64,000 nt of DNA from assembly GCA_021083345.1 (NCBI GenBank), contig JAJGRE010000002.1, positions 434,001 to 498,000 on the forward strand, read 5' to 3'. The notes under the pieces are model-generated. The model had not been told where the DNA came from, searched no databases, and worked only from the letters and a program-made list of their open reading frames with translations. Positions 1-64,000 of the stretch are shown in pieces. The stretch is from Calditrichales bacterium MX18-03. GTDB taxonomy: Bacteria; Bacillota; Clostridia; Lutisporales; Lutisporaceae. The translations under genes and the position numbers were made by a program. The number at the start of each line of letters is the position of its first letter. The stretch's first letter is position 1.

Positions 1-288
1 GACAGCATAATCCCCCTCACCGGGAAGCTTGATTTGCATTGCACTCAATTCATCCTGAAAAAAAGCATGCGGCACCTGAATCAAAATCCCTGCACCGTCT
101 CCTGTTTCCGGATCTGAGCCGGTTGCTCCCCGGTGTGCCAGATTCTTCAGTATTTCCAAGCCGCTGCTGATGATCTCGCTGGTTTTTTTCCCGAAGATAT
201 CGACAATAAAGCCTACACCGCAGCTGTCCTTTTCAAAGCTCGGGTCGTAAAGACCCTGTTTTTGGGGGTATTGGTTGGATTCACTCAT
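1..288 (-). CDS. gltB: Glutamate synthase large subunit, N-terminal part (runs off the left edge)
   Basis: Only the first 96 codons are in the window. The reverse-strand reading frame starts at the ATG at 288, preceded by GGAGG. After a short propeptide-like stretch comes DSCGVGF, then LAHRGATGSDPETGDGAG. These match the N-terminal class-II glutamine amidotransferase domain of ferredoxin/NADPH glutamate synthase, in which the Cys (residue 23 here) becomes the N-terminal nucleophile after propeptide cleavage. The enzyme transfers the glutamine amide to 2-oxoglutarate. It has its own promoter and a leader of about 190 nt containing a strong hairpin. The rest of the protein and its partners lie outside the window. 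Confidence 0.9.
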   Translation of the reverse strand, partial: MSESNQYPQKQGLYDPSFEKDSCGVGFIVDIFGKKTSEIISSGLEILKNLAHRGATGSDPETGDGAGILIQVPHAFFQDELSAMQIKLPGEGDYAV

Positions 289-330
289 ACTAAGACCTCC
301 TACTCCATACATTGATTTATATTTTCAAAA

Positions 331-365
331 ATTAAAGTGGAATAGGGTTCCTATTCCACTTTAAT
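331..365 (-). terminator. Perfect 16-bp hairpin in the gltB leader; possible attenuator
   Basis: Positions 331-346 pair perfectly with 350-365 around a 3-nt loop. Read on the minus strand the stem is followed by TTTTTG, so it looks like an intrinsic terminator lying between the gltB promoter and its start codon. That position suggests transcription attenuation, but I cannot identify a ligand-binding or antiterminator partner upstream. On the plus strand it is also followed by a short T run. Confidence 0.6.
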
Positions 366-487
366 TTTTATAGACCCGCAAGCCTAAAACCAAAAAGAAC
401 CACAGCGCTTATCTCCCCGATAATGCATTTAATAACGCGTCCGGTTGCAATACCCTAAATTTTCAGTCAATTTTTGTATTAGTGTCC

Positions 488-516
488 AGTATAGCGAGTG
501 AGATTTGAATTGTCAA
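488..516 (-). promoter_or_regulatory. Sigma-70 type promoter for gltB
   Basis: On the minus strand TTGACA (516-511) is followed after 17 nt by TATACT (493-488). This is a near-consensus housekeeping promoter. It points at gltB and places the start of transcription near 481, giving a leader of about 190 nt. Confidence 0.8.
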
Positions 517-545
517 CTCAAAAAATTTTAAAAATTCAAAAAAAA

Positions 546-592
546 GAACGATTCTTGAATGGAATGAAAGCCTCTCATTCATTCAAGAACCG
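546..592 (-). terminator. Intrinsic terminator after the DUF1540 gene
   Basis: GGTTCTTGAATG pairs with CATTCAAGAATC with a few unpaired bases. On the minus strand it is followed by a long T run (GTTCTTTTTTTTG). It sits just downstream of the small gene ending at 611. Confidence 0.7.
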
Positions 593-610
593 TCCCCGGT
601 TTACTTCTTT

Positions 611-787
611 TTACTTTCTGATGAAGGTTGCACAGTCGGTCTCCTGGGTACTGCTGGCGTCGTTGGGCTGAATCTCTATCTTCGCAGCATTGCAGTAGTC
701 GCCGCTTGCGTAGTAGTAGCATGTGTTTACCACACATTTAACACCTGACAGGTGTTGATGATCCCTTTTCTCTACTCTGCCTTCCAT
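611..787 (-). CDS. DUF1540 small cysteine-containing protein
   Basis: A 58-residue protein starting at the ATG at 787, with GGAGG 8 nt upstream. Its sequence has the DUF1540 pattern: VKCVVNTCYYY, then YCNAAKIEI and a terminal TDCATF, giving four conserved cysteines that probably bind a metal. The family is common in Clostridia and often has one or two such units; this protein has one. Its function is unknown. It is followed by its own terminator and stands between gltB and the thiI operon, on the same strand as both. Confidence 0.8.
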   Translation of the reverse strand: MEGRVEKRDHQHLSGVKCVVNTCYYYASGDYCNAAKIEIQPNDASSTQETDCATFIRK

Positions 788-909
788 CGAACGATACCTC
801 CTATATTAAGCTTGGTGTATTCCGGTCTTCCAGCGAAAGCATGCGCTAAAGTACCCGTCAAATCATATTATTTGGATGGTGGAAGGTTTTTATTCCGGTG
901 TTTTATGAA

Positions 910-2055
910 TTATAATTTAAAATTCAGTATCTCTGCACCCAGAACAGCATTCCGGATCAGCTGCTCAGCAGGCAGCACCTCCTCGGAACGCTTGATTTCG
1001 GACAACCTGGGCCTTGTTTTGGGATGCTTGGGTACGAACACGGTACAGCAGTCTTCATAGGGGAGAATAGAGGTATCATAGGTTCCGATCCTTCTTGAGA
1101 TGTCGATGATATCTATTTTGTCCATTCCGATGAGTGGGCGGAATACAGGCATTGCCAGCTCACTGTTGGTCACAAAAATGCTTTCCAGCGTCTGGCTGGC
1201 CACCTGTCCCAGGCTTTCACCGGTTACCAGGCACATGGCACCTTCTTTTTCTGCGATGACTTCCGCTACCTTCATCATGAAACGCCTCATGATGATCGTC
1301 AGCTCGTCTTCCCTGCAGTTCTCGATGATTGCCATCTGTATTTCGGTAAATGGCACCACATAAAGCCGCATGAAACCGGTGTATTGGGTCAATATTTTTG
1401 CAAGCTCCACAACCTTTTCCTTCGCTCGTTCACTGGTATAAGGGTGGCTGTGGTAATAAACCGATATCAGCTCCAAGCCTCTTTTGGCCATCGTAAAGCC
1501 TGCCACCGGACTGTCGATTCCGCCTGACAGCAGCAGGATGCCTTTCCCTGAGGATTTATAAGGCATTCCGCCGACCCCCTTCCTTTCCCCCGTAAAGACA
1601 TAGGCTTGCTCCCTGATTTCAACATTTACAACGATTTCCGGCTTATGTACATCCACCTTGAGCTCCGGCAGCTCTCGCAATATCACACCGCCGACCTTGG
1701 CCGATACCTCCATGGACCCCAACGGGAACCGCTTGTCGCCGCGCTTTGTCTCTACCTTGAAGGTCTTGTGGCCTGTTTGGCTCTTAAGCTGTTCAACGGC
1801 AGCTCTGCCGATCATTTCTATATCCTTCTCGACTATTTCCGCAACGGTCACAGAGATCACACCAAATACTTTTGCCGCCTTTTCTACCATTTCATCCGAG
1901 TAGTCGTTGACAAACAGGCGTCCCGATTCCCGCTTGATAACAGCATGGCCACCGATACTGCTCCTTACATTTCGCACCAGTGCATCCTCAAAGCTTCTCC
2001 TGTTGAGCCCCTTCAGTGTGATTTCACTGGCATATTTTATCAGCATGCATTTCAT
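910..2055 (-). CDS. thiI: tRNA 4-thiouridine synthase ThiI
   Basis: A 381-residue protein. The N-terminal ferredoxin-like and THUMP region (about residues 1-165) is followed by a PP-loop ATP-pyrophosphatase domain with the motif LLSGGIDSPVA near residue 178. ThiI adenylates U8 of tRNA and inserts sulfur delivered by a cysteine desulfurase; in some bacteria it also serves thiazole synthesis. There is no C-terminal rhodanese domain, as is usual in Firmicutes; the motif ILPYEDCCTVFVP near the C-terminus is characteristic. Its start overlaps the end of the upstream cysteine desulfurase by 4 nt (ATGA type), so the two are surely co-translated and that desulfurase is the likely sulfur donor. Confidence 0.95.
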   Translation of the reverse strand: MKCMLIKYASEITLKGLNRRSFEDALVRNVRSSIGGHAVIKRESGRLFVNDYSDEMVEKAAKVFGVISVTVAEIVEKDIEMIGRAAVEQLKSQTGHKTFKVETKRGDKRFPLGSMEVSAKVGGVILRELPELKVDVHKPEIVVNVEIREQAYVFTGERKGVGGMPYKSSGKGILLLSGGIDSPVAGFTMAKRGLELISVYYHSHPYTSERAKEKVVELAKILTQYTGFMRLYVVPFTEIQMAIIENCREDELTIIMRRFMMKVAEVIAEKEGAMCLVTGESLGQVASQTLESIFVTNSELAMPVFRPLIGMDKIDIIDISRRIGTYDTSILPYEDCCTVFVPKHPKTRPRLSEIKRSEEVLPAEQLIRNAVLGAEILNFKL

Positions 2056-3191
2056 TTTTTCACCCTCCTCAAAACCGGCAATATTTTATACAGGGCTGCC
2101 ATTGCCTTTTCCACTTCATCCAGCTTGTTCAAATGTGAAAAGCTGAACCGGATAGCACCCTCTATATGCCTTTCCTTCAGACCGATGGCCGGCAGCACAT
2201 AGTTCCGGTGAGCCGCTTTTCTGGCGGAGCAGGCTGAGCCTGTGGAGACATAGATTTCATAATCCTCCAGTGCCCGCAGCAGGACCTCTCCCTTCACATC
2301 CTCAAAGGACACATTGAGAATGGCATCTGCATGGACGTCATCCGCAGGGGAGTTGATAAGGACTCCATCCAATGCCTGCAGCATAGTGATGAAGTACAGC
2401 TTCAATGCTTTGACATGTGCCAGTTTGGCTTCCAGATCCTCACCCAGCAGCTCCGCGGCAACACCAAAACCGGAAATCCCAGGCAGGTTTTCCGTCCCGG
2501 ACCGCAGGTCTGCCTCCTGACCGCCCCCGATCATAAGCGGCTTCAGGTTGAAGCCGTTCTTGACGTACAGGGCGCCTACACCCTTGGGACCGTGTATTTT
2601 ATGAGCGCTTAGGGACATCAGGTCAACATCCAGCTTTTTCACATCCACAGCCACTTTTCCCAAGGCCTGAACACCATCCACATGCACTTTTGCTTTCCTG
2701 TTCTTTTCTCTCACCAGCTGTATAATCTTTGGCACCGGCTGGATGGTTCCGATTTCATTATTGACGTGCATGACAGACACCAGCCGCGTATTCTCCTGTA
2801 TCGCGGCTGCAAGCTGTTCCAGGTTGACCAGGCCGCTTCTGTCCACATCCAGATAGGTCACCGGAAAGCCATCCTTTTCGAGCTTTTCAAAAAGCCTCAG
2901 CACGCTGGGATGCTCAATCCGCGAGGTTATCAGATGCTGCCCCTTGTCAATGGCGCCCAGGATTGCCATATTATTGGCTTCACTGCCCCCGGAGGTAAAA
3001 ACCAGCTCTCCCGGTTTGGCATTGATCAACCTGGCTACACGTTCCCTGGCCATTTTTAGCTTTTTTTCAGCATCCATACCAAGCCGATGTGCTGAGGAGG
3101 GATTGCCAAAACACTTCTCCATGCATTCCGTCACCTCATGGACGACCTGACTTCGAGGCTTTGTGGTCGCACTGTTATCGAAATAGATCAT
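2052..3191 (-). CDS. Cysteine desulfurase (IscS/NifS family), partner of ThiI
   Basis: A 379-residue PLP enzyme that takes sulfur from cysteine as a persulfide. The PLP lysine is in SAHKIHGPKG (Lys198) and the catalytic cysteine in STGSACSARKAAH (Cys321), so the protein looks fully active. RIEHPSV and SGTENLPGI are further family signatures. AAAGGAG precedes the ATG at 3191. It overlaps thiI, pointing to a dedicated role in tRNA thiolation, although it may also feed Fe-S assembly. Compare the second homologue at 51829-52950, which has lost the catalytic cysteine. Confidence 0.93.
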   Translation of the reverse strand: MIYFDNSATTKPRSQVVHEVTECMEKCFGNPSSAHRLGMDAEKKLKMARERVARLINAKPGELVFTSGGSEANNMAILGAIDKGQHLITSRIEHPSVLRLFEKLEKDGFPVTYLDVDRSGLVNLEQLAAAIQENTRLVSVMHVNNEIGTIQPVPKIIQLVREKNRKAKVHVDGVQALGKVAVDVKKLDVDLMSLSAHKIHGPKGVGALYVKNGFNLKPLMIGGGQEADLRSGTENLPGISGFGVAAELLGEDLEAKLAHVKALKLYFITMLQALDGVLINSPADDVHADAILNVSFEDVKGEVLLRALEDYEIYVSTGSACSARKAAHRNYVLPAIGLKERHIEGAIRFSFSHLNKLDEVEKAMAALYKILPVLRRVKK

Positions 3192-3433
3192 ATTTCTGCT
3201 CCTTTGAATTGCTGTGTGTTATTTACATTATACCCCTCTATTCTATACTGATTCTCTTCCTTCGGGAAGTCTTACTCTGAAGAATTTCTGTTGCTTTGTA
3301 TACAATGCGGAAACAAAACCTATGTATTTGTATTTAGTACACATGTTTACTATATAGATACAAATTGTAGAGATTTCGTGAAGAAATTGAATGTATTTTA
3401 CCGATAATCCGCTATAATGGCAGTTGCTGCAAA

Positions 3434-3461
3434 TTGCGGACCTTATATGATGTGATATAAT
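3434..3461 (+). promoter_or_regulatory. Promoter for the homoserine kinase-thrC operon
   Basis: TTGCGG (3434-3439), a 16-nt spacer and a consensus TATAAT (3456-3461) lie 34 nt upstream of the start codon at 3495. The -35 is imperfect but the -10 is exact. Confidence 0.6.
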
Positions 3462-3494
3462 GATAAAAATGTATTGAAAACAGGGAGTGATCGT

Positions 3495-4745
3495 ATGAAA
3501 TATGTAGTTGTTTTGGGGGACGGCATGGCGGACTATCCCGTCGAGAGCCTTGGCAACAAGACGCCGCTGCAGGCTGCCGTTACCCCGGCAATAGATTATA
3601 TGGCAAAACACGGCATCCTGGGCTTGGCTAAGACGGTACCGGCAGGCATGCCGCCGGGCAGCGATACTGCAAACCTGGCCGTTATGGGCTATAACCCTGC
3701 CGTTTACTACAGCGGCCGTTCACCTTTTGAAGCAGCCAGTATGGGTATCCCTATGAAAAGCACGGATATCACCTTCCGCTGCAACCTGGTTACCCTTTCG
3801 GAGGATGAGCCCTACGAAGAAAAAACCATGCTGGACCACAGCGCCGACGAAATCACCTCCGAGGAAGCAAGGGCGCTGATCCTCGCGATCAGTGAGAAGC
3901 TGGGTAGCGAAGTTTTCCGTTTTTATCCCGGTTTCGGCTACAGACATGTGCTGGTTTGGGATAAAGGCCCTTATGATTGGCGCCTGATACCGCCTCATGA
4001 CATTCTGGAAAAGAAAATAACCGATTATATGCCAGCCGGAAGTCATAGCAGTGTCCTGGAAAGAATGATGAAAGAAAGCTGCAGCATCCTGATTGAGCAT
4101 CCTGTCAACAAAAGCCGAATCGCAAGAGGGCTGCGTCCTGCCAATTCCATATGGATCTGGGGCGAGGGCAAGAAGCCGGCACTCTCCAGCTTCTATGACA
4201 AGTACGGCCTTCGGGGCACCGTTATATCCGCGGTGGATCTCATCAAAGGTATCGGCAAATGTGCCGGATTGGAGTCGGTAGAGGTCCCGGGCGCAACGGG
4301 CAATATCCATACCAACTTCAAAGGCAAAGCCGAGGCTGCCTTGAATGCGTTAAAGCGTGGGCAGGATTTTGTCTACATTCACATAGAAGCGCCGGATGAA
4401 TGCGGCCACCGCCACGAGGTAGACAACAAGGTACGTTCTATCGAGCTGATAGACCGTCAGATCATAAAGCCCATCATGGATGAATTGAACAGGCTTGGCG
4501 AGGATTACAGGATGCTGGTTGTGCCGGACCATCCGACGCCGCTGGTGCTCCGCACCCACACGTCCGAGCCGGTGCCTTACCTGATTTTTCAAAGCAGCGA
4601 CCCTAAGAACCATCCGATGCAAACCTACGATGAAGCCTCTGCTTTGAAAGCGTCCTCCAAGAATACATCCCTGTATATTGAGGAAGGCTTCCGACTTATG
4701 GACCGCTTTCTTGACACTGAAAAGCTGCAGGAGGTAGCGTCATAA
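3495..4745 (+). CDS. ApgM-like cofactor-independent phosphoglycerate mutase homologue, putative homoserine kinase
   Basis: A 416-residue alkaline-phosphatase-superfamily protein. I place the start at 3495 (MKYVVVLGDGMADYP), because GGGAG lies at the right distance; the in-frame start 21 nt upstream has no such site. GDGMADYP and PPGSDTANLAVMGYNP (metal and phosphoserine region), plus HIEAPDECGH and VVPDHPTP, match the archaeal-type ApgM phosphoglycerate mutase family. A subfamily of it (TIGR02535) has been proposed as a homoserine kinase in organisms without thrB. The coupling here to threonine synthase, with a 1-nt overlap, supports the homoserine kinase role; phosphoglycerate mutase activity is the alternative. 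Confidence 0.85.
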   Translation: MKYVVVLGDGMADYPVESLGNKTPLQAAVTPAIDYMAKHGILGLAKTVPAGMPPGSDTANLAVMGYNPAVYYSGRSPFEAASMGIPMKSTDITFRCNLVTLSEDEPYEEKTMLDHSADEITSEEARALILAISEKLGSEVFRFYPGFGYRHVLVWDKGPYDWRLIPPHDILEKKITDYMPAGSHSSVLERMMKESCSILIEHPVNKSRIARGLRPANSIWIWGEGKKPALSSFYDKYGLRGTVISAVDLIKGIGKCAGLESVEVPGATGNIHTNFKGKAEAALNALKRGQDFVYIHIEAPDECGHRHEVDNKVRSIELIDRQIIKPIMDELNRLGEDYRMLVVPDHPTPLVLRTHTSEPVPYLIFQSSDPKNHPMQTYDEASALKASSKNTSLYIEEGFRLMDRFLDTEKLQEVAS

Positions 4746-6238
4746 TGGAATTATTGTACACAAGCACCCGCGGAGATGGGAAGACGGTTTCCGCCTCCGA
4801 AGCCATCCTGAGAGGCATCAGTCCGGATGGCGGCCTCTTTGTGCCGGTTTCGGTTCCTACACCGGCACTTTCTTTATCACAGATGCTTGGTTTGTCATAC
4901 CAGGCATTGGCGTTTGAAATCATGAAGGGTTATCTGCCGGATTTCAGTGATGCAGAACTAAAAGACTGTATTGACAAGGCGTATGATGATAAATTCAGTA
5001 CACAGGCTATTGCCCCCCTTATAAAGAAAGCAGATGCTCTGTTCCTGGAGCTGTTTCATGGGCCAACGCTGGCCTTTAAGGATATGGCCCTTACGATCCT
5101 GCCCCATCTCATGAAGACAGCAGCAAAAAAACAGAATATCGACAAGGAAATCGTTATTCTGACTGCAACTTCCGGTGATACCGGAAAAGCTGCTTTAGAA
5201 GGCTTCGCGGATGTGGAAGGCACCCGGATCGTTGTCTTTTTTCCTGAGGATGGTGTCAGCGACGTACAAAAGCGCCAGATGGTTACCCAAACCGGCAGCA
5301 ATACCTTGGTGGTTGGCATACAGGGGAATTTTGACGATGCGCAAAGCGGCGTCAAACAGATTTTTACCGATGCCCGCCTGCTGTCGCGGATGGAAGAGGC
5401 AGGCTTCCTGTTTTCTTCTGCGAACTCCATCAACATCGGCAGACTGGTTCCGCAGATCGTCTATTATTACCATGCTTACCTGCAGGCATGCCGAATGGGA
5501 GAGATCCAGCCGGGCGAGGTCCTGAACGTTGTCGTACCTACCGGCAATTTTGGAAACATATTGGCCGGCTGTTATGCCAAAATGATGGGTTTGCCGCTGG
5601 GCACACTTGTATGTGCTTCAAATGAAAACAAAGTTCTTTATGACTTTTTTATGAGCGGCGTTTACGACCGCAGGAGGGAATTCGTCACCACCATGTCGCC
5701 TTCCATGGATATTCTCATATCCAGCAATCTGGAACGGCTTCTTTACTGGGCTGCAGGCGAGGACAGCTTAAAAGTGCGGGAGTTGATGCACCAACTGGCA
5801 GAGACAGGCTGCTATGAAATAACGGATGAAATGAAAGCTCGGCTTTCCGGCTTTTCCGGCGGCTATACATCGGAGGCGGATACGACTGAAGCCATCAAGC
5901 GGATTTATCTGGCTTCGGGCTACGTCATGGATACCCACACGGCAGTAGCTTACTCGGTATACAGCCGATATCAGCGGCAGAATCCTGGCGATGACCGCAA
6001 AGCCGTCATCGTATCTACCGCAAGCCCCTATAAGTTCCCTGCAGACGTCCTGAAGGCCATTGATCCTAAATATGGCAGCATTGCTGACTTCCAGCTGATC
6101 CAGGCACTCAGCAGCCTGACCGCCACCGAGATCCCCCAAGGCATCCAAGGCTTGGAGCAGCGCCCCATCCTTCACAAGACCGTATGTGAAAAGCATGAAA
6201 TGCAGCAGGTAGTCGAGAGGTTTCTTAACCTTAAATAG
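4745..6238 (+). CDS. thrC: Threonine synthase
   Basis: A 497-residue PLP enzyme that converts O-phosphohomoserine to threonine. The N-terminus (LYTSTRGDGKTVSASEAILRGISPDGGLFVP) and the PLP lysine motif GPTLAFKDMAL are diagnostic of the long-form threonine synthase. TATSGDTGKAAL is the phosphate-binding region. Its ATG shares one base with the stop of the preceding gene (TAATG), so translation is coupled. Together the two genes make the last two steps of threonine synthesis from homoserine. Confidence 0.95.
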   Translation: MELLYTSTRGDGKTVSASEAILRGISPDGGLFVPVSVPTPALSLSQMLGLSYQALAFEIMKGYLPDFSDAELKDCIDKAYDDKFSTQAIAPLIKKADALFLELFHGPTLAFKDMALTILPHLMKTAAKKQNIDKEIVILTATSGDTGKAALEGFADVEGTRIVVFFPEDGVSDVQKRQMVTQTGSNTLVVGIQGNFDDAQSGVKQIFTDARLLSRMEEAGFLFSSANSINIGRLVPQIVYYYHAYLQACRMGEIQPGEVLNVVVPTGNFGNILAGCYAKMMGLPLGTLVCASNENKVLYDFFMSGVYDRRREFVTTMSPSMDILISSNLERLLYWAAGEDSLKVRELMHQLAETGCYEITDEMKARLSGFSGGYTSEADTTEAIKRIYLASGYVMDTHTAVAYSVYSRYQRQNPGDDRKAVIVSTASPYKFPADVLKAIDPKYGSIADFQLIQALSSLTATEIPQGIQGLEQRPILHKTVCEKHEMQQVVERFLNLK

Positions 6239-6686
6239 TAAAATAAATGTATAAAAATAAATGCAAACGTTAATTATGATAAACCTACAATATAAAACGA
6301 TAGTATGTATAATGACGTAACTTTAGCCGTTGGGTGAAAGCGTAAAAATATTTTTGCGCTTTTTTTCATTTATTTAACACACATTTAACATTGTATCAGC
6401 ACATATGTTTTGTCCCAGGCTTAGCTTATGTTTATACCACTTATGCACTTATTATGCTATAGACAACTCACTAAGCTATAGAAATTGACGTGCGTAAAAG
6501 TACCGTCGTTGGCTAAATTATCAATTGCTTCATTTTTTATGTCATTAATGTCATGCGATTTATATAGCATATACTGAAATAGTTGGCATAATTCTTAATA
6601 TTTATTTAAGCATTCTTTGATATTATAAAATTGAAGCAAAATTGATTTCAAATTGCAACGATTTCATTAAGAAAGGCGGAGAACTT
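6239..6686 (+). other. Intergenic region with one terminator
   Basis: About 450 bases without a supported gene. The only clear element is a terminator at 6339-6366 (AAGCG and CGCTT arms around an A/T-rich centre, then seven T), about 100 nt after thrC. The rest is AT-rich. I see no riboswitch or further reading frame that I can support. A promoter for the gene at 6687 is presumably here but none is convincing. Confidence 0.5.
6339..6366 (+). terminator. Intrinsic terminator downstream of thrC
   Basis: AGCG-AAAAATATTTTT-CGCT hairpin followed by a T run. It is offset from the thrC stop by 100 nt. Confidence 0.65.
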
Positions 6687-6923
6687 ATGTTAAGCCATAA
6701 CCATCACGGAAAAAAGCTTGAATTGAGTAAGATCGTTGTCATACTATGCTGTGCGCTGCCAGCTGCTGCCGTGTATCTTTTTGCGTCACTGGGTGTGGAA
6801 ATGATGAGCATTGGCGGTTTCATTCCCTTCCTTATGCTTCTGATGTGCCCCATTGTCTATCTGGCCCGGGCCATTTTCAGCAAAAGCATGAAGGATAGGT
6901 ATTATGGGAATAAACTGATTTAG
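6687..6923 (+). CDS. Small membrane protein, DUF2933-like
   Basis: A 78-residue protein. The start at 6687 (MLSHNHHGKK) is chosen because AGGCGGAG precedes it; the longer in-frame version has no ribosome site. A His-rich N-terminus (SHNHHGKK) is followed by two hydrophobic helices (about 16-36 and 41-63) and a basic tail. The pattern resembles DUF2933 membrane proteins, which often sit near metal-resistance genes, but the assignment rests on general pattern only. It stands alone, between the thr and PTS operons, with terminators behind it at 6973-6994 and 6998-7046. Confidence 0.6.
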   Translation: MLSHNHHGKKLELSKIVVILCCALPAAAVYLFASLGVEMMSIGGFIPFLMLLMCPIVYLARAIFSKSMKDRYYGNKLI

Positions 6924-6972
6924 AATACAAGTATCCGGTACAAACACTACAGATTGAAAGATCCTTCCATTT

Positions 6973-6994
6973 AAAAAGACTCGCAAAGTCTTTT
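6973..6994 (+). terminator. Short terminator hairpin after the DUF2933-like gene
   Basis: AAAAGAC pairs with GTCTTTT around a 7-8 nt loop, about 50 nt after the stop codon at 6923. A larger bidirectional terminator follows immediately. Confidence 0.45.
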
Positions 6995-6997
6995 ACT

Positions 6998-7046
6998 AAA
7001 AGAAAATGATCAGCCTACAACGATTCTAGGCTGATCATTTTCTTTT
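6998..7046. terminator. Bidirectional terminator between convergent genes
   Basis: A perfect 20-bp stem (6998-7017 with 7027-7046, 9-nt loop) has A tracts on one side and T tracts on the other. It can therefore end transcription from both the gene at 6687 and the PTS operon. Confidence 0.85.
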
Positions 7047-7061
7047 CCATAACATAAAGTC

Positions 7062-7325
7062 CTACGCCTCATTAAACTTGTTTTCTACAAGTGCCGTAAG
7101 CACCTCCATGGCTTCCTGCTCGTCAGGTCCGCTGGTTTTGACCGTGATCCGGCTTCCCTTTGCCAGCCCCATAGCCAATATGGAAAGTATACTTTTTGCG
7201 TTGGCGCTTTTTCCATCCTTTTCTATTTCAACTTCGCAATGGAATCTTTTCGCTTCCTGGCAGAACAACGAGGCCGGCCTTGCATGGAGCCCGGACTTGT
7301 TCTGCAATTCCAATTCTCTTATCAT
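7062..7325 (-). CDS. HPr-family phosphocarrier protein
   Basis: An 87-residue HPr. It starts at 7325 (MIRELELQNKSGLHARPA), where GGGAAG lies 7 nt upstream; a start six codons earlier has no site. The active histidine is in SGLHARPAS. The regulatory-serine region reads ANAKSILSILAMG, so the Ser46 equivalent is present. It is the last gene of the fructose-type PTS operon, so it may be a dedicated phosphoryl carrier for this permease; whether it is also the cell's general HPr cannot be judged here. Confidence 0.85.
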   Translation of the reverse strand: MIRELELQNKSGLHARPASLFCQEAKRFHCEVEIEKDGKSANAKSILSILAMGLAKGSRITVKTSGPDEQEAMEVLTALVENKFNEA

Positions 7326-7358
7326 GATGCAGCTTCCCTTCAATTCATAAGCAGGCTG

Positions 7359-7676
7359 TCAGGCATTGGTTTCATAGAACTTGAGCGCTTCTTCCACCAC
7401 CAGCCGTGCGTTTTTAATCGCTTTTTGCGCTTCTACTTTGTAAAGGGGTTTTTTTGCAAATCGTATGTCTTCTTTTACCGCTACATCCGCTGCAAAAATA
7501 ACCAGATCGGCTTCCGCCGCTTCCTTGGATGTGATTTTATTCTCAATGCCGATGGACCCCTGGGTTTCCACCTTAATGGTATGGCCCAGCTTTTTTGCCG
7601 CTATTTCCAGTGCTTCAGCAGCCATATATGTGTGGGCGATACCTGTCGGGCAGGCAGTGACTGCAACAATTTTCAT
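7359..7676 (-). CDS. PTS fructose-type EIIB component
   Basis: A 105-residue protein starting at 7676 (MKIVAVTACPTGIAHTYMAAEAL) with AGAGG upstream; the reading frame is open further but without signals. ACPTGIAHT holds the phosphorylated cysteine (Cys9) of fructose-family EIIB domains. It passes phosphate from EIIA to the incoming sugar through EIIC. IIA, IIB and IIC are separate proteins here, whereas they are often fused in fructose permeases. Confidence 0.9.
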   Translation of the reverse strand: MKIVAVTACPTGIAHTYMAAEALEIAAKKLGHTIKVETQGSIGIENKITSKEAAEADLVIFAADVAVKEDIRFAKKPLYKVEAQKAIKNARLVVEEALKFYETNA

Positions 7677-7789
7677 TCTATCGACCTCTTTCTGAGTTTG
7701 TTCATACATTACATTATATACTTCGTAATGCATTTTACAGGCAATAGGCAATTGCCTATCGCCCGTAAATGCGCATCATTGCTTTGATA

Positions 7790-8836
7790 TTATGCGCTAA
7801 AGCTGTTGTCTCCGCTGATTTCACCAGTAACCGGCTTCTTGAGGTAATTGACCACAAAGGCTGTAACCGTGACACCTACCAATACAGCGATGATAAACAT
7901 CAGCCTGTTGTCTACCACGGGCAGGACGATGGGACCGCCGTGGGGAGCATGGTCGCCGACTTTGCCGATTGCTGCTACTGCAGCTCCAATGGCTGAACCG
8001 AACATGATGGACGGAATAACCTTCAACGGATCACCGGCTGCAAAAGGAATGGCGCCTTCGGTAATACCGATCATACCCATGGCCAGGGCACCGTAGCCTG
8101 CATCTTTTTCTGTCTCCGTATACTTGTTGGGGGCCAATAAAGTTGCCAGACCCATGCCAAGCGGCGGAACACAGATTGCCACTGCAACCGGACCCATAAC
8201 GGTGAAAACACCTTCACTGATCATTGCCGCACCAAACATAAAGGCAACCTTGTTGACCGGTCCGCCCATGTCGAAGGCAATCATGGCACCCATGATCAAG
8301 GCCAACACTACTGCATTGCCCATGCTCATGGCTTTCAGCCAATCCGTCATGGCTGTCATCAAATTACTGATAGGAGTTCCTATAACGTATATCATAAGTC
8401 CGCCTACTGCCAGAGAGGTCAGAATCGGGATAACAAATATCGGCATAACGGGTTTCAATTGCTTTGGAACCTTCCAGCCCTTGATCCATCTTGCTATATA
8501 GCCTGCAATAAAACCGGCAATAATTCCGCCTAAGAAGCCTGCCTTGACATTACCGGCCAGAACACCGCCCACCAGGCCAGGTGCAATACCGGGACGGTCT
8601 GCAATGGCGTAAGCGATAAAGCCAGCAAGCACCGGCACCATCATTGAAAAAGCAGCAACACCGATGTTCAGCATGTTAACCAGCATGGGATTGGTTACAT
8701 TGGCACCTTTTCCAGCTTCGACGCCGCTCAGGGCGATGGAAAAAGCAATCAGCACACCGCCGATGACGACGATGGGTATCATGTACGAAACACCTGTCAT
8801 TAAATACACACGGATTCTTTTCAATTCTTCCTTCAT
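7790..8836 (-). CDS. PTS fructose-type EIIC membrane permease
   Basis: A 348-residue multi-helix membrane protein. The N-terminus LMTGVSYMIPIVVIGGVLIAFSIAL and signatures such as MGGPVNKVAF, GMIGITEGAIPFA and PHGGPIVLPVVDNRL are those of the fructose EIIC family. It forms the sugar channel, phosphorylating fructose or a related hexose during import. It lies between EIIA (23 nt upstream) and EIIB in one operon. The substrate could be fructose, mannose or a similar sugar; the neighbouring manA makes mannose or fructose plausible. Confidence 0.9.
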   Translation of the reverse strand: MKEELKRIRVYLMTGVSYMIPIVVIGGVLIAFSIALSGVEAGKGANVTNPMLVNMLNIGVAAFSMMVPVLAGFIAYAIADRPGIAPGLVGGVLAGNVKAGFLGGIIAGFIAGYIARWIKGWKVPKQLKPVMPIFVIPILTSLAVGGLMIYVIGTPISNLMTAMTDWLKAMSMGNAVVLALIMGAMIAFDMGGPVNKVAFMFGAAMISEGVFTVMGPVAVAICVPPLGMGLATLLAPNKYTETEKDAGYGALAMGMIGITEGAIPFAAGDPLKVIPSIMFGSAIGAAVAAIGKVGDHAPHGGPIVLPVVDNRLMFIIAVLVGVTVTAFVVNYLKKPVTGEISGDNSFSA

Positions 8837-8859
8837 TGAATGTTCCCCCTTATCTAAAT

Positions 8860-9300
8860 TTAAATGTCTCCAAGGGCCTTCATAACTTCGGATTTACACG
8901 TTGCATTCCGGATTGTGCAGATGAATTCCTCACTCATAAGCTTACGGGACAGTTGGGATATTATTTTAAGGTGCAGGTTTTCGGCGCCGTCCTCCGGCAC
9001 CCCTAAAAGAAATACCATATCCACAGGCTTATCATCCAGGGAACCCCACTCAATCGCCTTGGTAGGTTTTCCGAATACTATCATCGCCTCCTTCACTGAG
9101 TTCGATTTGGCATGTGGTATTGCAACACCGTTTCCAACCCCGGTGGTATATGTTTGTTCCCGCTGCAGCACATTCTCCACATAGGTTTCCAGGGAATCGA
9201 TCCGCCCGTCCCGATATCCGAGAGAGGCCAATGCTTCTATGGCATCCTGCTTTGTTTCGGCATTCAAATCCAATAGGATCAGATTCTCATTAATCAGCAT
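8860..9300 (-). CDS. PTS fructose-type EIIA component
   Basis: A 146-residue EIIA domain of the fructose/mannitol family. The phosphorylated histidine is in GVGNGVAIPHAKS. It accepts phosphate from HPr and donates it to EIIB. Its start overlaps the end of the upstream regulator gene by 11 nt, so the regulator and EIIA are co-translated. Confidence 0.9.
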   Translation of the reverse strand: MLINENLILLDLNAETKQDAIEALASLGYRDGRIDSLETYVENVLQREQTYTTGVGNGVAIPHAKSNSVKEAMIVFGKPTKAIEWGSLDDKPVDMVFLLGVPEDGAENLHLKIISQLSRKLMSEEFICTIRNATCKSEVMKALGDI

Positions 9301-11269
9301 GGTAAATTCCCTCCATCAATCTTGTCACTTCTTCTTTATCCTTTGCTTTCCTAAGCATTGCCAGGAATGTCTCCGAATATAGCTTCTTATATAGGGATCG
9401 GAACAGCTTTCTCGAAACGGCGATATCCTTTTCAGTCAAGGAAACCAATAGTACGATATCGACGCTTTCATCTCCCCAGAAAACCGGCTTTCCCAGAATA
9501 ACAATGCTAATTTTTGACTTCAGCACCATCTGGGGCAAACCATGGGGGATGGCGACACCACTGCCTACGGCCGTTGAGGCAATGGCTTCCCGAGTCATGA
9601 TGTCCGCTTCATAGCCTTCTTTGACATAATTCTTTTCCATCAGCTTGTGACAAAGGCTCATTAACAGTCTTTCCTTATCCTCGTAGCCTGCATTCAATTC
9701 AATCAGATCCGGATCCAACAACGAGATGATGGCTTTGTCTGCGGCAATTCTTCTTTCATTCATATCGCTGATAAACTGGTCCAGTTTCTTGATATCATTT
9801 TGTGTTAAGAGTGGACTGATGCAGACAACCGGTTTACCTGCATCAATGGGAACAGTCGATATGACAAAATCGGTATCCCCGAAGCGCCCCTCCTTAAGGT
9901 CAAGTATAGAGACCACACTTTTTATTTCAATTTCGCGAAAATGCTTTTCAAGTTTGACAGCCAAAAGCTGTGAAGTCCCGATGCCGCTAGGACAGACAAC
10001 AATGGCCTTCAGAGGCTTTTTCAGCCTTTCTATGGCAGCACCGATGTGCAGTGCGATATAACCGATTTCTTCTTCACTGATTTTCTTCCCCAGGTACTTT
10101 TCAAACACGACACTGGTCATCCAGGCTACACCGAAAATATCCGGATAGTTTTCTTTGATATCGTTCAATATGGGATTTTTAAGGGTCAGCCCATATTTCA
10201 CCCGGTTGACGGTTGGGCGCAGATGCAATACCAGCCCGTTCAACAACTGTCTGTCATTTTCAAAGCTAACGGCCAGTGTTCTTTGTGCAATTTCTATAAT
10301 CTCCTTTGCCATCACCACGGCTATCTCGTTTTCATAAGCATCAGCCAGGTCGATTTCCATTCCGTCACTGCCTTCCTGCTGCATCTTAGCTCCCAGAATG
10401 TGCAGCAGAATATACCCGATTTCTTCCTCGGGCAGCTTGATCCCGAAGGCATGACGTATATCGGTGGCGATGGACTCCGCTACAGCGAATTCATCCTGCC
10501 GTTTCAGGTTGCCCAGAAATTCCCTGGGGAGCCTCACATCCTTGCCGCTTCTAAGCCTTTTGATGGCTATGGCTACATGGATCACCAGGCTGGCAAAGGC
10601 TTCATCGGAAAACCTGAACCGGAGCTTTGCTTCAGCATTGCTTATGACACGCTCCAGCTTGGCATAATCCAGATTGATCATCTCACGCAGCTTCATAACG
10701 GTTCTATAATCCAGTCTGCCGCTGTATTCGTCGTAAAGCAGCTCCTTCAGGGCGTTGTTTTCCTTATTCATGGCAATGAGGCTTGCTACGGCGTTCCGCC
10801 AGTTTTCCTCCTTGCCCTTCACTTCTATTCCGTAGTTGGTCTTTTTGTATAGCTTCAACTGAAACTTCTCCAGCCACAGCTCAATGTCCGACAGGTCCTT
10901 CTGAACGGTTACCTTGCTGACATATAATTCATCTGACAATTCCTTGATGGTCAGGTTCCGCTCAGCCATAAAAAGCCGTTTCAGAATATAGTTCCGCCTT
11001 GCTTCTGCCGAATAGGGCGACAGCTCACCGGATTGGGGACCGACTTCTCCCATAAGGTCAAGCCTGCTGGCCTCGGAACCATTTATTTTCACCCCGACGC
11101 CCGGCTTTTTTTCCAATGTCAGCCCCCTGCCTGCCAAAACTGCTTCCACTTTTTTCATGTCGTTTCTTACCGTTTTGTTAGAAAGCTTGAATGTCTCGGC
11201 AATCCGGTTCATGGTAACCGGCTCCGCTTCGTTGAGCAACAGCTGGATGATCTTGTAGGCTCTTTCCAT
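9290..11269 (-). CDS. PRD-containing PTS transcriptional activator (MtlR/LicR type)
   Basis: A 659-residue regulator. Domains in order: N-terminal helix-turn-helix (about 1-60), a second HTH of the Mga type (about 90-150), two PTS regulation domains (about 190-290 and 300-400), an EIIB-like domain with the cysteine motif VVCPSGIGTSQLL (about 410-490), and a fructose-type EIIA domain with GSGVAIPHGLPQ (about 510-655). Such proteins are activated or inhibited by phosphorylation from HPr and the permease, and so couple operon expression to sugar supply. It is the first gene of the operon it presumably controls. Confidence 0.9.
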   Translation of the reverse strand: MERAYKIIQLLLNEAEPVTMNRIAETFKLSNKTVRNDMKKVEAVLAGRGLTLEKKPGVGVKINGSEASRLDLMGEVGPQSGELSPYSAEARRNYILKRLFMAERNLTIKELSDELYVSKVTVQKDLSDIELWLEKFQLKLYKKTNYGIEVKGKEENWRNAVASLIAMNKENNALKELLYDEYSGRLDYRTVMKLREMINLDYAKLERVISNAEAKLRFRFSDEAFASLVIHVAIAIKRLRSGKDVRLPREFLGNLKRQDEFAVAESIATDIRHAFGIKLPEEEIGYILLHILGAKMQQEGSDGMEIDLADAYENEIAVVMAKEIIEIAQRTLAVSFENDRQLLNGLVLHLRPTVNRVKYGLTLKNPILNDIKENYPDIFGVAWMTSVVFEKYLGKKISEEEIGYIALHIGAAIERLKKPLKAIVVCPSGIGTSQLLAVKLEKHFREIEIKSVVSILDLKEGRFGDTDFVISTVPIDAGKPVVCISPLLTQNDIKKLDQFISDMNERRIAADKAIISLLDPDLIELNAGYEDKERLLMSLCHKLMEKNYVKEGYEADIMTREAIASTAVGSGVAIPHGLPQMVLKSKISIVILGKPVFWGDESVDIVLLVSLTEKDIAVSRKLFRSLYKKLYSETFLAMLRKAKDKEEVTRLMEGIYHAD

Positions 11270-11338
11270 TATTTATCACCTTTTACCGCATTTCTTGTGG
11301 TATCTGCTTTATTAATTTGATTTTGCCGCTTTAGTTAT

Positions 11339-11366
11339 ATTATACTGTTCTTGCCTTGAAATACAA
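11339..11366 (-). promoter_or_regulatory. Promoter of the PTS operon
   Basis: TTGTAT (11366-11361), a 16-nt spacer and TATAAT (11344-11339) on the minus strand, about 70 nt ahead of the regulator gene. Confidence 0.6.
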
Positions 11367-11539
11367 CACTTCCATTGGGTTTATTTGTTACCTTAACAAT
11401 GTGGCAAAAGTTTATTAATCGGACAAACACCGACATTTTTCCACATCATTATTTCCAGTTGCAAGGTGGCCGCATGCACCTGATGCTCATTTATTTGACT
11501 TTGCCGCTTACAAAAAGTCAAAAAATGGAGGTGCAAAGC

Positions 11540-12463
11540 ATGTATCCCCTGAAATTTCAGCCCATATACAAAGAAAAGCTCTGGGGCGGTTCAAGCCTGG
11601 AGAAGCTGTTTAATCGCATGCTGCCCAGCAGCCGTGTCGGCGAAAGCTGGGAAATCTGCTGCAGGCAAAACGATTTCAACGTTGTCACCAACGGTTATTT
11701 CAAGGGAAGCACATTGAAAGAGCTTGCAGAGCGCTATCCCGACAACCTGCTAGGCAGCAGCCGCAGCAGCGCTGGCCAATTCCCGCTTCTTCTTAAAATA
11801 ATCGATGCCAATGACAAGCTGTCAGTCCAGGTGCATCCGGACGATGCTTATGCCAAAGGGCTGGAGGGTGATTGCGGTAAAACTGAGGCCTGGTATGTCG
11901 TGAGCGCCAAGGAAAATGCCGGAATCATCTACGGTCTGAGATCCGGTGTTACCAGAGACCTATTGAAGGAAGCGGCGGAGACAGGCGGCATTTCCCAGAT
12001 GTTGAGATTTGTTCCTGTGAAAGAGGGTGACTTGATTTTCATCCCCTCCAGAACAGTCCATGCCTTGATGGAAGGGATCGTCATCTATGAGGTGCAGCAG
12101 AACTCCGATATCACCTACAGGCTTTATGATTATGACCGTTTGGATGAAAACGGACAAAAAAGACCACTCCATATTGAGCGGGCCCTAGACGTCATTAATT
12201 TTGATTCCAGTCCCGGAACAGATTTCAGCGGACCTTCCCTCTCCTGTCCCTTCTTTAAAATTGATAAGCGGGCGGTTTTGGGAGAAGAGACGGATGATAC
12301 CGGGGGCAGCTTTGCCGTTTACTGCATTTTGGCAGGCGAAGGCGAATTGGTATATCAGCAAGGCGTTGAAAAAGTATGCAGTGGAGATTCCATCTTGCTG
12401 CCGGCCAGTTTGGGTCGGACCTGTCTTTCAGGCAACTTGAAGTATTTAAAAATAACGGCATAA
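11540..12463 (+). CDS. manA: Mannose-6-phosphate isomerase, class I
   Basis: A 307-residue zinc enzyme that interconverts mannose 6-phosphate and fructose 6-phosphate. I start it at 11540 (MYPLKFQPIYKEKLWGG), which has GGAGG 8 nt upstream; the frame is open for 55 further codons without such a site. VQVHPDD, KTEAWYV and PSRTVHAL carry the expected zinc ligands and catalytic region, and the length matches the short Bacillus-type ManA. It diverges from the PTS operon, so imported sugar can enter glycolysis at fructose 6-phosphate. Confidence 0.93.
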   Translation: MYPLKFQPIYKEKLWGGSSLEKLFNRMLPSSRVGESWEICCRQNDFNVVTNGYFKGSTLKELAERYPDNLLGSSRSSAGQFPLLLKIIDANDKLSVQVHPDDAYAKGLEGDCGKTEAWYVVSAKENAGIIYGLRSGVTRDLLKEAAETGGISQMLRFVPVKEGDLIFIPSRTVHALMEGIVIYEVQQNSDITYRLYDYDRLDENGQKRPLHIERALDVINFDSSPGTDFSGPSLSCPFFKIDKRAVLGEETDDTGGSFAVYCILAGEGELVYQQGVEKVCSGDSILLPASLGRTCLSGNLKYLKITA

Positions 12464-12493
12464 AAAAACGGCTGTGCAAACAGTCGTTTTTTT
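12463..12493. terminator. Bidirectional terminator between manA and the histidine kinase gene
   Basis: AAAAAAACGGCTG and CAGTCGTTTTTTT form a stem with a T run in either direction. It separates the convergent genes manA and the kinase. Confidence 0.8.
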
Positions 12494-12499
12494 ATGCCG

Positions 12500-13888
12500 T
12501 TATTTTCGAGGTATTGTTACGTTGAAGGCTGTCCCTTCTCCAGGCTTGCTGTCCACAGAAATGCTGCCCTTATGGGAGTCCACAATAGTCTTTGCAATTG
12601 TCAATCCGATACCGGAGCCGCCGGTGATCCTGCTCCTGGATTTATCTGCCCTGTAAAACCTTTCGAATATATGTGGCAGATCCTCCTGTCCTATCCCCAC
12701 GCCGGTATCTCTGATTTCAAAGCTGACACTGTTGGAAGCCTCCGTTACCTTTATAAAGACGCTTCCATCTTTGGGTGTGAACTTCAATGCATTAGCTATC
12801 AGGTTGATCAGCACCTGGCTTATTTTGTCCTTGTCCGCTTCTATTTCAGCTTTAGCCGCATCGATGCGAACCGTAATATTTTTCGTCATATAGTCTTTTT
12901 CAAAATTCAGCAGGATGGATTTGGTCAATTCCGTCAAATCAAATACCTGTTTATTAAGAATAATGTTTTCACTCTCATACTTGGCCAGCTTTTCCAAGTC
13001 TCCCACCATTCTGCCGATGCGCAGTATCTCTTCATGACAGCTTTTCAGGCGTTTCGAATCCGGCTGCCAGATCCCATCAATCATGGCCTCCATATGGCTC
13101 TGAAGGGTTGCCAGCGGTGTCCTGAGCTCATGGGCCACATCCGCTGTCAGCCTCTTTCTCAGAAGCTCCTGTTTTTCCAATGTATCGGCCATATTGTTTA
13201 CGGTGGTCACCAACTGGTTGATTTCCTTGATACTGGAGGTTTCGCTGCTCCGGTCCCCGAAATACCCCTTGGATATCATCTGCGCTGTATTGATGACCCT
13301 GGATATCGGATTGGACAGCTGCTTTGCCATCAAGTAACCCAGTACCAATGCAAAAACCAGCGCCAGGAAGCCGACACCTACAAAAGCTTTATTCAGAGTA
13401 TTGATAAAAGCCAGATCCCGTTCATTGAAAAAGAAAGGTCCATAATATCCGATATTGACATGGCCGACGGTATCCGTGCCATAGGTCAAAGGATAGCTGT
13501 TTTCCTTATACTCGCCCTTCCAGTTGGGATATCTGCTCATCATATTGCGGCTCATTTGGTCCATCATCCGTTCACACAATCCATAGTTATATTCTGTAGC
13601 GTTCCAGATTGTATCCCCTTTAAGGTCCATTACTTCAATGATCATGCCGTTTTCCAGCGCGTAAACGCCGATGTCCTGAATAAATTCCTTCTTCCACTTG
13701 CCTTCACCCAGGTACTGCTGATTGATGAGCGTAACCACTTCTTTGTTCTGTTTCTCCTGATTCTGTATCACATAGCTCCTGAATTGTTTCTCCAGGGAAT
13801 AGTTGGCGATGATGCCCACAAGCACCATGCAAACCAGTGCTATTAAAATATATGAAAGAGACAGCCTGTTGCGCAGACTAAATTTCAT
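12500..13888 (-). CDS. Sensor histidine kinase 1
   Basis: A 462-residue membrane kinase. It starts at 13888 (MKFSLRNRLSLSY), just after the response regulator stop. Order: helix (about 12-30), an extracytoplasmic sensor domain of about 135 residues, a second helix (about 165-190), HAMP, HisKA with DVAHELRTPLAT, and HATPase_c with NALKFTP, DTGVGIG and GGSGIGLTI. The sensor domain contains MMSRYPNWKG and GYYGPF, shared with the second kinase at 53088-54482. It is co-transcribed with the response regulator and lies in the same direction behind an HMA-SafE fusion gene. A copper-type signal is an inference from that setting. Confidence 0.88.
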   Translation of the reverse strand: MKFSLRNRLSLSYILIALVCMVLVGIIANYSLEKQFRSYVIQNQEKQNKEVVTLINQQYLGEGKWKKEFIQDIGVYALENGMIIEVMDLKGDTIWNATEYNYGLCERMMDQMSRNMMSRYPNWKGEYKENSYPLTYGTDTVGHVNIGYYGPFFFNERDLAFINTLNKAFVGVGFLALVFALVLGYLMAKQLSNPISRVINTAQMISKGYFGDRSSETSSIKEINQLVTTVNNMADTLEKQELLRKRLTADVAHELRTPLATLQSHMEAMIDGIWQPDSKRLKSCHEEILRIGRMVGDLEKLAKYESENIILNKQVFDLTELTKSILLNFEKDYMTKNITVRIDAAKAEIEADKDKISQVLINLIANALKFTPKDGSVFIKVTEASNSVSFEIRDTGVGIGQEDLPHIFERFYRADKSRSRITGGSGIGLTIAKTIVDSHKGSISVDSKPGEGTAFNVTIPRK

Positions 13889-13889
13889 C

Positions 13890-14591
13890 TTATTCACCGC
13901 CAAACTTATATCCGATACCATATGCCGTCAGGATATACCTGGGGTTTTTGGCATCCGGCTCAATTTTCTGCCGCAGGTTTTTCACATGGGTATCAATGGT
14001 TCTGTCGTATCCCTCGTAATCCTCCCCCAACACCAGGCAGATCAGTTCTTCACGGGTAAATGCCTTTTGAGGGTACTTGACCAGACTCAACAGTATTTTA
14101 TACTCATTGGGGGTCAGGCTCACCGGTTCCCCGTTCTTCTGCACCTCGTGCCGGAGCGTATCTACCACCAATTCCCCTTGATTGAAGTTAAAAACGTTGA
14201 CCAGTGCCGCCTTTTCATCCTCTGTTCTTCGGAGCTGCGCCGCTGCGCGTGCCACCAGCTGTCTGGGGCTGAAGGGCTTTGTAACATAATCATCCGCACC
14301 GATTCCCAGACCATTCAGAATGTGTTCCTCCTCCACCTTTGCCGTCAGCATGATGATGGGGACCCTGGACTTCTTCCTTATCGTCCTGCAAATCTCTTCT
14401 CCGGATATATCCGGCAGCATCAGATCCAGAATGACAAGCGAGGGATTGACCCTGTCAAATAATGACAAAGCCGTTTTACCGTCAAAGGCATCATATACCT
14501 TGTAGCCGCTATTCTCAAGATAGGATTTCACGACCTCAACGATTTTCTCCTCATCATCAACCAGTAGAATACCGGATTGGTTTTCCTTCAT
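13890..14591 (-). CDS. OmpR-family response regulator 1
   Basis: A 233-residue regulator. The receiver domain carries LLVDDEE, the phospho-accepting Asp in LVILDLMLPD, MLTAK and TKPFSPRQL; the C-terminal winged helix reads LTPNEYKILLSL and TIDTHVKNLRQKIE. It is paralogous to the regulator at 54483-55184 over its whole length. Members of this subfamily bind direct repeats spaced by one helical turn, which is the architecture of the eleven repeats described in the findings. Its stop is 2 nt from the kinase start. Confidence 0.9.
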   Translation of the reverse strand: MKENQSGILLVDDEEKIVEVVKSYLENSGYKVYDAFDGKTALSLFDRVNPSLVILDLMLPDISGEEICRTIRKKSRVPIIMLTAKVEEEHILNGLGIGADDYVTKPFSPRQLVARAAAQLRRTEDEKAALVNVFNFNQGELVVDTLRHEVQKNGEPVSLTPNEYKILLSLVKYPQKAFTREELICLVLGEDYEGYDRTIDTHVKNLRQKIEPDAKNPRYILTAYGIGYKFGGE

Positions 14592-14608
14592 TGTATCACC
14601 CCACTAGA

Positions 14609-14669
14609 TACCAGGCACGCCTGTTAGCTGGTTATTGAACCAATAACCAGCTAACAGGCGTGCCTGGTA
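14609..14669. repeat. 29-bp perfect palindrome
   Basis: Positions 14609-14637 pair perfectly with 14641-14669 around a 3-nt loop. The outer arm contains GTACCAGGCAC, which also occurs at 18995-19005. The hairpin lies between the LDCC gene and response regulator 1. It has a T run only on the plus strand, so it is not an obvious terminator for the minus-strand genes. It may be a small interspersed repeat, or a processing or attenuation element inside the operon. Confidence 0.7.
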
Positions 14670-14670
14670 C

Positions 14671-14790
14671 TTATTTTTTCGGCCGGTCCAGTTTGCAGCA
14701 ATCCAGCCTTTCATTGCCAAAGCTTTTTTCGCTTTCCTTGGCCAGTTTCTTTAAAAAATCATCTAAGAGTTTTTTCAGTTTTTTAGTCAT
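14671..14790 (-). CDS. LDCC-motif small putative metal-binding protein
   Basis: A 39-residue peptide starting at the ATG at 14790 with GGAGG nine nt upstream. A basic amphipathic N-terminus (MTKKLKKLLDDFLKKLAKE) leads to NERLDCCKLDR. The adjacent cysteine pair in an LDCC context is the signature of a small clostridial family annotated only as putative metal binding. It follows the HMA-SafE gene by 18 nt and so belongs to that operon. Confidence 0.65.
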   Translation of the reverse strand: MTKKLKKLLDDFLKKLAKESEKSFGNERLDCCKLDRPKK

Positions 14791-14808
14791 CTTTGACACC
14801 TCCGCACA

Positions 14809-16656
14809 CTAGTTGCAGCAGCTTCCTCCCCCACTGCCGGCTGCAGGCACATTTGCCTGCACTTCCTGTTTTATAGCCTCCAGATCAATATTGTTGATGT
14901 CGTCAACAACCTTGACATAGCCGTTCAACATGCCCATCCAGCATTGGAAGGTAAAGTCCTGAGTCACATTCAGCTCCGGTGTTTCCAATTCTCCCTTGCT
15001 CAGATCCAGGGAACCCTGGTATTCCGGAAATGATACGGCATAATTGCAGGTAGTCAGCTTTTCGGGGTTGAATTTGATCTTTGCTTTTATCCCCTTCTGC
15101 AAAACCACCACCGCCGGTGAAAAGCCTGCATCGTTAACTGTGATGGTGACTTCCTGCTTGCCATTCTCGATTTTTGCAACAGCTATATCTGATGCTGCAA
15201 GATTTCCCGGATTGGTCTGCAGTACGCCCTGACCACTTGAATGACAGCTGCCGCCTGCTGCCGGCAAAGCGTCCTGCGAAGACTGCTGATTACCGGTTTC
15301 GCTGCTTTGGGACAAATCAGTAACGACCGTTATTTTGCTCCTGATCATACCCATCCAGCAGGAATACGGAATGGTCCCTTCCTTGGTGGGCGTGAATTCG
15401 ATCACGTTCTCGCCGGGAGATAACGGCTTCTCAATATTGTATTCCGGTATAATGATCGCATTGTTGCAGCCATTTATATTCTCAGCTTTTGCATTGATAA
15501 TGAACTTAACGGGTATGCCTTTCTGAACAACGATAGGCGCATAGCGGTTGGACTCCAGATCAATAGAAACAACCTGTACACCGTTTTCAATTTTGGCAGC
15601 ATTGCCGCTGACTGTTTTGCCTGGAGCCGCATTTGCAGCTGATACCGCTATGCCGGAGAGGCTCAATCCTCTGCTCATCATAACGATACCCAAGATAATC
15701 ACCAAAGCAGCACTAACCTTCATCAACTTTCCGGTGAAATTCTTGCTCAGCATCGAGCTGATCGCGCCGAAACCGAACATCAGCGGTACGGTTCCCAAGC
15801 TGAACATCAGCATCGACAATGCACCTGCCGTTATACTACCGGTGCCCAATGCGTATAGCTGCATGGCCTGCAGCGGACCGCAAGGCATCAAACCATTCAG
15901 GAGCCCGATGTAGAAAGGTCCGTTCTTTCCGCTGTTCTGGTATATCAGTTTGCCGAAAACCTTAGGCATCCTTGGATTCAACCTTCTAAGCCACGGAAAA
16001 ATGTTCAGCATATTCAAGCCCATAATAACCATAAAGATACCGGCAACGATGGCAACAACACCTTTAGCTCCACCGGAGAAGCTGACGACAGAGCCGATAC
16101 CGCCGGCAATACCGCCTATAACGGTATAGGATAATACTCTTCCGCCATTATACAAAAGGCTGGGCTTCATCCTTCCGGCAGCGGTGTTGTCAAAGTGCTT
16201 GTATGCAACGCACTGGGACAAGTTGATACCGCCGCACATGGCAATACAATGGAGCGAGGTCAAAAGACCTACAATAAACAAAACACCATATCCCATGGAT
16301 TGATTGATCTCAGGTATGAAATTGAAACCAATGGTATGCTTTACAATAACATATAACGCCAGCAGAATGATTCCGAGTCCCACCATCTGATTAATGCTTT
16401 CCTTACCTTCCTTGCCCTGCAAGCCTGCCTTCAGCGGCGCTCCCATGGTGTAGCCTGCCTTCTCAACCGTTTCCTTGATTTTTTCATAGCCAATCAGTTT
16501 TTCATCGTATGTAACATACAGCTTGGACTGTCCAAAAACTGCCTTGACCTCCAGAATACCATCCAGTTTTTTTATGGCACTTTCTATTCTTAGCTCACAA
16601 TTGCTGCAGGTCATGCCCTGAACAGCATAACTCTTCTTAACAATGTTATTTTCCAT
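14809..16656 (-). CDS. HMA - SafE/TauE-type membrane protein - double cupredoxin-like fusion
   Basis: A 615-residue fusion. Residues 5-72 are a heavy-metal-associated domain with GMTCSNC. About 95-345 is a multi-helix region with SLHCIAMCGGINLS and GLMPCGPLQAM, typical of the sulfite-exporter TauE/SafE and CcdA-like membrane family. The C-terminal part holds two related cupredoxin-like domains (about 355-450 and 490-590), each with a buried Cys and a terminal CWMGM motif, separated by a GGSCHSSG linker. The protein ends GGGSCCN. These features suggest copper capture and movement across the membrane. It has its own copper-type promoter (16682-16714) and leads an operon with the LDCC peptide and, possibly, two-component system 1. 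Confidence 0.85.
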   Translation of the reverse strand: MENNIVKKSYAVQGMTCSNCELRIESAIKKLDGILEVKAVFGQSKLYVTYDEKLIGYEKIKETVEKAGYTMGAPLKAGLQGKEGKESINQMVGLGIILLALYVIVKHTIGFNFIPEINQSMGYGVLFIVGLLTSLHCIAMCGGINLSQCVAYKHFDNTAAGRMKPSLLYNGGRVLSYTVIGGIAGGIGSVVSFSGGAKGVVAIVAGIFMVIMGLNMLNIFPWLRRLNPRMPKVFGKLIYQNSGKNGPFYIGLLNGLMPCGPLQAMQLYALGTGSITAGALSMLMFSLGTVPLMFGFGAISSMLSKNFTGKLMKVSAALVIILGIVMMSRGLSLSGIAVSAANAAPGKTVSGNAAKIENGVQVVSIDLESNRYAPIVVQKGIPVKFIINAKAENINGCNNAIIIPEYNIEKPLSPGENVIEFTPTKEGTIPYSCWMGMIRSKITVVTDLSQSSETGNQQSSQDALPAAGGSCHSSGQGVLQTNPGNLAASDIAVAKIENGKQEVTITVNDAGFSPAVVVLQKGIKAKIKFNPEKLTTCNYAVSFPEYQGSLDLSKGELETPELNVTQDFTFQCWMGMLNGYVKVVDDINNIDLEAIKQEVQANVPAAGSGGGSCCN

Positions 16657-16681
16657 TTCACAATCCCTCCTAACTGATACT

Positions 16682-16714
16682 ATCGTACAACAGGGTTGTG
16701 AAGATATTATGAAG
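16682..16714 (-). promoter_or_regulatory. Direct-repeat operator/promoter (site a)
   Basis: On the minus strand CTTCATAATATCTTCACAA (16714-16696), then 8 nt, then TACGAT (16687-16682). This is one of eleven sites in the window with identical geometry. It lies 26 nt ahead of the HMA-SafE fusion gene. Confidence 0.75.
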
Positions 16715-16742
16715 TTTCTTGACCTGCACAGCTTTTTCTGCC

Positions 16743-17654
16743 TTATTTTATAAGCAGCTTCAAATTGCGTGCCAATACATCGTAGTATTCCGCCATATCC
16801 AACGCTTCCAGTTTCTTGACCGTTTCGTCCGGCAGCCGATCCAATGGAGTTTCTCTCAAGATGTCTTTTGTTTCAGATTCTGAAAAGAAAGCAGCCTCCG
16901 CAGCATTCCCGATAAAGGGCTTGTTTTCGGGACAGATCTGCTGGCATTTCATGCAGCCTACCAGGGCGTTGTGCCAATCTGCTTTTACCCATCCTGGAAA
17001 TACATCGGTATTTTCATTTAGGTTTGTCAGGCAGTTTTCAGCCTTTATTAAGAACCGGTCTATATCTATACAGCCGGTAGGACAAGCTTTCTCACAAGCT
17101 GAGCAGGTATTGCAGCGTTCCATCGTCTTTACCTCCTGCCAGCTGTCAGTACTGCAGGGCATATCGGTAAAATAAGCCATAAGCCGATGAAAGCTGCCCA
17201 TCTCCGGAACATAACAGATATTGTTCCTTCCGAAGGCACCGAGCCCGCTTCTGACAGCCAGCAGCTTCAAAGGCAGCAATGCCCTTTCTGCCTTAAATCC
17301 ATATCCTGCAAGTATATTCTCAAGCAGGCTCTCCGTCTCGCCAAGGACTTTTCCGTAGATATAGGTCGGCGGAATAACGGCAGAGTACGTATTTCCATTT
17401 ATGGTAAATCCAATACTGGATAAGGCTTGTGGAACTGCAATCGTCAGAATTGACTTGAATTTTGACAGCAAGCTGCCATGATCATAGTCAAACCGCTTCA
17501 GGTATCTTTGATAGATAGTATCTTCCAGCATACCTATTTCATGCAGCCCTTTGATTTCCACCTGCAGCTCCGTTAAGTGGCTTATGGATATGAGCCTTGA
17601 CTGATATCCTTTATTCCCCAAAATGTCCTTCAGTGCCTTGTATACCTCAGCCAT
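16743..17654 (-). CDS. Double-cluster 4Fe-4S protein, epoxyqueuosine-reductase (QueG)-like
   Basis: A 303-residue soluble Fe-S protein. Two clusters of cysteines, CNTCSACEKACPTGC (near 185-200) and CMKCQQICPEN (near 240-250), form a 4Fe-4S double-cluster domain. The N-terminal half resembles the cobalamin-binding part of QueG but is divergent (GLGAFGRNNICYVPEMGSF). True QueG reduces epoxyqueuosine in tRNA; this shorter relative could be a reductase of another substrate. It begins at the ATG at 17654 with GGAGGG upstream and has no operon partner. Confidence 0.7.
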   Translation of the reverse strand: MAEVYKALKDILGNKGYQSRLISISHLTELQVEIKGLHEIGMLEDTIYQRYLKRFDYDHGSLLSKFKSILTIAVPQALSSIGFTINGNTYSAVIPPTYIYGKVLGETESLLENILAGYGFKAERALLPLKLLAVRSGLGAFGRNNICYVPEMGSFHRLMAYFTDMPCSTDSWQEVKTMERCNTCSACEKACPTGCIDIDRFLIKAENCLTNLNENTDVFPGWVKADWHNALVGCMKCQQICPENKPFIGNAAEAAFFSESETKDILRETPLDRLPDETVKKLEALDMAEYYDVLARNLKLLIK

Positions 17655-17711
17655 GACAAACCCTCCTTAATTGTAACTCTCAAATATATTTTAAACAGTT
17701 ACAATCACAGC

Positions 17712-18353
17712 TTACCACATGGCGGTCAGCCAGTCAAGAAGTCCCAAATGCTCAACCAGAATTTTTAACCCCATCAATATCAGAATGGCACCTCCACCAA
17801 TTTCAGCCTTTTTTTTCAGCAGGTCACCGCATTTCCTTCCGATATATACCCCAGCTGTACAAATAATAAGTGTAATGAAGCCGATCAGTAAGGAGGCTTG
17901 CAGGATAGATACCTTCAGAAACGCAAAGCTCACCCCTACCGCCAAAGCATCGATGCTGGTGGCGACAGCCAGAATCACCAGGCACTTGAAGCTCAATACA
18001 TTGTCAAGCACTTTCGCCTGCCCGGCTTCATGTCTCGATACAGCCAGCTCATCGTCACTGCTGCAGCTGCATGCTTCCTTGTTGTCCATTGCTTCCCTTA
18101 TCATCTTGATGCCGATAAATGCCAGCAACCCAAAAGCAAGCCAATGATCGATGCTGACGATATACGCCTTGAACTGGAAGCCGGCAGCCCAACCTAAAAC
18201 AGGCATCAAAGCCTGAAACCCGCCGAAAAAAAGGCCGATCCGCAAAGCCTTTCCCAGCCGCAGTTCCTTTATGGCCATTCCGTTAGATACCGATACCGCA
18301 AAAGCATCCATTGAAAGCCCGATACCGACTAAAATGATAGATAATATCCCCAT
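17712..18353 (-). CDS. mntP: Manganese efflux pump MntP
   Basis: A 213-residue membrane protein with six predicted helices, DUF204/MntP family. The start at 18353 (MGILSIILVGIGLSMDAFAVSVSNG) is set by GAGGAGG upstream. The paired acidic motifs GLSMDAFAVSV (first helix) and ATSIDALAVGVSF (fourth helix) are the family hallmarks. A cytoplasmic loop contains CSCSSDDE. It exports Mn2+. The leader carries a yybP-ykoY type manganese riboswitch, which fits this function exactly. Confidence 0.93.
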   Translation of the reverse strand: MGILSIILVGIGLSMDAFAVSVSNGMAIKELRLGKALRIGLFFGGFQALMPVLGWAAGFQFKAYIVSIDHWLAFGLLAFIGIKMIREAMDNKEACSCSSDDELAVSRHEAGQAKVLDNVLSFKCLVILAVATSIDALAVGVSFAFLKVSILQASLLIGFITLIICTAGVYIGRKCGDLLKKKAEIGGGAILILMGLKILVEHLGLLDWLTAMW

Positions 18354-18390
18354 TGTTTTTCCTCCTCTTGCGGCATTGCATCGCAAATAA

Positions 18391-18527
18391 AATGAGACCG
18401 ATGTATAACGAAATAAACCCGTTATACATGAGTCTCATTATTTAAGGCATGCCAGATGATTTCATCAGTATGTTGACATTGCCACGCAACCGACTGGAAA
18501 GTGGTTGCGCCCTTACTCCCCCATGAA
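18391..18527 (-). ncRNA. yybP-ykoY (manganese) riboswitch with terminator, upstream of mntP
   Basis: On the minus strand the leader contains GGGGGAGTAA, a GC-rich hairpin (GCGCAACC/GGTTGCG), then GTCAACATACTGATG and GGCATGCCTT, the order of conserved elements in the Mn2+-sensing yybP-ykoY class. Downstream, 18391-18439 forms a long stem (AATGAGAC/GTCTCATT plus ATGTATAACG/CGTTATACAT) followed by TTTTATTT, a plausible expression platform. Mn2+ binding should favour readthrough into mntP. The assignment rests on motif recognition plus context, not a covariance search. Confidence 0.78.
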
Positions 18528-18594
18528 CCGCATTCTGTTTTCAATCCTATTATAACTCAAGCTTTGTCTCACTGCAATATCGTATCGCATTTGT

Positions 18595-18963
18595 TCAGCA
18601 GGATACATCAAGGACGCTTTCCACCACATCCAGAAGCTTCTCTTTTGTCACCGGTTTCACCAGGTAGTTCCTGGCACCGCTTACCAGCGCCTTGAAAATC
18701 ATATCCTTCTGTTGGACCGCACTGATCATAACCACTTTCGCTTCCGGGAAACTTTCCAGAATCAGTTTCAAGGCTTCGATTCCGCTCATATCCGACATTG
18801 TCACATCCATGGTTACCAAATCAGGCAGGTGCTTCCTGTATTCACTTAATGCCGCCGCACCACCGGAAGCTATTCCCACAACCTCGTGCCCTGCTTCTTT
18901 CAACATCGCCTTCAACATATCACGCATCATCGCTGCATCATCCACTATCAGTACTTTTGCCAT
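18595..18963 (-). CDS. Stand-alone CheY-like receiver protein
   Basis: A 122-residue single-domain response regulator. I start it at 18963 (MAKVLIVDDAAMMRDMLK). DD, the phospho-acceptor in LVTMDVTMSDMSG, VMISAVQQ and LVKPVTKEKL are all in place. There is no output domain and no kinase or chemotaxis gene beside it, so its partner is unknown. Its length and motifs fit CheY-type proteins of chemotaxis or signalling relays. Confidence 0.85.
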   Translation of the reverse strand: MAKVLIVDDAAMMRDMLKAMLKEAGHEVVGIASGGAAALSEYRKHLPDLVTMDVTMSDMSGIEALKLILESFPEAKVVMISAVQQKDMIFKALVSGARNYLVKPVTKEKLLDVVESVLDVSC

Positions 18964-18994
18964 CCGACACCCACCCAATCCTCATACTGCATTC

Positions 18995-19005
18995 GTACCA
19001 GGCAC
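18995..19005 (+). repeat. Copy of the GTACCAGGCAC element
   Basis: The 11-mer GTACCAGGCAC repeats the outer arm of the 14609-14669 palindrome. Here it is not part of a long hairpin, although CTAAGG and CCTTAG a little downstream form a short one. Confidence 0.4.
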
Positions 19006-19070
19006 CAAGTCTAAGGGTTGCCTTAGCAGCTATTATATCATATCAGCATTCAAATGCATACCTGCTATTC

Positions 19071-19099
19071 TTGAAAGCTGTATGCGTCAGCGTTATAAT
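19071..19099 (+). promoter_or_regulatory. Promoter for the DUF1232-NifU-ThiF operon
   Basis: TTGAAA (19071-19076), exactly 17 nt, TATAAT (19094-19099), 45 nt before the first start codon. Confidence 0.75.
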
Positions 19100-19143
19100 A
19101 AAAGCAACTCTTTCGCAAAAAAACGACTTTCAGGAGGTTTGTC

Positions 19144-19578
19144 ATGAACGATCAGGAGGATGGAATCATAAAGCTGATTCGGAAAATCCCCAACTACGCC
19201 AAGCTTCTGCTTGCCCTATACCAGGATAAGGAAGTCCCTGCAAAGCAAAAAACCATCCTGTCTGCCGGTATTGCGTACAGCGTTTCCCCTATCGAGCTGA
19301 TACCCGGCATCATACCTGTGGCCGGACAATTGGACAATATCATCGTCATGCTTTGGAGCCTGAAGAAGGTATTGAAACGGATCGATCCGGAATTGCGGGA
19401 CCGTCATCTGGAAAACGCGGGCATCACGATGGAGGATCTGGAAGCGGACAGCAAGGCCGCCAAGGAAACCCTCAAGGCTATAGGGAACGGTGCCGTGAAA
19501 CTGGCAGTCAACGGCGCCAAAATAGCTGGATATACCGCTCTGGGTCTTGGAAGAAGATTGTTCAGGAAGAAGGACTGA
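19144..19578 (+). CDS. DUF1232 (YkvA-like) membrane-associated protein
   Basis: A 144-residue protein with AGGAGG ahead of the ATG. Residues 30-65, including AYSVSPIELIPGIIPVAGQLDNIIV, match the DUF1232 core, which has one hydrophobic hairpin. The basic C-terminus ends RRLFRKKD. Function is unknown in this family. It is the first gene of a three-gene operon with an iron-sulfur scaffold homologue and a ThiF-family protein, an unusual association. Confidence 0.8.
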   Translation: MNDQEDGIIKLIRKIPNYAKLLLALYQDKEVPAKQKTILSAGIAYSVSPIELIPGIIPVAGQLDNIIVMLWSLKKVLKRIDPELRDRHLENAGITMEDLEADSKAAKETLKAIGNGAVKLAVNGAKIAGYTALGLGRRLFRKKD

Positions 19579-19627
19579 GGCCTGAAGTACGAAATCAATA
19601 GATGAATGGAGTATAGGAGGTTCGCCC

Positions 19628-19999
19628 ATGTATAACGACACTGTGCTGGACCACTTTTCTGATCCCAGGAATGCAGGGGAAATCCTGAATGCGGATGGGA
19701 TCGGTCATGCCGGCAATCCCACAGACGGCGACAAAATATCGATTTATATAAAAGTGGAAAACGGCCTGCTTTCAGAGGTCCGGTTCAAGACCTTCGGGTG
19801 TGGTGCTGCCATTGCAGCCAGCAGTATGCTGACCGTTCTGGCAAAAGGAAAGACACTGAAAGAGGCTATGAAGATCACAAACCAGGATGTGGCAGATGCT
19901 CTGGGCGGTCTGCCGGAGCAGAAGCTGCTGTGCTCGAATATTGCAGCTACGGCTTTACATGACGCTATTGACAACTATATGGGGAGGGATGTTAAGTGA
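19628..19999 (+). CDS. NifU/IscU-like scaffold protein lacking the first ligand cysteine
   Basis: A 123-residue protein with GGAGG before the ATG. It has the IscU/NifU N-domain fold signatures, including YNDTVLDHFSDPRNAGE at the start, FKTFGCGAAIA (Cys58) and LLCSNIAATAL (Cys102). The usual first cluster ligand in GNPxCGD is replaced: this protein reads GNPTDGDKI, with Asp33 where the cysteine should be. Cluster assembly by the classical three-cysteine site is therefore doubtful; it could be a sulfur carrier or a variant scaffold using the aspartate. Its stop overlaps the GTG start of the next gene by 4 nt, so it is tightly coupled to a ThiF-type adenylyltransferase. Confidence 0.85.
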   Translation: MYNDTVLDHFSDPRNAGEILNADGIGHAGNPTDGDKISIYIKVENGLLSEVRFKTFGCGAAIAASSMLTVLAKGKTLKEAMKITNQDVADALGGLPEQKLLCSNIAATALHDAIDNYMGRDVK

Positions 20000-21429
20000 T
20001 CCTCACGCGAGAGCAAATCAACCGGTATATGCGGCATATAGCCATCCCTGAGATCAGCGGGGCAGGGCAAAAGAAGCTCATTGAATCCGCTTCACATGTC
20101 TTCAGCGAAAACGCCGATATGGCTGCACCACTGGTCTATTATCTGGCTGCTTGCGGTATAGGACAGATCTTCTGCAGTTTCAAGGACAATCATGCGCAGC
20201 AAGCACTTTTTGATAATGTGAAGGACTTGAATCCGGATGTTGAAATTGAACCGGCGATCTCTGACCTGATTGACAGTCAAAACGCGAAAGCAGTCAGGAT
20301 TGTTTTGGGCAGCCCTGCATTTGCCCGGGAAATATGCGGCCGGCTGCAGAACCCGGCCTCATCCGAAGCCTTTTCGCCTGTCATTGCAGCAGTAACACAA
20401 CACTGGTGCGGCGGCGTTCAAGTCTTCAGCTCCTATAATGCGTTTGACAACTTCTTAGAAATGCCGGATGAAGGTGAAATGAAAAGCAACATGCCGGATA
20501 CTACCAAGGCAGCCTTGCTATCCGCCTTCGTAGTCAGCACTATCGCGGTCATAGAACATGTAAAATACTGTCTGAGACTGGGAAAGACACTTTCCCGGGG
20601 GCTTTTTTTTAACCTGCAGGACATGGTCTTCCATGACCGCAGCTTGGCTGAGGCATTTTCCGGTAATCCTGCAGTTATAGAGCCTTCTCTTGATACGGAA
20701 AGGCTTTCAAAGTCAAGTGTATTGATCGTCGGCAGCGGCGGTCTTGGGTCACCTGCCGCATACGCTCTGGCAGCAGCCGGTATCGGCACAATCGGCCTAG
20801 TGGACTATGACGGGGTAGAGCTCAGTAACTTGAACCGTCAGATCATGCATACCACCTCAAGAATCGGTATGCCGAAGGTAGAATCCGCTGCGGTTTTCCT
20901 TAAGAAAATCAATCCCGGCCTGAATCTGAAAACCTACCAGACCAGCTTCAGCCGGGATAATGCACTGGAACTGGTAAAGGACTATGATATCGTCATCGAT
21001 GGGCTTGACAATCTGCCCACCCGGTATTTGCTGAATGATGTCTGCTATTTCACCGGAAAGCCTTTAGTGTCTGCAGGCGTCTTAGGCTTTACCGGATTGG
21101 CCACCACCATCATCCCTGGCGGCGGTCACTGCTACCGTTGCGTTTTCCCCGAGGAAAGGATCACCGGGTCTGTTCCTTCCTGCTCAGAAACAGGTGTTTT
21201 GGGTCCGGTCCCCGGTTTGATGGGCTTTATTGAGGCAGTCGAAGCATTGAAATGCTTGACCGGTGTCGGAAAGCTGCTGAAAAACCGCTTATTGTTTTTT
21301 GATGCCCTGGACACGGATTTTTATACCCCGGACCATATGCCGGATCCTAGCTGTACTTTGTGCGGCACCGCTCCGACGATAACCGAAGTAAAGGACTATA
21401 AGTTTGTTTGTGAAAGCAAAAAAGATTGA
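19996..21429 (+). CDS. Two-part ThiF/MoeB-family adenylyltransferase
   Basis: A 477-residue protein starting at GTG 19996, sharing GTGA with the previous stop. The C-terminal 245 residues are a canonical ThiF/MoeB E1-like domain: VLIVGSGGLGSPAAYALAAAG, DYDGVELSNLNRQI, DGLDNLPTRYLLND, paired CxxC zinc motifs (CYRC and CTLC) and SCSETGVLGPVPG. The N-terminal 230 residues begin with the usual RYMRHIAIPEISGAGQKKL but lack the nucleotide motifs, so they look like a degenerate, duplicated E1 domain. Such enzymes adenylate the C-terminus of ubiquitin-like sulfur carriers. No ThiS or MoaD homologue is adjacent; the NifU-like protein is the only partner. Confidence 0.85.
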   Translation: MILTREQINRYMRHIAIPEISGAGQKKLIESASHVFSENADMAAPLVYYLAACGIGQIFCSFKDNHAQQALFDNVKDLNPDVEIEPAISDLIDSQNAKAVRIVLGSPAFAREICGRLQNPASSEAFSPVIAAVTQHWCGGVQVFSSYNAFDNFLEMPDEGEMKSNMPDTTKAALLSAFVVSTIAVIEHVKYCLRLGKTLSRGLFFNLQDMVFHDRSLAEAFSGNPAVIEPSLDTERLSKSSVLIVGSGGLGSPAAYALAAAGIGTIGLVDYDGVELSNLNRQIMHTTSRIGMPKVESAAVFLKKINPGLNLKTYQTSFSRDNALELVKDYDIVIDGLDNLPTRYLLNDVCYFTGKPLVSAGVLGFTGLATTIIPGGGHCYRCVFPEERITGSVPSCSETGVLGPVPGLMGFIEAVEALKCLTGVGKLLKNRLLFFDALDTDFYTPDHMPDPSCTLCGTAPTITEVKDYKFVCESKKD

Positions 21430-21452
21430 AATCCAATGGGTTTCAATCTTTT
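21421..21452. terminator. Bidirectional terminator between the ThiF and ArsR genes
   Basis: AGATTGAAA pairs with TTTCAATCT and is followed by a T run. The left arm overlaps the ThiF stop codon. The opposite strand can serve the ArsR gene ending at 21459. Confidence 0.7.
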
Positions 21453-21458
21453 TTATCT

Positions 21459-21839
21459 TTAATCTTTTTTCTGCTCGTCAGCAGGCTTCAATTGCTGAAG
21501 ATTTTCGCAGCATAAGCCACGTTTTTTCAACCTTCTGAGCTTTTCCGAATCCAGTCGGAGCTTTTCAATCCGCAAGAGCTCCTCGTTAAGTAGGCTCTCG
21601 ATAAATGGATAACGTCTTACCGTATCCACGTTGATTTTGAAATGCTCTCCGTAAGTCCTACTTTCAGCCGAAATGAGCTTTAGTACGGTTAACCGATGAA
21701 GATGCTTTGCTACACCAGCATAGTTGATATTGAGCAGATGAATGATTTCGCATTCGCATAAGCTCCCATCTCTCAGTAAATTGAAAATCCTTAAGCTGGT
21801 TCTATCCGATAAGGCCTTCATCAACTGAATGAGTTCCAC
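21459..21839 (-). CDS. ArsR-family metalloregulator-like protein
   Basis: A 126-residue winged-helix protein. The N-terminal MKALSDRTSLRIFNLLRDGSLCECEIIHLLNINYAGVAKHLHRL matches the ArsR/SmtB fold, and CECE in the recognition-helix region is the position of the usual metal-binding cysteines. A long helical tail ends RGLCCENLQ with another cysteine pair. It is the last gene of the copA-copZ-csoR-lipoprotein series, so it may add a second metal input to that operon. Confidence 0.8.
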   Translation of the reverse strand: MELIQLMKALSDRTSLRIFNLLRDGSLCECEIIHLLNINYAGVAKHLHRLTVLKLISAESRTYGEHFKINVDTVRRYPFIESLLNEELLRIEKLRLDSEKLRRLKKRGLCCENLQQLKPADEQKKD

Positions 21840-21905
21840 TGAACCGCCTCCTTCACCGCAAATCTTTTCTGTCCGGATCGAACTTCATTTGGTGCATCCA
21901 TCCTA

Positions 21906-22586
21906 TTATTTCAAATCGAAGGGCTTCAGGAATTTGTCCACTTCCATAGGCTTGCCCTGGTCGTCCTTGACTTCTACCTTTGCAAATACCCAGCCTTCAA
22001 CCTTGGCAGGGTCTACGCCAGCATCTATAAAAGGCTGCGGGTTTAACACGAAGACAATATCCTTGTCATTGGTATTCAGGTCTTTTGCCCATTCAAACAT
22101 GTTGCCGTTGCCTAAAGCTACACCATAGTGGTCAAGCTTTTCGTGGTAACCAATGCTTTTTCTGTTGGTTTCAACGATCTTTTTAAAAGTATCAACGGGC
22201 TTTGCTTCACCGCTGTAGGTAAACTTGTCTGCGCTCAGCTCGGAGCGAATCATCAGCTTGTTTGCGCTGCTGTCATAGACGTACATGCCTTCCGGCAGTT
22301 TGGCTGAATCCAGCCCTGCGTCCAAGAATGGCTTCGCATCAAATTCCAGGAGGATGTCCGGATTCCCTTCCTTGCTGAAATCCTTGCTCCATACAAAACG
22401 CTCTCCTGTCGGCGAAGTCAGTGCCCAACCGCTGTTGGCTTCATCAGAAGTGATCTTGTCCGGTATCTTGTTGAGGACGGCTTCGAAAGAGGTTACGGCA
22501 ACCTTGCCGACAACATCTGCCTGCTGGCATGCTGCTAATGCTAAGACCATTGATAAAACCAATACTGTAACTATAACTTTTTTCAT
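21906..22586 (-). CDS. Unrecognised lipoprotein in the copper operon
   Basis: A 226-residue lipoprotein: the signal peptide MKKVIVTVLVLSMVLALAAC ends in a lipobox with Cys20. The mature part contains two related segments, each of the form F-W-(S/A)-K-D, then D, then PF-(L/I)-DAG-D-K (about residues 62-105 and 160-205), indicating an internal duplication. I cannot assign a family. It follows csoR by 13 nt in an operon with copA and copZ, so an extracytoplasmic role in copper handling is plausible but unproven. Confidence 0.75.
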   Translation of the reverse strand: MKKVIVTVLVLSMVLALAACQQADVVGKVAVTSFEAVLNKIPDKITSDEANSGWALTSPTGERFVWSKDFSKEGNPDILLEFDAKPFLDAGLDSAKLPEGMYVYDSSANKLMIRSELSADKFTYSGEAKPVDTFKKIVETNRKSIGYHEKLDHYGVALGNGNMFEWAKDLNTNDKDIVFVLNPQPFIDAGVDPAKVEGWVFAKVEVKDDQGKPMEVDKFLKPFDLK

Positions 22587-22599
22587 TTTTATTTCTCCT

Positions 22600-22935
22600 T
22601 TATTTCATCATTTTTTCAATTGTTTGCAGAAGCTCATCGACAACTTCCATATCTCCGGCTTGTATTCGCGATACCAGGCACTTTTTCATATGGTCGTTCA
22701 GGATCAGCCGGCTGACGGAATTCATGGCAGCCTGCACTGCGGCAATCTGATTCAGTATATCATCACAATAGGCATCTTTTTCAATCATGCCTTTGATGCC
22801 CCTGACCTGCCCCTCAACCCGGTTCAGCCTTGCCAGTAGATCTTTCCTTGCTTTATCGGAGCGCGCTGTCGTAGCCTGGTGTGCTTCTTCGTGTCCGCAG
22901 TGGCTGCATTGATTCAAGGCTTTTGTATCTCCCAT
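22600..22935 (-). CDS. csoR: CsoR-family copper-sensing repressor 1
   Basis: A 111-residue DUF156 protein. The conserved order LNRVEGQVRGIKGMIEKDAYCDDILNQI, then HMKKCLV, supplies the Cys-His-Cys copper ligands of CsoR. It has an extra N-terminal segment with CSHCGHEEAHQ, possibly another metal site. Copper binding releases such proteins from DNA. It follows copZ by 16 nt and would repress this operon. Confidence 0.9.
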   Translation of the reverse strand: MGDTKALNQCSHCGHEEAHQATTARSDKARKDLLARLNRVEGQVRGIKGMIEKDAYCDDILNQIAAVQAAMNSVSRLILNDHMKKCLVSRIQAGDMEVVDELLQTIEKMMK

Positions 22936-22951
22936 GGGGTCTCCTCCTAAG

Positions 22952-23167
22952 CTAAACTTCCTTAATGCCTGTCACATCATAGCCGGCCTCTTCGATTGCT
23001 TCCTTCAGCTTGGCATCCGCTACTTGAGCATTCAGTTCAACGATTGCATATTTGCCTTCCAGATTGACTTCTATGTTGACGACTTCAGGCAGCTCTGCCA
23101 AAGCACCTTTCACATGCTTCACACAGTGGCCGCAGCTCATACCTTCGATATTGATCTGTTTCTTCAT
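22952..23167 (-). CDS. copZ: Copper chaperone CopZ
   Basis: A 71-residue single HMA domain with GMSCGHCVKHVKGAL (CxxC copper site) and the typical beta-alpha-beta pattern. It hands Cu(I) to the CopA ATPase encoded just upstream. The chaperone has no counterpart in the second copA operon. Confidence 0.93.
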   Translation of the reverse strand: MKKQINIEGMSCGHCVKHVKGALAELPEVVNIEVNLEGKYAIVELNAQVADAKLKEAIEEAGYDVTGIKEV

Positions 23168-23201
23168 TTTTTATTCCTCCATTTCATTTTTGTTCTATTC
23201 A

Positions 23202-25658
23202 TTATTTATAAGGTTTAAACCCTTTAAGCCTTAACGCATTTGTCAGTACCGATACGGAGCTGAGTGACATCGCTGCTGCAGCCAGAATGGGGTTGAGCAG
23301 CGGTCCGCCAAATGCATACAGCAATCCGGCTGCTACCGGAATACCGGCTACGTTGTAACCGAAAGCCCAAAACAGATTCTGCTTGATGTTCCGAATGGTG
23401 CTTTTGCTGAGCTGTATGGCTGTCGGTACATCCATCAAGTCGCTCCTCATGAGAACGATATCTGCCGATTCCATTGCAACATCCGTTCCGGATCCTATTG
23501 CTATACCGATATCAGCCTGCGCCAGCGCCGGTGCGTCGTTAATGCCGTCACCGACCATGGCAACCTTCTTGCCTTCCGCCTGCAGCTTCTTAACTTCGTT
23601 TGCCTTATCCTGCGGCAGTACCTCTGCCAGAACCCTGCCAATGCCCACCTGCTTCGCAATGGCTTCCGCCGTCTTTTTGTTGTCACCGGTAATCATGGCC
23701 ACCTCTATGCCCATCTCATGCAGCTTCCTGATCGCTTTTGCACTGCTCTCCTTGACGATATCCGCTACGGCTATGATGCCAGCCAGCTGTCCGTCCACTG
23801 CCATATACATGGGTGTTTTACCCTCTGAAGCCAATCTGTCTGACTGGGTTTCCAGCTCCGATAACCCTATATTTCTCTCCACCATCAGCTTGCGATTGCC
23901 AAGCAGCACTTCCTTTCCTTCTATACCAACCTCAATGCCGTGACCGGGTATGGCATTGAACTTCTCAACCTTCAGCATTTCCAGGTTCTCTTTTTCCGCC
24001 CCTCTGACGATGGCTTCACCCAGAGGGTGTTCGGAACCTTTTTCTGCCGTTGCAGCCAGCTGCAGCAGCTTGTTTCGTTCAATCAGAGCCGTTGTGACAA
24101 TATCCGTTACTTCAGGCCGCCCCTCTGTGATGGTTCCTGTCTTGTCAAATACGATGGTCCTGATTTTGTGTGCTGTTTCCAGCGCTTCGCCGCCTTTGAT
24201 CAGAACGCCGTATTCTGCACCTTTGCCTGTCCCGACCATGATGGCTGTGGGTGTTGCTAAGCCAAGCGCGCAAGGGCAGGCAATCACCAGTACGGCGATG
24301 AAAATCGTAAGTGAGAATACCGGGCTTTGACCGGTAAGGTACCAGGCCAGGGCCGACAGTACTGCTATGACAAAGACGATGGGTACGAAATATCCGGAAA
24401 CAACATCCGCCATTTGTGCTATCGGTGCTTTTGATCCTTGTGCGTCTTCAACCAGCTTCACAATCTGTGCCAGCGCTGTATCACTGCCCACTTTGGTTGC
24501 CTTGAAAGTGATGAGACCTGTCTTGTTGATGCTTGCTCCAATCACTTTATCCCCAGGCTTCTTTTCTACCGGTATGCTTTCTCCGGTCAGCATGGACTCG
24601 TCAATGGCGGTATACCCTTCCAAGACTTCACCGTCTACCGGAATCTTGGCTCCCGGCTTAACGACAATGACATCGCCTACTTCCACTTCCTCTATCGGTA
24701 TCTCCATTTCCTTGCCGTCCTGCAGCACGATCGCTGTTTTCGGCGCCAGTCCCATAAGTTTCTTAATGGCTTCCGATGTCCTTCCTTTTGATACAGCCTC
24801 CAGGGACTTGCCCAGCAGGATCAGGGTTATGATGACGCCGGCCGTTTCAAAGTACAGATCTTCAACATACATGAAGTCCCCTATTGATATCCTGTAAGTG
24901 GAGTATAAGCTGTATAAAACAGCCGCTGATGTTCCCATTGCAATCAGCGAGTCCATGTTGGGGCTTCTGCGGAGGATGGCTTTAAAGCCTACGGTATAGA
25001 ACCGGTATCCTGCAATGACAATTGGAATGGTCAGGATGATTTCCACAATAGCATAAAGCAGCGGATAATCCATGGGATCCAGCGCTTTCGGTATCGGCCA
25101 GTAAAGCATGGCACCCATGGCAATGTACAGAAGCGGCACAGCAAACACTGCCGAAACAATAAACTTTGTCCAAAGAACCTTTATTTCTTTCTCTTTCCGC
25201 TGCTTATCTTCATCAACACGGTCCTTATTCTCAATCTCCAGTGCCGTATAACCCGCTTTTGCGATAGCCTGCTTGATTTCCGACAGTCTCACAGCCTTGG
25301 GATCATATCGGACATTGGCCTTCTCCGTCGCAAAATTAACAGCTGCGCTTTCTATCCCGCCAAGCTTGTTTATAGCACGTTCTGCTGCTTTTGAGCAGGC
25401 CGCACAGGTCATTCCCGCAATAGGAATTGTCACTTCCTTCCATTCAACCTCTTCCGAAGCTTCATAGCCTGCCTTTGCCACCGCACTAATGATATCTTCC
25501 TTAACAATTTTCGCTTCATCATAGGTGATATTCAATTTTTCCGTGGCAAAATTGACATTTGCTTCGGTTACGCCGTCCAGTTTCTTAACTGCACGTTCAG
25601 CGGCCTTGGCACATGCAGCACATGTCATTCCGCTTATCTTGAAATTATCCGACCTCAT
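23202..25658 (-). CDS. copA: Cu(I)-exporting P1B-type ATPase CopA (copy 1)
   Basis: An 818-residue ATPase. I start it at 25658 ([16 protein letters not shown]), where GAAGGGAG precedes the ATG; 31 further codons are open upstream without such a signal. Two N-terminal HMA domains (GMTCAAC twice, about residues 5-70 and 78-145), eight membrane helices with the copper site CPC ([13 protein letters not shown]), the phosphorylation motif DKTGTIT, HP (SEHPLGEA), and [16 protein letters not shown] are all present. It pumps Cu(I) out of the cytoplasm. It leads copA-copZ-csoR-lipoprotein-ArsR and has operator site b upstream. The second copy at 29555 is the same length and very similar. Confidence 0.95.
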
Positions 25659-25751
25659 AAAAGTTCTCCCTTCTAATGTCAATACCGATTTAATTTGAAT
25701 TCTATTTTCATTATGGTATTTAGGATACCCCTGTACTGTATTTACAATCAT

Positions 25752-25784
25752 AATTTACATGATACTTATGAAGATTTTATGAAG
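25752..25784 (-). promoter_or_regulatory. Direct-repeat operator/promoter (site b)
   Basis: On the minus strand CTTCATAAAATCTTCATAA (25784-25766), 8 nt, TAAATT (25757-25752). It precedes copA copy 1 by about 95 nt and is the closest match to the consensus. Confidence 0.8.
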
Positions 25785-25870
25785 ATTCTCGGATCTTCTT
25801 ATTATTCTGCCTTTATTATGCGCCAAAAGCCTATCCATTATCTAGCGCATGTTCAGTTCTGGCGTGCAAG

Positions 25871-25902
25871 GAAAAAAAAAAGAACCCGAATATCCGGATT
25901 CT
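25871..25902 (-). terminator. Intrinsic terminator after the EAL-domain gene
   Basis: AGAATCCGGATATTCGGGTTCT hairpin (with G-T pairs; positions 25881-25902) followed on the minus strand by a run of about ten T. Confidence 0.7.
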
Positions 25903-25948
25903 TTCATACTTATCATTACATTTGAAAAGCGGCTTTATATATGCAGAC

Positions 25949-27646
25949 TCATGAAAAAAGAATCTCTAATACCTCCTGCTCTTTTTTCGGCTTTGAAAAG
26001 TGATAGCCTTGTCCATAATCAATCCGAGAATGAATCATTTTATCCGTTATAGATGCATTCTCTATCCCTTCAGCTATAATCTTATAATTGGCTTGATGCG
26101 AGAAATTTGAGAGAAGCTCTATTAATAGTATTGCCTCATTACTTTCTAGTACCTTTTGAATAATCGATTTATCAATTTTCAAATAAGAAAGAGGAAGGTT
26201 AACGATGTTCATAATAGAGGAATATCCTGTTCCAAAATCATCAAGTGAAATGCGTATACCGTTGTCATGCAGCGCACGAATTCTGTCCATGATCTTATCA
26301 TCCATGTATAATGTTACAGACTCTGTTATTTCACAATCCAATAAGTTCTTTTCAAAGCCGGTTTCTTCTATAATTGCAATGACCTTTTTAACAAAATCCG
26401 ATTGCAGTAACTGTATAGCCGATATATTGACTGATATCCTTAAGGGCTTTCCCATATCCATCAATTTCTTTCCAAACCGACACGCTTCTGTAAGGACATA
26501 GTCTCCAATTGGATTTATCATTGAGTTTCTCTCGGCAATTGGTATAAATTCAGCGGGAGAGATTTCACCCAGCTCTCCATTTTTCCACCTTAGAAGGGCT
26601 TCATAACCTAGAATGCTTTTGCTGGATAAATCAACAATAGGTTGATATGCCAGATAAAACTCTTTTCTTTCAATAGCACGAAAGAGCTGGTGTTCAATTC
26701 TCATTTTGCGTACAATGGTGCTTTTTATTTCATCACAAAAACTGAGATATCCGTTCATATGATGATCTCGCATTGAAGATATCAATAAGGCACCATTTTG
26801 TATAATTTCATCAGCATCATCGTTTCCGCTTGGATATTGGATTATTCCAATTCTTGCATCCAAATTAATAATTCGCTTCTGATAGCAAATATTTTCTCTC
26901 AGAATATTCAACAACGCGATGGCATGAGCTTCTATCTCATCCTCCGCCTCATCTTTAAAAAGCATCATAAAGTCATCATTCTCTAATCTCGCAACATCAT
27001 ATTTCCCATGATTATAAAGCTTTAGTTTCTCACCGACAGCTTGTAACACCTCATCGCCCATTCTAAAGCTAAGGGTTCTATTGATTGCCTGAAAATTGAT
27101 CAGATCAAGATAGACTATAAAGCCCGCATTGCCGCAGGCCAGTTCCTGCTCTAAAATCTCCTTCATTCTGTTACGATTGAATAGGCCGGTCAAGTTATCT
27201 TGATAGGCCATCTGGAGAATTTTCTTTTCGTAGGCTTTCCTTTCGGAAATATCCGTATGAGAACCAACCATAAATAGAAAGTTGTTTTCTTCATCAAATA
27301 TGCTTTTGCCAAGTGCTTCTATCCAGATGTAATGACCCAGCTTATTAATTACCCGGTACTGCGTATAGACTTTTTCTATATTTTCCGAAGTCTGAATTCC
27401 AACCTTTTTTTTCATGGGGATCCTGTCTTCCGGGTGGATTAATTTAAGCCAGTCTTCTAATGTTGAATGCCCGGTATCCACATCAAAGTTCTCATAGAAG
27501 GTTGTATTATAGAACCGTACGTTAAATTGGGAGTCCATATAAAACATTCCCTCTTTGGAGGCTTCAAATATTATCTTAAGCTTTTCTATGTCATTTCTTA
27601 ATTGATTTAGTTCCAGTTCAATCATTTGATTAACAGAATATTCCAT
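25949..27646 (-). CDS. PAS - degenerate GGDEF - EAL protein, likely c-di-GMP phosphodiesterase
   Basis: A 565-residue soluble protein with no membrane helix. A coiled N-terminal segment is followed by a PAS/PAC domain (about 15-135), a GGDEF domain in which the signature has become RLENDDF (about 145-300), and an EAL domain (about 310-560). The EAL catalytic set is intact: GYEALLRW, SVNISAIQL, CEITES, LDDFGTGYSS, LKIDKS, IIAEGIE and QGYHFSKP. So it should hydrolyse c-di-GMP but not make it. It lies alone between the copper operon and the sigma locus. Confidence 0.88.
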   Translation of the reverse strand: MEYSVNQMIELELNQLRNDIEKLKIIFEASKEGMFYMDSQFNVRFYNTTFYENFDVDTGHSTLEDWLKLIHPEDRIPMKKKVGIQTSENIEKVYTQYRVINKLGHYIWIEALGKSIFDEENNFLFMVGSHTDISERKAYEKKILQMAYQDNLTGLFNRNRMKEILEQELACGNAGFIVYLDLINFQAINRTLSFRMGDEVLQAVGEKLKLYNHGKYDVARLENDDFMMLFKDEAEDEIEAHAIALLNILRENICYQKRIINLDARIGIIQYPSGNDDADEIIQNGALLISSMRDHHMNGYLSFCDEIKSTIVRKMRIEHQLFRAIERKEFYLAYQPIVDLSSKSILGYEALLRWKNGELGEISPAEFIPIAERNSMINPIGDYVLTEACRFGKKLMDMGKPLRISVNISAIQLLQSDFVKKVIAIIEETGFEKNLLDCEITESVTLYMDDKIMDRIRALHDNGIRISLDDFGTGYSSIMNIVNLPLSYLKIDKSIIQKVLESNEAILLIELLSNFSHQANYKIIAEGIENASITDKMIHSRIDYGQGYHFSKPKKEQEVLEILFS

Positions 27647-27869
27647 AATTCCTCTCTGCTCTGCTTGTATTTACAGGATATAAAGATTTGAAGCGTATTG
27701 TCGCACAATAACCCTATTTTTAATTATAGCAAAAATATCCAAACTTTCAACATATTATAACAATACAAGCAAGGCCTCGTTGGTAGAATTTTCAGCAGCA
27801 GCAGACTTTTTTATAACAAAAAGGTATAATAGAGACTAAAGACTTCGTATTGAAAAGAGGTGGAGACCA

Positions 27870-28562
27870 TTGTATAATAATGCTTCCGGTATATGCGCGG
27901 CAAATATTGCCGAAGAATACGGACCTTTGGTCTCATCCATCTGCCGCCGGATGATTCAAAATGCAGAAGATGCACGGGATGCTGCACAAGAAGCATGGAT
28001 GGAGATAATTAGAGGCTTAAATACTTTTAAGGGTGATGCCAAGCTCTCAACTTGGATCTACACCGTAACCTGCCATGCCGTCATGCGCTATTCCCAAAAG
28101 GATCGAATGTATTCAACCCGATTTCTGAGGGATTATTTTCATGGCGATCAGCTTGAGATACCTTACGAAATAGACTATGACAGGCAGATTTGGATTAAAG
28201 AGATGTGCGACAAATGTCTGACCGGCATCCTGCATTGCCTGGATATGGAGACCAGATTGGCCTATTTATTAAGGGATGTGGCACGGCTTTCATACGAAGA
28301 GATTGCTGAAATTGTGGAAAAAGATCCGGCAACTGCTAGGAAAATCGTTTCACGCAGCAGAAGCAAGCTAAAGAATTTCCTGAATGACGAATGTACCCTA
28401 TATAATCCCTCCGGCAGCTGCAAATGCCGGATGAAGCAGCTGGTCACCGACATCAGGCTGCCTCAGGAGTATCAAAAGTTAAGGCAATTTGCTTCAAGAG
28501 TCAACCTTTATCAGGAATCACAAAGCATACTACCACAAAAAAATTATTGGCTGAATGCATAA
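27870..28562 (+). CDS. ECF-like sigma factor with cysteine-rich tail (copy A)
   Basis: A 230-residue sigma-70-family protein starting at TTG 27870 with GGTGGAG upstream; the homologous copy B also starts at TTG. Residues 10-75 are region 2 (EEYGPLVSSICRRMIQNAEDARDAAQEAWMEI and STWIYTVT split across helices), and about 130-165 is region 4 (YEEIAEIVEKDPATARKIVSRS). The C-terminus carries NPSGSCKCRMKQL and an unusual 40-residue tail. A consensus TATAAT (27825-27830) with flanks matching those of copy B lies upstream. No anti-sigma gene is visible; the tail may play that role. The gene behind it (28643) has a conserved promoter. Confidence 0.82.
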   Translation: MYNNASGICAANIAEEYGPLVSSICRRMIQNAEDARDAAQEAWMEIIRGLNTFKGDAKLSTWIYTVTCHAVMRYSQKDRMYSTRFLRDYFHGDQLEIPYEIDYDRQIWIKEMCDKCLTGILHCLDMETRLAYLLRDVARLSYEEIAEIVEKDPATARKIVSRSRSKLKNFLNDECTLYNPSGSCKCRMKQLVTDIRLPQEYQKLRQFASRVNLYQESQSILPQKNYWLNA

Positions 28563-28566
28563 ATGA

Positions 28567-28597
28567 TGTCACAAACCCTTCAGCATCTTCTCTAATA
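28567..28597 (+). promoter_or_regulatory. Putative ECF-type promoter of the Cys-rich gene (copy A)
   Basis: TGTCACAAA, a 10-nt gap, then TCTTCTCTAATA. The same two boxes with the same gap occur at 50532-50562 in the equivalent place of copy B, while the sequence between them differs. This suggests recognition by the adjacent sigma factor. Confidence 0.6.
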
Positions 28598-28642
28598 AGG
28601 TGAAAGCCCAAAATAAAGGGGATTAGATTAGGAGGGTTCTAT

Positions 28643-29074
28643 ATGGATTCAGAAAAAAGAGCACAAATACTGGAGCTTGCCTATGCAGGCGTCTTGGCCG
28701 ATTCGGTACGCTGCTTAGGAAACGAAGGTATACTGGAAAAGGTGACCGAGCAAAAGAAAAAAGAGCAGTTTGCACTGGGAAAACAGCAGGCCGAGCGGTT
28801 CGGCATTCAAAAGCCCGAGGAAGTGTTCACCAGACTTTCGGAGATTTTTAACTGCGCAGTGTGGGAAATCCACAGCATGGAAAACGGCTTCACCGCAGAA
28901 TCAAAAACTTGCAAGCTGTGTGCCATTGCCAAGAGAATGGGCACAGCAAGCCCCTGCTCCATCTATTGTCTTAACCCCATGGAGGGTATGGTCAAAGGAA
29001 TCGATCCGGCCAGCACATATCATATCAAGGAAACGCTGTGGGATGGTCAAAAGTGTGTTGTTGAAGTAAGATAA
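28643..29074 (+). CDS. Small cysteine-rich protein paired with the sigma factor (copy A)
   Basis: A 143-residue soluble protein with AGGAGG before the ATG. The C-terminal part, TCKLCAIAKRMG, CSIYCLNPMEGM and a final KCVVEV, concentrates its cysteines and resembles the end of the L-2-amino-thiazoline-4-carboxylic acid hydrolase-like family (PF14196), though I hold that loosely. It is nearly identical in design to the protein at 50607-51038, and both follow a sigma gene by about 80 nt. A redox or metal-responsive role is inference. Confidence 0.7.
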   Translation: MDSEKRAQILELAYAGVLADSVRCLGNEGILEKVTEQKKKEQFALGKQQAERFGIQKPEEVFTRLSEIFNCAVWEIHSMENGFTAESKTCKLCAIAKRMGTASPCSIYCLNPMEGMVKGIDPASTYHIKETLWDGQKCVVEVR

Positions 29075-29080
29075 ATGAAT

Positions 29081-29127
29081 AGTACGGAGAGTGAGCGGCA
29101 GCACCGCTTACTTTCCGTACTATTTTG
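29081..29127 (+). terminator. Terminator after the copy A sigma locus
   Basis: AGTACGGA and TCCGTACT with an inner GTGAGCGG/CCGCTTAC stem, followed by ATTTTG. Confidence 0.65.
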
Positions 29128-29169
29128 TTCTGCAGTTGTCAAACGCTTTATGCATTTGTCTTCTTTGCA

Positions 29170-29493
29170 TCACTTCATAATTTTCTCCATCGAATGAAGC
29201 AATTCATTTGCAACATCCGTCTCGCCCGATTGTATTCCAGCCACAAGACAGGATTTCAGGTGGTTGTTCAGAATTAAGCAACTAACAGAATTCATCGCTG
29301 CTTGTATGGATGAAATTTGATTCAGAACATCATCGCAGTACACATCCTTCTCTACCATTCCCTTTATTCCTCTAACTTGGCCCTCTATTCGGCTCAGTCT
29401 TGCAAAAAGCTCTGTCTTTTCTTTTTCCGAACGAATATTCAAATCAGTATTGCTTAGTTTATTTACTTGATCAGAAGGCATTGTATACCCCAA
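29170..29493 (-). CDS. CsoR-family copper-sensing repressor 2
   Basis: A 107-residue DUF156 protein. I take TTG 29493 as the start because GGAGGAGG lies 8 nt upstream; an ATG four codons later is possible. LSRIEGQVRGIKGMVEKDVYCDDVLNQI and HLKSCLV preserve the Cys-His-Cys ligand set. Unlike CsoR 1 the N-terminus has no CxxC. It follows copA copy 2 and no chaperone gene lies between them. Confidence 0.88.
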   Translation of the reverse strand: MGYTMPSDQVNKLSNTDLNIRSEKEKTELFARLSRIEGQVRGIKGMVEKDVYCDDVLNQISSIQAAMNSVSCLILNNHLKSCLVAGIQSGETDVANELLHSMEKIMK

Positions 29494-29554
29494 TGCGATT
29501 CCTCCTCCGCTCTAAAAGTTATACTTCTTTTTCGCCTAACACCTTGATCTGATT

Positions 29555-32011
29555 TTATTTATAAGGTTTAAACCCTTTCAGCCTTAAAGCATTTGTCAGA
29601 ACCGATACGGAGCTGAGCGACATCGCCGCAGCAGCCAGAATCGGGTTCAGCAGCGGTCCGCCGAAAGCATACAGCAAACCGGCTGCCACCGGAATGCCGG
29701 CGACATTGTAACCGAAAGCCCAGAACAGGTTTTGCTTGATGTTTCGGATGGTACTCTTGCTCAGCTGTAAGGCTGTGGGTACATCCATCAGATCGCTTCT
29801 CATCAGCACGATATCTGCGGATTCCATTGCCACATCCGTGCCGGACCCGATGGCGATCCCGATATCAGCCTGTGCCAGCGCAGGTGCATCGTTGATGCCG
29901 TCGCCTACCATGGCGACTTTCTTTCCTTCAGCCTGTAGCTTCTTGATCTCGTTGGCCTTATCCTGCGGCAATACTTCCGCCAGTACCCTGTCGATACCGA
30001 CCTGCCGTGCTATCGCTTCCGCCGTCTTTCTGTTGTCACCGGTGATCATGGCAACCTCAATGCCCATTTGATGCAGCTTTTTGATTGCTTTTGTACTGCT
30101 CTCCTTGACAACGTCCGCAACAGCTATGATGCCCGCCAGCTGTCCATCCACCGACAAATACATTGGGGTCTTGCCCTCTGCAGCCAGTCTGTCCGACTCG
30201 CTTTCCAGCTCTGTCAATCCGATACTTCTCTCCACCATCAGCTTCCTGTTGCCCAGCAGCACTTCCCGGCCTTCAATCCTTACCTCTATGCCGTGGCCGG
30301 GGATGGCGTTGAACTTTTCAACTCTCAGTGTTTCCAGATTCTCTTTTTCTGCACCTCTGACGATGGCTTCACCCAGAGGATGCTCGGAGCCTTTTTCTGC
30401 TGTAGCGGCAAGCTGCAGCAGCTTATTCCGCACAATCAGTGCCGTTGTGACAATATCCGTTACTTCAGGCCTTCCCTCGGTAATGGTTCCTGTCTTGTCA
30501 AAAACGACGGTCCTGATTTTGTGTGCTGTTTCCAGTGCTTCTCCGCCTTTGATCAGCACACCGTATTCAGCGCCTTTCCCCGTCCCCACCATGATGGCAG
30601 TTGGAGTAGCCAAGCCAAGTGCGCAAGGGCAGGCGATCACCAATACTGCGATAAAGATAGTCAATGAGAAAACAGGACTTTGACCGGTCAGATACCAAGC
30701 CAGCGCTGACAATACAGCAATTACAAAGACGATGGGTACAAAGTAACCGGATACGATATCCGCCATTTGTGCAATGGGTGCTTTTGAGCCCTGTGCATCT
30801 TCAACCAGCTTGACGATCTGCGCCAGCGCCGTATCACTGCCAACCTTGGTCGCTTTGAATGTTATGGAACCCGTTTTGTTGATGCTGGCCCCGATAACCT
30901 TATCACCTGGTTTTTTCTCTACAGGGATGCTTTCCCCGGTCAGCATGGACTCATCGATGGCCGTATACCCCTCCATGACTTCACCGTCTACCGGAATCTT
31001 GGCTCCCGGCTTTACGACAATGATATCGCCGACTTCCACTTCTTCAATGGGTATTTCCATCTCCTTGCCGTCCTGCATTACAATAGCTGTCTTTGGTGCC
31101 AGACCCATGAGCTTTTTTATGGCTTCGGAGGTCCTTCCCTTTGAAACGGCCTCAAGAGCTTTTCCCAACAATATCAAGGTGATGATGACACCGGCAGTTT
31201 CAAAATACATATCTTCAACATACATGAAATCTCCGATGGAAATCCTGTATGTGGAGTAAATGCTGTAGATGACTGCTGCTGAAGTACCCATTGCAATCAG
31301 GGAATCCATATTGGGGCTTCGTCTTATGATTGCTTTAAATCCCACAGTGTAAAACTTATATCCTGCTATTACGATAGGAATTGTCAGGATGATTTGGACA
31401 AAGGCGTAAAGCAGCGGAAAATCCATCGGATCTATTGCTTTCGGTATGGGCCACCCAAGCATAGCACCCATGGCAATATATAATAGGGGTAAAGCAAAAA
31501 TAATAGATACCAGGAATTTAGTCCACATTAAGTCTATTTCTCTCTCTTTTCTCTTTTTGTCCTCATCCACCCGATTGCTGTTGTCTATCTCAAGTGCCTT
31601 GTAACCGGCTTTTGCTATAGCCTGCTTGATCTCAGACAATCTGATAGCCTTGGGACTATATTTGACAACTGCTTTTTCCGATGCAAAACTGACGCTGGCG
31701 CGTTCTATTCCTGTCAGCTTTCCTATAGCTTTTTCGATTGATTTGGTACAAGCTGCACAGGTCATCCCATCTATTGGGATCGTCACCTCTTTCCACTCCA
31801 TCTCTTCCAGAGCTTCGTACCCAGCCTTTGTTACAGCATTAATAATGTCTTCCTTTTTCACCTTTGCTTCGTCATACGTGATATTCATTTTTTCTGTAGC
31901 GAAGTTGACATTGGCCTCGCCTACGCCATCAAGCTTTTTTACAGACCTCTCTGCAGCCTTGGCACAGGCGGCACATGTCATACCGTTTATCTTGAAAATA
32001 TCTGACCTCAT
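29555..32011 (-). CDS. copA: Cu(I)-exporting P1B-type ATPase CopA (copy 2)
   Basis: An 818-residue ATPase, the same length as copy 1 and starting with [16 protein letters not shown] after GAAGGGAG. Two HMA domains (both GMTCAAC), [18 protein letters not shown] and GDGINDAP are intact. The C-terminal half is almost identical in protein to copy 1 but differs at many codon third positions; the second HMA domain and first helices diverge more. It forms an operon with csoR 2 and has operator site c upstream. Confidence 0.95.
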
Positions 32012-32103
32012 GAAAGTTCTCCCTTCTTATGCAATTAGCTGTTTCTCATACATCTCCCATTATTATGTCATGTAGGATACCCCCATAGTCTATATCTAAC
32101 AAT

Positions 32104-32136
32104 AATTTAAACGAGAAATATGGAGATTTTATGGAG
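32104..32136 (-). promoter_or_regulatory. Direct-repeat operator/promoter (site c)
   Basis: On the minus strand CTCCATAAAATCTCCATAT (32136-32118), 8 nt, TAAATT (32109-32104), upstream of copA copy 2. The same -10 and nearly the same repeat occur at site b. Confidence 0.8.
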
Positions 32137-32144
32137 ATTATGTA

Positions 32145-32186
32145 AATAAGGATTGATACCGTCTGAGAACAGTACCAATCCTTATT
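32145..32186. terminator. Hairpin between the methyltransferase gene and copA copy 2
   Basis: AATAAGGATTG (32145-32155) pairs with CAATCCTTATT (32176-32186). T-richness is modest on both sides; it probably ends the methyltransferase transcript before site c. Confidence 0.5.
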
Positions 32187-32278
32187 ATTTAACAAATCCT
32201 TTTTCCCTTAATATTTACCATGAACTTATCGCTAAAGTTTCCCATTATGCCGTCGAACCCATTTTCCTCCACCTCCCC

Positions 32279-32908
32279 TTAAATGGAATCCTTAATATTC
32301 ACAATTTCAATTTTCTTTACGATGTCACTCCATAAATTAGTCACCTTGATCTCTGCAAACCCTGCCATCCTGATACTCTCAACCGTACGCCTGTTTATAT
32401 TGGCACCATGCATGTTTACCACCAAGGGATTAAGAACATCCATAATAAGCCCTAGGACTGCCTTCTCGCTACGTACATGCTCAATCATGATAATTTTCCC
32501 GTCTGGCTTGCAAACCCGCCTGATTTCTCCTAATCCCTTTATAGGATCAGGAACCGAACAGAATACGCAAGTCGTGAAAACCATGTCGAAGCAGTTGCCA
32601 GGGAAGTCCATTTTTTGAGCGTCCATTTGAAGGAGGTTCACCTTTTTATTGTTTTGCATTGCTTTTATTTTTGCCTTTGCAAGCATTTTTTCACTGAAAT
32701 CTATTGCTGTAATATCCAATCCGTCAGGATAGAATGCAATATTCTTACCTGTACCGACACCAACCTCCAGCACCTTCCCCTTCAATTCACTCATCAATTG
32801 GATCCGCCATTCCTCGAAAGCCATCATTTCCATAGGTGCTTCCATTATGTCATAGAACAATGAGGCCCTGTCATATCTCTTTCGTATTGCATCATCGTGT
32901 TTATCCAT
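32279..32908 (-). CDS. Class I SAM-dependent methyltransferase
   Basis: A 209-residue methyltransferase. The SAM-binding motif VLEVGVGTGKNIAFYP (motif I), ITAIDFSEKML and MDAQKMDFPGNCFDMV (motif II region) and RVCKPDGKIIMIEHV (motif III) fit the UbiE/Methyltransf_11 group. The substrate cannot be told. It is monocistronic. Confidence 0.8.
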   Translation of the reverse strand: MDKHDDAIRKRYDRASLFYDIMEAPMEMMAFEEWRIQLMSELKGKVLEVGVGTGKNIAFYPDGLDITAIDFSEKMLAKAKIKAMQNNKKVNLLQMDAQKMDFPGNCFDMVFTTCVFCSVPDPIKGLGEIRRVCKPDGKIIMIEHVRSEKAVLGLIMDVLNPLVVNMHGANINRRTVESIRMAGFAEIKVTNLWSDIVKKIEIVNIKDSI

Positions 32909-33063
32909 CTCCGTTACTCCCTTGCTCGACTATATTCATTACATATTATACTGCGGTTTTTTTAAACTAATGTAAGGACTAAATGCCTTCTGCTTTGGAT
33001 TGTTAATGGAATAACCCCAGCAAAACATCAGATACTAATACCAAAACCATAAGGAGGCAACTT

Positions 33064-34140
33064 ATGAAACATACCAAATATGTTATCATGATCCTAGTTT
33101 TCATGACTTCATTTCTAGCCGGATGTGCTCCGAGAAATGTTCCACAACCGGCACCTGCTCAGCCGGCACTCACACCTACACCTATAGTGAAACCAATGGG
33201 TGGTATGCCAGAGTACCATATTTATACTGCCAATGAAGATGATGCTTCAGTGTCGGTTATCAATATGGCAACCATGCAGGTCATTGCTACGGTACCTGTC
33301 GGCAGAGGACCCCATAATGTCCAAGTCACTCCTGACGGTACGCTGGCATTTGTTACTGAAAACCATGACAATACCATCTCTGCTATTGATACCACAATGT
33401 ATACTGTTGCCAGGACAATCAACGTCGGCACAGGCCCAAGCCACATTATTTTTTCTCCCGACTCAAAAACTGCCTATGTGACTATTGCGGAAATGGAGGA
33501 AAAAGAAGGTGAGCACAGCATGGCAGGAGAAGCTGTCATAGGCAATGTCTATGTCGTTGACCTTCAGAGCGGCACCATCAAAGCAAAAATCCCCGTAGGC
33601 AAAATGCCCCATGGTTTGAGATTGTCACCGGAAGGTATGATATTCGTCGCCAATACGGATTCGGATGAGGTATCCATCATCGACATCACAAGCAACAAGG
33701 TCACGAATACCATAAAGGTCGGCAGCAAGCCTGTACAGGTAGCCGTCACACCCGATAATAAATATGTATTTGTCTCATTGAGTGGTGAAGATAAAGTAGC
33801 CGTCATTGATATGGCAACCTTGGCTGTTACAAAAACAATACCTGTAGGAAAAACCCCTATCCAGCTGTATTCTACCATTGACAGCAAATTCGTTTATGTC
33901 GCCAATACCGGTTCTGATGATGTCAGTGTTATAGATACAGCCACTCTAAGCGTCACAAAAACCGTTATTGCCGGAGACAAGGCTCATGGCGTCGCAATCT
34001 CAAAAGACGGGAAATCTGTTTTTGTAACCAATACCGGTTCCAATAATGTCACGGTTATTGATGTCGCAACGAATAATGTTATTGGAACAGTGCCCGTAGG
34101 AAAGGGACCCAACGGGGTCGCAATTATGGAAATGGATTAA
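33064..34140 (+). CDS. YVTN beta-propeller lipoprotein 1
   Basis: A 358-residue surface lipoprotein: the signal peptide ends LAGC, followed by a Pro/Ala-rich linker. The rest is a seven-bladed propeller of YVTN-type repeats such as VYVANTGSDDVSVIDTAT and VFVTNTGSNNVTVIDVAT. A loop MEEKEGEHSMAGEA interrupts one blade. AAGGAGG precedes the ATG. The paralogue at 43567-44664 shares the plan. Such propellers bind ligands or partner proteins and are common near cytochromes and metal-redox enzymes; no enzymatic motif is visible. Confidence 0.85.
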   Translation: MKHTKYVIMILVFMTSFLAGCAPRNVPQPAPAQPALTPTPIVKPMGGMPEYHIYTANEDDASVSVINMATMQVIATVPVGRGPHNVQVTPDGTLAFVTENHDNTISAIDTTMYTVARTINVGTGPSHIIFSPDSKTAYVTIAEMEEKEGEHSMAGEAVIGNVYVVDLQSGTIKAKIPVGKMPHGLRLSPEGMIFVANTDSDEVSIIDITSNKVTNTIKVGSKPVQVAVTPDNKYVFVSLSGEDKVAVIDMATLAVTKTIPVGKTPIQLYSTIDSKFVYVANTGSDDVSVIDTATLSVTKTVIAGDKAHGVAISKDGKSVFVTNTGSNNVTVIDVATNNVIGTVPVGKGPNGVAIMEMD

Positions 34141-34430
34141 CTAAAACTGCATTCCTCCTCAACATATAAAAGCAGAAGGCTTCAGAAGTAAAATCAGCCT
34201 TCTGTTTACTTTCTATTAAGATTTTCTTTGTGACATCATCGTTTGAATTTCCTGTTGCAATTGCGTGATATTCTGCGTTTTCATAACCCGTAACTGGGTA
34301 AAAGCTGCCTTACCTCAGGGTTGCTGACATCCATCATGTTTCAGCATTTTCGCCCGAGGTGAGACAATCCACTGGGTTTTGTTCATGTTGCAAAGGTATG
34401 GAGATTTTTGACTTAACCATAATCATTTCT
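34141..34430. other. Intergenic region with one terminator
   Basis: About 290 bases between convergent genes. 34169-34206 forms a terminator after the propeller gene (AGCAGAAGGCT/AGCCTTCTGTTTA). In 34212-34400 the minus strand shows a short open stretch (TQLRVMKTQNITQLQQEIQTMM-like) interrupted by stops, possibly a decayed gene, but I cannot identify it. Confidence 0.45.
34169..34210 (+). terminator. Terminator after YVTN lipoprotein 1
   Basis: AGCAGAAGGCT pairs with AGCCTTCTGTT around a 14-nt loop, then TTACTTTC. Confidence 0.6.
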
Positions 34431-35828
34431 TTATATCATCACACCAACTATTACATATGCTATAGTTGTTATGAGGACTCCTGCAATAACGTAGGGAAAA
34501 GATGTGGTCAAATGCCTGCCAAATGAAATATCAGCCATCTGTGCTGACAGCGGTGACACTATATCTGCAACCGCTCCTCCTGCCCATACTGTTCCAACCA
34601 TAATAGGAACACTTACACCTGAGTTGATGGAAAAATTGATTGCCAATGGCATCATCAGAGCCCATGTTGCCCAAGATGAGCCAAGCATGTAAGAGATCAT
34701 TCCGCTGAAAAGAAATAATATGGCGGGGATTAAGAACTTCGGTATGCTCTTAATTAATCCAGGGCTGACCACTTTATTAAACCCAAGGTCTTGTGTGACT
34801 GAAGTAAGGGCCCAGCTTAGTATTAGAATTATAACCAAGGATAATATCTTCTCGCCACCTATGATGATATGTGTCTCTATTTCAGCAAGGCTAATCTTTT
34901 GGAGTACAAAATAGATAGTGGTAAACAGTAGCGTAAGCATTGCTCCTGAGAATATTGAAACGCTAAACTTAGCTGAGCTTAATGCTTGTAGAAAACTTTT
35001 GCCTTCTCCTTTGCCAGTCCACCAGAAAAAAAAGATAGTGCTTATTAGTAGTATAGCTACGGGAATCATCAAATTCATGCTGTTCTTAGGATACTCCTCA
35101 ATAGACTTGCTATAGGACTCTTCCTTTTTCAGATGCGCTTCAGTAAACTCATCTTTTTCTTCAGTTTCCTTTCCAAATTTAAACCGTCCAAATCCAAGGC
35201 CAAATATTGTTACTGCAATGCCCAGCAGCAGCATTGTCCATGAAAAGAAATTCCATAGCATACTTTTGACTACAATAGTATAAGCTGCCTCGGTCATATC
35301 TTTTCCCTTTATATTATTTGTCACTAGAGTAACCATATATCCAATATATGCAGTTGCGATTGGTATCAGCAGAATGAGCTGTAGACTAGTAACTGATAGT
35401 ACAAAGGCAAATTTCTCTTTTGATCCTTTAACTTTGTTCAATACCGGTGATAATACCGTCCCTACTGCAATAGTATGAAAAGCACTATCAAAAAAGGTTA
35501 TAATACTTAGTGCCCATGCCCATCCTAAAACCCCTTTTTCACTTTTAACACGTTTACCGACTTTTTCACTGAAACCAGCAATACCTCCAGCCATTTCAAT
35601 AAGCTCGGCTAGTGATCCGAAAGCGATCAAAAACGATAGAGTATAAGCACTTTCTTTGTCTGATACAGCGTCCATCATGTATTCACCGATTGCTGTTATC
35701 CCGCCAAATATACCCTTACTAATGAGTGTTCCTGCCAACACACCAGCAAATAAAGAAATAACTAGTTTCTTAGTTTTAAATGTGAGTATAATTGTTATTA
35801 ACGCTGGAATCAATGATAACCATACCAA
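34431..35828 (-). CDS. NhaC-family Na+/H+ antiporter
   Basis: A 465-residue membrane protein with about eleven hydrophobic helices. The start is TTG 35828, with GGAGG 9 nt upstream. Segments such as FFDSAFHTIAVGTVLSPV, GSSWATWALMMPLAIN and AGGAVADIVSPLSAQM match the NhaC antiporter family. It would exchange Na+ or an organic acid for protons. It stands alone between two copper-type genes. Confidence 0.85.
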   Translation of the reverse strand: MVWLSLIPALITIILTFKTKKLVISLFAGVLAGTLISKGIFGGITAIGEYMMDAVSDKESAYTLSFLIAFGSLAELIEMAGGIAGFSEKVGKRVKSEKGVLGWAWALSIITFFDSAFHTIAVGTVLSPVLNKVKGSKEKFAFVLSVTSLQLILLIPIATAYIGYMVTLVTNNIKGKDMTEAAYTIVVKSMLWNFFSWTMLLLGIAVTIFGLGFGRFKFGKETEEKDEFTEAHLKKEESYSKSIEEYPKNSMNLMIPVAILLISTIFFFWWTGKGEGKSFLQALSSAKFSVSIFSGAMLTLLFTTIYFVLQKISLAEIETHIIIGGEKILSLVIILILSWALTSVTQDLGFNKVVSPGLIKSIPKFLIPAILFLFSGMISYMLGSSWATWALMMPLAINFSINSGVSVPIMVGTVWAGGAVADIVSPLSAQMADISFGRHLTTSFPYVIAGVLITTIAYVIVGVMI

Positions 35829-36011
35829 TATATCAATCCTCCAATATTGGTATTTTTATCATTATGATTAAATCTATGCACTTAAAAATGGCCATTCATT
35901 TCTCAAGTACTGGTGTAATCTTTTGATTAATCAACTATTCCAAGAAAATGAATAAAGCAATGTTCATTTTACAACAATAATCATGAAGGTTATTTGAAAG
36001 GAGTGATAGGA

Positions 36012-36359
36012 ATGGGTGTAGTAACTGGAGTAACAAATGCTTTTCAGGCTTGTATTGATGCATGCAATAAATGTGCACAAGCGTGCTTTGAATGCTTCGA
36101 AGCATGTGTTAATGAACCTGACTTAAACGCTAGGAAAAGCTGTGTAAAAATACTGGTTGAATGCGCACAAATGTGCCAGATGTCAGCAGGTATGATGTCC
36201 ATGAACGGACAATTTGCAAAGCAGCACTGTAAAATGTGCGCTGATATTTGCGAAGCATGTGCGAAAGAATGCGAAATGTTCAAGGATGACCACTGCCAAA
36301 AATGTGCAGACATCTGCCGCATGTGTGCTGAAGAGTGCAGAAAAATGGCAAACATGTAA
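36012..36359 (+). CDS. Four-helix-bundle copper-storage-type protein (Csp/DUF326)
   Basis: A 115-residue protein with about 19 cysteines. I start it at ATG 36012 (MGVVTGVTNAFQACIDACNKC); AAAGGAG precedes it, and a TTG 18 nt upstream overlaps that site. The cysteines recur every three to four residues along amphipathic helices (CIDACNKCAQACFECFEAC, CKMCADICEACAKEC, CQKCADICRMCAEEC), so they line the core of a four-helix bundle that stores many Cu(I) ions. It lacks an export signal, as in cytosolic Csp3-type proteins. Confidence 0.92.
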   Translation: MGVVTGVTNAFQACIDACNKCAQACFECFEACVNEPDLNARKSCVKILVECAQMCQMSAGMMSMNGQFAKQHCKMCADICEACAKECEMFKDDHCQKCADICRMCAEECRKMANM

Positions 36360-36366
36360 TATCAAT

Positions 36367-36404
36367 AACCAGCTAACAATCTATTTGTTAACTGGTTTTT
36401 CTAC
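36367..36404 (+). terminator. Terminator after the copper-storage gene
   Basis: AACCAGCTAAC pairs with GTTAACTGGTT (one mismatch) and is followed by TTTTTC. The arm resembles part of the 14609 palindrome. Confidence 0.65.
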
Positions 36405-36716
36405 ATTGCTCACTAAATAATCTTTATACACAAGTCTACTTATCATGCCACCAGGAGATTCCCCATTATTTGACTGATGAAAGGTTTTGGTGCCATTCAC
36501 TGGCCATATTCCTATGTTATTTGAAATAAACTCAATATCTATTCTTCTACCCGAAGCAATATCGATTGTATCGTCTATGTCTATATCTGGATGCACAGAT
36601 GTAAACCAAGTAGACCTTCCTGCTTTTTTAGTATTCCTGCCATTGGAATCCACTTGCTCTCCGGTGGCTACCCTCCCATGTTTCACAGGGTCTTTGCCCT
36701 TATGGATTCTATTCAA
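36381..36716 (-). pseudogene. Remnant of a multicopper-oxidase-like protein
   Basis: An open frame of 111 codons. Its second half reads IDDTIDIASGRRIDIEFISNN, then IGIWPVNGTKTFHQSNNG and PGGMISRLVYKDYL. That is the pattern of the last domain of FtsP/CotA-like multicopper oxidases, but without the HCH ligand cluster. No N-terminal domains precede it and there is no convincing start. It lies downstream of membrane cluster I on the same strand, where cluster II has an intact oxidase. A degenerate operator (site i) sits upstream. The family call is moderate. Confidence 0.45.
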
Positions 36717-36922
36717 TCTGACTTATCCTGGCTCTCTTTTTTAATATCCCTAGTAACGTTTCAGTCTGGTTATGCTTAATCTAATCACACGTTAGGGCCT
36801 GATTTATGCGCCTGCAAACTAGTATTTCACTTTATATCATTCTTGTTTGATACAGGAATGCTCCTACCTTATATAAAAAGCCAGTGTAGCCAACCATCAC
36901 TTACTGATTTTGCATCCTTAAG

Positions 36923-36955
36923 GTATTATGACAAACTATTGAATTCTTTATGAAG
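36923..36955 (-). promoter_or_regulatory. Degenerate direct-repeat operator/promoter (site i)
   Basis: On the minus strand CTTCATAAAGAATTCAATA (36955-36937), 8 nt, TAATAC (36928-36923). The first half-site is intact, the second altered, and the geometry is conserved. It faces the oxidase remnant. Confidence 0.45.
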
Positions 36956-36972
36956 TTCTGGAACAAAAAAAA

Positions 36973-36995
36973 GGTAAGCATATCTGAATGCTACC
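36973..36995 (-). terminator. Terminator of membrane cluster I
   Basis: GGTAGCATTCAGATATGCTTACC hairpin (positions given) followed on the minus strand by eight T. It sits about 30 nt after the Met-rich gene. Confidence 0.7.
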
Positions 36996-37026
36996 TAATT
37001 TTATACTTCTTTTTTTCAGGATGGGA

Positions 37027-37794
37027 TTACATCATACCCATGCCTCCTCCGCCGCTCATGCTACCGCCACCCATGGCATTGATCTGCTGCTGCATTTGAT
37101 TTAGCTGCATTTGCATGTTATACATCATCTGCATCATCTGCATATCGTTGTTCGTCATCGGCTGCATGTTTGACATATTCGTGCCTCCCATACCGGATGT
37201 AGCGCCCTGCATCTGCATACTGCCCATCGGCATTGACATATTGTTCATCGGCATCATGTTCATCATACCCATGCCGCCACCGCTGCTCATACCGCCCATG
37301 CTTCCCGAACCCATCGACATATTATTCATAGGCATCATATTCATCATACCCATGCCGTTCATGCCTTGCATATTACCCATGCCTTGCATGCTGCCTGAGC
37401 CCGATGACATACTATTCATCGGTATGCTGCTTTGCATGGACATACCGCCCATTCCGCCACTTCCGGCAGAATTCATTGCTGCATGCTGCTGAGCCTGATA
37501 GGTGCCTCCCATCATATTCCCCGTGCCGTTAAAGCCTCCAGGCGAAATAAACGCCATTACAGCCATGGATATAATGATCCCTACTAAGGAAAACAGTGCA
37601 AGCCTTAACCACGAATTCATATATATACCTCCATTTGTTTTATTCCTATCTTTGTTCTTTTCTGATGCTTTACTTGCTTTCAAAGGCGTTAATATCAGGT
37701 TTGTCAACCACAAGCCCACCATTCCCAAACCGGCTATAAGCAGCAGGATCAGGATCAGCATATATAAAGAACCCACTGGACCTAGTATACTCAC
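37027..37794 (-). CDS. Met-rich membrane protein, cluster I
   Basis: A 255-residue frame with GTG start at 37794 after AGGAGG. Two parts are in one frame: residues 1-58 have a single membrane helix and a basic tail; residues 59-255 start with another Met, a second helix (MNSWLRLALFSLVGIIISMAVMAFI split across the helix) and a long extracytoplasmic region with repeated Met-Gly-Met motifs (NMMPMNNMSM). The second Met (37620) has its own GGAGG site 8 nt upstream, so a shorter product is likely as well. Met clusters commonly bind Cu(I) or Ag(I). The paralogue in cluster II (58152-58862) has the same layout. Confidence 0.8.
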   Translation of the reverse strand: MSILGPVGSLYMLILILLLIAGLGMVGLWLTNLILTPLKASKASEKNKDRNKTNGGIYMNSWLRLALFSLVGIIISMAVMAFISPGGFNGTGNMMGGTYQAQQHAAMNSAGSGGMGGMSMQSSIPMNSMSSGSGSMQGMGNMQGMNGMGMMNMMPMNNMSMGSGSMGGMSSGGGMGMMNMMPMNNMSMPMGSMQMQGATSGMGGTNMSNMQPMTNNDMQMMQMMYNMQMQLNQMQQQINAMGGGSMSGGGGMGMM

Positions 37795-37812
37795 GTTACC
37801 ACCTCCTATGCA

Positions 37813-38169
37813 TCATTTAACCCATATGACAGCCAGAAAAGCAGAACCGGCGATGATCAAAGGAAGCAACACAATTATGGTCATGGTGGTGATGTAATGG
37901 ATACGGCTCAAGTGATTGCCATGATGTCCCTGATGGGAACTGCTGCCCGTCATACCGGCTTCCGAGGCCTCTTCCTGCCGCAAAAGCTCTGCCAAGGTAG
38001 CCCCACGGCCATGCATCGAAACCATCATGCTTCCCATACTACCGCTCATCATACCCGTTCCTGTCTCCAAGATTGGGCTGTAACCCCATTGGTATAAAAG
38101 CGTCAGAACCGCAACCAATCCGAACAGGAAGGCCAGCTCAAGGAAATGTAACTTCTTTTTATCAACCAA
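37813..38169 (-). CDS. Small two-helix membrane protein (Met/His loop), cluster I
   Basis: A 118-residue protein with one helix near the N-terminus (about 12-30) and one at the C-terminus (about 93-116). Between them is an extracytoplasmic loop rich in Met (GTGMMSGSMGSMMVSMHG) and His (SSHQGHHGNH). The loop could bind copper. Its start overlaps the end of the previous gene by 8 nt. The counterpart in cluster II is 58875-59222. I do not recognise a family. Confidence 0.75.
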   Translation of the reverse strand: MVDKKKLHFLELAFLFGLVAVLTLLYQWGYSPILETGTGMMSGSMGSMMVSMHGRGATLAELLRQEEASEAGMTGSSSHQGHHGNHLSRIHYITTMTIIVLLPLIIAGSAFLAVIWVK

Positions 38170-38464
38170 GTCCGCCCCTCCTTAACCGTACAAGCACCCC
38201 GAATCCGATGCCGGTGAAAATCAAAGGAATCGTCACGCTTGCTGTCTGGCTTATCAAGGCTTTCAGCACAGAATCCTCCTCAAGGGACATGGAAAACCCC
38301 ATCAGGGAATTATGCATAGCGGCCATCATTCCCTTCATATACGCCATTACCTGCGCTTCAGTAGGTTCAGGACCCAGATAAGAAATCAAGACTCCTGAGG
38401 CCATAAAGAAAAATGAAGTAGCTGCAAACCAGATGAAGGCTTTAAACCAAGGCCTCTGCATCAT
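38162..38464 (-). CDS. Small two-helix membrane protein with Met loop, cluster I
   Basis: A 100-residue protein starting with MMQRPWFKAFIWFAATSFFFM (helix), then a loop containing MKGMMAAMHNSLMGFSM, then a second helix and a basic end. It overlaps the b-type cytochrome gene (ATGA) and the gene after it. The paralogue at 59200-59523 is clearly related (MLQKPWFKVFVWFMAIFFFF at its start). Function unknown. Confidence 0.75.
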   Translation of the reverse strand: MMQRPWFKAFIWFAATSFFFMASGVLISYLGPEPTEAQVMAYMKGMMAAMHNSLMGFSMSLEEDSVLKALISQTASVTIPLIFTGIGFGVLVRLRRGGLG

Positions 38465-38937
38465 AATGCTTTATCATCCTTTACACGCTTTCTAGGCCAC
38501 AGCAGGGCATGAGCTTTCATGAAAATGTGCCAGATCAGGCTTCCAATGACAATATAGGTCAGCTTCTCATGGATATACAATGCGAAGGCTGTTGCTGCCA
38601 TATTTGAATCCATACACACCCATATAATGGCTCCGGTTATGATGAAAACCAAGGTCGTGATGAAAGTAAAGAGCTGATAACCACTGCTGCCTATGATGAA
38701 CCAGGCTGACCGCTTATTGTCATTTCTGACCGCTCTCACTATCTCATATGCGACTGACACAAAAGTCAGCAGTACATAAATACCGGCCACCACACGATGT
38801 ACAAAATCAGCGGACGCAATATCGTAGGACAGCAGCCAGCCATACCGGGGGCCTACCATCGCCAACCCACTTAAAGCTAATAGCGCAAATGCAATTGTCC
38901 ACAACCAATGCATGATAAAATCGAATCGGATGTTCAA
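38461..38937 (-). CDS. Four-helix b-type cytochrome-like protein, cluster I
   Basis: A 158-residue membrane protein with four predicted helices. Five histidines are conserved with the cluster II copy: His10 (FDFIMHW), His47 (VHR), His123 (YIHEKL), His137 and His143 (IWHIFMKAH). The positions in helices 1, 2 and 4 suit two hemes, as in the gamma subunit of formate dehydrogenase and the hydrogenase cytochrome b. It is therefore a likely quinone- or heme-linked electron carrier through the membrane. The exact family is not certain. Confidence 0.78.
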   Translation of the reverse strand: MNIRFDFIMHWLWTIAFALLALSGLAMVGPRYGWLLSYDIASADFVHRVVAGIYVLLTFVSVAYEIVRAVRNDNKRSAWFIIGSSGYQLFTFITTLVFIITGAIIWVCMDSNMAATAFALYIHEKLTYIVIGSLIWHIFMKAHALLWPRKRVKDDKAL

Positions 38938-38958
38938 ATGCCTACCTCACAGTCCTTC

Positions 38959-39675
38959 CTACAGTGGCTTGTCGTTTTTTGCCTTCAACTCGTTTTCCAC
39001 ATGATTGTTTGCTGTCTTGTCAATGCCTGTAGGGCTCACTATGATAGCCGCTGCGGTATTTGTGCCTGTAGAATTCGATGGTGCGTTGGTGCCGAAAAGA
39101 TTTACGCTGCCACTCTCATATTGTTTCTTGGTATACATCACCGCTGCAACAATCAAAGAAATCACCAATATGTAAGACAGCAGCCTGATTAATGCGGCTA
39201 AGAGTCCGGCGATACCATACATAGGGTTATATCCCCCCATGCCATATCCCGTCACACTGCCGAAAATGCCGGACACCAGTACTAAACCTAATATGGCAAG
39301 GGTAATGACCGAAATCGTTCTTAAAAAGGGATCGCTTTTGATTGACTGCAGCCATGGCGCATTGCTATCTTTTGCAATAAAACTTCTGAACCAGGTAAAT
39401 ATGCCGAGGACAACAGCAACGACCAGGATGAAAATGAGCAGCTTTATCAGCAGAGCCAATAACCAGCTGATAAGGCTTCCATACGTTAAGCCGTACCCGC
39501 TTCCAGACCCCATATGCCCTTCTCCAGCCATCATTCCTCCGCTTGGGTAACCCCCAAATCCAAGAAATCCGCCTTGACCAGAGAATAGATTGAACAACAA
39601 GCCGAAAGCCAGTATTCCGATAACAGCTACCATAACCACCCTGAAAAACGGGTCATTCTTTAAGTTTTCCCACAT
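38959..39675 (-). CDS. Membrane protein with duplicated KxDP module, cluster I
   Basis: A 238-residue membrane protein made of two related units. Unit 1 begins MWENLKNDPFFRVVMVAVIGIL; unit 2 (about residue 108) begins LQSIKSDPFLRTISVITLAIL. Each has two helices around a Gly/Met-rich loop. The cluster II copy (60023-60658) has the same two units and ends in a zinc ribbon that is missing here; this protein ends in a polar, Asn-rich tail instead. No known family. AGGAGAATCC precedes the ATG. Confidence 0.75.
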   Translation of the reverse strand: MWENLKNDPFFRVVMVAVIGILAFGLLFNLFSGQGGFLGFGGYPSGGMMAGEGHMGSGSGYGLTYGSLISWLLALLIKLLIFILVVAVVLGIFTWFRSFIAKDSNAPWLQSIKSDPFLRTISVITLAILGLVLVSGIFGSVTGYGMGGYNPMYGIAGLLAALIRLLSYILVISLIVAAVMYTKKQYESGSVNLFGTNAPSNSTGTNTAAAIIVSPTGIDKTANNHVENELKAKNDKPL

Positions 39676-39695
39676 TGGCAGGATTCTCCTTTCTA

Positions 39696-40856
39696 CTAGA
39701 TATTTGTACTATCGCGATGCTTATCGCTGTCTTTACCATGTTTTTTTCCACCAAGTGTCTGGCCGATAGCACCAAAAATGCTCAGAATTAAAGAAATGAT
39801 CAGAATAACCAAGATCAGATTAAATAGTGAAGCCAGATTTATCGGTCCAAAGAACGAACCCCAGCCAGTCGCCGGCATATTCATACTCATACCGGACATT
39901 GAGCCGTTAGAATACAGATATTGCGCCGCAGTTGTTGCTATTGCCATCTGCTTTGTAAAATCCTCATCCAATTCGGAAGCCAGTACCATTCCCTGTGCCA
40001 GCTTATATATCCCCCTATGCAGCCGGTCCATGGCCTGAACATCATATTGGTAGCCGCTGCGAGACGCATAGGGATTCACGTTCACAAGGTCCGTTGCTTC
40101 ATTAATCATACCGATTGCATTATTAAGCTTAGCTTTGTTTAGCAGCGTCATATTATAACGGTCAACATAATTTTGATAGGTCGGCGGATTTGCTTCCATT
40201 ACACCGGCCTGCATGGTCAAATTGCTGTTCAGTTGATTCAAAAGCATTACACCTTGAGCCAGCTTGAAGATACCCCTATGGAGCTGCTCCAGCTTTGCCT
40301 GGTCATAAACAAAACTGATATCGACTGGCAATCCTGGTATTGGTGCAGCTGCTGCAGGTGTTGTTCCTACTCCTGTTCCTGTGGTCGGAGCAGGATTGAC
40401 ATTGACAGCGTTGTTCCCATTGGGATAGATATTTACCGTTCCTCCTCCCTGAGCTGCTGAAGTCTGCTGCTGTGCCGCAGTTCCAATTGTTCTCTCCGGA
40501 ACCGTCAGCTTGGAATATGGATCCATTGTAATCAAATCCAGTGCCTGGTTGATGGTACTTATCACCTGAGTCAGATTGCCCTTATTCTGCAATGCTACTG
40601 CACTGAAGGCAGCGTTAGGACCCACTGTGGCTGTTTGTGCCGTCATGCCGCCATGCCCGGGCATTGGCATTGTACCCATATTTCCCTGCATATTTTGATT
40701 GGTTTCTGTTGGTGTGGGTGTCGGCGATGCAGCAGGCGGCATGTTGCCGGTCTGCCCCATATTCGGCATGTAAAAGTAAGTCCATCCGATATAACCCACT
40801 CCACCGACTATCACCAAAAGCAGGAAAAAAATGAGCAATCCTCTAAGCAACTTCAT
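39696..40856 (-). CDS. Membrane-anchored repeat protein, cluster I
   Basis: A 386-residue first gene of the cluster. An N-terminal helix (about 5-27) anchors a Met/Pro-rich linker (MPMPGHGGM). A unit of about 120 residues then occurs twice: NKxxLxxAIxxIN-A-DL---(D/N)PY followed by an LHRGI(F/Y)KLAQGM-LL helix. A second hydrophobic stretch lies near the C-terminus. The cluster II homologue (60690-61949) keeps all of this. I do not recognise the family. The upstream region holds a TTGTTCAAAA-type element and an 18-bp palindrome. Confidence 0.75.
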   Translation of the reverse strand: MKLLRGLLIFFLLLVIVGGVGYIGWTYFYMPNMGQTGNMPPAASPTPTPTETNQNMQGNMGTMPMPGHGGMTAQTATVGPNAAFSAVALQNKGNLTQVISTINQALDLITMDPYSKLTVPERTIGTAAQQQTSAAQGGGTVNIYPNGNNAVNVNPAPTTGTGVGTTPAAAAPIPGLPVDISFVYDQAKLEQLHRGIFKLAQGVMLLNQLNSNLTMQAGVMEANPPTYQNYVDRYNMTLLNKAKLNNAIGMINEATDLVNVNPYASRSGYQYDVQAMDRLHRGIYKLAQGMVLASELDEDFTKQMAIATTAAQYLYSNGSMSGMSMNMPATGWGSFFGPINLASLFNLILVILIISLILSIFGAIGQTLGGKKHGKDSDKHRDSTNI

Positions 40857-41283
40857 AATTTATCTTCTCTCCCTTTCAGTTTTTTATAAGTGCGGCACTA
40901 AACTGCGTAACAAACACTAGATTATCCATAGCATGCATAATATGCTCATACCATAACTATTTTTAGCAATTTCACATCATCTATGCATCGAATTGGTATT
41001 TTAACAGTTTTGGCATGAAAAGACATAAAAAAATTTTTCCCTATCTTTTTTCCTATTTCCGCATCAAATTATCTGATATTGTGACGATTGTTCAAAAGCA
41101 CACAGCAGCATTTTGCCGAATTCGGCAAAGACTTGGTCTATTTCATCAAAGGATGTAAAAACTCCGCTTAACTGTCGAATTTTGGTATCATTTCCACAAT
41201 ATTGATAAAGCTTGTCCTGCAATATATAATGAACTTACAAATGATTTCCAACTGCAAATAACACCAAAACAAGGAGGTCCGAC
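40857..41283. other. Divergent intergenic region between cluster I and parM
   Basis: About 430 bases. A 16-17-nt element (TTGTTCAAAAGCACACA, 41088-41104) closely matches one near the sigma-54 promoter at 63160. An 18-bp perfect palindrome, TTTGCCGAATTCGGCAAA, is at 41112-41129. I find no direct-repeat operator and no GG-N10-GC sigma-54 promoter on either strand. Confidence 0.5.
41112..41129. promoter_or_regulatory. 18-bp perfect palindrome, possible operator
   Basis: TTTGCCGAATTCGGCAAA is fully self-complementary with no loop, as expected for a dimeric repressor site rather than a hairpin terminator. It lies 155 nt before parM and 256 nt before cluster I. Confidence 0.5.
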
Positions 41284-42426
41284 ATGAAAAATAATATCCT
41301 GACACTGGGGGCAGACTTAGGAAATGACTCCTTTAAAATTATCAGCCCGTCAAAAAAAGAGCTTTTAATACTCAATTTGCTTTCTCCTTGGTATGAAAGA
41401 CGGGTTATCAGTGAAGACTCACGCTATCCGCTGAATCTGCTGGAGGTGGAAGTTGTCAGCCGTACCGAAAATCTCGGCAGATACTTCGTAGGCGGAATGG
41501 CCTATAACTTCAATAGAGGCATTCTCAAGGAACGAACCATCGCCGACAGGCATAACGGTAAAGCCAATGACACTGGAACGCTGATTGTCCTGCTGACATC
41601 TCTTGCTGTTTCGCTGATTAAGCCGCAGGCAAAAAAGATAAAAGAGAAAATAGTCCTCGGAACGATGCTTCCCACCGAAGAATTCTTCAGAAATCATAGA
41701 GAGAATGCTGTAATTCTGGAAAATAAACTGATAGGAACACACAAGGTCCGTTTCCTGAACCCCCTGTTCAATGGAATTGAAGTTGAATTCGACATCGTCG
41801 GCGTCAGCACACAGCCGGAAGGCCTATGTGCAATCAATGCAGTCTTATATGATGATAAGGGGGATTTGCTTGAGCATTATGAGAAAACATATGCAGAGCA
41901 CACCATCGTCGGTTTTGATATTGGCGCGCTTACCTCCGATGTCACGGTAACCCACAACTTCGAACTGCGGACCTTTTTCGGCATCGACAAGGGGACGGTT
42001 GATCCGCTTAACCGGATCATTGACTTTATCAAAACCGATTACAAGGTCACTGTGCCGAAACATAAGATCGATAACGCCATTATCCGGAATGAAAAACTAT
42101 TGGTTTACGGGCAGGAAATACCCCATTTTCACGAAATATGCCGTGAAATTATCCATCATGAAGGGCGCCAGCTGGTGGACGAGTTTTCTTCAAAGGCTGC
42201 AGCGGCAGGGGTACAGCTCCCGGATATCGGCCTCCTGATCCTCTGCGGCGGAGGCTCCATGCTGTTGAAGGAACTGATACGTCAGTATCTGTCGAGAATC
42301 CCCATGATTTTCAGCGATAATGCTATTATGCTGAATGCGCTCGGTGCCTGGAAAAATGCAAACCGGTACAAGAACGCCAATCTGGATGAATCAGTCTTTG
42401 ATCTGGCAGCGGCTGCCAAGGAGTAG
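41284..42426 (+). CDS. Actin-like ATPase of the ParM/StbA family
   Basis: A 380-residue protein with AAGGAGG before the ATG. The actin-fold nucleotide motifs are present: LGADLGNDSFKI (phosphate 1), VGFDIGALTSDVTV (phosphate 2) and LLILCGGGSMLL (adenosine). ParM-type filaments push plasmid copies apart. Here the gene appears in a chromosomal setting, so it may be a plasmid relic, belong to an integrated element, or organise something else. It is followed by a small gene in the position of the DNA-binding adaptor ParR. Confidence 0.85.
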   Translation: MKNNILTLGADLGNDSFKIISPSKKELLILNLLSPWYERRVISEDSRYPLNLLEVEVVSRTENLGRYFVGGMAYNFNRGILKERTIADRHNGKANDTGTLIVLLTSLAVSLIKPQAKKIKEKIVLGTMLPTEEFFRNHRENAVILENKLIGTHKVRFLNPLFNGIEVEFDIVGVSTQPEGLCAINAVLYDDKGDLLEHYEKTYAEHTIVGFDIGALTSDVTVTHNFELRTFFGIDKGTVDPLNRIIDFIKTDYKVTVPKHKIDNAIIRNEKLLVYGQEIPHFHEICREIIHHEGRQLVDEFSSKAAAAGVQLPDIGLLILCGGGSMLLKELIRQYLSRIPMIFSDNAIMLNALGAWKNANRYKNANLDESVFDLAAAAKE

Positions 42427-42434
42427 CTGTGATA

Positions 42435-42710
42435 ATGCGATATGAAATCAACCTCCCGCCGGGTACTCAGGAAGAAGTCATCGCGTGGTTTGAATTCATG
42501 AATGGCCAGAATATACTGGCTGAGCAATTGACCATTCTGGTGAACCAGAAGATATCTTTTATGCAGGCGGAAACCGACAGCCCTGAAAATCAGCCTGAAG
42601 CAAGCTTGAAATCTGACTGCCTGATGGACAACCTTTTCAATTGGCAGGAAGCCAATCAGTTGATATTATCCGAAGAAAGAAAAATAAAAAAGAAAATGCT
42701 GATTGTATAA
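42435..42710 (+). CDS. Small protein following the ParM homologue, ParR-like by position
   Basis: A 91-residue soluble protein, start at ATG 42435 or GTG 42429, with AAGGAG just upstream inside the parM stop region. It begins MRYEINLPPGTQEEVIAWFEFMNGQN, then a helical region and a basic C-terminus (EERKIKKKMLIV). The size and location suit a ParR adaptor with a ribbon-helix-helix start, but the sequence does not prove it. Confidence 0.6.
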   Translation: MRYEINLPPGTQEEVIAWFEFMNGQNILAEQLTILVNQKISFMQAETDSPENQPEASLKSDCLMDNLFNWQEANQLILSEERKIKKKMLIV

Positions 42711-42725
42711 CTAAAAACAGCAACA

Positions 42726-42761
42726 AACAAGCTGTAGCAGGTACACCCGCTACAGCTTGTT
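42726..42761. terminator. Bidirectional terminator
   Basis: ACAAGCTGTAGC pairs with GCTACAGCTTGT and has T-rich flanks. It separates the ParM pair from the convergent NapH-like gene, whose stop is at 42761. Confidence 0.75.
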
Positions 42762-43417
42762 TATTTCATCTCCCAGTATAAAATGCCATGAGGGCATGCT
42801 TTTATGCAATTCCGGCACTTCATGCAATCACTAGCCGTCAGCCTCCCGTTTCTCATTGCTTCCGGAACGGGAATCCTTATCGGACAGTTCCGGCTGCATG
42901 CATTGCATTTGGTGCATCCTTCCACCGCCTTTATTGCGGCATTCGAATATCCTCGGATTCTAGTGACCAGCGCTGAAAGGGATCCCATGGGACATATCAT
43001 GCACCATGCATTTCTTTGTAAGAATATCCCCAGACATATTTCAATAACGGTGGTAAAAACCATCATCCTGAGAAAGGCGTATCCGATACCTTTCCATGTG
43101 CCGCCTGACTGTGCCAGGTTCAATGCAAATAATAACATCAAGAGCACGAAAATAAGCAGACGGAACCATGGCCTGCAAAAAAGCAAGGGTATGGTTCTTT
43201 CTCTTCCCACAAGCTTTAAGATATGGTTGTTCAGGCTGCTCCGGGGACAGAAATTCCCACACCACGCCCTGCCGTATTTGAACGAGAAAAAAACCGGTGC
43301 TATCATACAGACAAAGGTCAAGAGCATCAATACCGGCGAATACCAGCCGATGATCAGTATGAATACAAGAATGATCCAGGAAAACCGCTGAAATATACCA
43401 ATGACTGCATCTGCCAA
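42761..43417 (-). CDS. NapH-like membrane polyferredoxin
   Basis: A 218-residue membrane ferredoxin. Four or five helices carry CGNFCPR (loop cysteines) and CMICPMGSL in the NapH/CcoG/NosR style. The C-terminus has two 4Fe-4S motifs, CTKCNACSRNCPIRIP and CMKCRNCIKACP. Such proteins pass quinol electrons across the membrane or serve metal-centre maturation. It has operator site d1 upstream, so it is probably induced with the copper genes. Its start is not backed by a strong ribosome site other than GGAGGG about 10 nt upstream. Confidence 0.85.
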   Translation of the reverse strand: MADAVIGIFQRFSWIILVFILIIGWYSPVLMLLTFVCMIAPVFFSFKYGRAWCGNFCPRSSLNNHILKLVGRERTIPLLFCRPWFRLLIFVLLMLLFALNLAQSGGTWKGIGYAFLRMMVFTTVIEICLGIFLQRNAWCMICPMGSLSALVTRIRGYSNAAIKAVEGCTKCNACSRNCPIRIPVPEAMRNGRLTASDCMKCRNCIKACPHGILYWEMK

Positions 43418-43440
43418 TGTACCACTCCCCTCCTGACATT

Positions 43441-43473
43441 ATGATACCTTCAATTTGTGTAGAAATTGTGAAG
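43441..43473 (-). promoter_or_regulatory. Direct-repeat operator/promoter (site d1)
   Basis: On the minus strand CTTCACAATTTCTACACAA (43473-43455), 8 nt, TATCAT (43446-43441), 24 nt before the NapH-like gene. It is back to back with site d2. Confidence 0.7.
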
Positions 43474-43489
43474 AAGCGGCTGTCGAATC

Positions 43490-43522
43490 CTCCATAAATT
43501 CTCCACAAAAATTCTATATATT
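43490..43522 (+). promoter_or_regulatory. Direct-repeat operator/promoter (site d2)
   Basis: On the plus strand CTCCATAAATTCTCCACAA (43490-43508), 8 nt, TATATT (43517-43522), ahead of YVTN lipoprotein 2. Confidence 0.75.
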
Positions 43523-43566
43523 AAGAGTGCAAAAGGAACTACAAACTAATTTAGGGAGGTACGCAT

Positions 43567-44664
43567 ATGAAAAAAACTCTGATCCTGGCTTTGACGCTTA
43601 TTCTTGTCATTGCCTTTGCAACAGGTTGTGCGTCCAAGAGTGCTGCTCCGGTGCAGCCGGCAGCAACCCCGGCGAATGCGCCTACTCCGATGGCTTCTAT
43701 GAATAATCAGAGTACCGGTGAGATGCCTGAATACTATATCTATACAGCTAATGAAGGCGATAATACGGTCTCCGTCATCAACATGGCTACTATGGAAGTA
43801 AGCGCCACCATTCCCGGGGGCAAAGGCACACACAATGCACAGGCAACACCCGACGGCAAGTATGTGTTCATTGTTGAAAGCGAAAACAACAGCATTTCTG
43901 CCCTTGATACGGCATCCAACATGATGACCAATACGATTAAAGTTGGCGAAGGACCGACAGGCATTGTATTTTCGCCCGATTCCCAAAAAGCCTATGTGAC
44001 TGTTGCAGAGATGGCCGTCAGCAACATGTCCGGCGGTGGTCACGGCATGTCCGGTGACAAAACGCAAGGCAACGTCTATGTCATTGACATTGCAAGCGGT
44101 GCTGTTGCCGCCAAAATTCCTGTAGGGATCATGCCCCACGGCATCCGCATCTCTCCTGACGGATCCCACATTATTGTAGCCAATTCTGATTCGAACCAGA
44201 TCTCTGTAATCGATACGGCATCCAATACAGTTATCCAGACCATCGACGTTGGTAAAAAGCCCGGACAGGTTGCTTTCACTGCTGACGGCAAATATGCATT
44301 CGCATCTCTTAATGAGGATAACCAGGTTGCAGTAATCGAAATGGCAAATATGACGGTAGTAAAAAATATCCAGGTAGGCAAAAACCCTGAGCAGCTTAAT
44401 GCAACTCCTGACAGCAGATTCCTCTATGTAGCAAATTCAGGCTCCGATGATGTAAGTGTTATTGATACGGCTGCCTTTGAAGTTGTTAAAACCGTCATAG
44501 CAGGCGACAAGACCAGCGGCGTTGCAGTATCCAAGGATGGAATGAGCGTTTTTGTAACAAACACAGGCGGGAATAATGTCACTGTAGTCGAAGTAGCAAC
44601 CAATAATGTCATCGCTACGATACCGGTCGGAAAAGGACCTTACGGCGTCACAATTAAAGACTAA
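43567..44664 (+). CDS. YVTN beta-propeller lipoprotein 2
   Basis: A 365-residue lipoprotein, paralogue of 33064-34140. Signal and lipobox FATGC at residue 21, then a Pro/Ala linker and a propeller of seven YVTN blades (LYVANSGSDDVSVIDTA and similar). One loop carries a Met/His insertion (NMSGGGHGMSGDK), absent from ordinary propellers and suited to copper. GGGAGG precedes the ATG. Unlike paralogue 1 it has a copper-type operator (d2). Confidence 0.87.
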   Translation: MKKTLILALTLILVIAFATGCASKSAAPVQPAATPANAPTPMASMNNQSTGEMPEYYIYTANEGDNTVSVINMATMEVSATIPGGKGTHNAQATPDGKYVFIVESENNSISALDTASNMMTNTIKVGEGPTGIVFSPDSQKAYVTVAEMAVSNMSGGGHGMSGDKTQGNVYVIDIASGAVAAKIPVGIMPHGIRISPDGSHIIVANSDSNQISVIDTASNTVIQTIDVGKKPGQVAFTADGKYAFASLNEDNQVAVIEMANMTVVKNIQVGKNPEQLNATPDSRFLYVANSGSDDVSVIDTAAFEVVKTVIAGDKTSGVAVSKDGMSVFVTNTGGNNVTVVEVATNNVIATIPVGKGPYGVTIKD

Positions 44665-44680
44665 GATTGACCTCGTAAAA

Positions 44681-44723
44681 AAGCCCGGTTTCTGATATTT
44701 GCATCAGAACCGGGGCTTTTTTT
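44681..44723 (+). terminator. Terminator after YVTN lipoprotein 2
   Basis: AAGCCCGGTTTCTGAT pairs with ATCAGAACCGGGGCTT and a T run follows. Confidence 0.85.
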
Positions 44724-45153
44724 ATGCATTCTTTGTATTCTTCCTTTTTTTTGATTTGCCAGGCTGTTCTTCCCCTGTTATGATAGTTGACAGTTCCACA
44801 TTGGCTTTATCGATAATATCAGCGCTCTTAACCGGATCAGCGTATTCAATCGTGTTGTCCGCTTTATCCGTTTCCTGTTCTTCCTTCGGTTCCACTTCAA
44901 GAACCTCTCTGCCGCAGTTCGGACAGCATTTCCAATCCTTCCCGATCCCTGTTCTACAATGACTGCACGCACGGATTTCAATACTGCCAGCCTTACCTTC
45001 AGTGTTAAACGAGTAACACTGTTGATAGCTCTGAATGATGTAAATGATTACTGCCGCAATCAATGCCATTGTAGAAATGAGCAGCAGCATTTGGGCCATC
45101 AGGTAAAGCAAGGCAGTTAATCCGAAGCTGCTGCCCAGCATCGGTTCCCACAT
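44722..45153 (-). CDS. Membrane zinc-ribbon protein (single helix)
   Basis: A 143-residue protein; I prefer ATG 45153 (MWEPMLGSSFGLTALLYLMAQ) to GTG 45162, since AGAGAGG is 12 nt from the former and too close to the latter. One or two N-terminal helices lead to a zinc ribbon, ACSHCRTGIGKDWKCCPNCG, shared with the proteins at 45808, 60023 and 62699. The C-terminal tail is acidic then Lys-rich. Function unknown; it is monocistronic. Confidence 0.72.
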   Translation of the reverse strand: MWEPMLGSSFGLTALLYLMAQMLLLISTMALIAAVIIYIIQSYQQCYSFNTEGKAGSIEIRACSHCRTGIGKDWKCCPNCGREVLEVEPKEEQETDKADNTIEYADPVKSADIIDKANVELSTIITGEEQPGKSKKRKNTKNA

Positions 45154-45340
45154 AACACTCACACGCCTCTCTTGTATACTTGTTTGATTTACCGGACAAC
45201 GTAAGTTAATAAAAAATATACACTTGCCGACATCAGCATAATGTCATAATCCTATAAAGGAGGTATCGGTATCTGCGGAGAAAGACCCGGCAGCTTTCTG
45301 CCAGGCCTTCTGAATTTTCTCTGAACAATTCCATATAGGC

Positions 45341-45763
45341 TTACATCATTCCGTTCATCATATCCATCATCATTCCGCCGGAGCCGCCTTGCGGCATGCT
45401 GCCCATATTATTCATGCTATTCATTCCGCCCATATTCATCATGCCCATACCGTTCATGTTCATCATGCCCATACCGTTCATGTTCATGCCGCCATTCATA
45501 TTCATACCACCCTGCATGTTCATGCTACCATTCATAGGCATCATGTTCATATTACCGTTCATGGGCATTCCATTCATGTTCATATTACCGTTCATGGGCA
45601 TTCCATTCATGTTTATATTGCCATACATGGGCATCCCATTCATGTTCATACTTGAGTAGTTAGCATAGGCATTGAAGTAACTGATACCCCATAATACCGA
45701 GAAGCTGAGCACAATGCCTACCAGCGCTATTCCCGCAAGCTTTAACCATGGATTTCTATTCAT
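45341..45763 (-). CDS. Met-rich membrane-anchored protein
   Basis: A 140-residue protein; start at 45763 (MNRNPWLKLAGIALVG) set by GAGGAGG. One helix (about 8-30), then a nearly pure Met/Asn/Gly extracytoplasmic tail built from repeats of the type NMNGMPMNG and NGMGMM. Over a third of the tail is Met. It is a likely Cu(I)/Ag(I) binding sponge. It follows the zinc-ribbon gene 45808-46221 by 44 nt, as does the pair at 62312-63112. Confidence 0.8.
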   Translation of the reverse strand: MNRNPWLKLAGIALVGIVLSFSVLWGISYFNAYANYSSMNMNGMPMYGNINMNGMPMNGNMNMNGMPMNGNMNMMPMNGSMNMQGGMNMNGGMNMNGMGMMNMNGMGMMNMGGMNSMNNMGSMPQGGSGGMMMDMMNGMM

Positions 45764-45807
45764 CTTGATGACCTCCTCACATTTTTGTTCTAAGTTCGGT
45801 ATTCTGC

Positions 45808-46221
45808 TTATGCCGTTTTGACTTCTAGTTCTTTTCCGCAGTACGGACATACCTTCCAATCCGTGCTTACTTCCTTGCCGCATATGCTGCATGCCGCTGT
45901 GTTCGCTCTACTCTTGCCCCTCAAGGTATTCCTCATAGCTTCGACATCATCGGAAGTAAAAATGTTATTTTTTATCCACACGAAAAGCCCTGCTATAAAC
46001 GCAATCACAAATACGACAAACAAAAACTTTATGAGCAGCAGCAACAGGGAAGTTGCAGAGAAACCATAACCCAATCCGTACATATGTCCACCTCCTATAT
46101 TACCTCTATAACCAAAGCTCATACCTGTTCCTATTCCAAACAGCAACGTCTGCAGAAGCCAAAGGCCCAAAATTGCTATTGCAAGGACCGCAATCAGTCT
46201 GAAAAGCCAATTTCCCTTCAT
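45808..46221 (-). CDS. Membrane zinc-ribbon protein, sigma-54-type operon
   Basis: A 137-residue protein starting at 46221 (MKGNWLFRLIAVLAIAILGL) after AAAGGAGGTG. Helix 1, a Gly-rich loop (GGGHMYGLGYGF), helix 2, then ACSICGKEVSTDWKVCPYCGKE, a zinc ribbon. The paralogue at 62699-63112 shares size and layout. It is first in an operon with the Met-rich gene. A consensus sigma-54 promoter lies 46 nt upstream. Confidence 0.8.
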   Translation of the reverse strand: MKGNWLFRLIAVLAIAILGLWLLQTLLFGIGTGMSFGYRGNIGGGHMYGLGYGFSATSLLLLLIKFLFVVFVIAFIAGLFVWIKNNIFTSDDVEAMRNTLRGKSRANTAACSICGKEVSTDWKVCPYCGKELEVKTA

Positions 46222-46267
46222 TGTTTCACCTCCTTTCAAACAAATTTGCCTTTATATCCTCCTTTAT

Positions 46268-46283
46268 TGCAAACCCCGTGCCA
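46268..46283 (-). promoter_or_regulatory. Sigma-54 (-24/-12) promoter
   Basis: TGGCACGGGGTTTGCA on the minus strand matches the TGGCACG-N4-TTGCA consensus exactly. The paired upstream palindromes at 46409-46447 are at the usual enhancer distance. Confidence 0.8.
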
Positions 46284-46408
46284 ATAACGCAGAAGAAACT
46301 GCAAGAAGTCTGAGTGCTTGATTTTACTAGGTTTTTTTTGTATGTCCAGCGAAGGCGGCATTCATGCCATCCAGAAATTATATCCATACCGCTCTTTCCG
46401 GACAACAA

Positions 46409-46447
46409 CTGTGTGTATTCCAACACAGTGGTGTGTGAATACGCACA
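46409..46447. promoter_or_regulatory. Paired enhancer-like palindromes
   Basis: CTGTGTGTATTCCAACACAG (46409-46428) and TGTGTGAATACGCACA (46432-46447) are inverted repeats of a TGTG/CACA type. An equivalent arrangement is at 63322-63360. They lie 125-180 nt upstream of the sigma-54 promoter, suiting an enhancer-binding activator. Confidence 0.65.
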
Positions 46448-46509
46448 ACCTTTGATTATTCATCCTACTTCTCTTTTCCGGCATACCAGCGTCGATTTTT
46501 TATAGCTTA

Positions 46510-46542
46510 ATCATACAGCTTAAATATGCAGATTTTATGGAG
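46510..46542 (-). promoter_or_regulatory. Direct-repeat operator/promoter (site e)
   Basis: On the minus strand CTCCATAAAATCTGCATAT (46542-46524), 8 nt, TATGAT (46515-46510). The next gene on this strand is the zinc-ribbon gene 290 nt away, with the sigma-54 promoter in between, so that operon may have two kinds of control. Confidence 0.65.
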
Positions 46543-46590
46543 TAAAACGCACTAGTAAAAAAGTTCATGTTCGTTTATCGGCTTATTATA

Positions 46591-46614
46591 AAAAAACCCG
46601 GCCTTTCGACCGGT
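46591..46614 (-). terminator. Terminator of the mcc operon
   Basis: AACCGGTCGAAAGGCCGGGTT hairpin with a T run on the minus strand. Confidence 0.7.
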
Positions 46615-46669
46615 TGTTTATACTCCCTCATGCAATATAGGTTGCTTCCAACGGTTCAAATCTCTTGCA

Positions 46670-47575
46670 CTAATACAAATTCTTGCTGAAATACCGGTCT
46701 CCCCTGTCCGGAAATACCGTAACGATGTTTCCGCTGTCTATCTTCTCAGACAGCTTTAAGGCTGCTGCCATTGCAGCACCGGATGACGACCCGACAAATA
46801 TGCCCTCTTTTCTTGCCAGTGCCTTTACCATTGCAAAGGCTTCTTCATCCTTTACAGCGATGAAGCCGTCCGCCAATGACATGTCCATGGTTGAAGGTAT
46901 GAAATTGTTCCCAATCCCCTCTATCAGATAGCAGCCCTCTGGTCCCCCGCCCATGGTGGAACCCACAGGCTCGGCAACCAGTGCCTGCAGCCCGGTCTTC
47001 CTTTCCTTCAGATACCTGGCTACACCGGTAAAAGTGCCGCCGCTGCCTGCTCCGGCTACAAGATAGTCGATTTGCCCCTCCAAGGCTTCATAAATCTCAA
47101 GGCCCGTCGTTTCATAGTGCACCTGCGGGTTGGCCATATTCTCGAACTGCTTAAGAGAAATGGCATTATCCATACTGTTCAACAGTTCCTCCGCCTTCTC
47201 CATGGCACCCTTCATGCCCTGAGCCTTAGGTGTGATAACAAGTTCCGCACCCAAGGCCTTCATCAGAAGCTGCTTTTCGATGGAAAACTTCTCCGGCACC
47301 GAAAAAATAACGCGGTAGCCCTTGTTGATGGCAGCCAAAGCCACGCCCAGACCGGTATTTCCTGCAGTCGCTTCAACGATTGTTGTGCCTGGCTTCAAGA
47401 CCCCGTCCTTTTCCGCTTTTTCGATCATGGAAAGGCCGATCCGGTCTTTCACGCTGCCGCCGGGATTATAATATTCAAGCTTCGCAAAAAGGTTGATACC
47501 TTCTTTGAGTTCAAAGTGATTCAGCTTTAAAAGCGGGGTTTTGCCGACCAATTCCCGGATATCATTGTAATACAT
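46670..47575 (-). CDS. mccA: MccA-type cystathionine beta-synthase / cysteine synthase
   Basis: A 301-residue PLP enzyme. GGSVKDRIGLSMI holds the PLP lysine; EATAGNTGLGVALA and GAGSGGTFTGVARYL are phosphate-binding and family motifs. The order yrrT-mccB-mccA, in one T-box operon, is that of reverse transsulfuration genes of Firmicutes; with homocysteine and O-acetylserine the enzyme makes cystathionine. A plain cysteine synthase role is the alternative. Confidence 0.87.
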   Translation of the reverse strand: MYYNDIRELVGKTPLLKLNHFELKEGINLFAKLEYYNPGGSVKDRIGLSMIEKAEKDGVLKPGTTIVEATAGNTGLGVALAAINKGYRVIFSVPEKFSIEKQLLMKALGAELVITPKAQGMKGAMEKAEELLNSMDNAISLKQFENMANPQVHYETTGLEIYEALEGQIDYLVAGAGSGGTFTGVARYLKERKTGLQALVAEPVGSTMGGGPEGCYLIEGIGNNFIPSTMDMSLADGFIAVKDEEAFAMVKALARKEGIFVGSSSGAAMAAALKLSEKIDSGNIVTVFPDRGDRYFSKNLY

Positions 47576-47592
47576 CTCTTACCCTCCAATAA

Positions 47593-48738
47593 TCATATTT
47601 GTGCTGTCCTGATGGCATTCAGTATATCTTCAAGCAGATCTTCCTTGTTTTCCAAACCTACCGACAGCCTGACCAGCGTATCGGTTATACCCATTTTCTG
47701 CCTTAGTTCATACGGAATGGCTCCATGGGTCATGGATGCCGGATGGGTCATCAACGACTCCACACCGCCCAAGCTCTCACCTACCGTTATGATTTTGAGC
47801 GCTTTGAGGAAGCGGTTGATGTCCAATGCTTCTCCCAAAGTAAAGGAGATGACTGCCCCCGGCTTCTTTGACTGCCTTTTGTGCAGTTCATGGCCGGGAT
47901 GGGTTTCCAATCCTGCAAAATAGATTTTTTCTATTGAGGCATTCTTACTTAAGCTGGCTGCTATATACTCAGTATTTTCTACATGTCGGTCCATCCGCAC
48001 GGACAGGGTTTTGATCCCTCTGATCAAAAGCCATGAGTCAAAGGGGGGCAAAACACCGCCGGTGGCATTCTGAATAAAATGAATTCTTTCAGCCAGATGG
48101 TCACTGTTGACAACAACAATTCCCGCTACCAGATCGCTATGCCCGCCCAGGTATTTTGTAGCGCTATGCACCACAATATCTGCGCCCAACTCGATGGGTT
48201 TCTGCAAATAAGGTGTCATGAAGGTATTATCCACAATTGTCAATACATTCTTCTCCCTGGCAAGCGCTGCAATCTTTGCTATGTCGGTTATACTCATCAA
48301 TGGATTGGTGGGCGTCTCGATAAAAATCGCCTTTACACTGTCATCCAGCTTTCCTGTCACTTCCTGACCATCGTTGGTATCGACGATCTCATACTGAAGC
48401 CCGAAGTTTTTGAAAACCTTGTCCAGAACCCTGTAAGTACCGCCATAAATGTTGCTTGAAATGAGTATTTTGTCTCCCTTTCCGAACAGTGTCAGAACCG
48501 CTGTAATCGCTGCCATTCCTGACGCAAAAGCATATCCTGCCTTTCCGCCCTCCATTTCGGCAATCAGTACTTCCAGCGCGTGACGGGTGGGATTCCCTGT
48601 CCTGGAGTATTCATACCCCTTATGTCCGCCCAATCCGTCCTGTTTGTAGGTTGAAGTCAGATAAACCGGCACATTCACCGCACCTGTCTGCTCATCCCCA
48701 TCGATACCGCCATGAATTAATACTGTTTCAAATCTCAT
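47593..48738 (-). CDS. mccB: MccB-type cystathionine gamma-lyase / homocysteine lyase
   Basis: A 381-residue trans-sulfuration PLP enzyme. SATKYLGGHSDL carries the PLP lysine; YSRTGNPTRHALE, FASGMAAITA and ESLGGVESLMTHPASMTHG are family signatures. It cleaves cystathionine to cysteine. Its ATG overlaps the yrrT stop (TAATG). A broken relative lies at 51092-51830. Confidence 0.93.
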   Translation of the reverse strand: MRFETVLIHGGIDGDEQTGAVNVPVYLTSTYKQDGLGGHKGYEYSRTGNPTRHALEVLIAEMEGGKAGYAFASGMAAITAVLTLFGKGDKILISSNIYGGTYRVLDKVFKNFGLQYEIVDTNDGQEVTGKLDDSVKAIFIETPTNPLMSITDIAKIAALAREKNVLTIVDNTFMTPYLQKPIELGADIVVHSATKYLGGHSDLVAGIVVVNSDHLAERIHFIQNATGGVLPPFDSWLLIRGIKTLSVRMDRHVENTEYIAASLSKNASIEKIYFAGLETHPGHELHKRQSKKPGAVISFTLGEALDINRFLKALKIITVGESLGGVESLMTHPASMTHGAIPYELRQKMGITDTLVRLSVGLENKEDLLEDILNAIRTAQI

Positions 48739-49373
48739 TATACTTCCTCCTTCTTAATCCCTTTAGCTACAAAAATCCCTGTTTCCGTATATTCACCCTT
48801 GCTGGAGCAGCCTTTGCACTTCAATCCGGTGCTTGAAACCTCAATATCCTGAAAGCCTGCACCGATCATCCATTCAATAATCTGGTTCTTGGAGAACCCA
48901 AGCCAAACATCATGCATTTCCTCTATAGCCCAGTATCCGTCATGCTCTTCCACATCGGTTATCACAACCGTTCCGCCGGGCTTCAGTATCCGGTGCATCT
49001 CAGTGACCGCCTTTTTTGCATTCTCTACATGGTGCAGTGCCATGTTGGTAAACACCGCATCAACGGACTGATCGAACATGGGAATGTCATCCATGAATCC
49101 CCGGATCGGATAAAGATTATCCACCCCTCTTTCCTTCGCTTCCCTGTACAGCTCCTTCAGCATGTTTCTGGAAATATCCACAGCCAGCACCAACTTTGCC
49201 TCACGGGCCAGTGCCAAAGATATGAACCCCGTGCCGCAACCAAGGTCCGAACATATCTTGCCGCTTATATCGGTTTTTGACAGTGCGATATCCTTCAGTC
49301 TCTCTTCAAAATACTCCGTCCTGATGACATTCCACTTGTCGGCTATTGCATCAAAGTAGCTTGCTGAGTTCAT
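48738..49373 (-). CDS. YrrT-like SAM-dependent methyltransferase
   Basis: A 211-residue methyltransferase. I start it at 49373 (MNSASYFDAIADKWN) with AAAGGG upstream. SDLGCGTGFISLALA and VLAVDIS are the SAM-binding motifs; MALHHVENAKKAV and LKPGGTVVITDVE follow. In Bacillus the homologue (yrrT) precedes mtnN and mccAB; here mtnN is absent. The substrate is not known. Confidence 0.82.
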   Translation of the reverse strand: MNSASYFDAIADKWNVIRTEYFEERLKDIALSKTDISGKICSDLGCGTGFISLALAREAKLVLAVDISRNMLKELYREAKERGVDNLYPIRGFMDDIPMFDQSVDAVFTNMALHHVENAKKAVTEMHRILKPGGTVVITDVEEHDGYWAIEEMHDVWLGFSKNQIIEWMIGAGFQDIEVSSTGLKCKGCSSKGEYTETGIFVAKGIKKEEV

Positions 49374-49404
49374 ACTTAACACCCTTTCTTTCATTTTAAT
49401 GCCT

Positions 49405-49690
49405 GACAAAAACAAAAACTCCCGCCTCCGGTACAGAGGCAGAAGCTATTCTTCCGCGGTTCCACTCTGTTTGCCATACTCACATGAATATGCCAACTCA
49501 TTTTTCTCCGGTACATACATACCTCAACGCTGTAACAGGCGTACCTGCCGGAGCCTACTCCATTTCGGTCCGGTGCTCCGGGATGCACTTCAGCCGGTAT
49601 CCAACCGTCACCCTTTTCAGCCATCGAGGGTCACTCTCTGTCAGCTTCCACCTGCTTACTCTTCCCGTCATCGCTAATTCCTACTATTCC
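49405..49690 (-). ncRNA. T-box leader, cysteine specifier
   Basis: The minus strand carries AGAGTGGAACCGCGG (49467-49453), the hallmark T-box sequence, followed by a terminator hairpin (GCCTC/GAGGC type) and TTTTTGTTTTT. Upstream lies a stem I with GGGTGACGG. The bulge sequence GAAG-TGC-A (49587-49585 is the triplet) suggests a UGC specifier, cysteine, matching the genes downstream. Uncharged tRNA-Cys would promote readthrough. The limits are approximate. Confidence 0.85.
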
Positions 49691-49834
49691 TATTGGTTTT
49701 ATTGTTTTAATTATACATTGCTTTTTACGATCTGTCAATATAGGAATATGAAATATCCTTACAGCTGCAGATTTTTTTAAGGGAAAACGGTATAATGGAA
49801 ACAAAAGGCTTCAACTGAAATGGGGTGCAGATAA

Positions 49835-50526
49835 TTGGAAAATAATATTTCCGGCGTATGTGCAGCAAACATAGCTGAAGAATACGGACCTTTGGTCTCC
49901 TCCATCTGCCGCAGGATGCTTCAGAATGCTGAAGACGCGAAGGATGCCGCACAAGAAGCATGGGCAGAAATATTAAAGGGTTTGCCTACGTTCAACGGAG
50001 AAGCCAAGCTCTCTACTTGGATATACACGGTTGCATACCATGCGGTAATGCACTATTCCCAACGAGATAGAATTTATTCTACACGGTTCTTGAGGGACTA
50101 TTTCCATGGTGATCAGCTTGAAATACCCTATGATATCGACTATGACAAACCGATTTGGATCAAAGAGATGTGCGACAAATGCCTGACCGGCATCCTACAT
50201 TGCCTGGATATGGAAAACCGGCTGCTTACCTGTTAAGGGATGTGGCACAGCTTTCTTATCAAGAGATTGCCGAAATTATTAATAAGGACCCGTCGACAAC
50301 CAGAAAGATCATCTCCCGAAGCAGAAGCAAGCTAAAAAATTTCCTGAACAATGAGTGCGTATTATATAATCCGACCGGCAGCTGCAAATGCCGAATGAAG
50401 CATCTGGTTACCGATATCAAGCTTCCGCAGGAGTATCAGAAATTAAGGCATTTTGTTTCAAAGGTCAATTTATATCAAGAATCAGGGAATATATTGCCTC
50501 AAAAAAATTATTGGGTTAATCTATAG
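49835..50526 (+). pseudogene. ECF-like sigma factor, copy B, frameshifted
   Basis: A copy of the sigma gene at 27870, starting with TTG 49835. The first 128 or so codons match (regions 2 and linker). Around 50222 one base is missing relative to copy A (CTGCTTACC where CTGGCTTACC is expected), and the frame ends at a TAA at 50234-50236. Region 4 and the Cys tail (SCKCRMKHLV) continue intact in the next frame to 50526. So the gene is a recent pseudogene, or is decoded by frameshift, or the base is a sequencing error. The promoter TATAAT (49791-49796) resembles that of copy A. Confidence 0.8.
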
Positions 50527-50531
50527 ATTCA

Positions 50532-50562
50532 TGTCACAAATTCTCCGGGATCTTCTCTAATA
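50532..50562 (+). promoter_or_regulatory. Putative ECF-type promoter of the Cys-rich gene (copy B)
   Basis: TGTCACAAA (50532-50540), 10 nt, TCTTCTCTAATA (50551-50562). It is identical in both boxes and spacing to the site at 28567. Confidence 0.6.
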
Positions 50563-50606
50563 TAAGTGAACACCCAAACAGTGATTAATATTAGGGAGGA
50601 ATCTAT

Positions 50607-51038
50607 ATGGACTCAGAAAAGAGAGCACAAATTCTTGAAGTGGCCTATGCAGGCGTTCTAGCCGATTCGGTACGCTGCTTCGGCAACGAAGGCATATTGG
50701 AAAAGGTAACAGAGCAAAAGAAAAAGGAGCAGTTTGCATTAGGAAAGCAGCAAGCCGATCGGTTCGGCATACAAAAACCTGAAGAAGTGTTTACGAGACT
50801 GTCGGAGGTCTTCAACTGCGCTTCTTGGGAAATCAGCAATTTAGAAAATGGGTTCACTGCAGAATCAAAAACTTGCAAGCTATGTGCCATGGCTAAAAGA
50901 ATGAGTACAGGCAGCCCCTGCTCCATCTATTGTCTCAACCCGATGGAAGGCATGATCAAGGGAATTGATCACACTAAAACATACCACGTCAAGGAAACCA
51001 TGTGGGATGGACAAAAGTGTGTCATAGAGGTAAAATAA
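50607..51038 (+). CDS. Small cysteine-rich protein paired with the sigma factor (copy B)
   Basis: A 143-residue paralogue of 28643-29074 with the same start, the same length and the cysteine region TCKLCAMAKRMS, CSIYCLNPMEGM and KCVIEV. GGGAGG precedes the ATG. It is intact although its adjacent sigma gene is broken, so the sigma factor of copy A might still drive it. Confidence 0.7.
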   Translation: MDSEKRAQILEVAYAGVLADSVRCFGNEGILEKVTEQKKKEQFALGKQQADRFGIQKPEEVFTRLSEVFNCASWEISNLENGFTAESKTCKLCAMAKRMSTGSPCSIYCLNPMEGMIKGIDHTKTYHVKETMWDGQKCVIEVK

Positions 51039-51049
51039 ATGACTGATTG

Positions 51050-51091
51050 CAGAAAAGGGCACTTCAAAATTGAAGTACCCTTTTCTGATTT

Positions 51092-51092
<1 letters not shown>
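51050..51092. terminator. Terminator between copy B locus and the mccB pseudogene
   Basis: CAGAAAAGGG and CCCTTTTCTG with an inner ACTTCAA/TTGAAGT stem; T-rich on the plus side. Confidence 0.7.
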
Positions 51093-51828
<736 letters not shown>

Positions 51829-51830
<2 letters not shown>

Positions 51831-52950
51831 AACCATTTTTCTCGATGATTCTTGATAGCTTTTCAATAACAGCATCAATCTCATCTTTGGTTGTGTATCT
51901 TCCAAGACTAAAACGCACTGCGCCGCGTCCAACCTCATCGGGAACGCCCATAGCCTTTAATACAGGTGAGATTGTAGTCAACCCTGAATGGTAGGCAGAA
52001 CCAGTCGAAGCTGCCACATCGCCAAGACCGTTTAAAATTTCATGTCCGTTATAACCAATGAAGCTGATGTTCAAGGTATTAGGAAGTCTTTCTTTCGGAT
52101 GCCCGTTTAATCTGATCTTGTCACTGAATTTTTCTTTAAGTCCGGCATAAAAATAATCTGTAAGCAGCTTTACGTTATCACTTTTCAAAGCATCTATTGC
52201 AATTTCACATGCCTTACCCAGTGCCACATCAAAAATGATGTTCTCCGTTCCGGCACGTCTTCCGCTTTCATGTCCTGCTCCATGAATCAGTGGTTCAATG
52301 CTGATTCCTTTTCTTATGAACAAAGCCCCGATACCCTTGGGAGCATAGAGCTTATGCCCTGCAACCGTCAGGAAGTCAACTCCAAGCTCCTTAATGTCAA
52401 CAGGTACTTTCCCCACAGACTGAGAAGCATCGGTATGAAACAGAATATTATGCTTTTGGCATATTTCCGAAATCTTCTTTATGGGCTGTAACGTGCCTGT
52501 TTCGTTGTTTGAGTGCATTATTGTAACTAGCATGGTTTTATCGGTAATAAGCTTTTCCAACTCTGCAACACTAACCATGCCATATTCGTCAACTGGTAGA
52601 TAGGTAATTTCATATCCTAACCTTTCCAAATACTTGCACGGATTTAGTATCGCCGGATGCTCCGTCCTTGAGGTTATGATGTGATTACCTTTATTCTTGT
52701 AAGTATAAGCAACGCCCTTGATGACCGTATTGTTTGACTCACTGCCGCCGCTTGTAAAGATGACTTCTTCCGGCAAGCAGTTCAAAAGGTTAGCGACCTG
52801 CTGCCTTGCTTGGTCAACGGCTTTTTTTGCACCCGCCCCCAATGCGTGGCTACTGGACGGATTGCCGTAATTTCCATAAATAAATCGAATCATAGCATCT
52901 GCTACTTGCTTATCTATTGGTGTTGTCGCATTATAATCGAGATATATCAT
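51829..52950 (-). CDS. NifS-family protein with catalytic cysteine replaced by tyrosine
   Basis: A 373-residue PLP protein; start at 52950 ([15 protein letters not shown]) with GAAGGG upstream. The PLP lysine is intact ([11 protein letters not shown], Lys200), as are [18 protein letters not shown] and GRRAGTENI. But the catalytic loop reads [10 protein letters not shown], with Tyr320 (TAC) where active enzymes have Cys. A single G to A change explains it. Without the persulfide cysteine it should not act as a cysteine desulfurase; a cysteine lyase or other PLP activity, or decay, are possible. Its 3' end abuts the mccB remnant. Confidence 0.9.
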
Positions 52951-53087
52951 ATAAAACCCTTCTTTCCTTACTCTAAGACTGCTCAAAATAGGCTGATACA
53001 ACAAGAGACCGACCTAATATATTTTTACTCAATCCCTATGATACTGTATTTACAATCCACCGGTAGCCCTCACTTCATTTGATTCAA

Positions 53088-54482
53088 CTATTCAGCGCTC
53101 TGCGGCAGGTGTATAATGAATTCCGTACCTTCTCCCAATATGCTTAGAACGGCAACCGTCCCTTTGTGCGCTTCAATTATTGCCTTCACGATGGTCAAGC
53201 CGATGCCGGAACCCCCTGTCATCCTGTTTCTGGATTTATCCGCACGGTAAAACCTTTCAAATATATGCTCAATATCGTCCTTGGAGATACCCAAACCGCT
53301 GTCTTTCACTCTGATAACGGTTTCAGATCCTTCTCTGGCCGTGCTGATTTCAACGTTGCCGCCTTCATTGGTGTATTTAAGCGCATTGGACAGCAGATTC
53401 ACCAGCACCTGGCTGATCTTGTCCCGGTCAGCATAAAGCATCTGCATTTCACCCTGGTAGCTGATTCTTATGCGTTTGCTGAAAAACTCGTTCTCAAAAT
53501 TCTGCAGTATTCGCTTAATCAGCTCCGTGATATCAAAATCCGATTTATTCAATATCAGGCTCTCACTTTCGTACCTGGAAAGCTTTTCAATATCACCCAC
53601 CATCCTATTCAGCCGCATGGTCTCCTCATGGCAGCTTCTCAGGGTTTCCTCATCCGCTTCCATCACAGCATCTATCATTGCCTCCAAATGGCTTTGCAGA
53701 ATAGCAAGCGGGGTTCTGAGCTCATGGGCAACATCTGCAGTCAGCCTTTTTCTCAGGCTTTCCTGGTTCTGCAGCGTTCCAGCCAAGCCGTTGACTGTTT
53801 CGATCAATTCGCTGAGCTCCTTGGTGTTTGACCTTTCGAAGCTTCTGTCGGAATAATAGCCTTTGGCTATGGAGCGTGCTGTGTGTATTACACGGACAAT
53901 GGGGCGGGATAAGCGGTTTGACATAATGACGCCGAATATTAACGCGATAAACAGGGAAAACAGGCCGACACCCATATGCGCCTTATTAAGCGTATTTATA
54001 AACAGTAAATCGTTATCCGTGTAATAAAAAGGGCCATAGTACCCGATATCAACCGTTCCGATGCTTTCTCCGCCTGCAGTCAGTGAAAAGCTGTTTTCCA
54101 GAAATCCGCCCTTCCAATTGGGATAGCGGCTGATCATATTTTCCGAAAGATGTGCGATAATCTGCTCACACCGGCCGTTATTATAAGTCATCGCATCCCA
54201 GACCGGTTTGCCGGCGCTGTCATTTATCTTAATGATCAAACCTTGCTCCAATGCACTTATGCCAATATTTTGTATCACGCCGGTCTCCCATTTTCCGTCT
54301 GCTTCATATTGTTTTTCTATCATATCCACAATTCTGCTGTTTTTTTGTTCCTGATTCTGCATGACATAGTACCTGAACTGCTTTTCCAAAAAGAAATTTG
54401 AAACGATACTGATCAGAAAAACGCATATGGCCGCAACTGCAATGTGTGAAAGGGATAGCTTCGTTCTCAGACTATGCTTCAT
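53088..54482 (-). CDS. Sensor histidine kinase 2
   Basis: A 464-residue paralogue of kinase 1 (12500). Helix (about 12-32), sensor domain with MISRYPNWKGGF and GYYGPFYY, second helix (about 165-188), HAMP, HisKA (DVAHELRTPLAI), HATPase_c (NALKYTN, DSGLGIS, GGSGIGLTI). The start at 54482 directly follows the regulator stop (TAAATG). It belongs to an operon with an HMA protein, fitting a copper-type sensor. Confidence 0.88.
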   Translation of the reverse strand: MKHSLRTKLSLSHIAVAAICVFLISIVSNFFLEKQFRYYVMQNQEQKNSRIVDMIEKQYEADGKWETGVIQNIGISALEQGLIIKINDSAGKPVWDAMTYNNGRCEQIIAHLSENMISRYPNWKGGFLENSFSLTAGGESIGTVDIGYYGPFYYTDNDLLFINTLNKAHMGVGLFSLFIALIFGVIMSNRLSRPIVRVIHTARSIAKGYYSDRSFERSNTKELSELIETVNGLAGTLQNQESLRKRLTADVAHELRTPLAILQSHLEAMIDAVMEADEETLRSCHEETMRLNRMVGDIEKLSRYESESLILNKSDFDITELIKRILQNFENEFFSKRIRISYQGEMQMLYADRDKISQVLVNLLSNALKYTNEGGNVEISTAREGSETVIRVKDSGLGISKDDIEHIFERFYRADKSRNRMTGGSGIGLTIVKAIIEAHKGTVAVLSILGEGTEFIIHLPQSAE

Positions 54483-55184
54483 TTAATCACCACCAAACCG
54501 GTATCCTACACCATGTACCGTCAGGATATAACATGGCGTTTTGGGATCTGTTTCGATCTTCTGTCTTAGGTTTTTAATATGTGAGTCAATGGTGCGGTCA
54601 AACCCATAAAAGTCTTCGCCTAAAGCGATGGTAATCAGTTCATCCCTGGTAAATACCTTTTGAGGGTATTTGACCAGGGTTGTCAGAATTTTATATTCAT
54701 TGGGCGTCAGATTAAGGACTTCTCCCTGCTTCTTGACCTCATGCTTCTGATAATTGATAATCAAGTCCTCATTATAAAAAGATAGGGTGTTGCACAACGG
54801 CACGATATCTTCTGCGCTTCTTCTGATCAATGCTGCGATGCGTGCTACCAATTGCCTGGGGCTGAAAGGCTTGGTCATGTAATCATCAGCACCGATGTCG
54901 AGCCCCTTCAGAATATCCTCTTCCTCAATTTTTGCAGTCAACATGATAATCGGTACGCGCGACTTTTTTCGCAGCCGTTTGCAGACATCTTCACCCGGGA
55001 CATCCGGCAGCATCAAATCCAAAATAACCAATGCCGGATTTACTTTCTCAAAAAGCTGCAAGGCTTGTTCCCCGTTATAGGCCTCATATGTAACATAACC
55101 GCAGTTTTTCAGATATGACTTGATGACGGTTACAATTTTCTCTTCATCGTCTACAATCAACACCTTTATTTCACTTGGCTGCAT
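54483..55184 (-). CDS. OmpR-family response regulator 2
   Basis: A 233-residue regulator: LIVDDEEK, Asp in LVILDLMLPD, MLTAK, TKPFSPRQL, and a winged helix with LTPNEYKILTTL and TIDSHIKNLRQKIE. Its operon (HMA protein, this gene, kinase 2) has operator site f1 upstream, so it is likely autoregulated. It is the best candidate to bind the direct repeats. Confidence 0.9.
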   Translation of the reverse strand: MQPSEIKVLIVDDEEKIVTVIKSYLKNCGYVTYEAYNGEQALQLFEKVNPALVILDLMLPDVPGEDVCKRLRKKSRVPIIMLTAKIEEEDILKGLDIGADDYMTKPFSPRQLVARIAALIRRSAEDIVPLCNTLSFYNEDLIINYQKHEVKKQGEVLNLTPNEYKILTTLVKYPQKVFTRDELITIALGEDFYGFDRTIDSHIKNLRQKIETDPKTPCYILTVHGVGYRFGGD

Positions 55185-55199
55185 ATACTCACTCCTCTG

Positions 55200-55559
55200 C
55201 TAAAATCTTGCAACACCATTGGCCAGTAACAGCAGGACCGTACCGGCCAGGCCGATGCAAAGCGCCCATTTCAAGGCTTTCTTAGTCCTATGCCTGCCCT
55301 TCGGCATTTTTGAATCATGGAGATGATTAAACTCTTCCATGGTCAGTGGCGTAAAGCCCTTAAACCGTATAATTTGTTTCAATTCTTCCAGACTTATGCG
55401 GTTTACATCAAAGGCTACGTATATTTTCGAAGTATCAAGGCTTGCTGTAACCTCTTTCACACCTTGGATGATTCCCAATGCGCTTTCGATTCTGTTCCCA
55501 CAGCTTGTACTCGTCATCCCTGTGACAGGGATAACTTCCTTAATCATTCTTGTTTCCAT
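55200..55559 (-). CDS. HMA-like protein with altered metal motif and a membrane anchor
   Basis: A 119-residue protein, start at 55559 (METRMIKEVIPVTGMTSTSC). An HMA-like fold (residues 5-72) reads GMTSTSCGNRIESAL: the first Cys of CxxC is Ser17, leaving only Cys20. A basic linker (KGRHRTKKALKW) leads to one C-terminal helix (about 96-114). It might be a sensor partner or a crippled chaperone. It is the first gene of the two-component operon. Confidence 0.8.
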   Translation of the reverse strand: METRMIKEVIPVTGMTSTSCGNRIESALGIIQGVKEVTASLDTSKIYVAFDVNRISLEELKQIIRFKGFTPLTMEEFNHLHDSKMPKGRHRTKKALKWALCIGLAGTVLLLLANGVARF

Positions 55560-55611
55560 ACTACCGCTCCATTCCATTCCTATTTGCAATGAAGTCGCTC
55601 CTAGTGATCTT

Positions 55612-55644
55612 ATCATAACAAGAAATTATGGAGATTTTATGACG
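55612..55644 (-). promoter_or_regulatory. Direct-repeat operator/promoter (site f1)
   Basis: On the minus strand CGTCATAAAATCTCCATAA (55644-55626), 8 nt, TATGAT (55617-55612). It drives the HMA-regulator-kinase operon. Confidence 0.8.
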
Positions 55645-55671
55645 AATTAAGAATAGTATTTGTCCTGTTTT

Positions 55672-55704
55672 CTTCATAAAATCTCCATAATTTTTACATA
55701 TAAT
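55672..55704 (+). promoter_or_regulatory. Direct-repeat operator/promoter (site f2)
   Basis: On the plus strand CTTCATAAAATCTCCATAA (55672-55690), 8 nt, perfect TATAAT (55699-55704). No gene follows on this strand; a terminator ends at 55768, giving a predicted short RNA. Confidence 0.8.
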
Positions 55705-55710
55705 AAAAAC

Positions 55711-55768
55711 AGTGCTAATATTTTTTTCAAACTTTCTCCCCATTGTCTTTCGCAATGGGGTCTTTTTT
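55711..55768 (+). ncRNA. Candidate small RNA, about 58 nt
   Basis: Start predicted from the -10 element of site f2; end at the terminator CCCCATTG-(loop)-CAATGGGG-TCTTTTTT (55738-55767). The body has no open frame of useful length. An exposed CTTTCTCCCC could pair with Shine-Dalgarno sequences. It is inferred only from promoter and terminator. Confidence 0.5.
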
Positions 55769-55786
55769 ATATGGCTCTATAAAGCA

Positions 55787-55808
55787 AATGCCGCTCTTAA
55801 GCGGCATT
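55787..55808. terminator. Terminator after the DUF2318 gene
   Basis: AAATGCCGCT pairs with AGCGGCATTT, T-rich on both sides; it lies just beyond the stop at 55812 on the minus strand. Confidence 0.65.
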
Positions 55809-55811
55809 TTT

Positions 55812-56354
55812 CTACTTTTTCCATTTTTTGAAGTATTCACTGTTGTCTGATAAAAAGGCCTTGGAAATGACGATTTTTTCACTGTCCTCCGTTTTGTTTT
55901 CAGACATTACAGGTACCGGATTACAGCCATTCTTGATTTTTTCTATGTCATCAATCCGGAATACATTACCACAGTTCTGGCAGACCACTTTGTCTCCCTG
56001 CTGCTCGTAGTAACCGCGCCCTGAATCAAAGCATACCTGACAAGTGTTAAGTGCCGTTCTTACCGTACCGTCACTTGCCTTCACAGCGATGACCTCCATG
56101 TAGATTCCATCTGCTTTGTAAGGATAAAACTTAACCTTTTCCGTTACTTCACTTTTTTGAATCGTTAAATCTTCGCTGCTGCCTGCCGCATTATTCTGCT
56201 CTTGTGTTATTTCACCCTCGGCAGCAGCTTGCTTCCCATCTGCATTTTTGAAAGTAAAAATCAAAATGACTGCGACAAGGAGGATGCCTGCAAGCATTAT
56301 ACCCTTATTGATGCCCGACTTTTTTTGCGCCTTATTTTTATTCTGTTTACTCAT
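55812..56354 (-). CDS. DUF2318 (FtrD-like) membrane-anchored protein
   Basis: A 180-residue protein with one N-terminal helix (about 19-37), a linker, and a domain containing TALNTCQVCFDSGRGYYEQQ and CQNCGNVFRIDDI. The paired CxxC motifs are those of DUF2318/FtrD-like proteins, found with iron- or copper-uptake and cupredoxin systems. It has operator site g upstream and stands alone between copper clusters. Confidence 0.85.
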   Translation of the reverse strand: MSKQNKNKAQKKSGINKGIMLAGILLVAVILIFTFKNADGKQAAAEGEITQEQNNAAGSSEDLTIQKSEVTEKVKFYPYKADGIYMEVIAVKASDGTVRTALNTCQVCFDSGRGYYEQQGDKVVCQNCGNVFRIDDIEKIKNGCNPVPVMSENKTEDSEKIVISKAFLSDNSEYFKKWKK

Positions 56355-56390
56355 ATTATTACCACCTCTGAATTTTTCTTTTCAAATGAT

Positions 56391-56423
56391 ACTATAACAG
56401 GTATTTATGAAGATTTTATGAAG
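56391..56423 (-). promoter_or_regulatory. Direct-repeat operator/promoter (site g)
   Basis: On the minus strand CTTCATAAAATCTTCATAA (56423-56405), 8 nt, TATAGT (56396-56391), ahead of the DUF2318 gene. The repeat is identical to site b. Confidence 0.8.
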
Positions 56424-56445
56424 GAATTGCGCCTCCATTAAACGA

Positions 56446-56474
56446 AGAGGCGTCTGATTTAACTGACGCCTCTC
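56446..56474. terminator. Hairpin at the end of the oxidase operon
   Basis: GAGGCGTC pairs with GACGCCTC across a 10-nt loop, with a weak T run on the minus strand, just after the oxidase stop at 56480. Confidence 0.55.
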
Positions 56475-56479
56475 TCTAT

Positions 56480-58147
56480 TTATTCAGGTTTGTTGACCGG
56501 GTTATTGGGATCCGGTTTATATACTGATTCAAAGTCCGTATATATCACAGCTTGCATCATGCCTGCCGACGCATGGTGCAATTCGTGGCAGTGCTGCACC
56601 CAGTTACCGGTATTGTCTGCATTGAAGGCTACTTCATACGCCTCTCCAGGCTTGATCAACAGCGTATCCTTGATTATTGCCGCACCAGTCAGAGGCATTC
56701 CATTCCTGGAAAGCACCTGGAAGAAGTGGCCGTGCAGATGCATCGGATGATCCACCTGGCTGTTGTTGATATAAGTAAGCTTCACCACATCTCCTGTCTT
56801 GACCTGAAGCGGCGGTAATTCCTTGAAGACCTTTCCGTTAATTGTATATTTCAGGGTGTTGTCCGCCGTATCAGTTCCCAGTTCAACCCGCTGGTCCACA
56901 GAATAGCTTTGCTCAAGGCTGAATTTACCTGTTCCCGGACTGCCGTAATTAAAGAGATTAAACACTGGAAATTCGGCAATCAGAGGCTCACTTACCCTAT
57001 TGCCGGTTCCATCCGTCACATTAAAGGGGATCTTTAACTGATCGTTATATGCGTTGTCATCATGAGCGTCGATTACAAAGCTGTCACCTGAAGCAACGGT
57101 AAATTCAACATCGTATCGTTCTCCGGGCGCTATCATGATAATCTGATCCTTTATCAAAGTTGCATCGTTGATATCTTGTCCATCGGTACTTACGACCTTT
57201 ATATCCTGTCCCGGAATATGAATGCCATGGGTCCGGTAGCCTGCATTGATGAACCGCAAATGGACCACTTCACCAACCTTGGCTTCAAGCGGTGTTATCA
57301 GCTCGGCTGATTTTCCGTTTACCGTATAGATGTCATACATATAGGCCATCATTTGCTCCTCTTCCATAACCTGATCACCGCCGGCTGCCGGCATTGTCAT
57401 GACGCTATGGCTGCTGTCTGTCGAAGCCGACATATCCGTTCCGTTGTGTCCGCCTGTTTCGCTGTCTCCGCCCACACCCGCCTCGGGATTTGACATCCAC
57501 TCGTCCAGTATCAGCGAGTAATCCCTGTCTATCCTTCCTTGATCCGCCGGCTCTACGATAAGTGCCCCATAGAGCCCCTTATCCACTTGCTTTGCACTCT
57601 CCTGGTGGGAATGATACCAATAGGTACCCGGTACATCCGCAGAAAATTCATAGACAAAAGTTTCACCTGGACCTACTGCATCCTGATTAAGCCCGGGTAC
57701 GCCGTCCATTGCACTCTTCAGCGGGTATCCGTGCCAGTGGATGGTTACAGGTTCTCTAAGATTGTTTTTCAGTTCAACCTGCACAAAATCCCCTTGCTTT
57801 ACCCGAATCTCGGGACCGGGAACATTTCCGTTAAAGGTCCAGGCTGCCATGCTCATGCCATCCTTCAGCCGGATATTGGTTTCAAGTGCTGTCATTTTAA
57901 ACTGTTTTATAGGTTGTCCCTGCCTTGGCTTCACTATCCCTCTTGCATAGTCATGCTTACCGGCTTTTGCAGCATCTGCCGGCGTTCCGGACATGTTATG
58001 CGGATTGCTGACCGGCGTAGCCGTCTCGCTTTGCTGTACAGCAGCTTGTCTGCTGTACAGCATTTGCGTCCGGTTAAAGGTTATCACTGCAAAAACAACC
58101 ACCACCGCTGCAATCAAAGCCAAAATAATGATTAATCGATTGCCCAT
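56480..58147 (-). CDS. Multicopper oxidase
   Basis: A 555-residue secreted or anchored oxidase: an N-terminal helix (5-25), then three cupredoxin domains. All four ligand motifs are present: HWHG, HSHQ (YWYHSHQESA), HPMHLHGHFF and WVQHCHELHHASAGMM. So type 1, 2 and 3 copper sites should be complete. A Met-rich loop (VMTMPAAGGDQVMEEEQMMAYM) interrupts domain 2, as in cuprous oxidases such as CueO. It probably oxidises Cu(I). It is last in cluster II, starting 4 nt after the Met-rich gene stop and with no clear ribosome site, so it depends on coupling. Confidence 0.92.
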   Translation of the reverse strand: MGNRLIIILALIAAVVVVFAVITFNRTQMLYSRQAAVQQSETATPVSNPHNMSGTPADAAKAGKHDYARGIVKPRQGQPIKQFKMTALETNIRLKDGMSMAAWTFNGNVPGPEIRVKQGDFVQVELKNNLREPVTIHWHGYPLKSAMDGVPGLNQDAVGPGETFVYEFSADVPGTYWYHSHQESAKQVDKGLYGALIVEPADQGRIDRDYSLILDEWMSNPEAGVGGDSETGGHNGTDMSASTDSSHSVMTMPAAGGDQVMEEEQMMAYMYDIYTVNGKSAELITPLEAKVGEVVHLRFINAGYRTHGIHIPGQDIKVVSTDGQDINDATLIKDQIIMIAPGERYDVEFTVASGDSFVIDAHDDNAYNDQLKIPFNVTDGTGNRVSEPLIAEFPVFNLFNYGSPGTGKFSLEQSYSVDQRVELGTDTADNTLKYTINGKVFKELPPLQVKTGDVVKLTYINNSQVDHPMHLHGHFFQVLSRNGMPLTGAAIIKDTLLIKPGEAYEVAFNADNTGNWVQHCHELHHASAGMMQAVIYTDFESVYKPDPNNPVNKPE

Positions 58148-58151
58148 GGCT

Positions 58152-58862
58152 CTACATCATGCCCATTCCGCCGCCTGAGCCGCCGCTCATTGAGCCGGAA
58201 CCGCCACTCATAGAGCCACCGCTCTGGGGCATGCTGTTCTGCATCATATTGATCTGCTGCTGCATCATCATCATTTGCTGCTGCATTTGGTTCATCATCT
58301 GCATCATTTGCATTTCATTGGGCATCCCCATACCGTTCATCGGCATGTTACTCTGCATTGGCATATTCATACCGTTCATTGGCATATTGCCCTGCATTGG
58401 CATATTCATACCATTCATCGGCATGTTACCCTGCATATTGCCCATTTGCATATTGCCGTTCATGTTCATATTTCCCTGAGTGCTCATACCACCTTGCATG
58501 TTCACCCCTTGCATGTTCATATTTGCCATATTGTTTTGCTGCATCGCCTGTTGCTGCATTTGTGCATTGTAGCCGCCCAAGCTGCTGTTTGATATCAATC
58601 CCAGCACCGCCATGCTGACCAATATGCCTATGAAAGAGAAAACTGCCAATTTAAACCATCCATTGTTTGCCATAATAAAACCTCCTAAATTTTTATTCAT
58701 AGATCTGTTATTATTTTTCATAACCGTTTGTCCTGGCTTTTTACTGCTTCCCCGGCTTGTGATAAAGCCGATGAATCCCCACAAGGCCAGACCGGAACCC
58801 AGAAATAAAAGCACCAGCAGGACAAACATATACAACTGACCCAGCGAGCCCAGAATACTCAT
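58152..58862 (-). CDS. Met-rich membrane protein, cluster II
   Basis: A 236-residue frame starting at 58862 (MSILGSLGQLYMFV) after AAGGAG. Layout matches the cluster I gene: helix 1 and a basic linker (about 1-58), then MANNGWFKLAVFSFIGILVS (helix 2) preceded by AGGAGG and ATG at about 58671, and a Met/Gln/Asn tail with repeated MNGMNMPMQGNM. The internal start again suggests two products from one frame. Confidence 0.8.
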   Translation of the reverse strand: MSILGSLGQLYMFVLLVLLFLGSGLALWGFIGFITSRGSSKKPGQTVMKNNNRSMNKNLGGFIMANNGWFKLAVFSFIGILVSMAVLGLISNSSLGGYNAQMQQQAMQQNNMANMNMQGVNMQGGMSTQGNMNMNGNMQMGNMQGNMPMNGMNMPMQGNMPMNGMNMPMQSNMPMNGMGMPNEMQMMQMMNQMQQQMMMMQQQINMMQNSMPQSGGSMSGGSGSMSGGSGGGMGMM

Positions 58863-58874
58863 TTGTTTCACTCC

Positions 58875-59222
58875 TTACTTGATCCAAACTATTCCCAGTA
58901 TGACTGCACCGCCTATAATGAAGGGAAGCAGGAGGAAAATGGCCGCGGTCGTCAAATAGCTTAACTGAAAGATAATGGGGGACTGACCCTGGTGATGGCT
59001 GTGCATTTCACGCATTTGCTCCTGGTATTCCATACCGTTGATCAGGTCATAGATTGTAATACCGGACAAATGCTTTCCCTTCATCATGTTTCCCATGCTT
59101 GTATCCATCATGGATGCCTTAGGCCCTGCCGGAGCGTTCCAGAGCAGGAACAATACGCTGATGACAAGTGCGGTGAAAATAAAAGCCAGCCGCCAGAAGT
59201 TAATTTTCTTTTTGTTTAGCAT
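58875..59222 (-). CDS. Small two-helix membrane protein (Met/His loop), cluster II
   Basis: A 115-residue protein. I use ATG 59222 (MLNKKKINFWRLAF), 8 nt after GGAGG, over ATG 59228. Helices near both ends, and a loop with MMDTSMGNMMKGKH and MREMHSHHQG. It corresponds to 37813-38169. Confidence 0.75.
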   Translation of the reverse strand: MLNKKKINFWRLAFIFTALVISVLFLLWNAPAGPKASMMDTSMGNMMKGKHLSGITIYDLINGMEYQEQMREMHSHHQGQSPIIFQLSYLTTAAIFLLLPFIIGGAVILGIVWIK

Positions 59223-59523
59223 AGGCATCCCTCCGCTGCATCAATCTGACCCCAAAACCCATTAGAAGACTGACGATCATAACCGGCACTGCAATCCTTG
59301 AAGAAAGCGCTATAACCGAAGCAACCATTCCGCGTCCTTCCATGTTCATGATGACACCCATCATGGAGTTGTCCATGGCGTTCATCATCCCCATCATGAA
59401 CCTCATGACTTCTGCTTCTGAGGGACCCGGTTTCAGAATCGAAATGACAACACCGGCTGCCAGGAAGAAGAAAAAGATTGCCATAAACCAGACAAACACC
59501 TTAAACCATGGTTTTTGAAGCAT
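59200..59523 (-). CDS. Small two-helix membrane protein with Met loop, cluster II
   Basis: A 107-residue counterpart of 38162-38464: MLQKPWFKVFVWFMAIFFFF at the start, a loop MRFMMGMMNAMDNSMMGVIM, then a second helix. It overlaps the next gene by 23 nt. Function unknown. Confidence 0.75.
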   Translation of the reverse strand: MLQKPWFKVFVWFMAIFFFFLAAGVVISILKPGPSEAEVMRFMMGMMNAMDNSMMGVIMNMEGRGMVASVIALSSRIAVPVMIVSLLMGFGVRLMQRRDAYAKQKEN

Positions 59524-59535
59524 GTTCTCAACCTC

Positions 59536-60012
59536 CTATGCTTTCTGCTTTCTGCTGTCCGCCTTTTTCGGCCAGGTAAGCGCATGACATTTCATGTAAA
59601 TGTGCCATATGACGCTGGCCAGGGCAATGTATGAAATATACTCATGTACAAACAGAGCAAATCCGATACCTGCCATATTGAATTCGATACAGATCCAGAT
59701 CAGCGCACCTGTGATTATCAGGATCAGCGTAACGATGAAGGTGAACAGTTGGTAACCGCTTCTCCCTATAACGTGCCACGCCAGATATTTATTGTCATTT
59801 CTAATGCTTCGCCATACTTCATAAACAATGGAAGCCAGAGTCACAATCACAAACAGGCCTGCCGACAGTCGATGGACATAATCTGCAGTTGCATAGCTGA
59901 AATTCAATATCCATCCGTATTTAGCCCCAACCATGGCGAACCCGCTGATAGCAAGCAAAGCCCATAATATGGCATATAGCCAGTGAACAACGAAGTCAAA
60001 CCGGATATTCAT
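59536..60012 (-). CDS. Four-helix b-type cytochrome-like protein, cluster II
   Basis: A 158-residue paralogue of 38461-38937, with the same five histidines (10, 47, 123, 137, 143) in the same places: FDFVVHW, YVHRLS, FVHEYIS, IWHIYMKCH. The exact match of length and histidines shows the two copies are under selection. A two-heme quinone/electron-transfer role is likely. Confidence 0.78.
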   Translation of the reverse strand: MNIRFDFVVHWLYAILWALLAISGFAMVGAKYGWILNFSYATADYVHRLSAGLFVIVTLASIVYEVWRSIRNDNKYLAWHVIGRSGYQLFTFIVTLILIITGALIWICIEFNMAGIGFALFVHEYISYIALASVIWHIYMKCHALTWPKKADSRKQKA

Positions 60013-60022
60013 GGTTCTCTCC

Positions 60023-60658
60023 TTATCCTACGTCTTTACCGCAATTAGGGCAGCATTTCCATTCTGTTTTCAGTTCCAAACCACAGCCTGCACACTGTGC
60101 TGCAGCTGCCTGTCTTCTGAAGTCAAGCTTCACGTAGTTTTGCAGGATATAAGCTGTTATGCCGGTGAAAAGCCCTAGTACCGAAATAACCAAAAGCAAC
60201 TTTACCAAAAGGGTGAGAAGACCGGATAGGCTAAAACCGCTCATATTGCTGTAGTGATTCCCGTATCCGCTCCCCATCCCGAAAAGTCCGTTAAAGACCG
60301 GCAATACCAAAGTTAATGCAAGGACTATCAGAATGATGATCGATGCTATTTTCAAAATCGGATCACGCTTTATTGTATCAATCATTTTTATTTCACTTCC
60401 TCCAAACAGATATTTCCTTGCCAATCTGACAACCGTCATGATGCCTATAACCAGGACAGCTATAAGCAGCAGCTTTACAAGCAGGGCTATGATATAACTC
60501 AGCGTAGCGTCCAGCGAATACCCGCCGGACATGCCATGCTCCATTCCACCGGTGTTTCTCCCGAACATCACGTTGAATGCAAAGCCGAATCCCAGTATCC
60601 CGAGCAGTATAACGGCAATCGTTTTTAACAGCGGATCATTCTTTATGCTTTCCCACAT
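60023..60658 (-). CDS. Membrane protein with duplicated KxDP module and zinc ribbon, cluster II
   Basis: A 211-residue protein. MWESIKNDPLLKTIAVILLGILG and MIDTIKRDPILKIASIIILIVL are the two module starts. The C-terminus has CAGCGLELKTEWKCCPNCGKDVG, the zinc ribbon shared with three other proteins of the window, which is lacking in the cluster I counterpart. Confidence 0.75.
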   Translation of the reverse strand: MWESIKNDPLLKTIAVILLGILGFGFAFNVMFGRNTGGMEHGMSGGYSLDATLSYIIALLVKLLLIAVLVIGIMTVVRLARKYLFGGSEIKMIDTIKRDPILKIASIIILIVLALTLVLPVFNGLFGMGSGYGNHYSNMSGFSLSGLLTLLVKLLLVISVLGLFTGITAYILQNYVKLDFRRQAAAAQCAGCGLELKTEWKCCPNCGKDVG

Positions 60659-60689
60659 CTTGCATCTCTCCTTTCTCGATGTCCCTTCT

Positions 60690-61949
60690 TCATGCCTTTC
60701 GTGACGGGGAGGTTTTCAGCAAGCTGAATACATAACCTAGAATTCCGAGAATGAAGATTGTCACGAAGATGACCAATACGATACTGATTACAGACTGCAG
60801 ATTAAGATTGCTGAACAAATTGCCATACAAACCGGCAGATGGTGCTGTTGCATGGTTCATGACTGAAGCGTCTGCTGCTGCAGTATTCACAGAGTTAATG
60901 TAAGTCTGCGCGGTATTGGCTGTCAGTATCGCTTGCTTCGTCAGGCTATCGCCCAACAGGTTCAGCGCCGCTACGCCGTTAGCCAGCTTATAAATGCTCT
61001 GATGGATCTTGCCCATCCGCTCTTTGTCATATACCAAACCGTTCTGGGATATATAGGGGTTGAGATTAACCAGATTTGCCGACTCGTTGATATAATTCAG
61101 CGCCTGGCTTAATTTGTTTTTGCTCTGTAAGGTCAATGTATATTGGTTTGCATAGTATTGAGCCGGGTTCAACACATTGACGCTGGCATTTTCAGCCTGC
61201 ATGATAAACTCATTTTTCAGCTGATCCAAAAGCTGCATACCCACCGCTAACTTATACAAACCGGAATGCAGCTGTTCCATTTTGGCCGGATCATATTTTG
61301 TTCCCATATCCATCGTCGTGCTCATTGTGCTGCTGTCAGGCTGCGCCATGGTTGTATTGCTGTTCTGCGGGAATATGTTGATGGTGGTATTTCCCTGCAC
61401 TCCCGGTATCTGCGTTGCACCCGGCTGGATACCTGGCAGTGCGGCACCTGCTGCCTGTGCTCCGTTTTGCCCTGTCATACCGCTCATATCCGGCATGCTC
61501 ATGTTGCTGTCGTTACTTGCAACTGCTGCTTCACTGACTGCATAGGGATCCAAAGTCATCAACTCAACGGCTTCTTTCAGAGCAGCGATAGCACCGTCCA
61601 GATTGTCCTTATTCTTGATTGCCAATGCGGTTATCTCCGTGGCCGCACTTAAGCCTGGCTGCCCATTGACGTTCTGCTGCGCATTGCTGTTCTGTCCACT
61701 GTTTGCAGTACCATGCTGCATTCCTTGTTGTGTGTTGCTTGCCGTACCATCCTGCGAACCCGGTTGATTCTGAGCCGCATTCGTATTGGTATTAGCCGGC
61801 TGTACGGACTGTTCAGCCTGAGCGGTATTGTTTCCCATTCCCGCATGACTAAGATCAGGGTTCAGATAGCTGTAACCGATATACCCAAGTCCGCCGAATA
61901 TTACGATGAGCAAAACAAATACTAAAAAACCGTTAATGAATTTTATCAT
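60690..61949 (-). CDS. Membrane-anchored repeat protein, cluster II
   Basis: A 419-residue protein; start at 61949 (MIKFINGFLVFVLLIVIFGG) set by GGGGGAATGC, rather than a start 54 nt upstream. N-terminal helix, Gln/Asn-rich linker, then two units of the type NKxxLxxAIxxLKEA-EL-xxDPYA ... MEQLHSGLYKLAVGMQLL and a C-terminal helix near 395-415. It matches 39696-40856 and opens cluster II behind site h. Confidence 0.77.
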   Translation of the reverse strand: MIKFINGFLVFVLLIVIFGGLGYIGYSYLNPDLSHAGMGNNTAQAEQSVQPANTNTNAAQNQPGSQDGTASNTQQGMQHGTANSGQNSNAQQNVNGQPGLSAATEITALAIKNKDNLDGAIAALKEAVELMTLDPYAVSEAAVASNDSNMSMPDMSGMTGQNGAQAAGAALPGIQPGATQIPGVQGNTTINIFPQNSNTTMAQPDSSTMSTTMDMGTKYDPAKMEQLHSGLYKLAVGMQLLDQLKNEFIMQAENASVNVLNPAQYYANQYTLTLQSKNKLSQALNYINESANLVNLNPYISQNGLVYDKERMGKIHQSIYKLANGVAALNLLGDSLTKQAILTANTAQTYINSVNTAAADASVMNHATAPSAGLYGNLFSNLNLQSVISIVLVIFVTIFILGILGYVFSLLKTSPSRKA

Positions 61950-62033
61950 TGTGCATTCCCCCTTTTTTCTTTTTTCATTTTTCAATGACTTCCAGGAAAA
62001 CAATAACGATGCACGTCTTTCACCGATGCTTCC

Positions 62034-62066
62034 ATTTTAGATTTTAAATATGTAGAATTTATGGAT
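62034..62066 (-). promoter_or_regulatory. Direct-repeat operator/promoter (site h)
   Basis: On the minus strand ATCCATAAATTCTACATAT (62066-62048), 8 nt, TAAAAT (62039-62034), ahead of membrane cluster II and the oxidase. Confidence 0.7.
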
Positions 62067-62094
62067 TTCTGATTTTTTTGTGGGGATTGCAAAA

Positions 62095-62168
62095 AAAGAG
62101 CCAAAAAAAGTGCACCTCCAAATATTAGATTTTTGTCTAACATTTGGGGTGCACTTTTTTTGGCTCTA
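62095..62168. terminator. Long bidirectional terminator
   Basis: AGAGCCAAAAAAAGTGCACC pairs with GGTGCACTTTTTTTGGCTCT around AT-rich inner arms. It overlaps the stop of the Gly/Cys peptide and can end transcription in both directions. Confidence 0.8.
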
Positions 62169-62294
62169 TAAAAAATTCATAATGAAAATTGACGTAATCA
62201 CGACTCCAATTACATAAACCAGGCAACCGGGTCCACCTAAGAGACCCCTGCCGCAGCCTCTGCCAAAGAAGCCTCCGCCGCCTCCGCAACCCAT
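62166..62294 (-). CDS. 42-residue Gly/Cys-rich membrane peptide
   Basis: ATG 62294 is preceded by GGAGG. The N-terminus is MGCGGGGGFFGRGCGRG and the C-terminus one helix (about 22-41). Two Cys and many Gly suggest a metal-binding surface peptide; no family is known to me. It is third in the zinc-ribbon/Met-rich operon, 18 nt after the previous stop. Confidence 0.6.
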   Translation of the reverse strand: MGCGGGGGFFGRGCGRGLLGGPGCLVYVIGVVITSIFIMNFL

Positions 62295-62311
62295 AAAGAT
62301 ACCTCCTTTTC

Positions 62312-62662
62312 TTACATGCCGCCCATCATGCCATTCATCATACCCATGCCGCCTTTCATGCCCATTCCACCCATCATACCGTTCATCATACCGCTCATCC
62401 TGCCCATGCCGCCCTGCATGTTCATACCACCCTGAATGTTCATGTTTCCGTACATGTTCATATTGCCATTCATATTGTTTGGCATATACATGCCGTTCAT
62501 GGGCATCCCATACATGTTCATATTATTATAGTTGCTCCCGTAACCCATGTTCATACCATTATAACCGAAGCTGCCTATTCCCATCAGTATCACAAAGCTT
62601 AATACGATTCCTGCCATGGATACGATTGCCAGCTTAACCCAAGGACCTCGCATCATATTCAT
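62312..62662 (-). CDS. Met-rich membrane-anchored protein, sigma-54-type operon
   Basis: A 116-residue protein with GGAGG before the ATG. One helix (about 9-29) followed by a Met/Gly/Asn tail (YGMPMNGMYMPNNMNGNM). It parallels 45341-45763 in position and design, although its tail repeats differ. Confidence 0.8.
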   Translation of the reverse strand: MNMMRGPWVKLAIVSMAGIVLSFVILMGIGSFGYNGMNMGYGSNYNNMNMYGMPMNGMYMPNNMNGNMNMYGNMNIQGGMNMQGGMGRMSGMMNGMMGGMGMKGGMGMMNGMMGGM

Positions 62663-62698
62663 TACCTCCCTAAAGTATTTTTCGTGTAGTGCTGCTAT

Positions 62699-63112
62699 TT
62701 ATGCTGTCTTTATCACAATCTCCTTACCACAGTGCGGGCATATCTTCCAGTCTACATTGAGCTCATAGCCGCATGCGCTGCATTTTCCCTTTATGCCGGT
62801 GCCTCTCAAAGTGCATTTTACGGCTTCAATATCTTCTGCGGTAAATAAGTTCTTCGCCCATACGCCAATCCCGACAATCATGCTTATGACAAATACTGCG
62901 AAAAGCACCTTAACAAGCAGGTATAACCAATAAGCGAAAGATGTACCGTATCCGAATCCGCCGCCCATGTACATGTGACCGCCTCCATAGACTCCTCTTG
63001 TGTGATAGCCTAAACCCAGTCCCGTACCCATCAGCAGTGAACTGATCAGCCATAGACCGACAAGTCCCAGTAGTGAAACAACAATTAGTTTTTTTAACAT
63101 ATCCTGTCTCAT
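62699..63112 (-). CDS. Membrane zinc-ribbon protein, sigma-54-type operon
   Basis: A 137-residue paralogue of 45808-46221: helix, Gly/Met-rich loop (GGGHMYMGGGFGYG), helix, then CSACGYELNVDWKICPHCGKE. GGAGTTTAAATC precedes the ATG at 63112. A consensus sigma-54 promoter lies 48 nt upstream. Confidence 0.8.
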   Translation of the reverse strand: MRQDMLKKLIVVSLLGLVGLWLISSLLMGTGLGLGYHTRGVYGGGHMYMGGGFGYGTSFAYWLYLLVKVLFAVFVISMIVGIGVWAKNLFTAEDIEAVKCTLRGTGIKGKCSACGYELNVDWKICPHCGKEIVIKTA

Positions 63113-63159
63113 GATTTAAACTCCTTCCTTCCACTGTTATTCTTTTCATCAATATACAT

Positions 63160-63175
63160 TGCAATCCTTATGCCA
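63160..63175 (-). promoter_or_regulatory. Sigma-54 (-24/-12) promoter
   Basis: TGGCATAAGGATTGCA on the minus strand matches TGGCA-N6-TTGCA with correct spacing. The enhancer-like sites at 63322-63360 lie 150-200 nt upstream. Confidence 0.75.
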
Positions 63176-63321
63176 AAGTGCCACTTCAGAAACTCTTTCC
63201 ATAAAATAAGGCTATAATGTTTATAAAATACTGAAGTTGTAGGTTTCTTCATTACTTTGCCTGCATTTTGATATCCTACACCTTTTCAAATAGCCGCTTT
63301 TTCGTCCATCCAAACAATGAC

Positions 63322-63360
63322 TGTGCGAAATCACACACCCCGTTGTTCAAAAACACACAA
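63322..63360. promoter_or_regulatory. Enhancer-like palindromes
   Basis: TGTGCGAAATCACACA (63322-63337) and TTGTTCAAAAACACACAA (63343-63360). The first matches the site at 46432-46447 read on the other strand; the second matches 41088-41104. Confidence 0.6.
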
Positions 63361-63366
63361 AAAGTA

Positions 63367-63397
63367 AAAGGACCAACAAAATCATTGTTGATCCTTA
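63367..63397 (-). terminator. Terminator of the sigma-54 activator gene
   Basis: GGATCAACA pairs with TTGTTGGTCC (one mismatch) with a T-rich end on the minus strand. Confidence 0.6.
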
Positions 63398-63417
63398 GGC
63401 CGATAATAAACTGCATC

Positions 63418-64000
63418 TTATAACCCGAATTTCTCCATTCTATATATCAATGCATGGCGTGAAATGCCCAGAAATTTTGCTGCTTGTGTCTGATTGCCTC
63501 CTGTACGCTCCAAAGCTTGTCTGATAAAGCTTTTTTCAACTTCTTCCAGCTCAATGCCCTCTTCGGGCAAAACAAACAGTTCCTGCTTCTCATTGTAAGC
63601 GCCTCGTATTACCTCCTTGGGAAGCAATGCAGGATTGATCTGCCCCTCCTTTGAAAGAATCACCATCCTTTCGATGATATTTTCAAGCTCCCGGATATTT
63701 CCTGGAAAATCATACTTCATCAGAATTTCCAGTACCCTTATGTCCATCGCAACTTTACCTTTTTTCAATTCATTTCCGTACTTACCGATAAAGTAATCGA
63801 CCAAAAGCGGCAGGTCTTCCTTCCGCTCCCTAAGTGAAGGTATATGTATCGGTATTACCTTCAAACGGTACAGCAAGTCCTCTCTGAACTTGCCATCCTC
63901 CGTCATCTTATCCAGGTTCCGGTTGGTTGCCGCCAGAATCCTCACATCGGCTTTCAATACTTCCGTCCCGCCCACTCGTTCAAACTCTTTTTCCTGCAAA
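63418..64000 (-). CDS. Sigma-54-dependent activator, C-terminal part (runs off the right edge)
   Basis: The 193 codons present contain the end of an AAA+ sigma-54 interaction domain (RILAATNRNLDKM, FREDLLYRLKVIPIHIPSLRER, YDFPGNIRELENIIER) and a Fis-type helix-turn-helix (GGNQTQAAKFLGISRHALIYRMEKFGL split across the helices). The N-terminal sensory domain is outside the window. It is the natural activator for the sigma-54 promoters at 63160 and 46268. Upstream sites for it would be the TGTG/CACA palindromes. Confidence 0.92.
   Translation of the reverse strand, partial: LQEKEFERVGGTEVLKADVRILAATNRNLDKMTEDGKFREDLLYRLKVIPIHIPSLRERKEDLPLLVDYFIGKYGNELKKGKVAMDIRVLEILMKYDFPGNIRELENIIERMVILSKEGQINPALLPKEVIRGAYNEKQELFVLPEEGIELEEVEKSFIRQALERTGGNQTQAAKFLGISRHALIYRMEKFGL

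Follow-up and report, generated by a model that had tools for sequence, protein, structure and literature searches.

The copper regulon encoded in the window (the 64,000-nt stretch of DNA analysed here, from a member of the Lutisporaceae) probably includes a small regulatory RNA, as predicted from a regulon-type promoter, termed f2, that is followed by a terminator and by no gene. The promoter lies on the plus strand in a gap of about 250 bases between two minus-strand units. In our preferred reading, to which we give about an even chance, f2 is the promoter of a trans-acting RNA of approximately 57 nt, which is activated by a copper two-component regulator and pairs with G-rich ribosome sites. 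The adjacent OmpR-type regulator, switched on by its kinase when copper (or silver) causes stress, would bind the tandem site in the -35 position and recruit RNA polymerase to the TATAAT. Transcription from f2 would end at the hairpin to give a noncoding RNA, which would probably act in trans through a pyrimidine- or C-rich stretch that pairs with G-rich ribosome sites, and through such pairing the copper regulon would gain a repressing arm. Accounts of copper regulons usually list efflux, oxidase, and chaperone genes. If the reading is true, a small RNA on the copper switch would enable the cell to reduce selected proteins under copper stress, much as iron-regulated RNAs do for iron. The features concerned are listed in Table 1.

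Table 1. Features of the f2 locus in the window and terminator-first units in the window and in other genomes.
Feature	Position	Strand	Remarks
Sensor histidine kinase	53088-54482	-	PF00512, PF02518
OmpR-type response regulator	54483-55184	-	PF00072, PF00486; presumed operator binder
Heavy-metal-associated (HMA) domain protein	55200-55555	-	PF00403; Pfam run on frame 55200-55616; start 55555 assumed
f1 operator	55625-55643	-	divergent from f2, ahead of the HMA, regulator, and kinase genes
f2 operator, TTCATAAAATCTCCATAAT	55673-55691	+	tandem site of 11-nt period; read as response-regulator binding site
-10 element, TATAAT	55699-55704	+	perfect; 7 nt downstream of f2 operator
Predicted small RNA	~55712-55768	+	~57 nt; no credible open frame
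C-rich stretch, CTTTCTCCCC	55732-55741	+	its CCCC forms the base of the terminator stem on the 5' side
Intrinsic terminator hairpin	55738-55760	+	T-run on plus strand
Second hairpin	55786-55809	+	terminator-like on plus strand, back-up stop for f2; from scan, plus strand only
FtrD-like membrane Fe-S protein	55812-56354	-	PF10080
Operator of FtrD gene	56404-56422	-	
Multicopper oxidase	56480-58147	-	PF07732, PF07731, PF00394
Terminator-first unit, f2		+	window
Terminator-first unit, G008 (L169)	9696	-	position of site
Terminator-first unit, G004 (L171)	11036	-	position of site
Terminator-first unit, G007 (L175)	8214	+	position of site
Terminator-first unit, G238 (L205)	1499	+	position of site; another family

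The genes of the regulon suggest copper as its signal. In the window, operator sites stand ahead of two P-type ATPases for copper (TIGR01511, above the cut-off) and a DsbD/HMA/cupredoxin fusion, and further sites precede a beta-propeller protein, an Fe-S protein, the HMA-regulator-kinase operon, FtrD, a zinc-ribbon gene, and the gene at 60690-62003. Such placement, ahead both of efflux genes for copper and of the regulator's own operon, is what is expected of a copper-responsive two-component regulon of the OmpR type. A regulator at least 50% identical was detected by tblastn in 20 of 50 stretches, among which three pairs overlap, and 19 of these 20 also contained FtrD or CopA. The assignment of the operator to the adjacent regulator appears to be a sound reading of these sequences. 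A second kinase/regulator pair is located at 12500-14591 on the minus strand, and its regulator (13890-14591) is 64% identical to that at 54483-55184; it could bind the same operators, and the two regulators may share them. The minus-strand frames at 45341-45892 and 58152-58871 contain methionine-rich repeats of the NMNMNGM type, belong to no Pfam family, and are perhaps copper-binding.

An operator with a perfect TATAAT had been reported at f2 in the earlier note, and both elements were confirmed. The operator word TTCATAAAATCTYCATAAW, with up to three mismatches, was found nine times in the window against 0.21 expected and 30 times genome-wide against 11 for the reversed control, and all five genome matches with up to two mismatches lay inside the window. 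A matrix of 41 columns was built from 17 sites of other genomes, mostly ahead of FtrD genes, and f2 (operator plus -10) scored 35.6, third among the ten window sites above 19, whereas the top score in first-order Markov sequences (n = 20) was 10.6. The 17 sites were first gathered by their likeness to the window's own operator word, so that only the -10 element, the spacing, and the recurrence before genes are independent of it. The spacing between operator and -10, which is fixed by the matrix, is the same in other regulon sites.

The start of the RNA was assumed to lie 8 nt after the -10 element. The terminator hairpin begins 33 nt past the TATAAT and consists of a 9-bp stem with five GC pairs and a 5-nt loop, followed by TCTTTTTTAT; a terminator 10-90 nt downstream on the same strand is found for 0.9-1.9% of window positions. 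The calculated folding energy of the predicted 57-nt RNA was -13.7 kcal/mol (z -4.84), and none of 200 shuffles was equally good. On the opposite strand no T-run directly follows the hairpin, and thus the terminator serves the plus strand. Because the flanking HMA-regulator-kinase operon and FtrD are both on the minus strand, the plus-strand promoter and terminator are explained by no gene, which bears out the earlier description of a stretch with no gene and a terminator downstream. A peptide encoded by the RNA was considered and rejected: the sole frame over the RNA start (GTG 55712, 39 aa) runs through the terminator and has no ribosome site, since it begins at the assumed 5' end of the RNA. 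Rfam gave no match at the gathering level in the window and none in the f2 locus (L195) at E up to 1; three weak Rfam matches lie elsewhere, in L196.

Together, the promoter regions of f1 and f2 (55605-55711) make up an inverted repeat of 42 nt that is 81% complementary and includes both -10 regions; 23 nt separate its arms, and f2 may have originated by inverted duplication. A duplicated or cooperative operator would show such a repeat. On this ground, f2 could be the mirror half of a back-to-back autoregulatory region, in which the regulator bound to f1 and f2 controls the HMA-regulator-kinase operon, the plus-strand transcript is a by-product, and the terminator only blocks antisense transcription into FtrD. 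We consider this unlikely, because the G007 unit, which is likewise placed next to the regulator gene and divergent from it, has the RNA-side operator alone (the best opposite-strand score at 8060-8330 was -9.0), and because the promoter-terminator units of G004 and G008 are not beside the regulator gene. The place of f2 between two minus-strand units, pointing against them, would also suit an insulator against (or antisense to) readthrough from FtrD and the oxidase into the HMA-regulator-kinase operon, by which regulator synthesis is kept separate. Readthrough is plausible since the hairpin after the FtrD stop codon (the second hairpin of Table 1, read on the minus strand) has a poor tail, GCTTTATAG, and was not called by the terminator scan. 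In G007, however, the region upstream of the regulator gene, as far as L175:13000, contains no long minus-strand frame, and its frames of at least 90 aa are on the plus strand. We regard insulation as rather improbable.

The promoter-terminator layout that underlies the small-RNA reading recurs in relatives. Counting the window, 48 non-repeated sources yielded 62 distinct regulon sites with a score of at least 22 (L005, L006, L007, and L015, which repeat other records, were dropped, and identical sites were counted once). With a mechanical gene rule (a frame of at least 40 codons with a ribosome-site-like word), a gene start was found within 110 nt at 54 of the 62 sites. A terminator preceded any gene at five, four of them in the window's family, in which the NCBI taxonomy also places the genus Lutispora; these are f2 and the units of G008, G004, and G007, which represent three other genera. 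The remaining sites were two cut by the end of the stretch (L008 and L009) and one long leader, that of the minus-strand operator at 46523-46541. Its approximately 281 nt to the gene of a zinc-ribbon membrane protein (46220) are unusually long for the regulon; as no terminator was found before that gene, the site was taken as a long leader and dropped as a candidate second gene-less unit.

Six uncut sites lacked a gene start within 110 nt, and a terminator followed five of them. Intergenic DNA often has a terminator within 150 nt: under a loose rule that allows bulges, one was called at 56 of 600 random positions and at 199 of 1456 intergenic ones, and at 185 of 1085 when only intergenic positions lacking a gene start within 110 nt were taken. 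Compared with the last figure, five of six is moderately above chance. Without f2, which was given, and G238, which was found via a CCCC pattern, the recurrence is three of four (calculated by hand, about 0.02). When the gene rule is set at 45 codons, it is five of eight, the sites L170 2738 and L186 10530 then being without gene or terminator. By eye, a small protein gene starting MKSLKKMIDDFLKRL or MKKLKEIFDNFLKKL follows L170 2738 (plus strand) and L186 10530 (minus strand), respectively, and was missed at 45 codons. The frequency of loose-rule terminators (185/1085) would allow a spurious operator next to an unrelated hairpin, but the operator score is far above those of Markov sequences, the perfect -10 stands at the regulon spacing, and the arrangement recurs with C-runs in three other genera. 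Chance is thus the least probable of the explanations that we considered.

Strong FtrD matches were found in seven genomes of the family, and the layout in four of the seven; no unit was found in the scanned stretches of G002, G003, and G021, which have a strong FtrD match. A search pattern comprising the operator, the -10 element, and CCCC 12-42 nt on matched 4 of 22 family genomes, and the match was a real unit in three of the four; none of the 22 genomes is of the window's own genus. The gap limit of the pattern misses G008, which the matrix scan finds. The pattern also matched 1 of the 18 genomes behind the named loci, which was not a unit, and 15 of 391 class genomes, among which only the three family units and G238 passed inspection. 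When the -10 was placed one base too close, 4 of 391 genomes matched, none of them known units, and these matches served only as extra stretches in the matrix scan. One site in L204 (G082, score 26.0), for which no gene or terminator was found, is opposite a 362-codon frame and was taken as chance. An operator-like site in L203 (G161; 1576, minus strand, score 24.7) is followed by a C-rich leader hairpin (CCCACCCC/GGGGAGGG) and then by a CsoR-type repressor gene (PF02583); no terminator was found in this leader, and it was left out of the unit count. At L176 10222-10273 (G045), the operator ahead of FtrD has grown into a tandem array of 11-nt units.

Since a copper gene lies downstream of the units in G004 (FtrD) and G238 (an HMA/P-type ATPase gene), those two could be leaders. 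The G004 unit starts 163 nt ahead of FtrD and the G238 unit 189 nt ahead of a P-type ATPase with HMA domains, as might be expected if the promoter-terminator units were remnants or modules of leader attenuators, which normally stand before a copper gene and here stand without one. This explanation fits G004 and G238 better than f2, and as a general account it is very unlikely: in G004 another promoter-like site, with a matrix score of 22.0, intervenes between the terminator and the gene, a second promoter-like sequence was seen by eye in G238, no gene follows on the strand in G000, and the next gene in G007 has its own operator. The hairpin of the G008 unit lies directly against the end of a convergent gene.

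The RNAs predicted from the family units have a C-run in common. All four contain CCCC, whereas a single one of the 57 other regulon leaders, each of 70 nt, does (Fisher 9.6e-6; with f2 left out because it was given beforehand, 1.2e-4), and a mirrored autoregulatory region would leave this difference unexplained. None of the four RNAs was picked for CCCC in this analysis, and G238, which was found by the CCCC pattern, is outside both the count and the tests. YCCCC would be expected in 1-7% of 65-nt windows drawn from these sequences. The C-run sits within the terminator loop in G008 (unpaired probability 1.0), in a hairpin loop in G004 (0.79-0.93), in a mostly open 5' region in G007 (0.78), and mostly inside the terminator stem in G238. 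The f2 RNA includes the stretch CUUUCUCCCC, and the C-rich stretch claimed for it in the earlier note is present, but its CCCC is base-paired within the terminator stem (unpaired probability 0.00). In the predicted fold, this burial is the main weakness of the pairing idea for f2.

Apart from the C-run, the RNA bodies share little sequence, and their similarity is weak at best. The similarity between the RNAs of f2 and G238 was equalled by 8 of 300 shuffles, that between f2 and G008 (GCTAATA common to both) by 13 of 300, and that between G004 and G007 by 25 of 300; the remaining seven pairs gave at least 55 of 300. A DNA search of the 391 class genomes returned no homologue covering the RNA among the matches listed. 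Those at E up to 0.1 came from at least 293 genomes and were short and mostly AT-rich, and the longest other one among the matches listed had 61 of 116 bases. Conservation of the loop in relatives had been proposed as a check of the candidate; what three other genera share is the layout with C-rich RNAs.

Specific pairing with ribosome sites, as proposed for the f2 RNA beforehand, was not borne out. The complement of the seed plus four bases (14 nt) was searched in the RNA's own genome, allowing wobble and one mismatch, and gave 11 matches versus 12 for the reversed control, one of the 11 being the RNA's own other strand. None of the 11 genome-wide matches fell at a ribosome site. Five had no frame of at least 40 codons starting 6-25 nt on; three (L215, L217, and L218) fall within longer genes in the same frame, of 378, 811, and 631 codons, respectively, one (L216) within a 389-codon frame, and one (L214) opposite a 522-codon frame. 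Duplex energies were also calculated against start regions, of which a mechanical rule predicts 76 in the window; there, 74 of the 100 shuffles of the f2 seed did as well as the seed itself or better, and the corresponding numbers for the five stretches were 74, 68, 16, 23, and 54 of 100. The target prediction suggested in the earlier note therefore yielded neither a ribosome-site match in the genome nor an excess over the control, while the CCCC is paired and the energies are no better than those of shuffles. A short seed would escape both the complement test and the duplex-energy test.

The recurrence allows a wider proposal, which we put forward tentatively as possible but doubtful. The copper regulon of the family might have a repressing RNA arm: in no fewer than four genera, the regulator would switch on a short C-rich RNA, evolved repeatedly or diverged beyond recognition, which under copper stress would block translation at ribosome sites rich in G. 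The comparative pattern makes this idea testable in cultivable relatives.

A short RNA under the control of a two-component system is of a kind already known; no copper two-component small RNA of Clostridia was found in searches of the open-licence PMC literature. RoxS/RsaE, FsrA, and IsrR of Bacillus and Staphylococcus are described as binding mRNAs through C-rich regions, partly at ribosome sites, and FsrA and IsrR as iron-regulated (PMC8216469, PMC11257911). The f2 RNA resembles these RNAs in C-richness; FsrA and IsrR, however, are under Fur, whereas f2 would be under a copper two-component system. In Caulobacter, the regulon of UzcRS (U/Zn/Cu) contains one small RNA and ChvGI activates ChvR, both systems being copper-induced (PMC8224329), and thus a metal-linked two-component system with an RNA arm has precedent. 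Those systems are Gram-negative, and their regulons as described there comprise envelope stress and a TonB receptor rather than a copper efflux cluster. PdtaS/PdtaR and the PPE1-5' RNA of Mycobacterium tuberculosis form another two-component system linked to copper and a small RNA, which differs in that copper inhibits the kinase and the RNA binds the regulator (PMC8131098). Copper-affected small RNAs are also reported from Cupriavidus, where their role in the copper response is "insufficiently studied" according to the authors (PMC7563307).

The closest parallel is provided by the CiaRH csRNAs of Streptococcus, short RNAs from intergenic promoters that the response regulator activates via a direct repeat and that are followed by a terminator (PMC3091779). 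The csRNAs are described as poorly alike overall and as containing anti-Shine-Dalgarno sequences, and they were predicted from a regulator-activated intergenic promoter plus a terminator, 17 of 61 predictions then being seen on northern blots (PMC3091779). As in that description, f2 combines a direct-repeat promoter of the regulator with a terminator, and there is little sequence likeness between members; its intergenic promoter carries the direct repeat of its own regulon, not that of CiaR, together with a -10 element, and the predicted RNA of 57 nt falls within the 51-202 nt used for csRNAs. A copper-regulated small RNA resembling the streptococcal csRNAs is a likely prediction. The operators differ (TTTAAG-N5-TTTAAG for csRNAs versus CATAAAATCTYCATA for the f2 regulon), as do the regulons, that of f2 being for copper efflux. 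The f2 operator does not match the CiaR repeat NTTAAG-N5-TTTAAG (consensus as given in PMC3091779), an anti-Shine-Dalgarno sequence in an unpaired region is lacking (unpaired probability 0.00), and the nonamer [A/C]UCCUAAA[A/C] of most csRNAs was absent from f2 on reading; given these three differences, the f2 RNA is an analogue and not a member of the csRNAs. A CAU adjoins the C-run of f2, but it is on the 3' side and in the stem, which is the wrong order for pairing with one ribosome site and its AUG. The RNA of G008 (L169, 9696, minus strand) contains UUCCUAAAA, which agrees with eight of the nine letters of the csRNA nonamer, possibly by chance.
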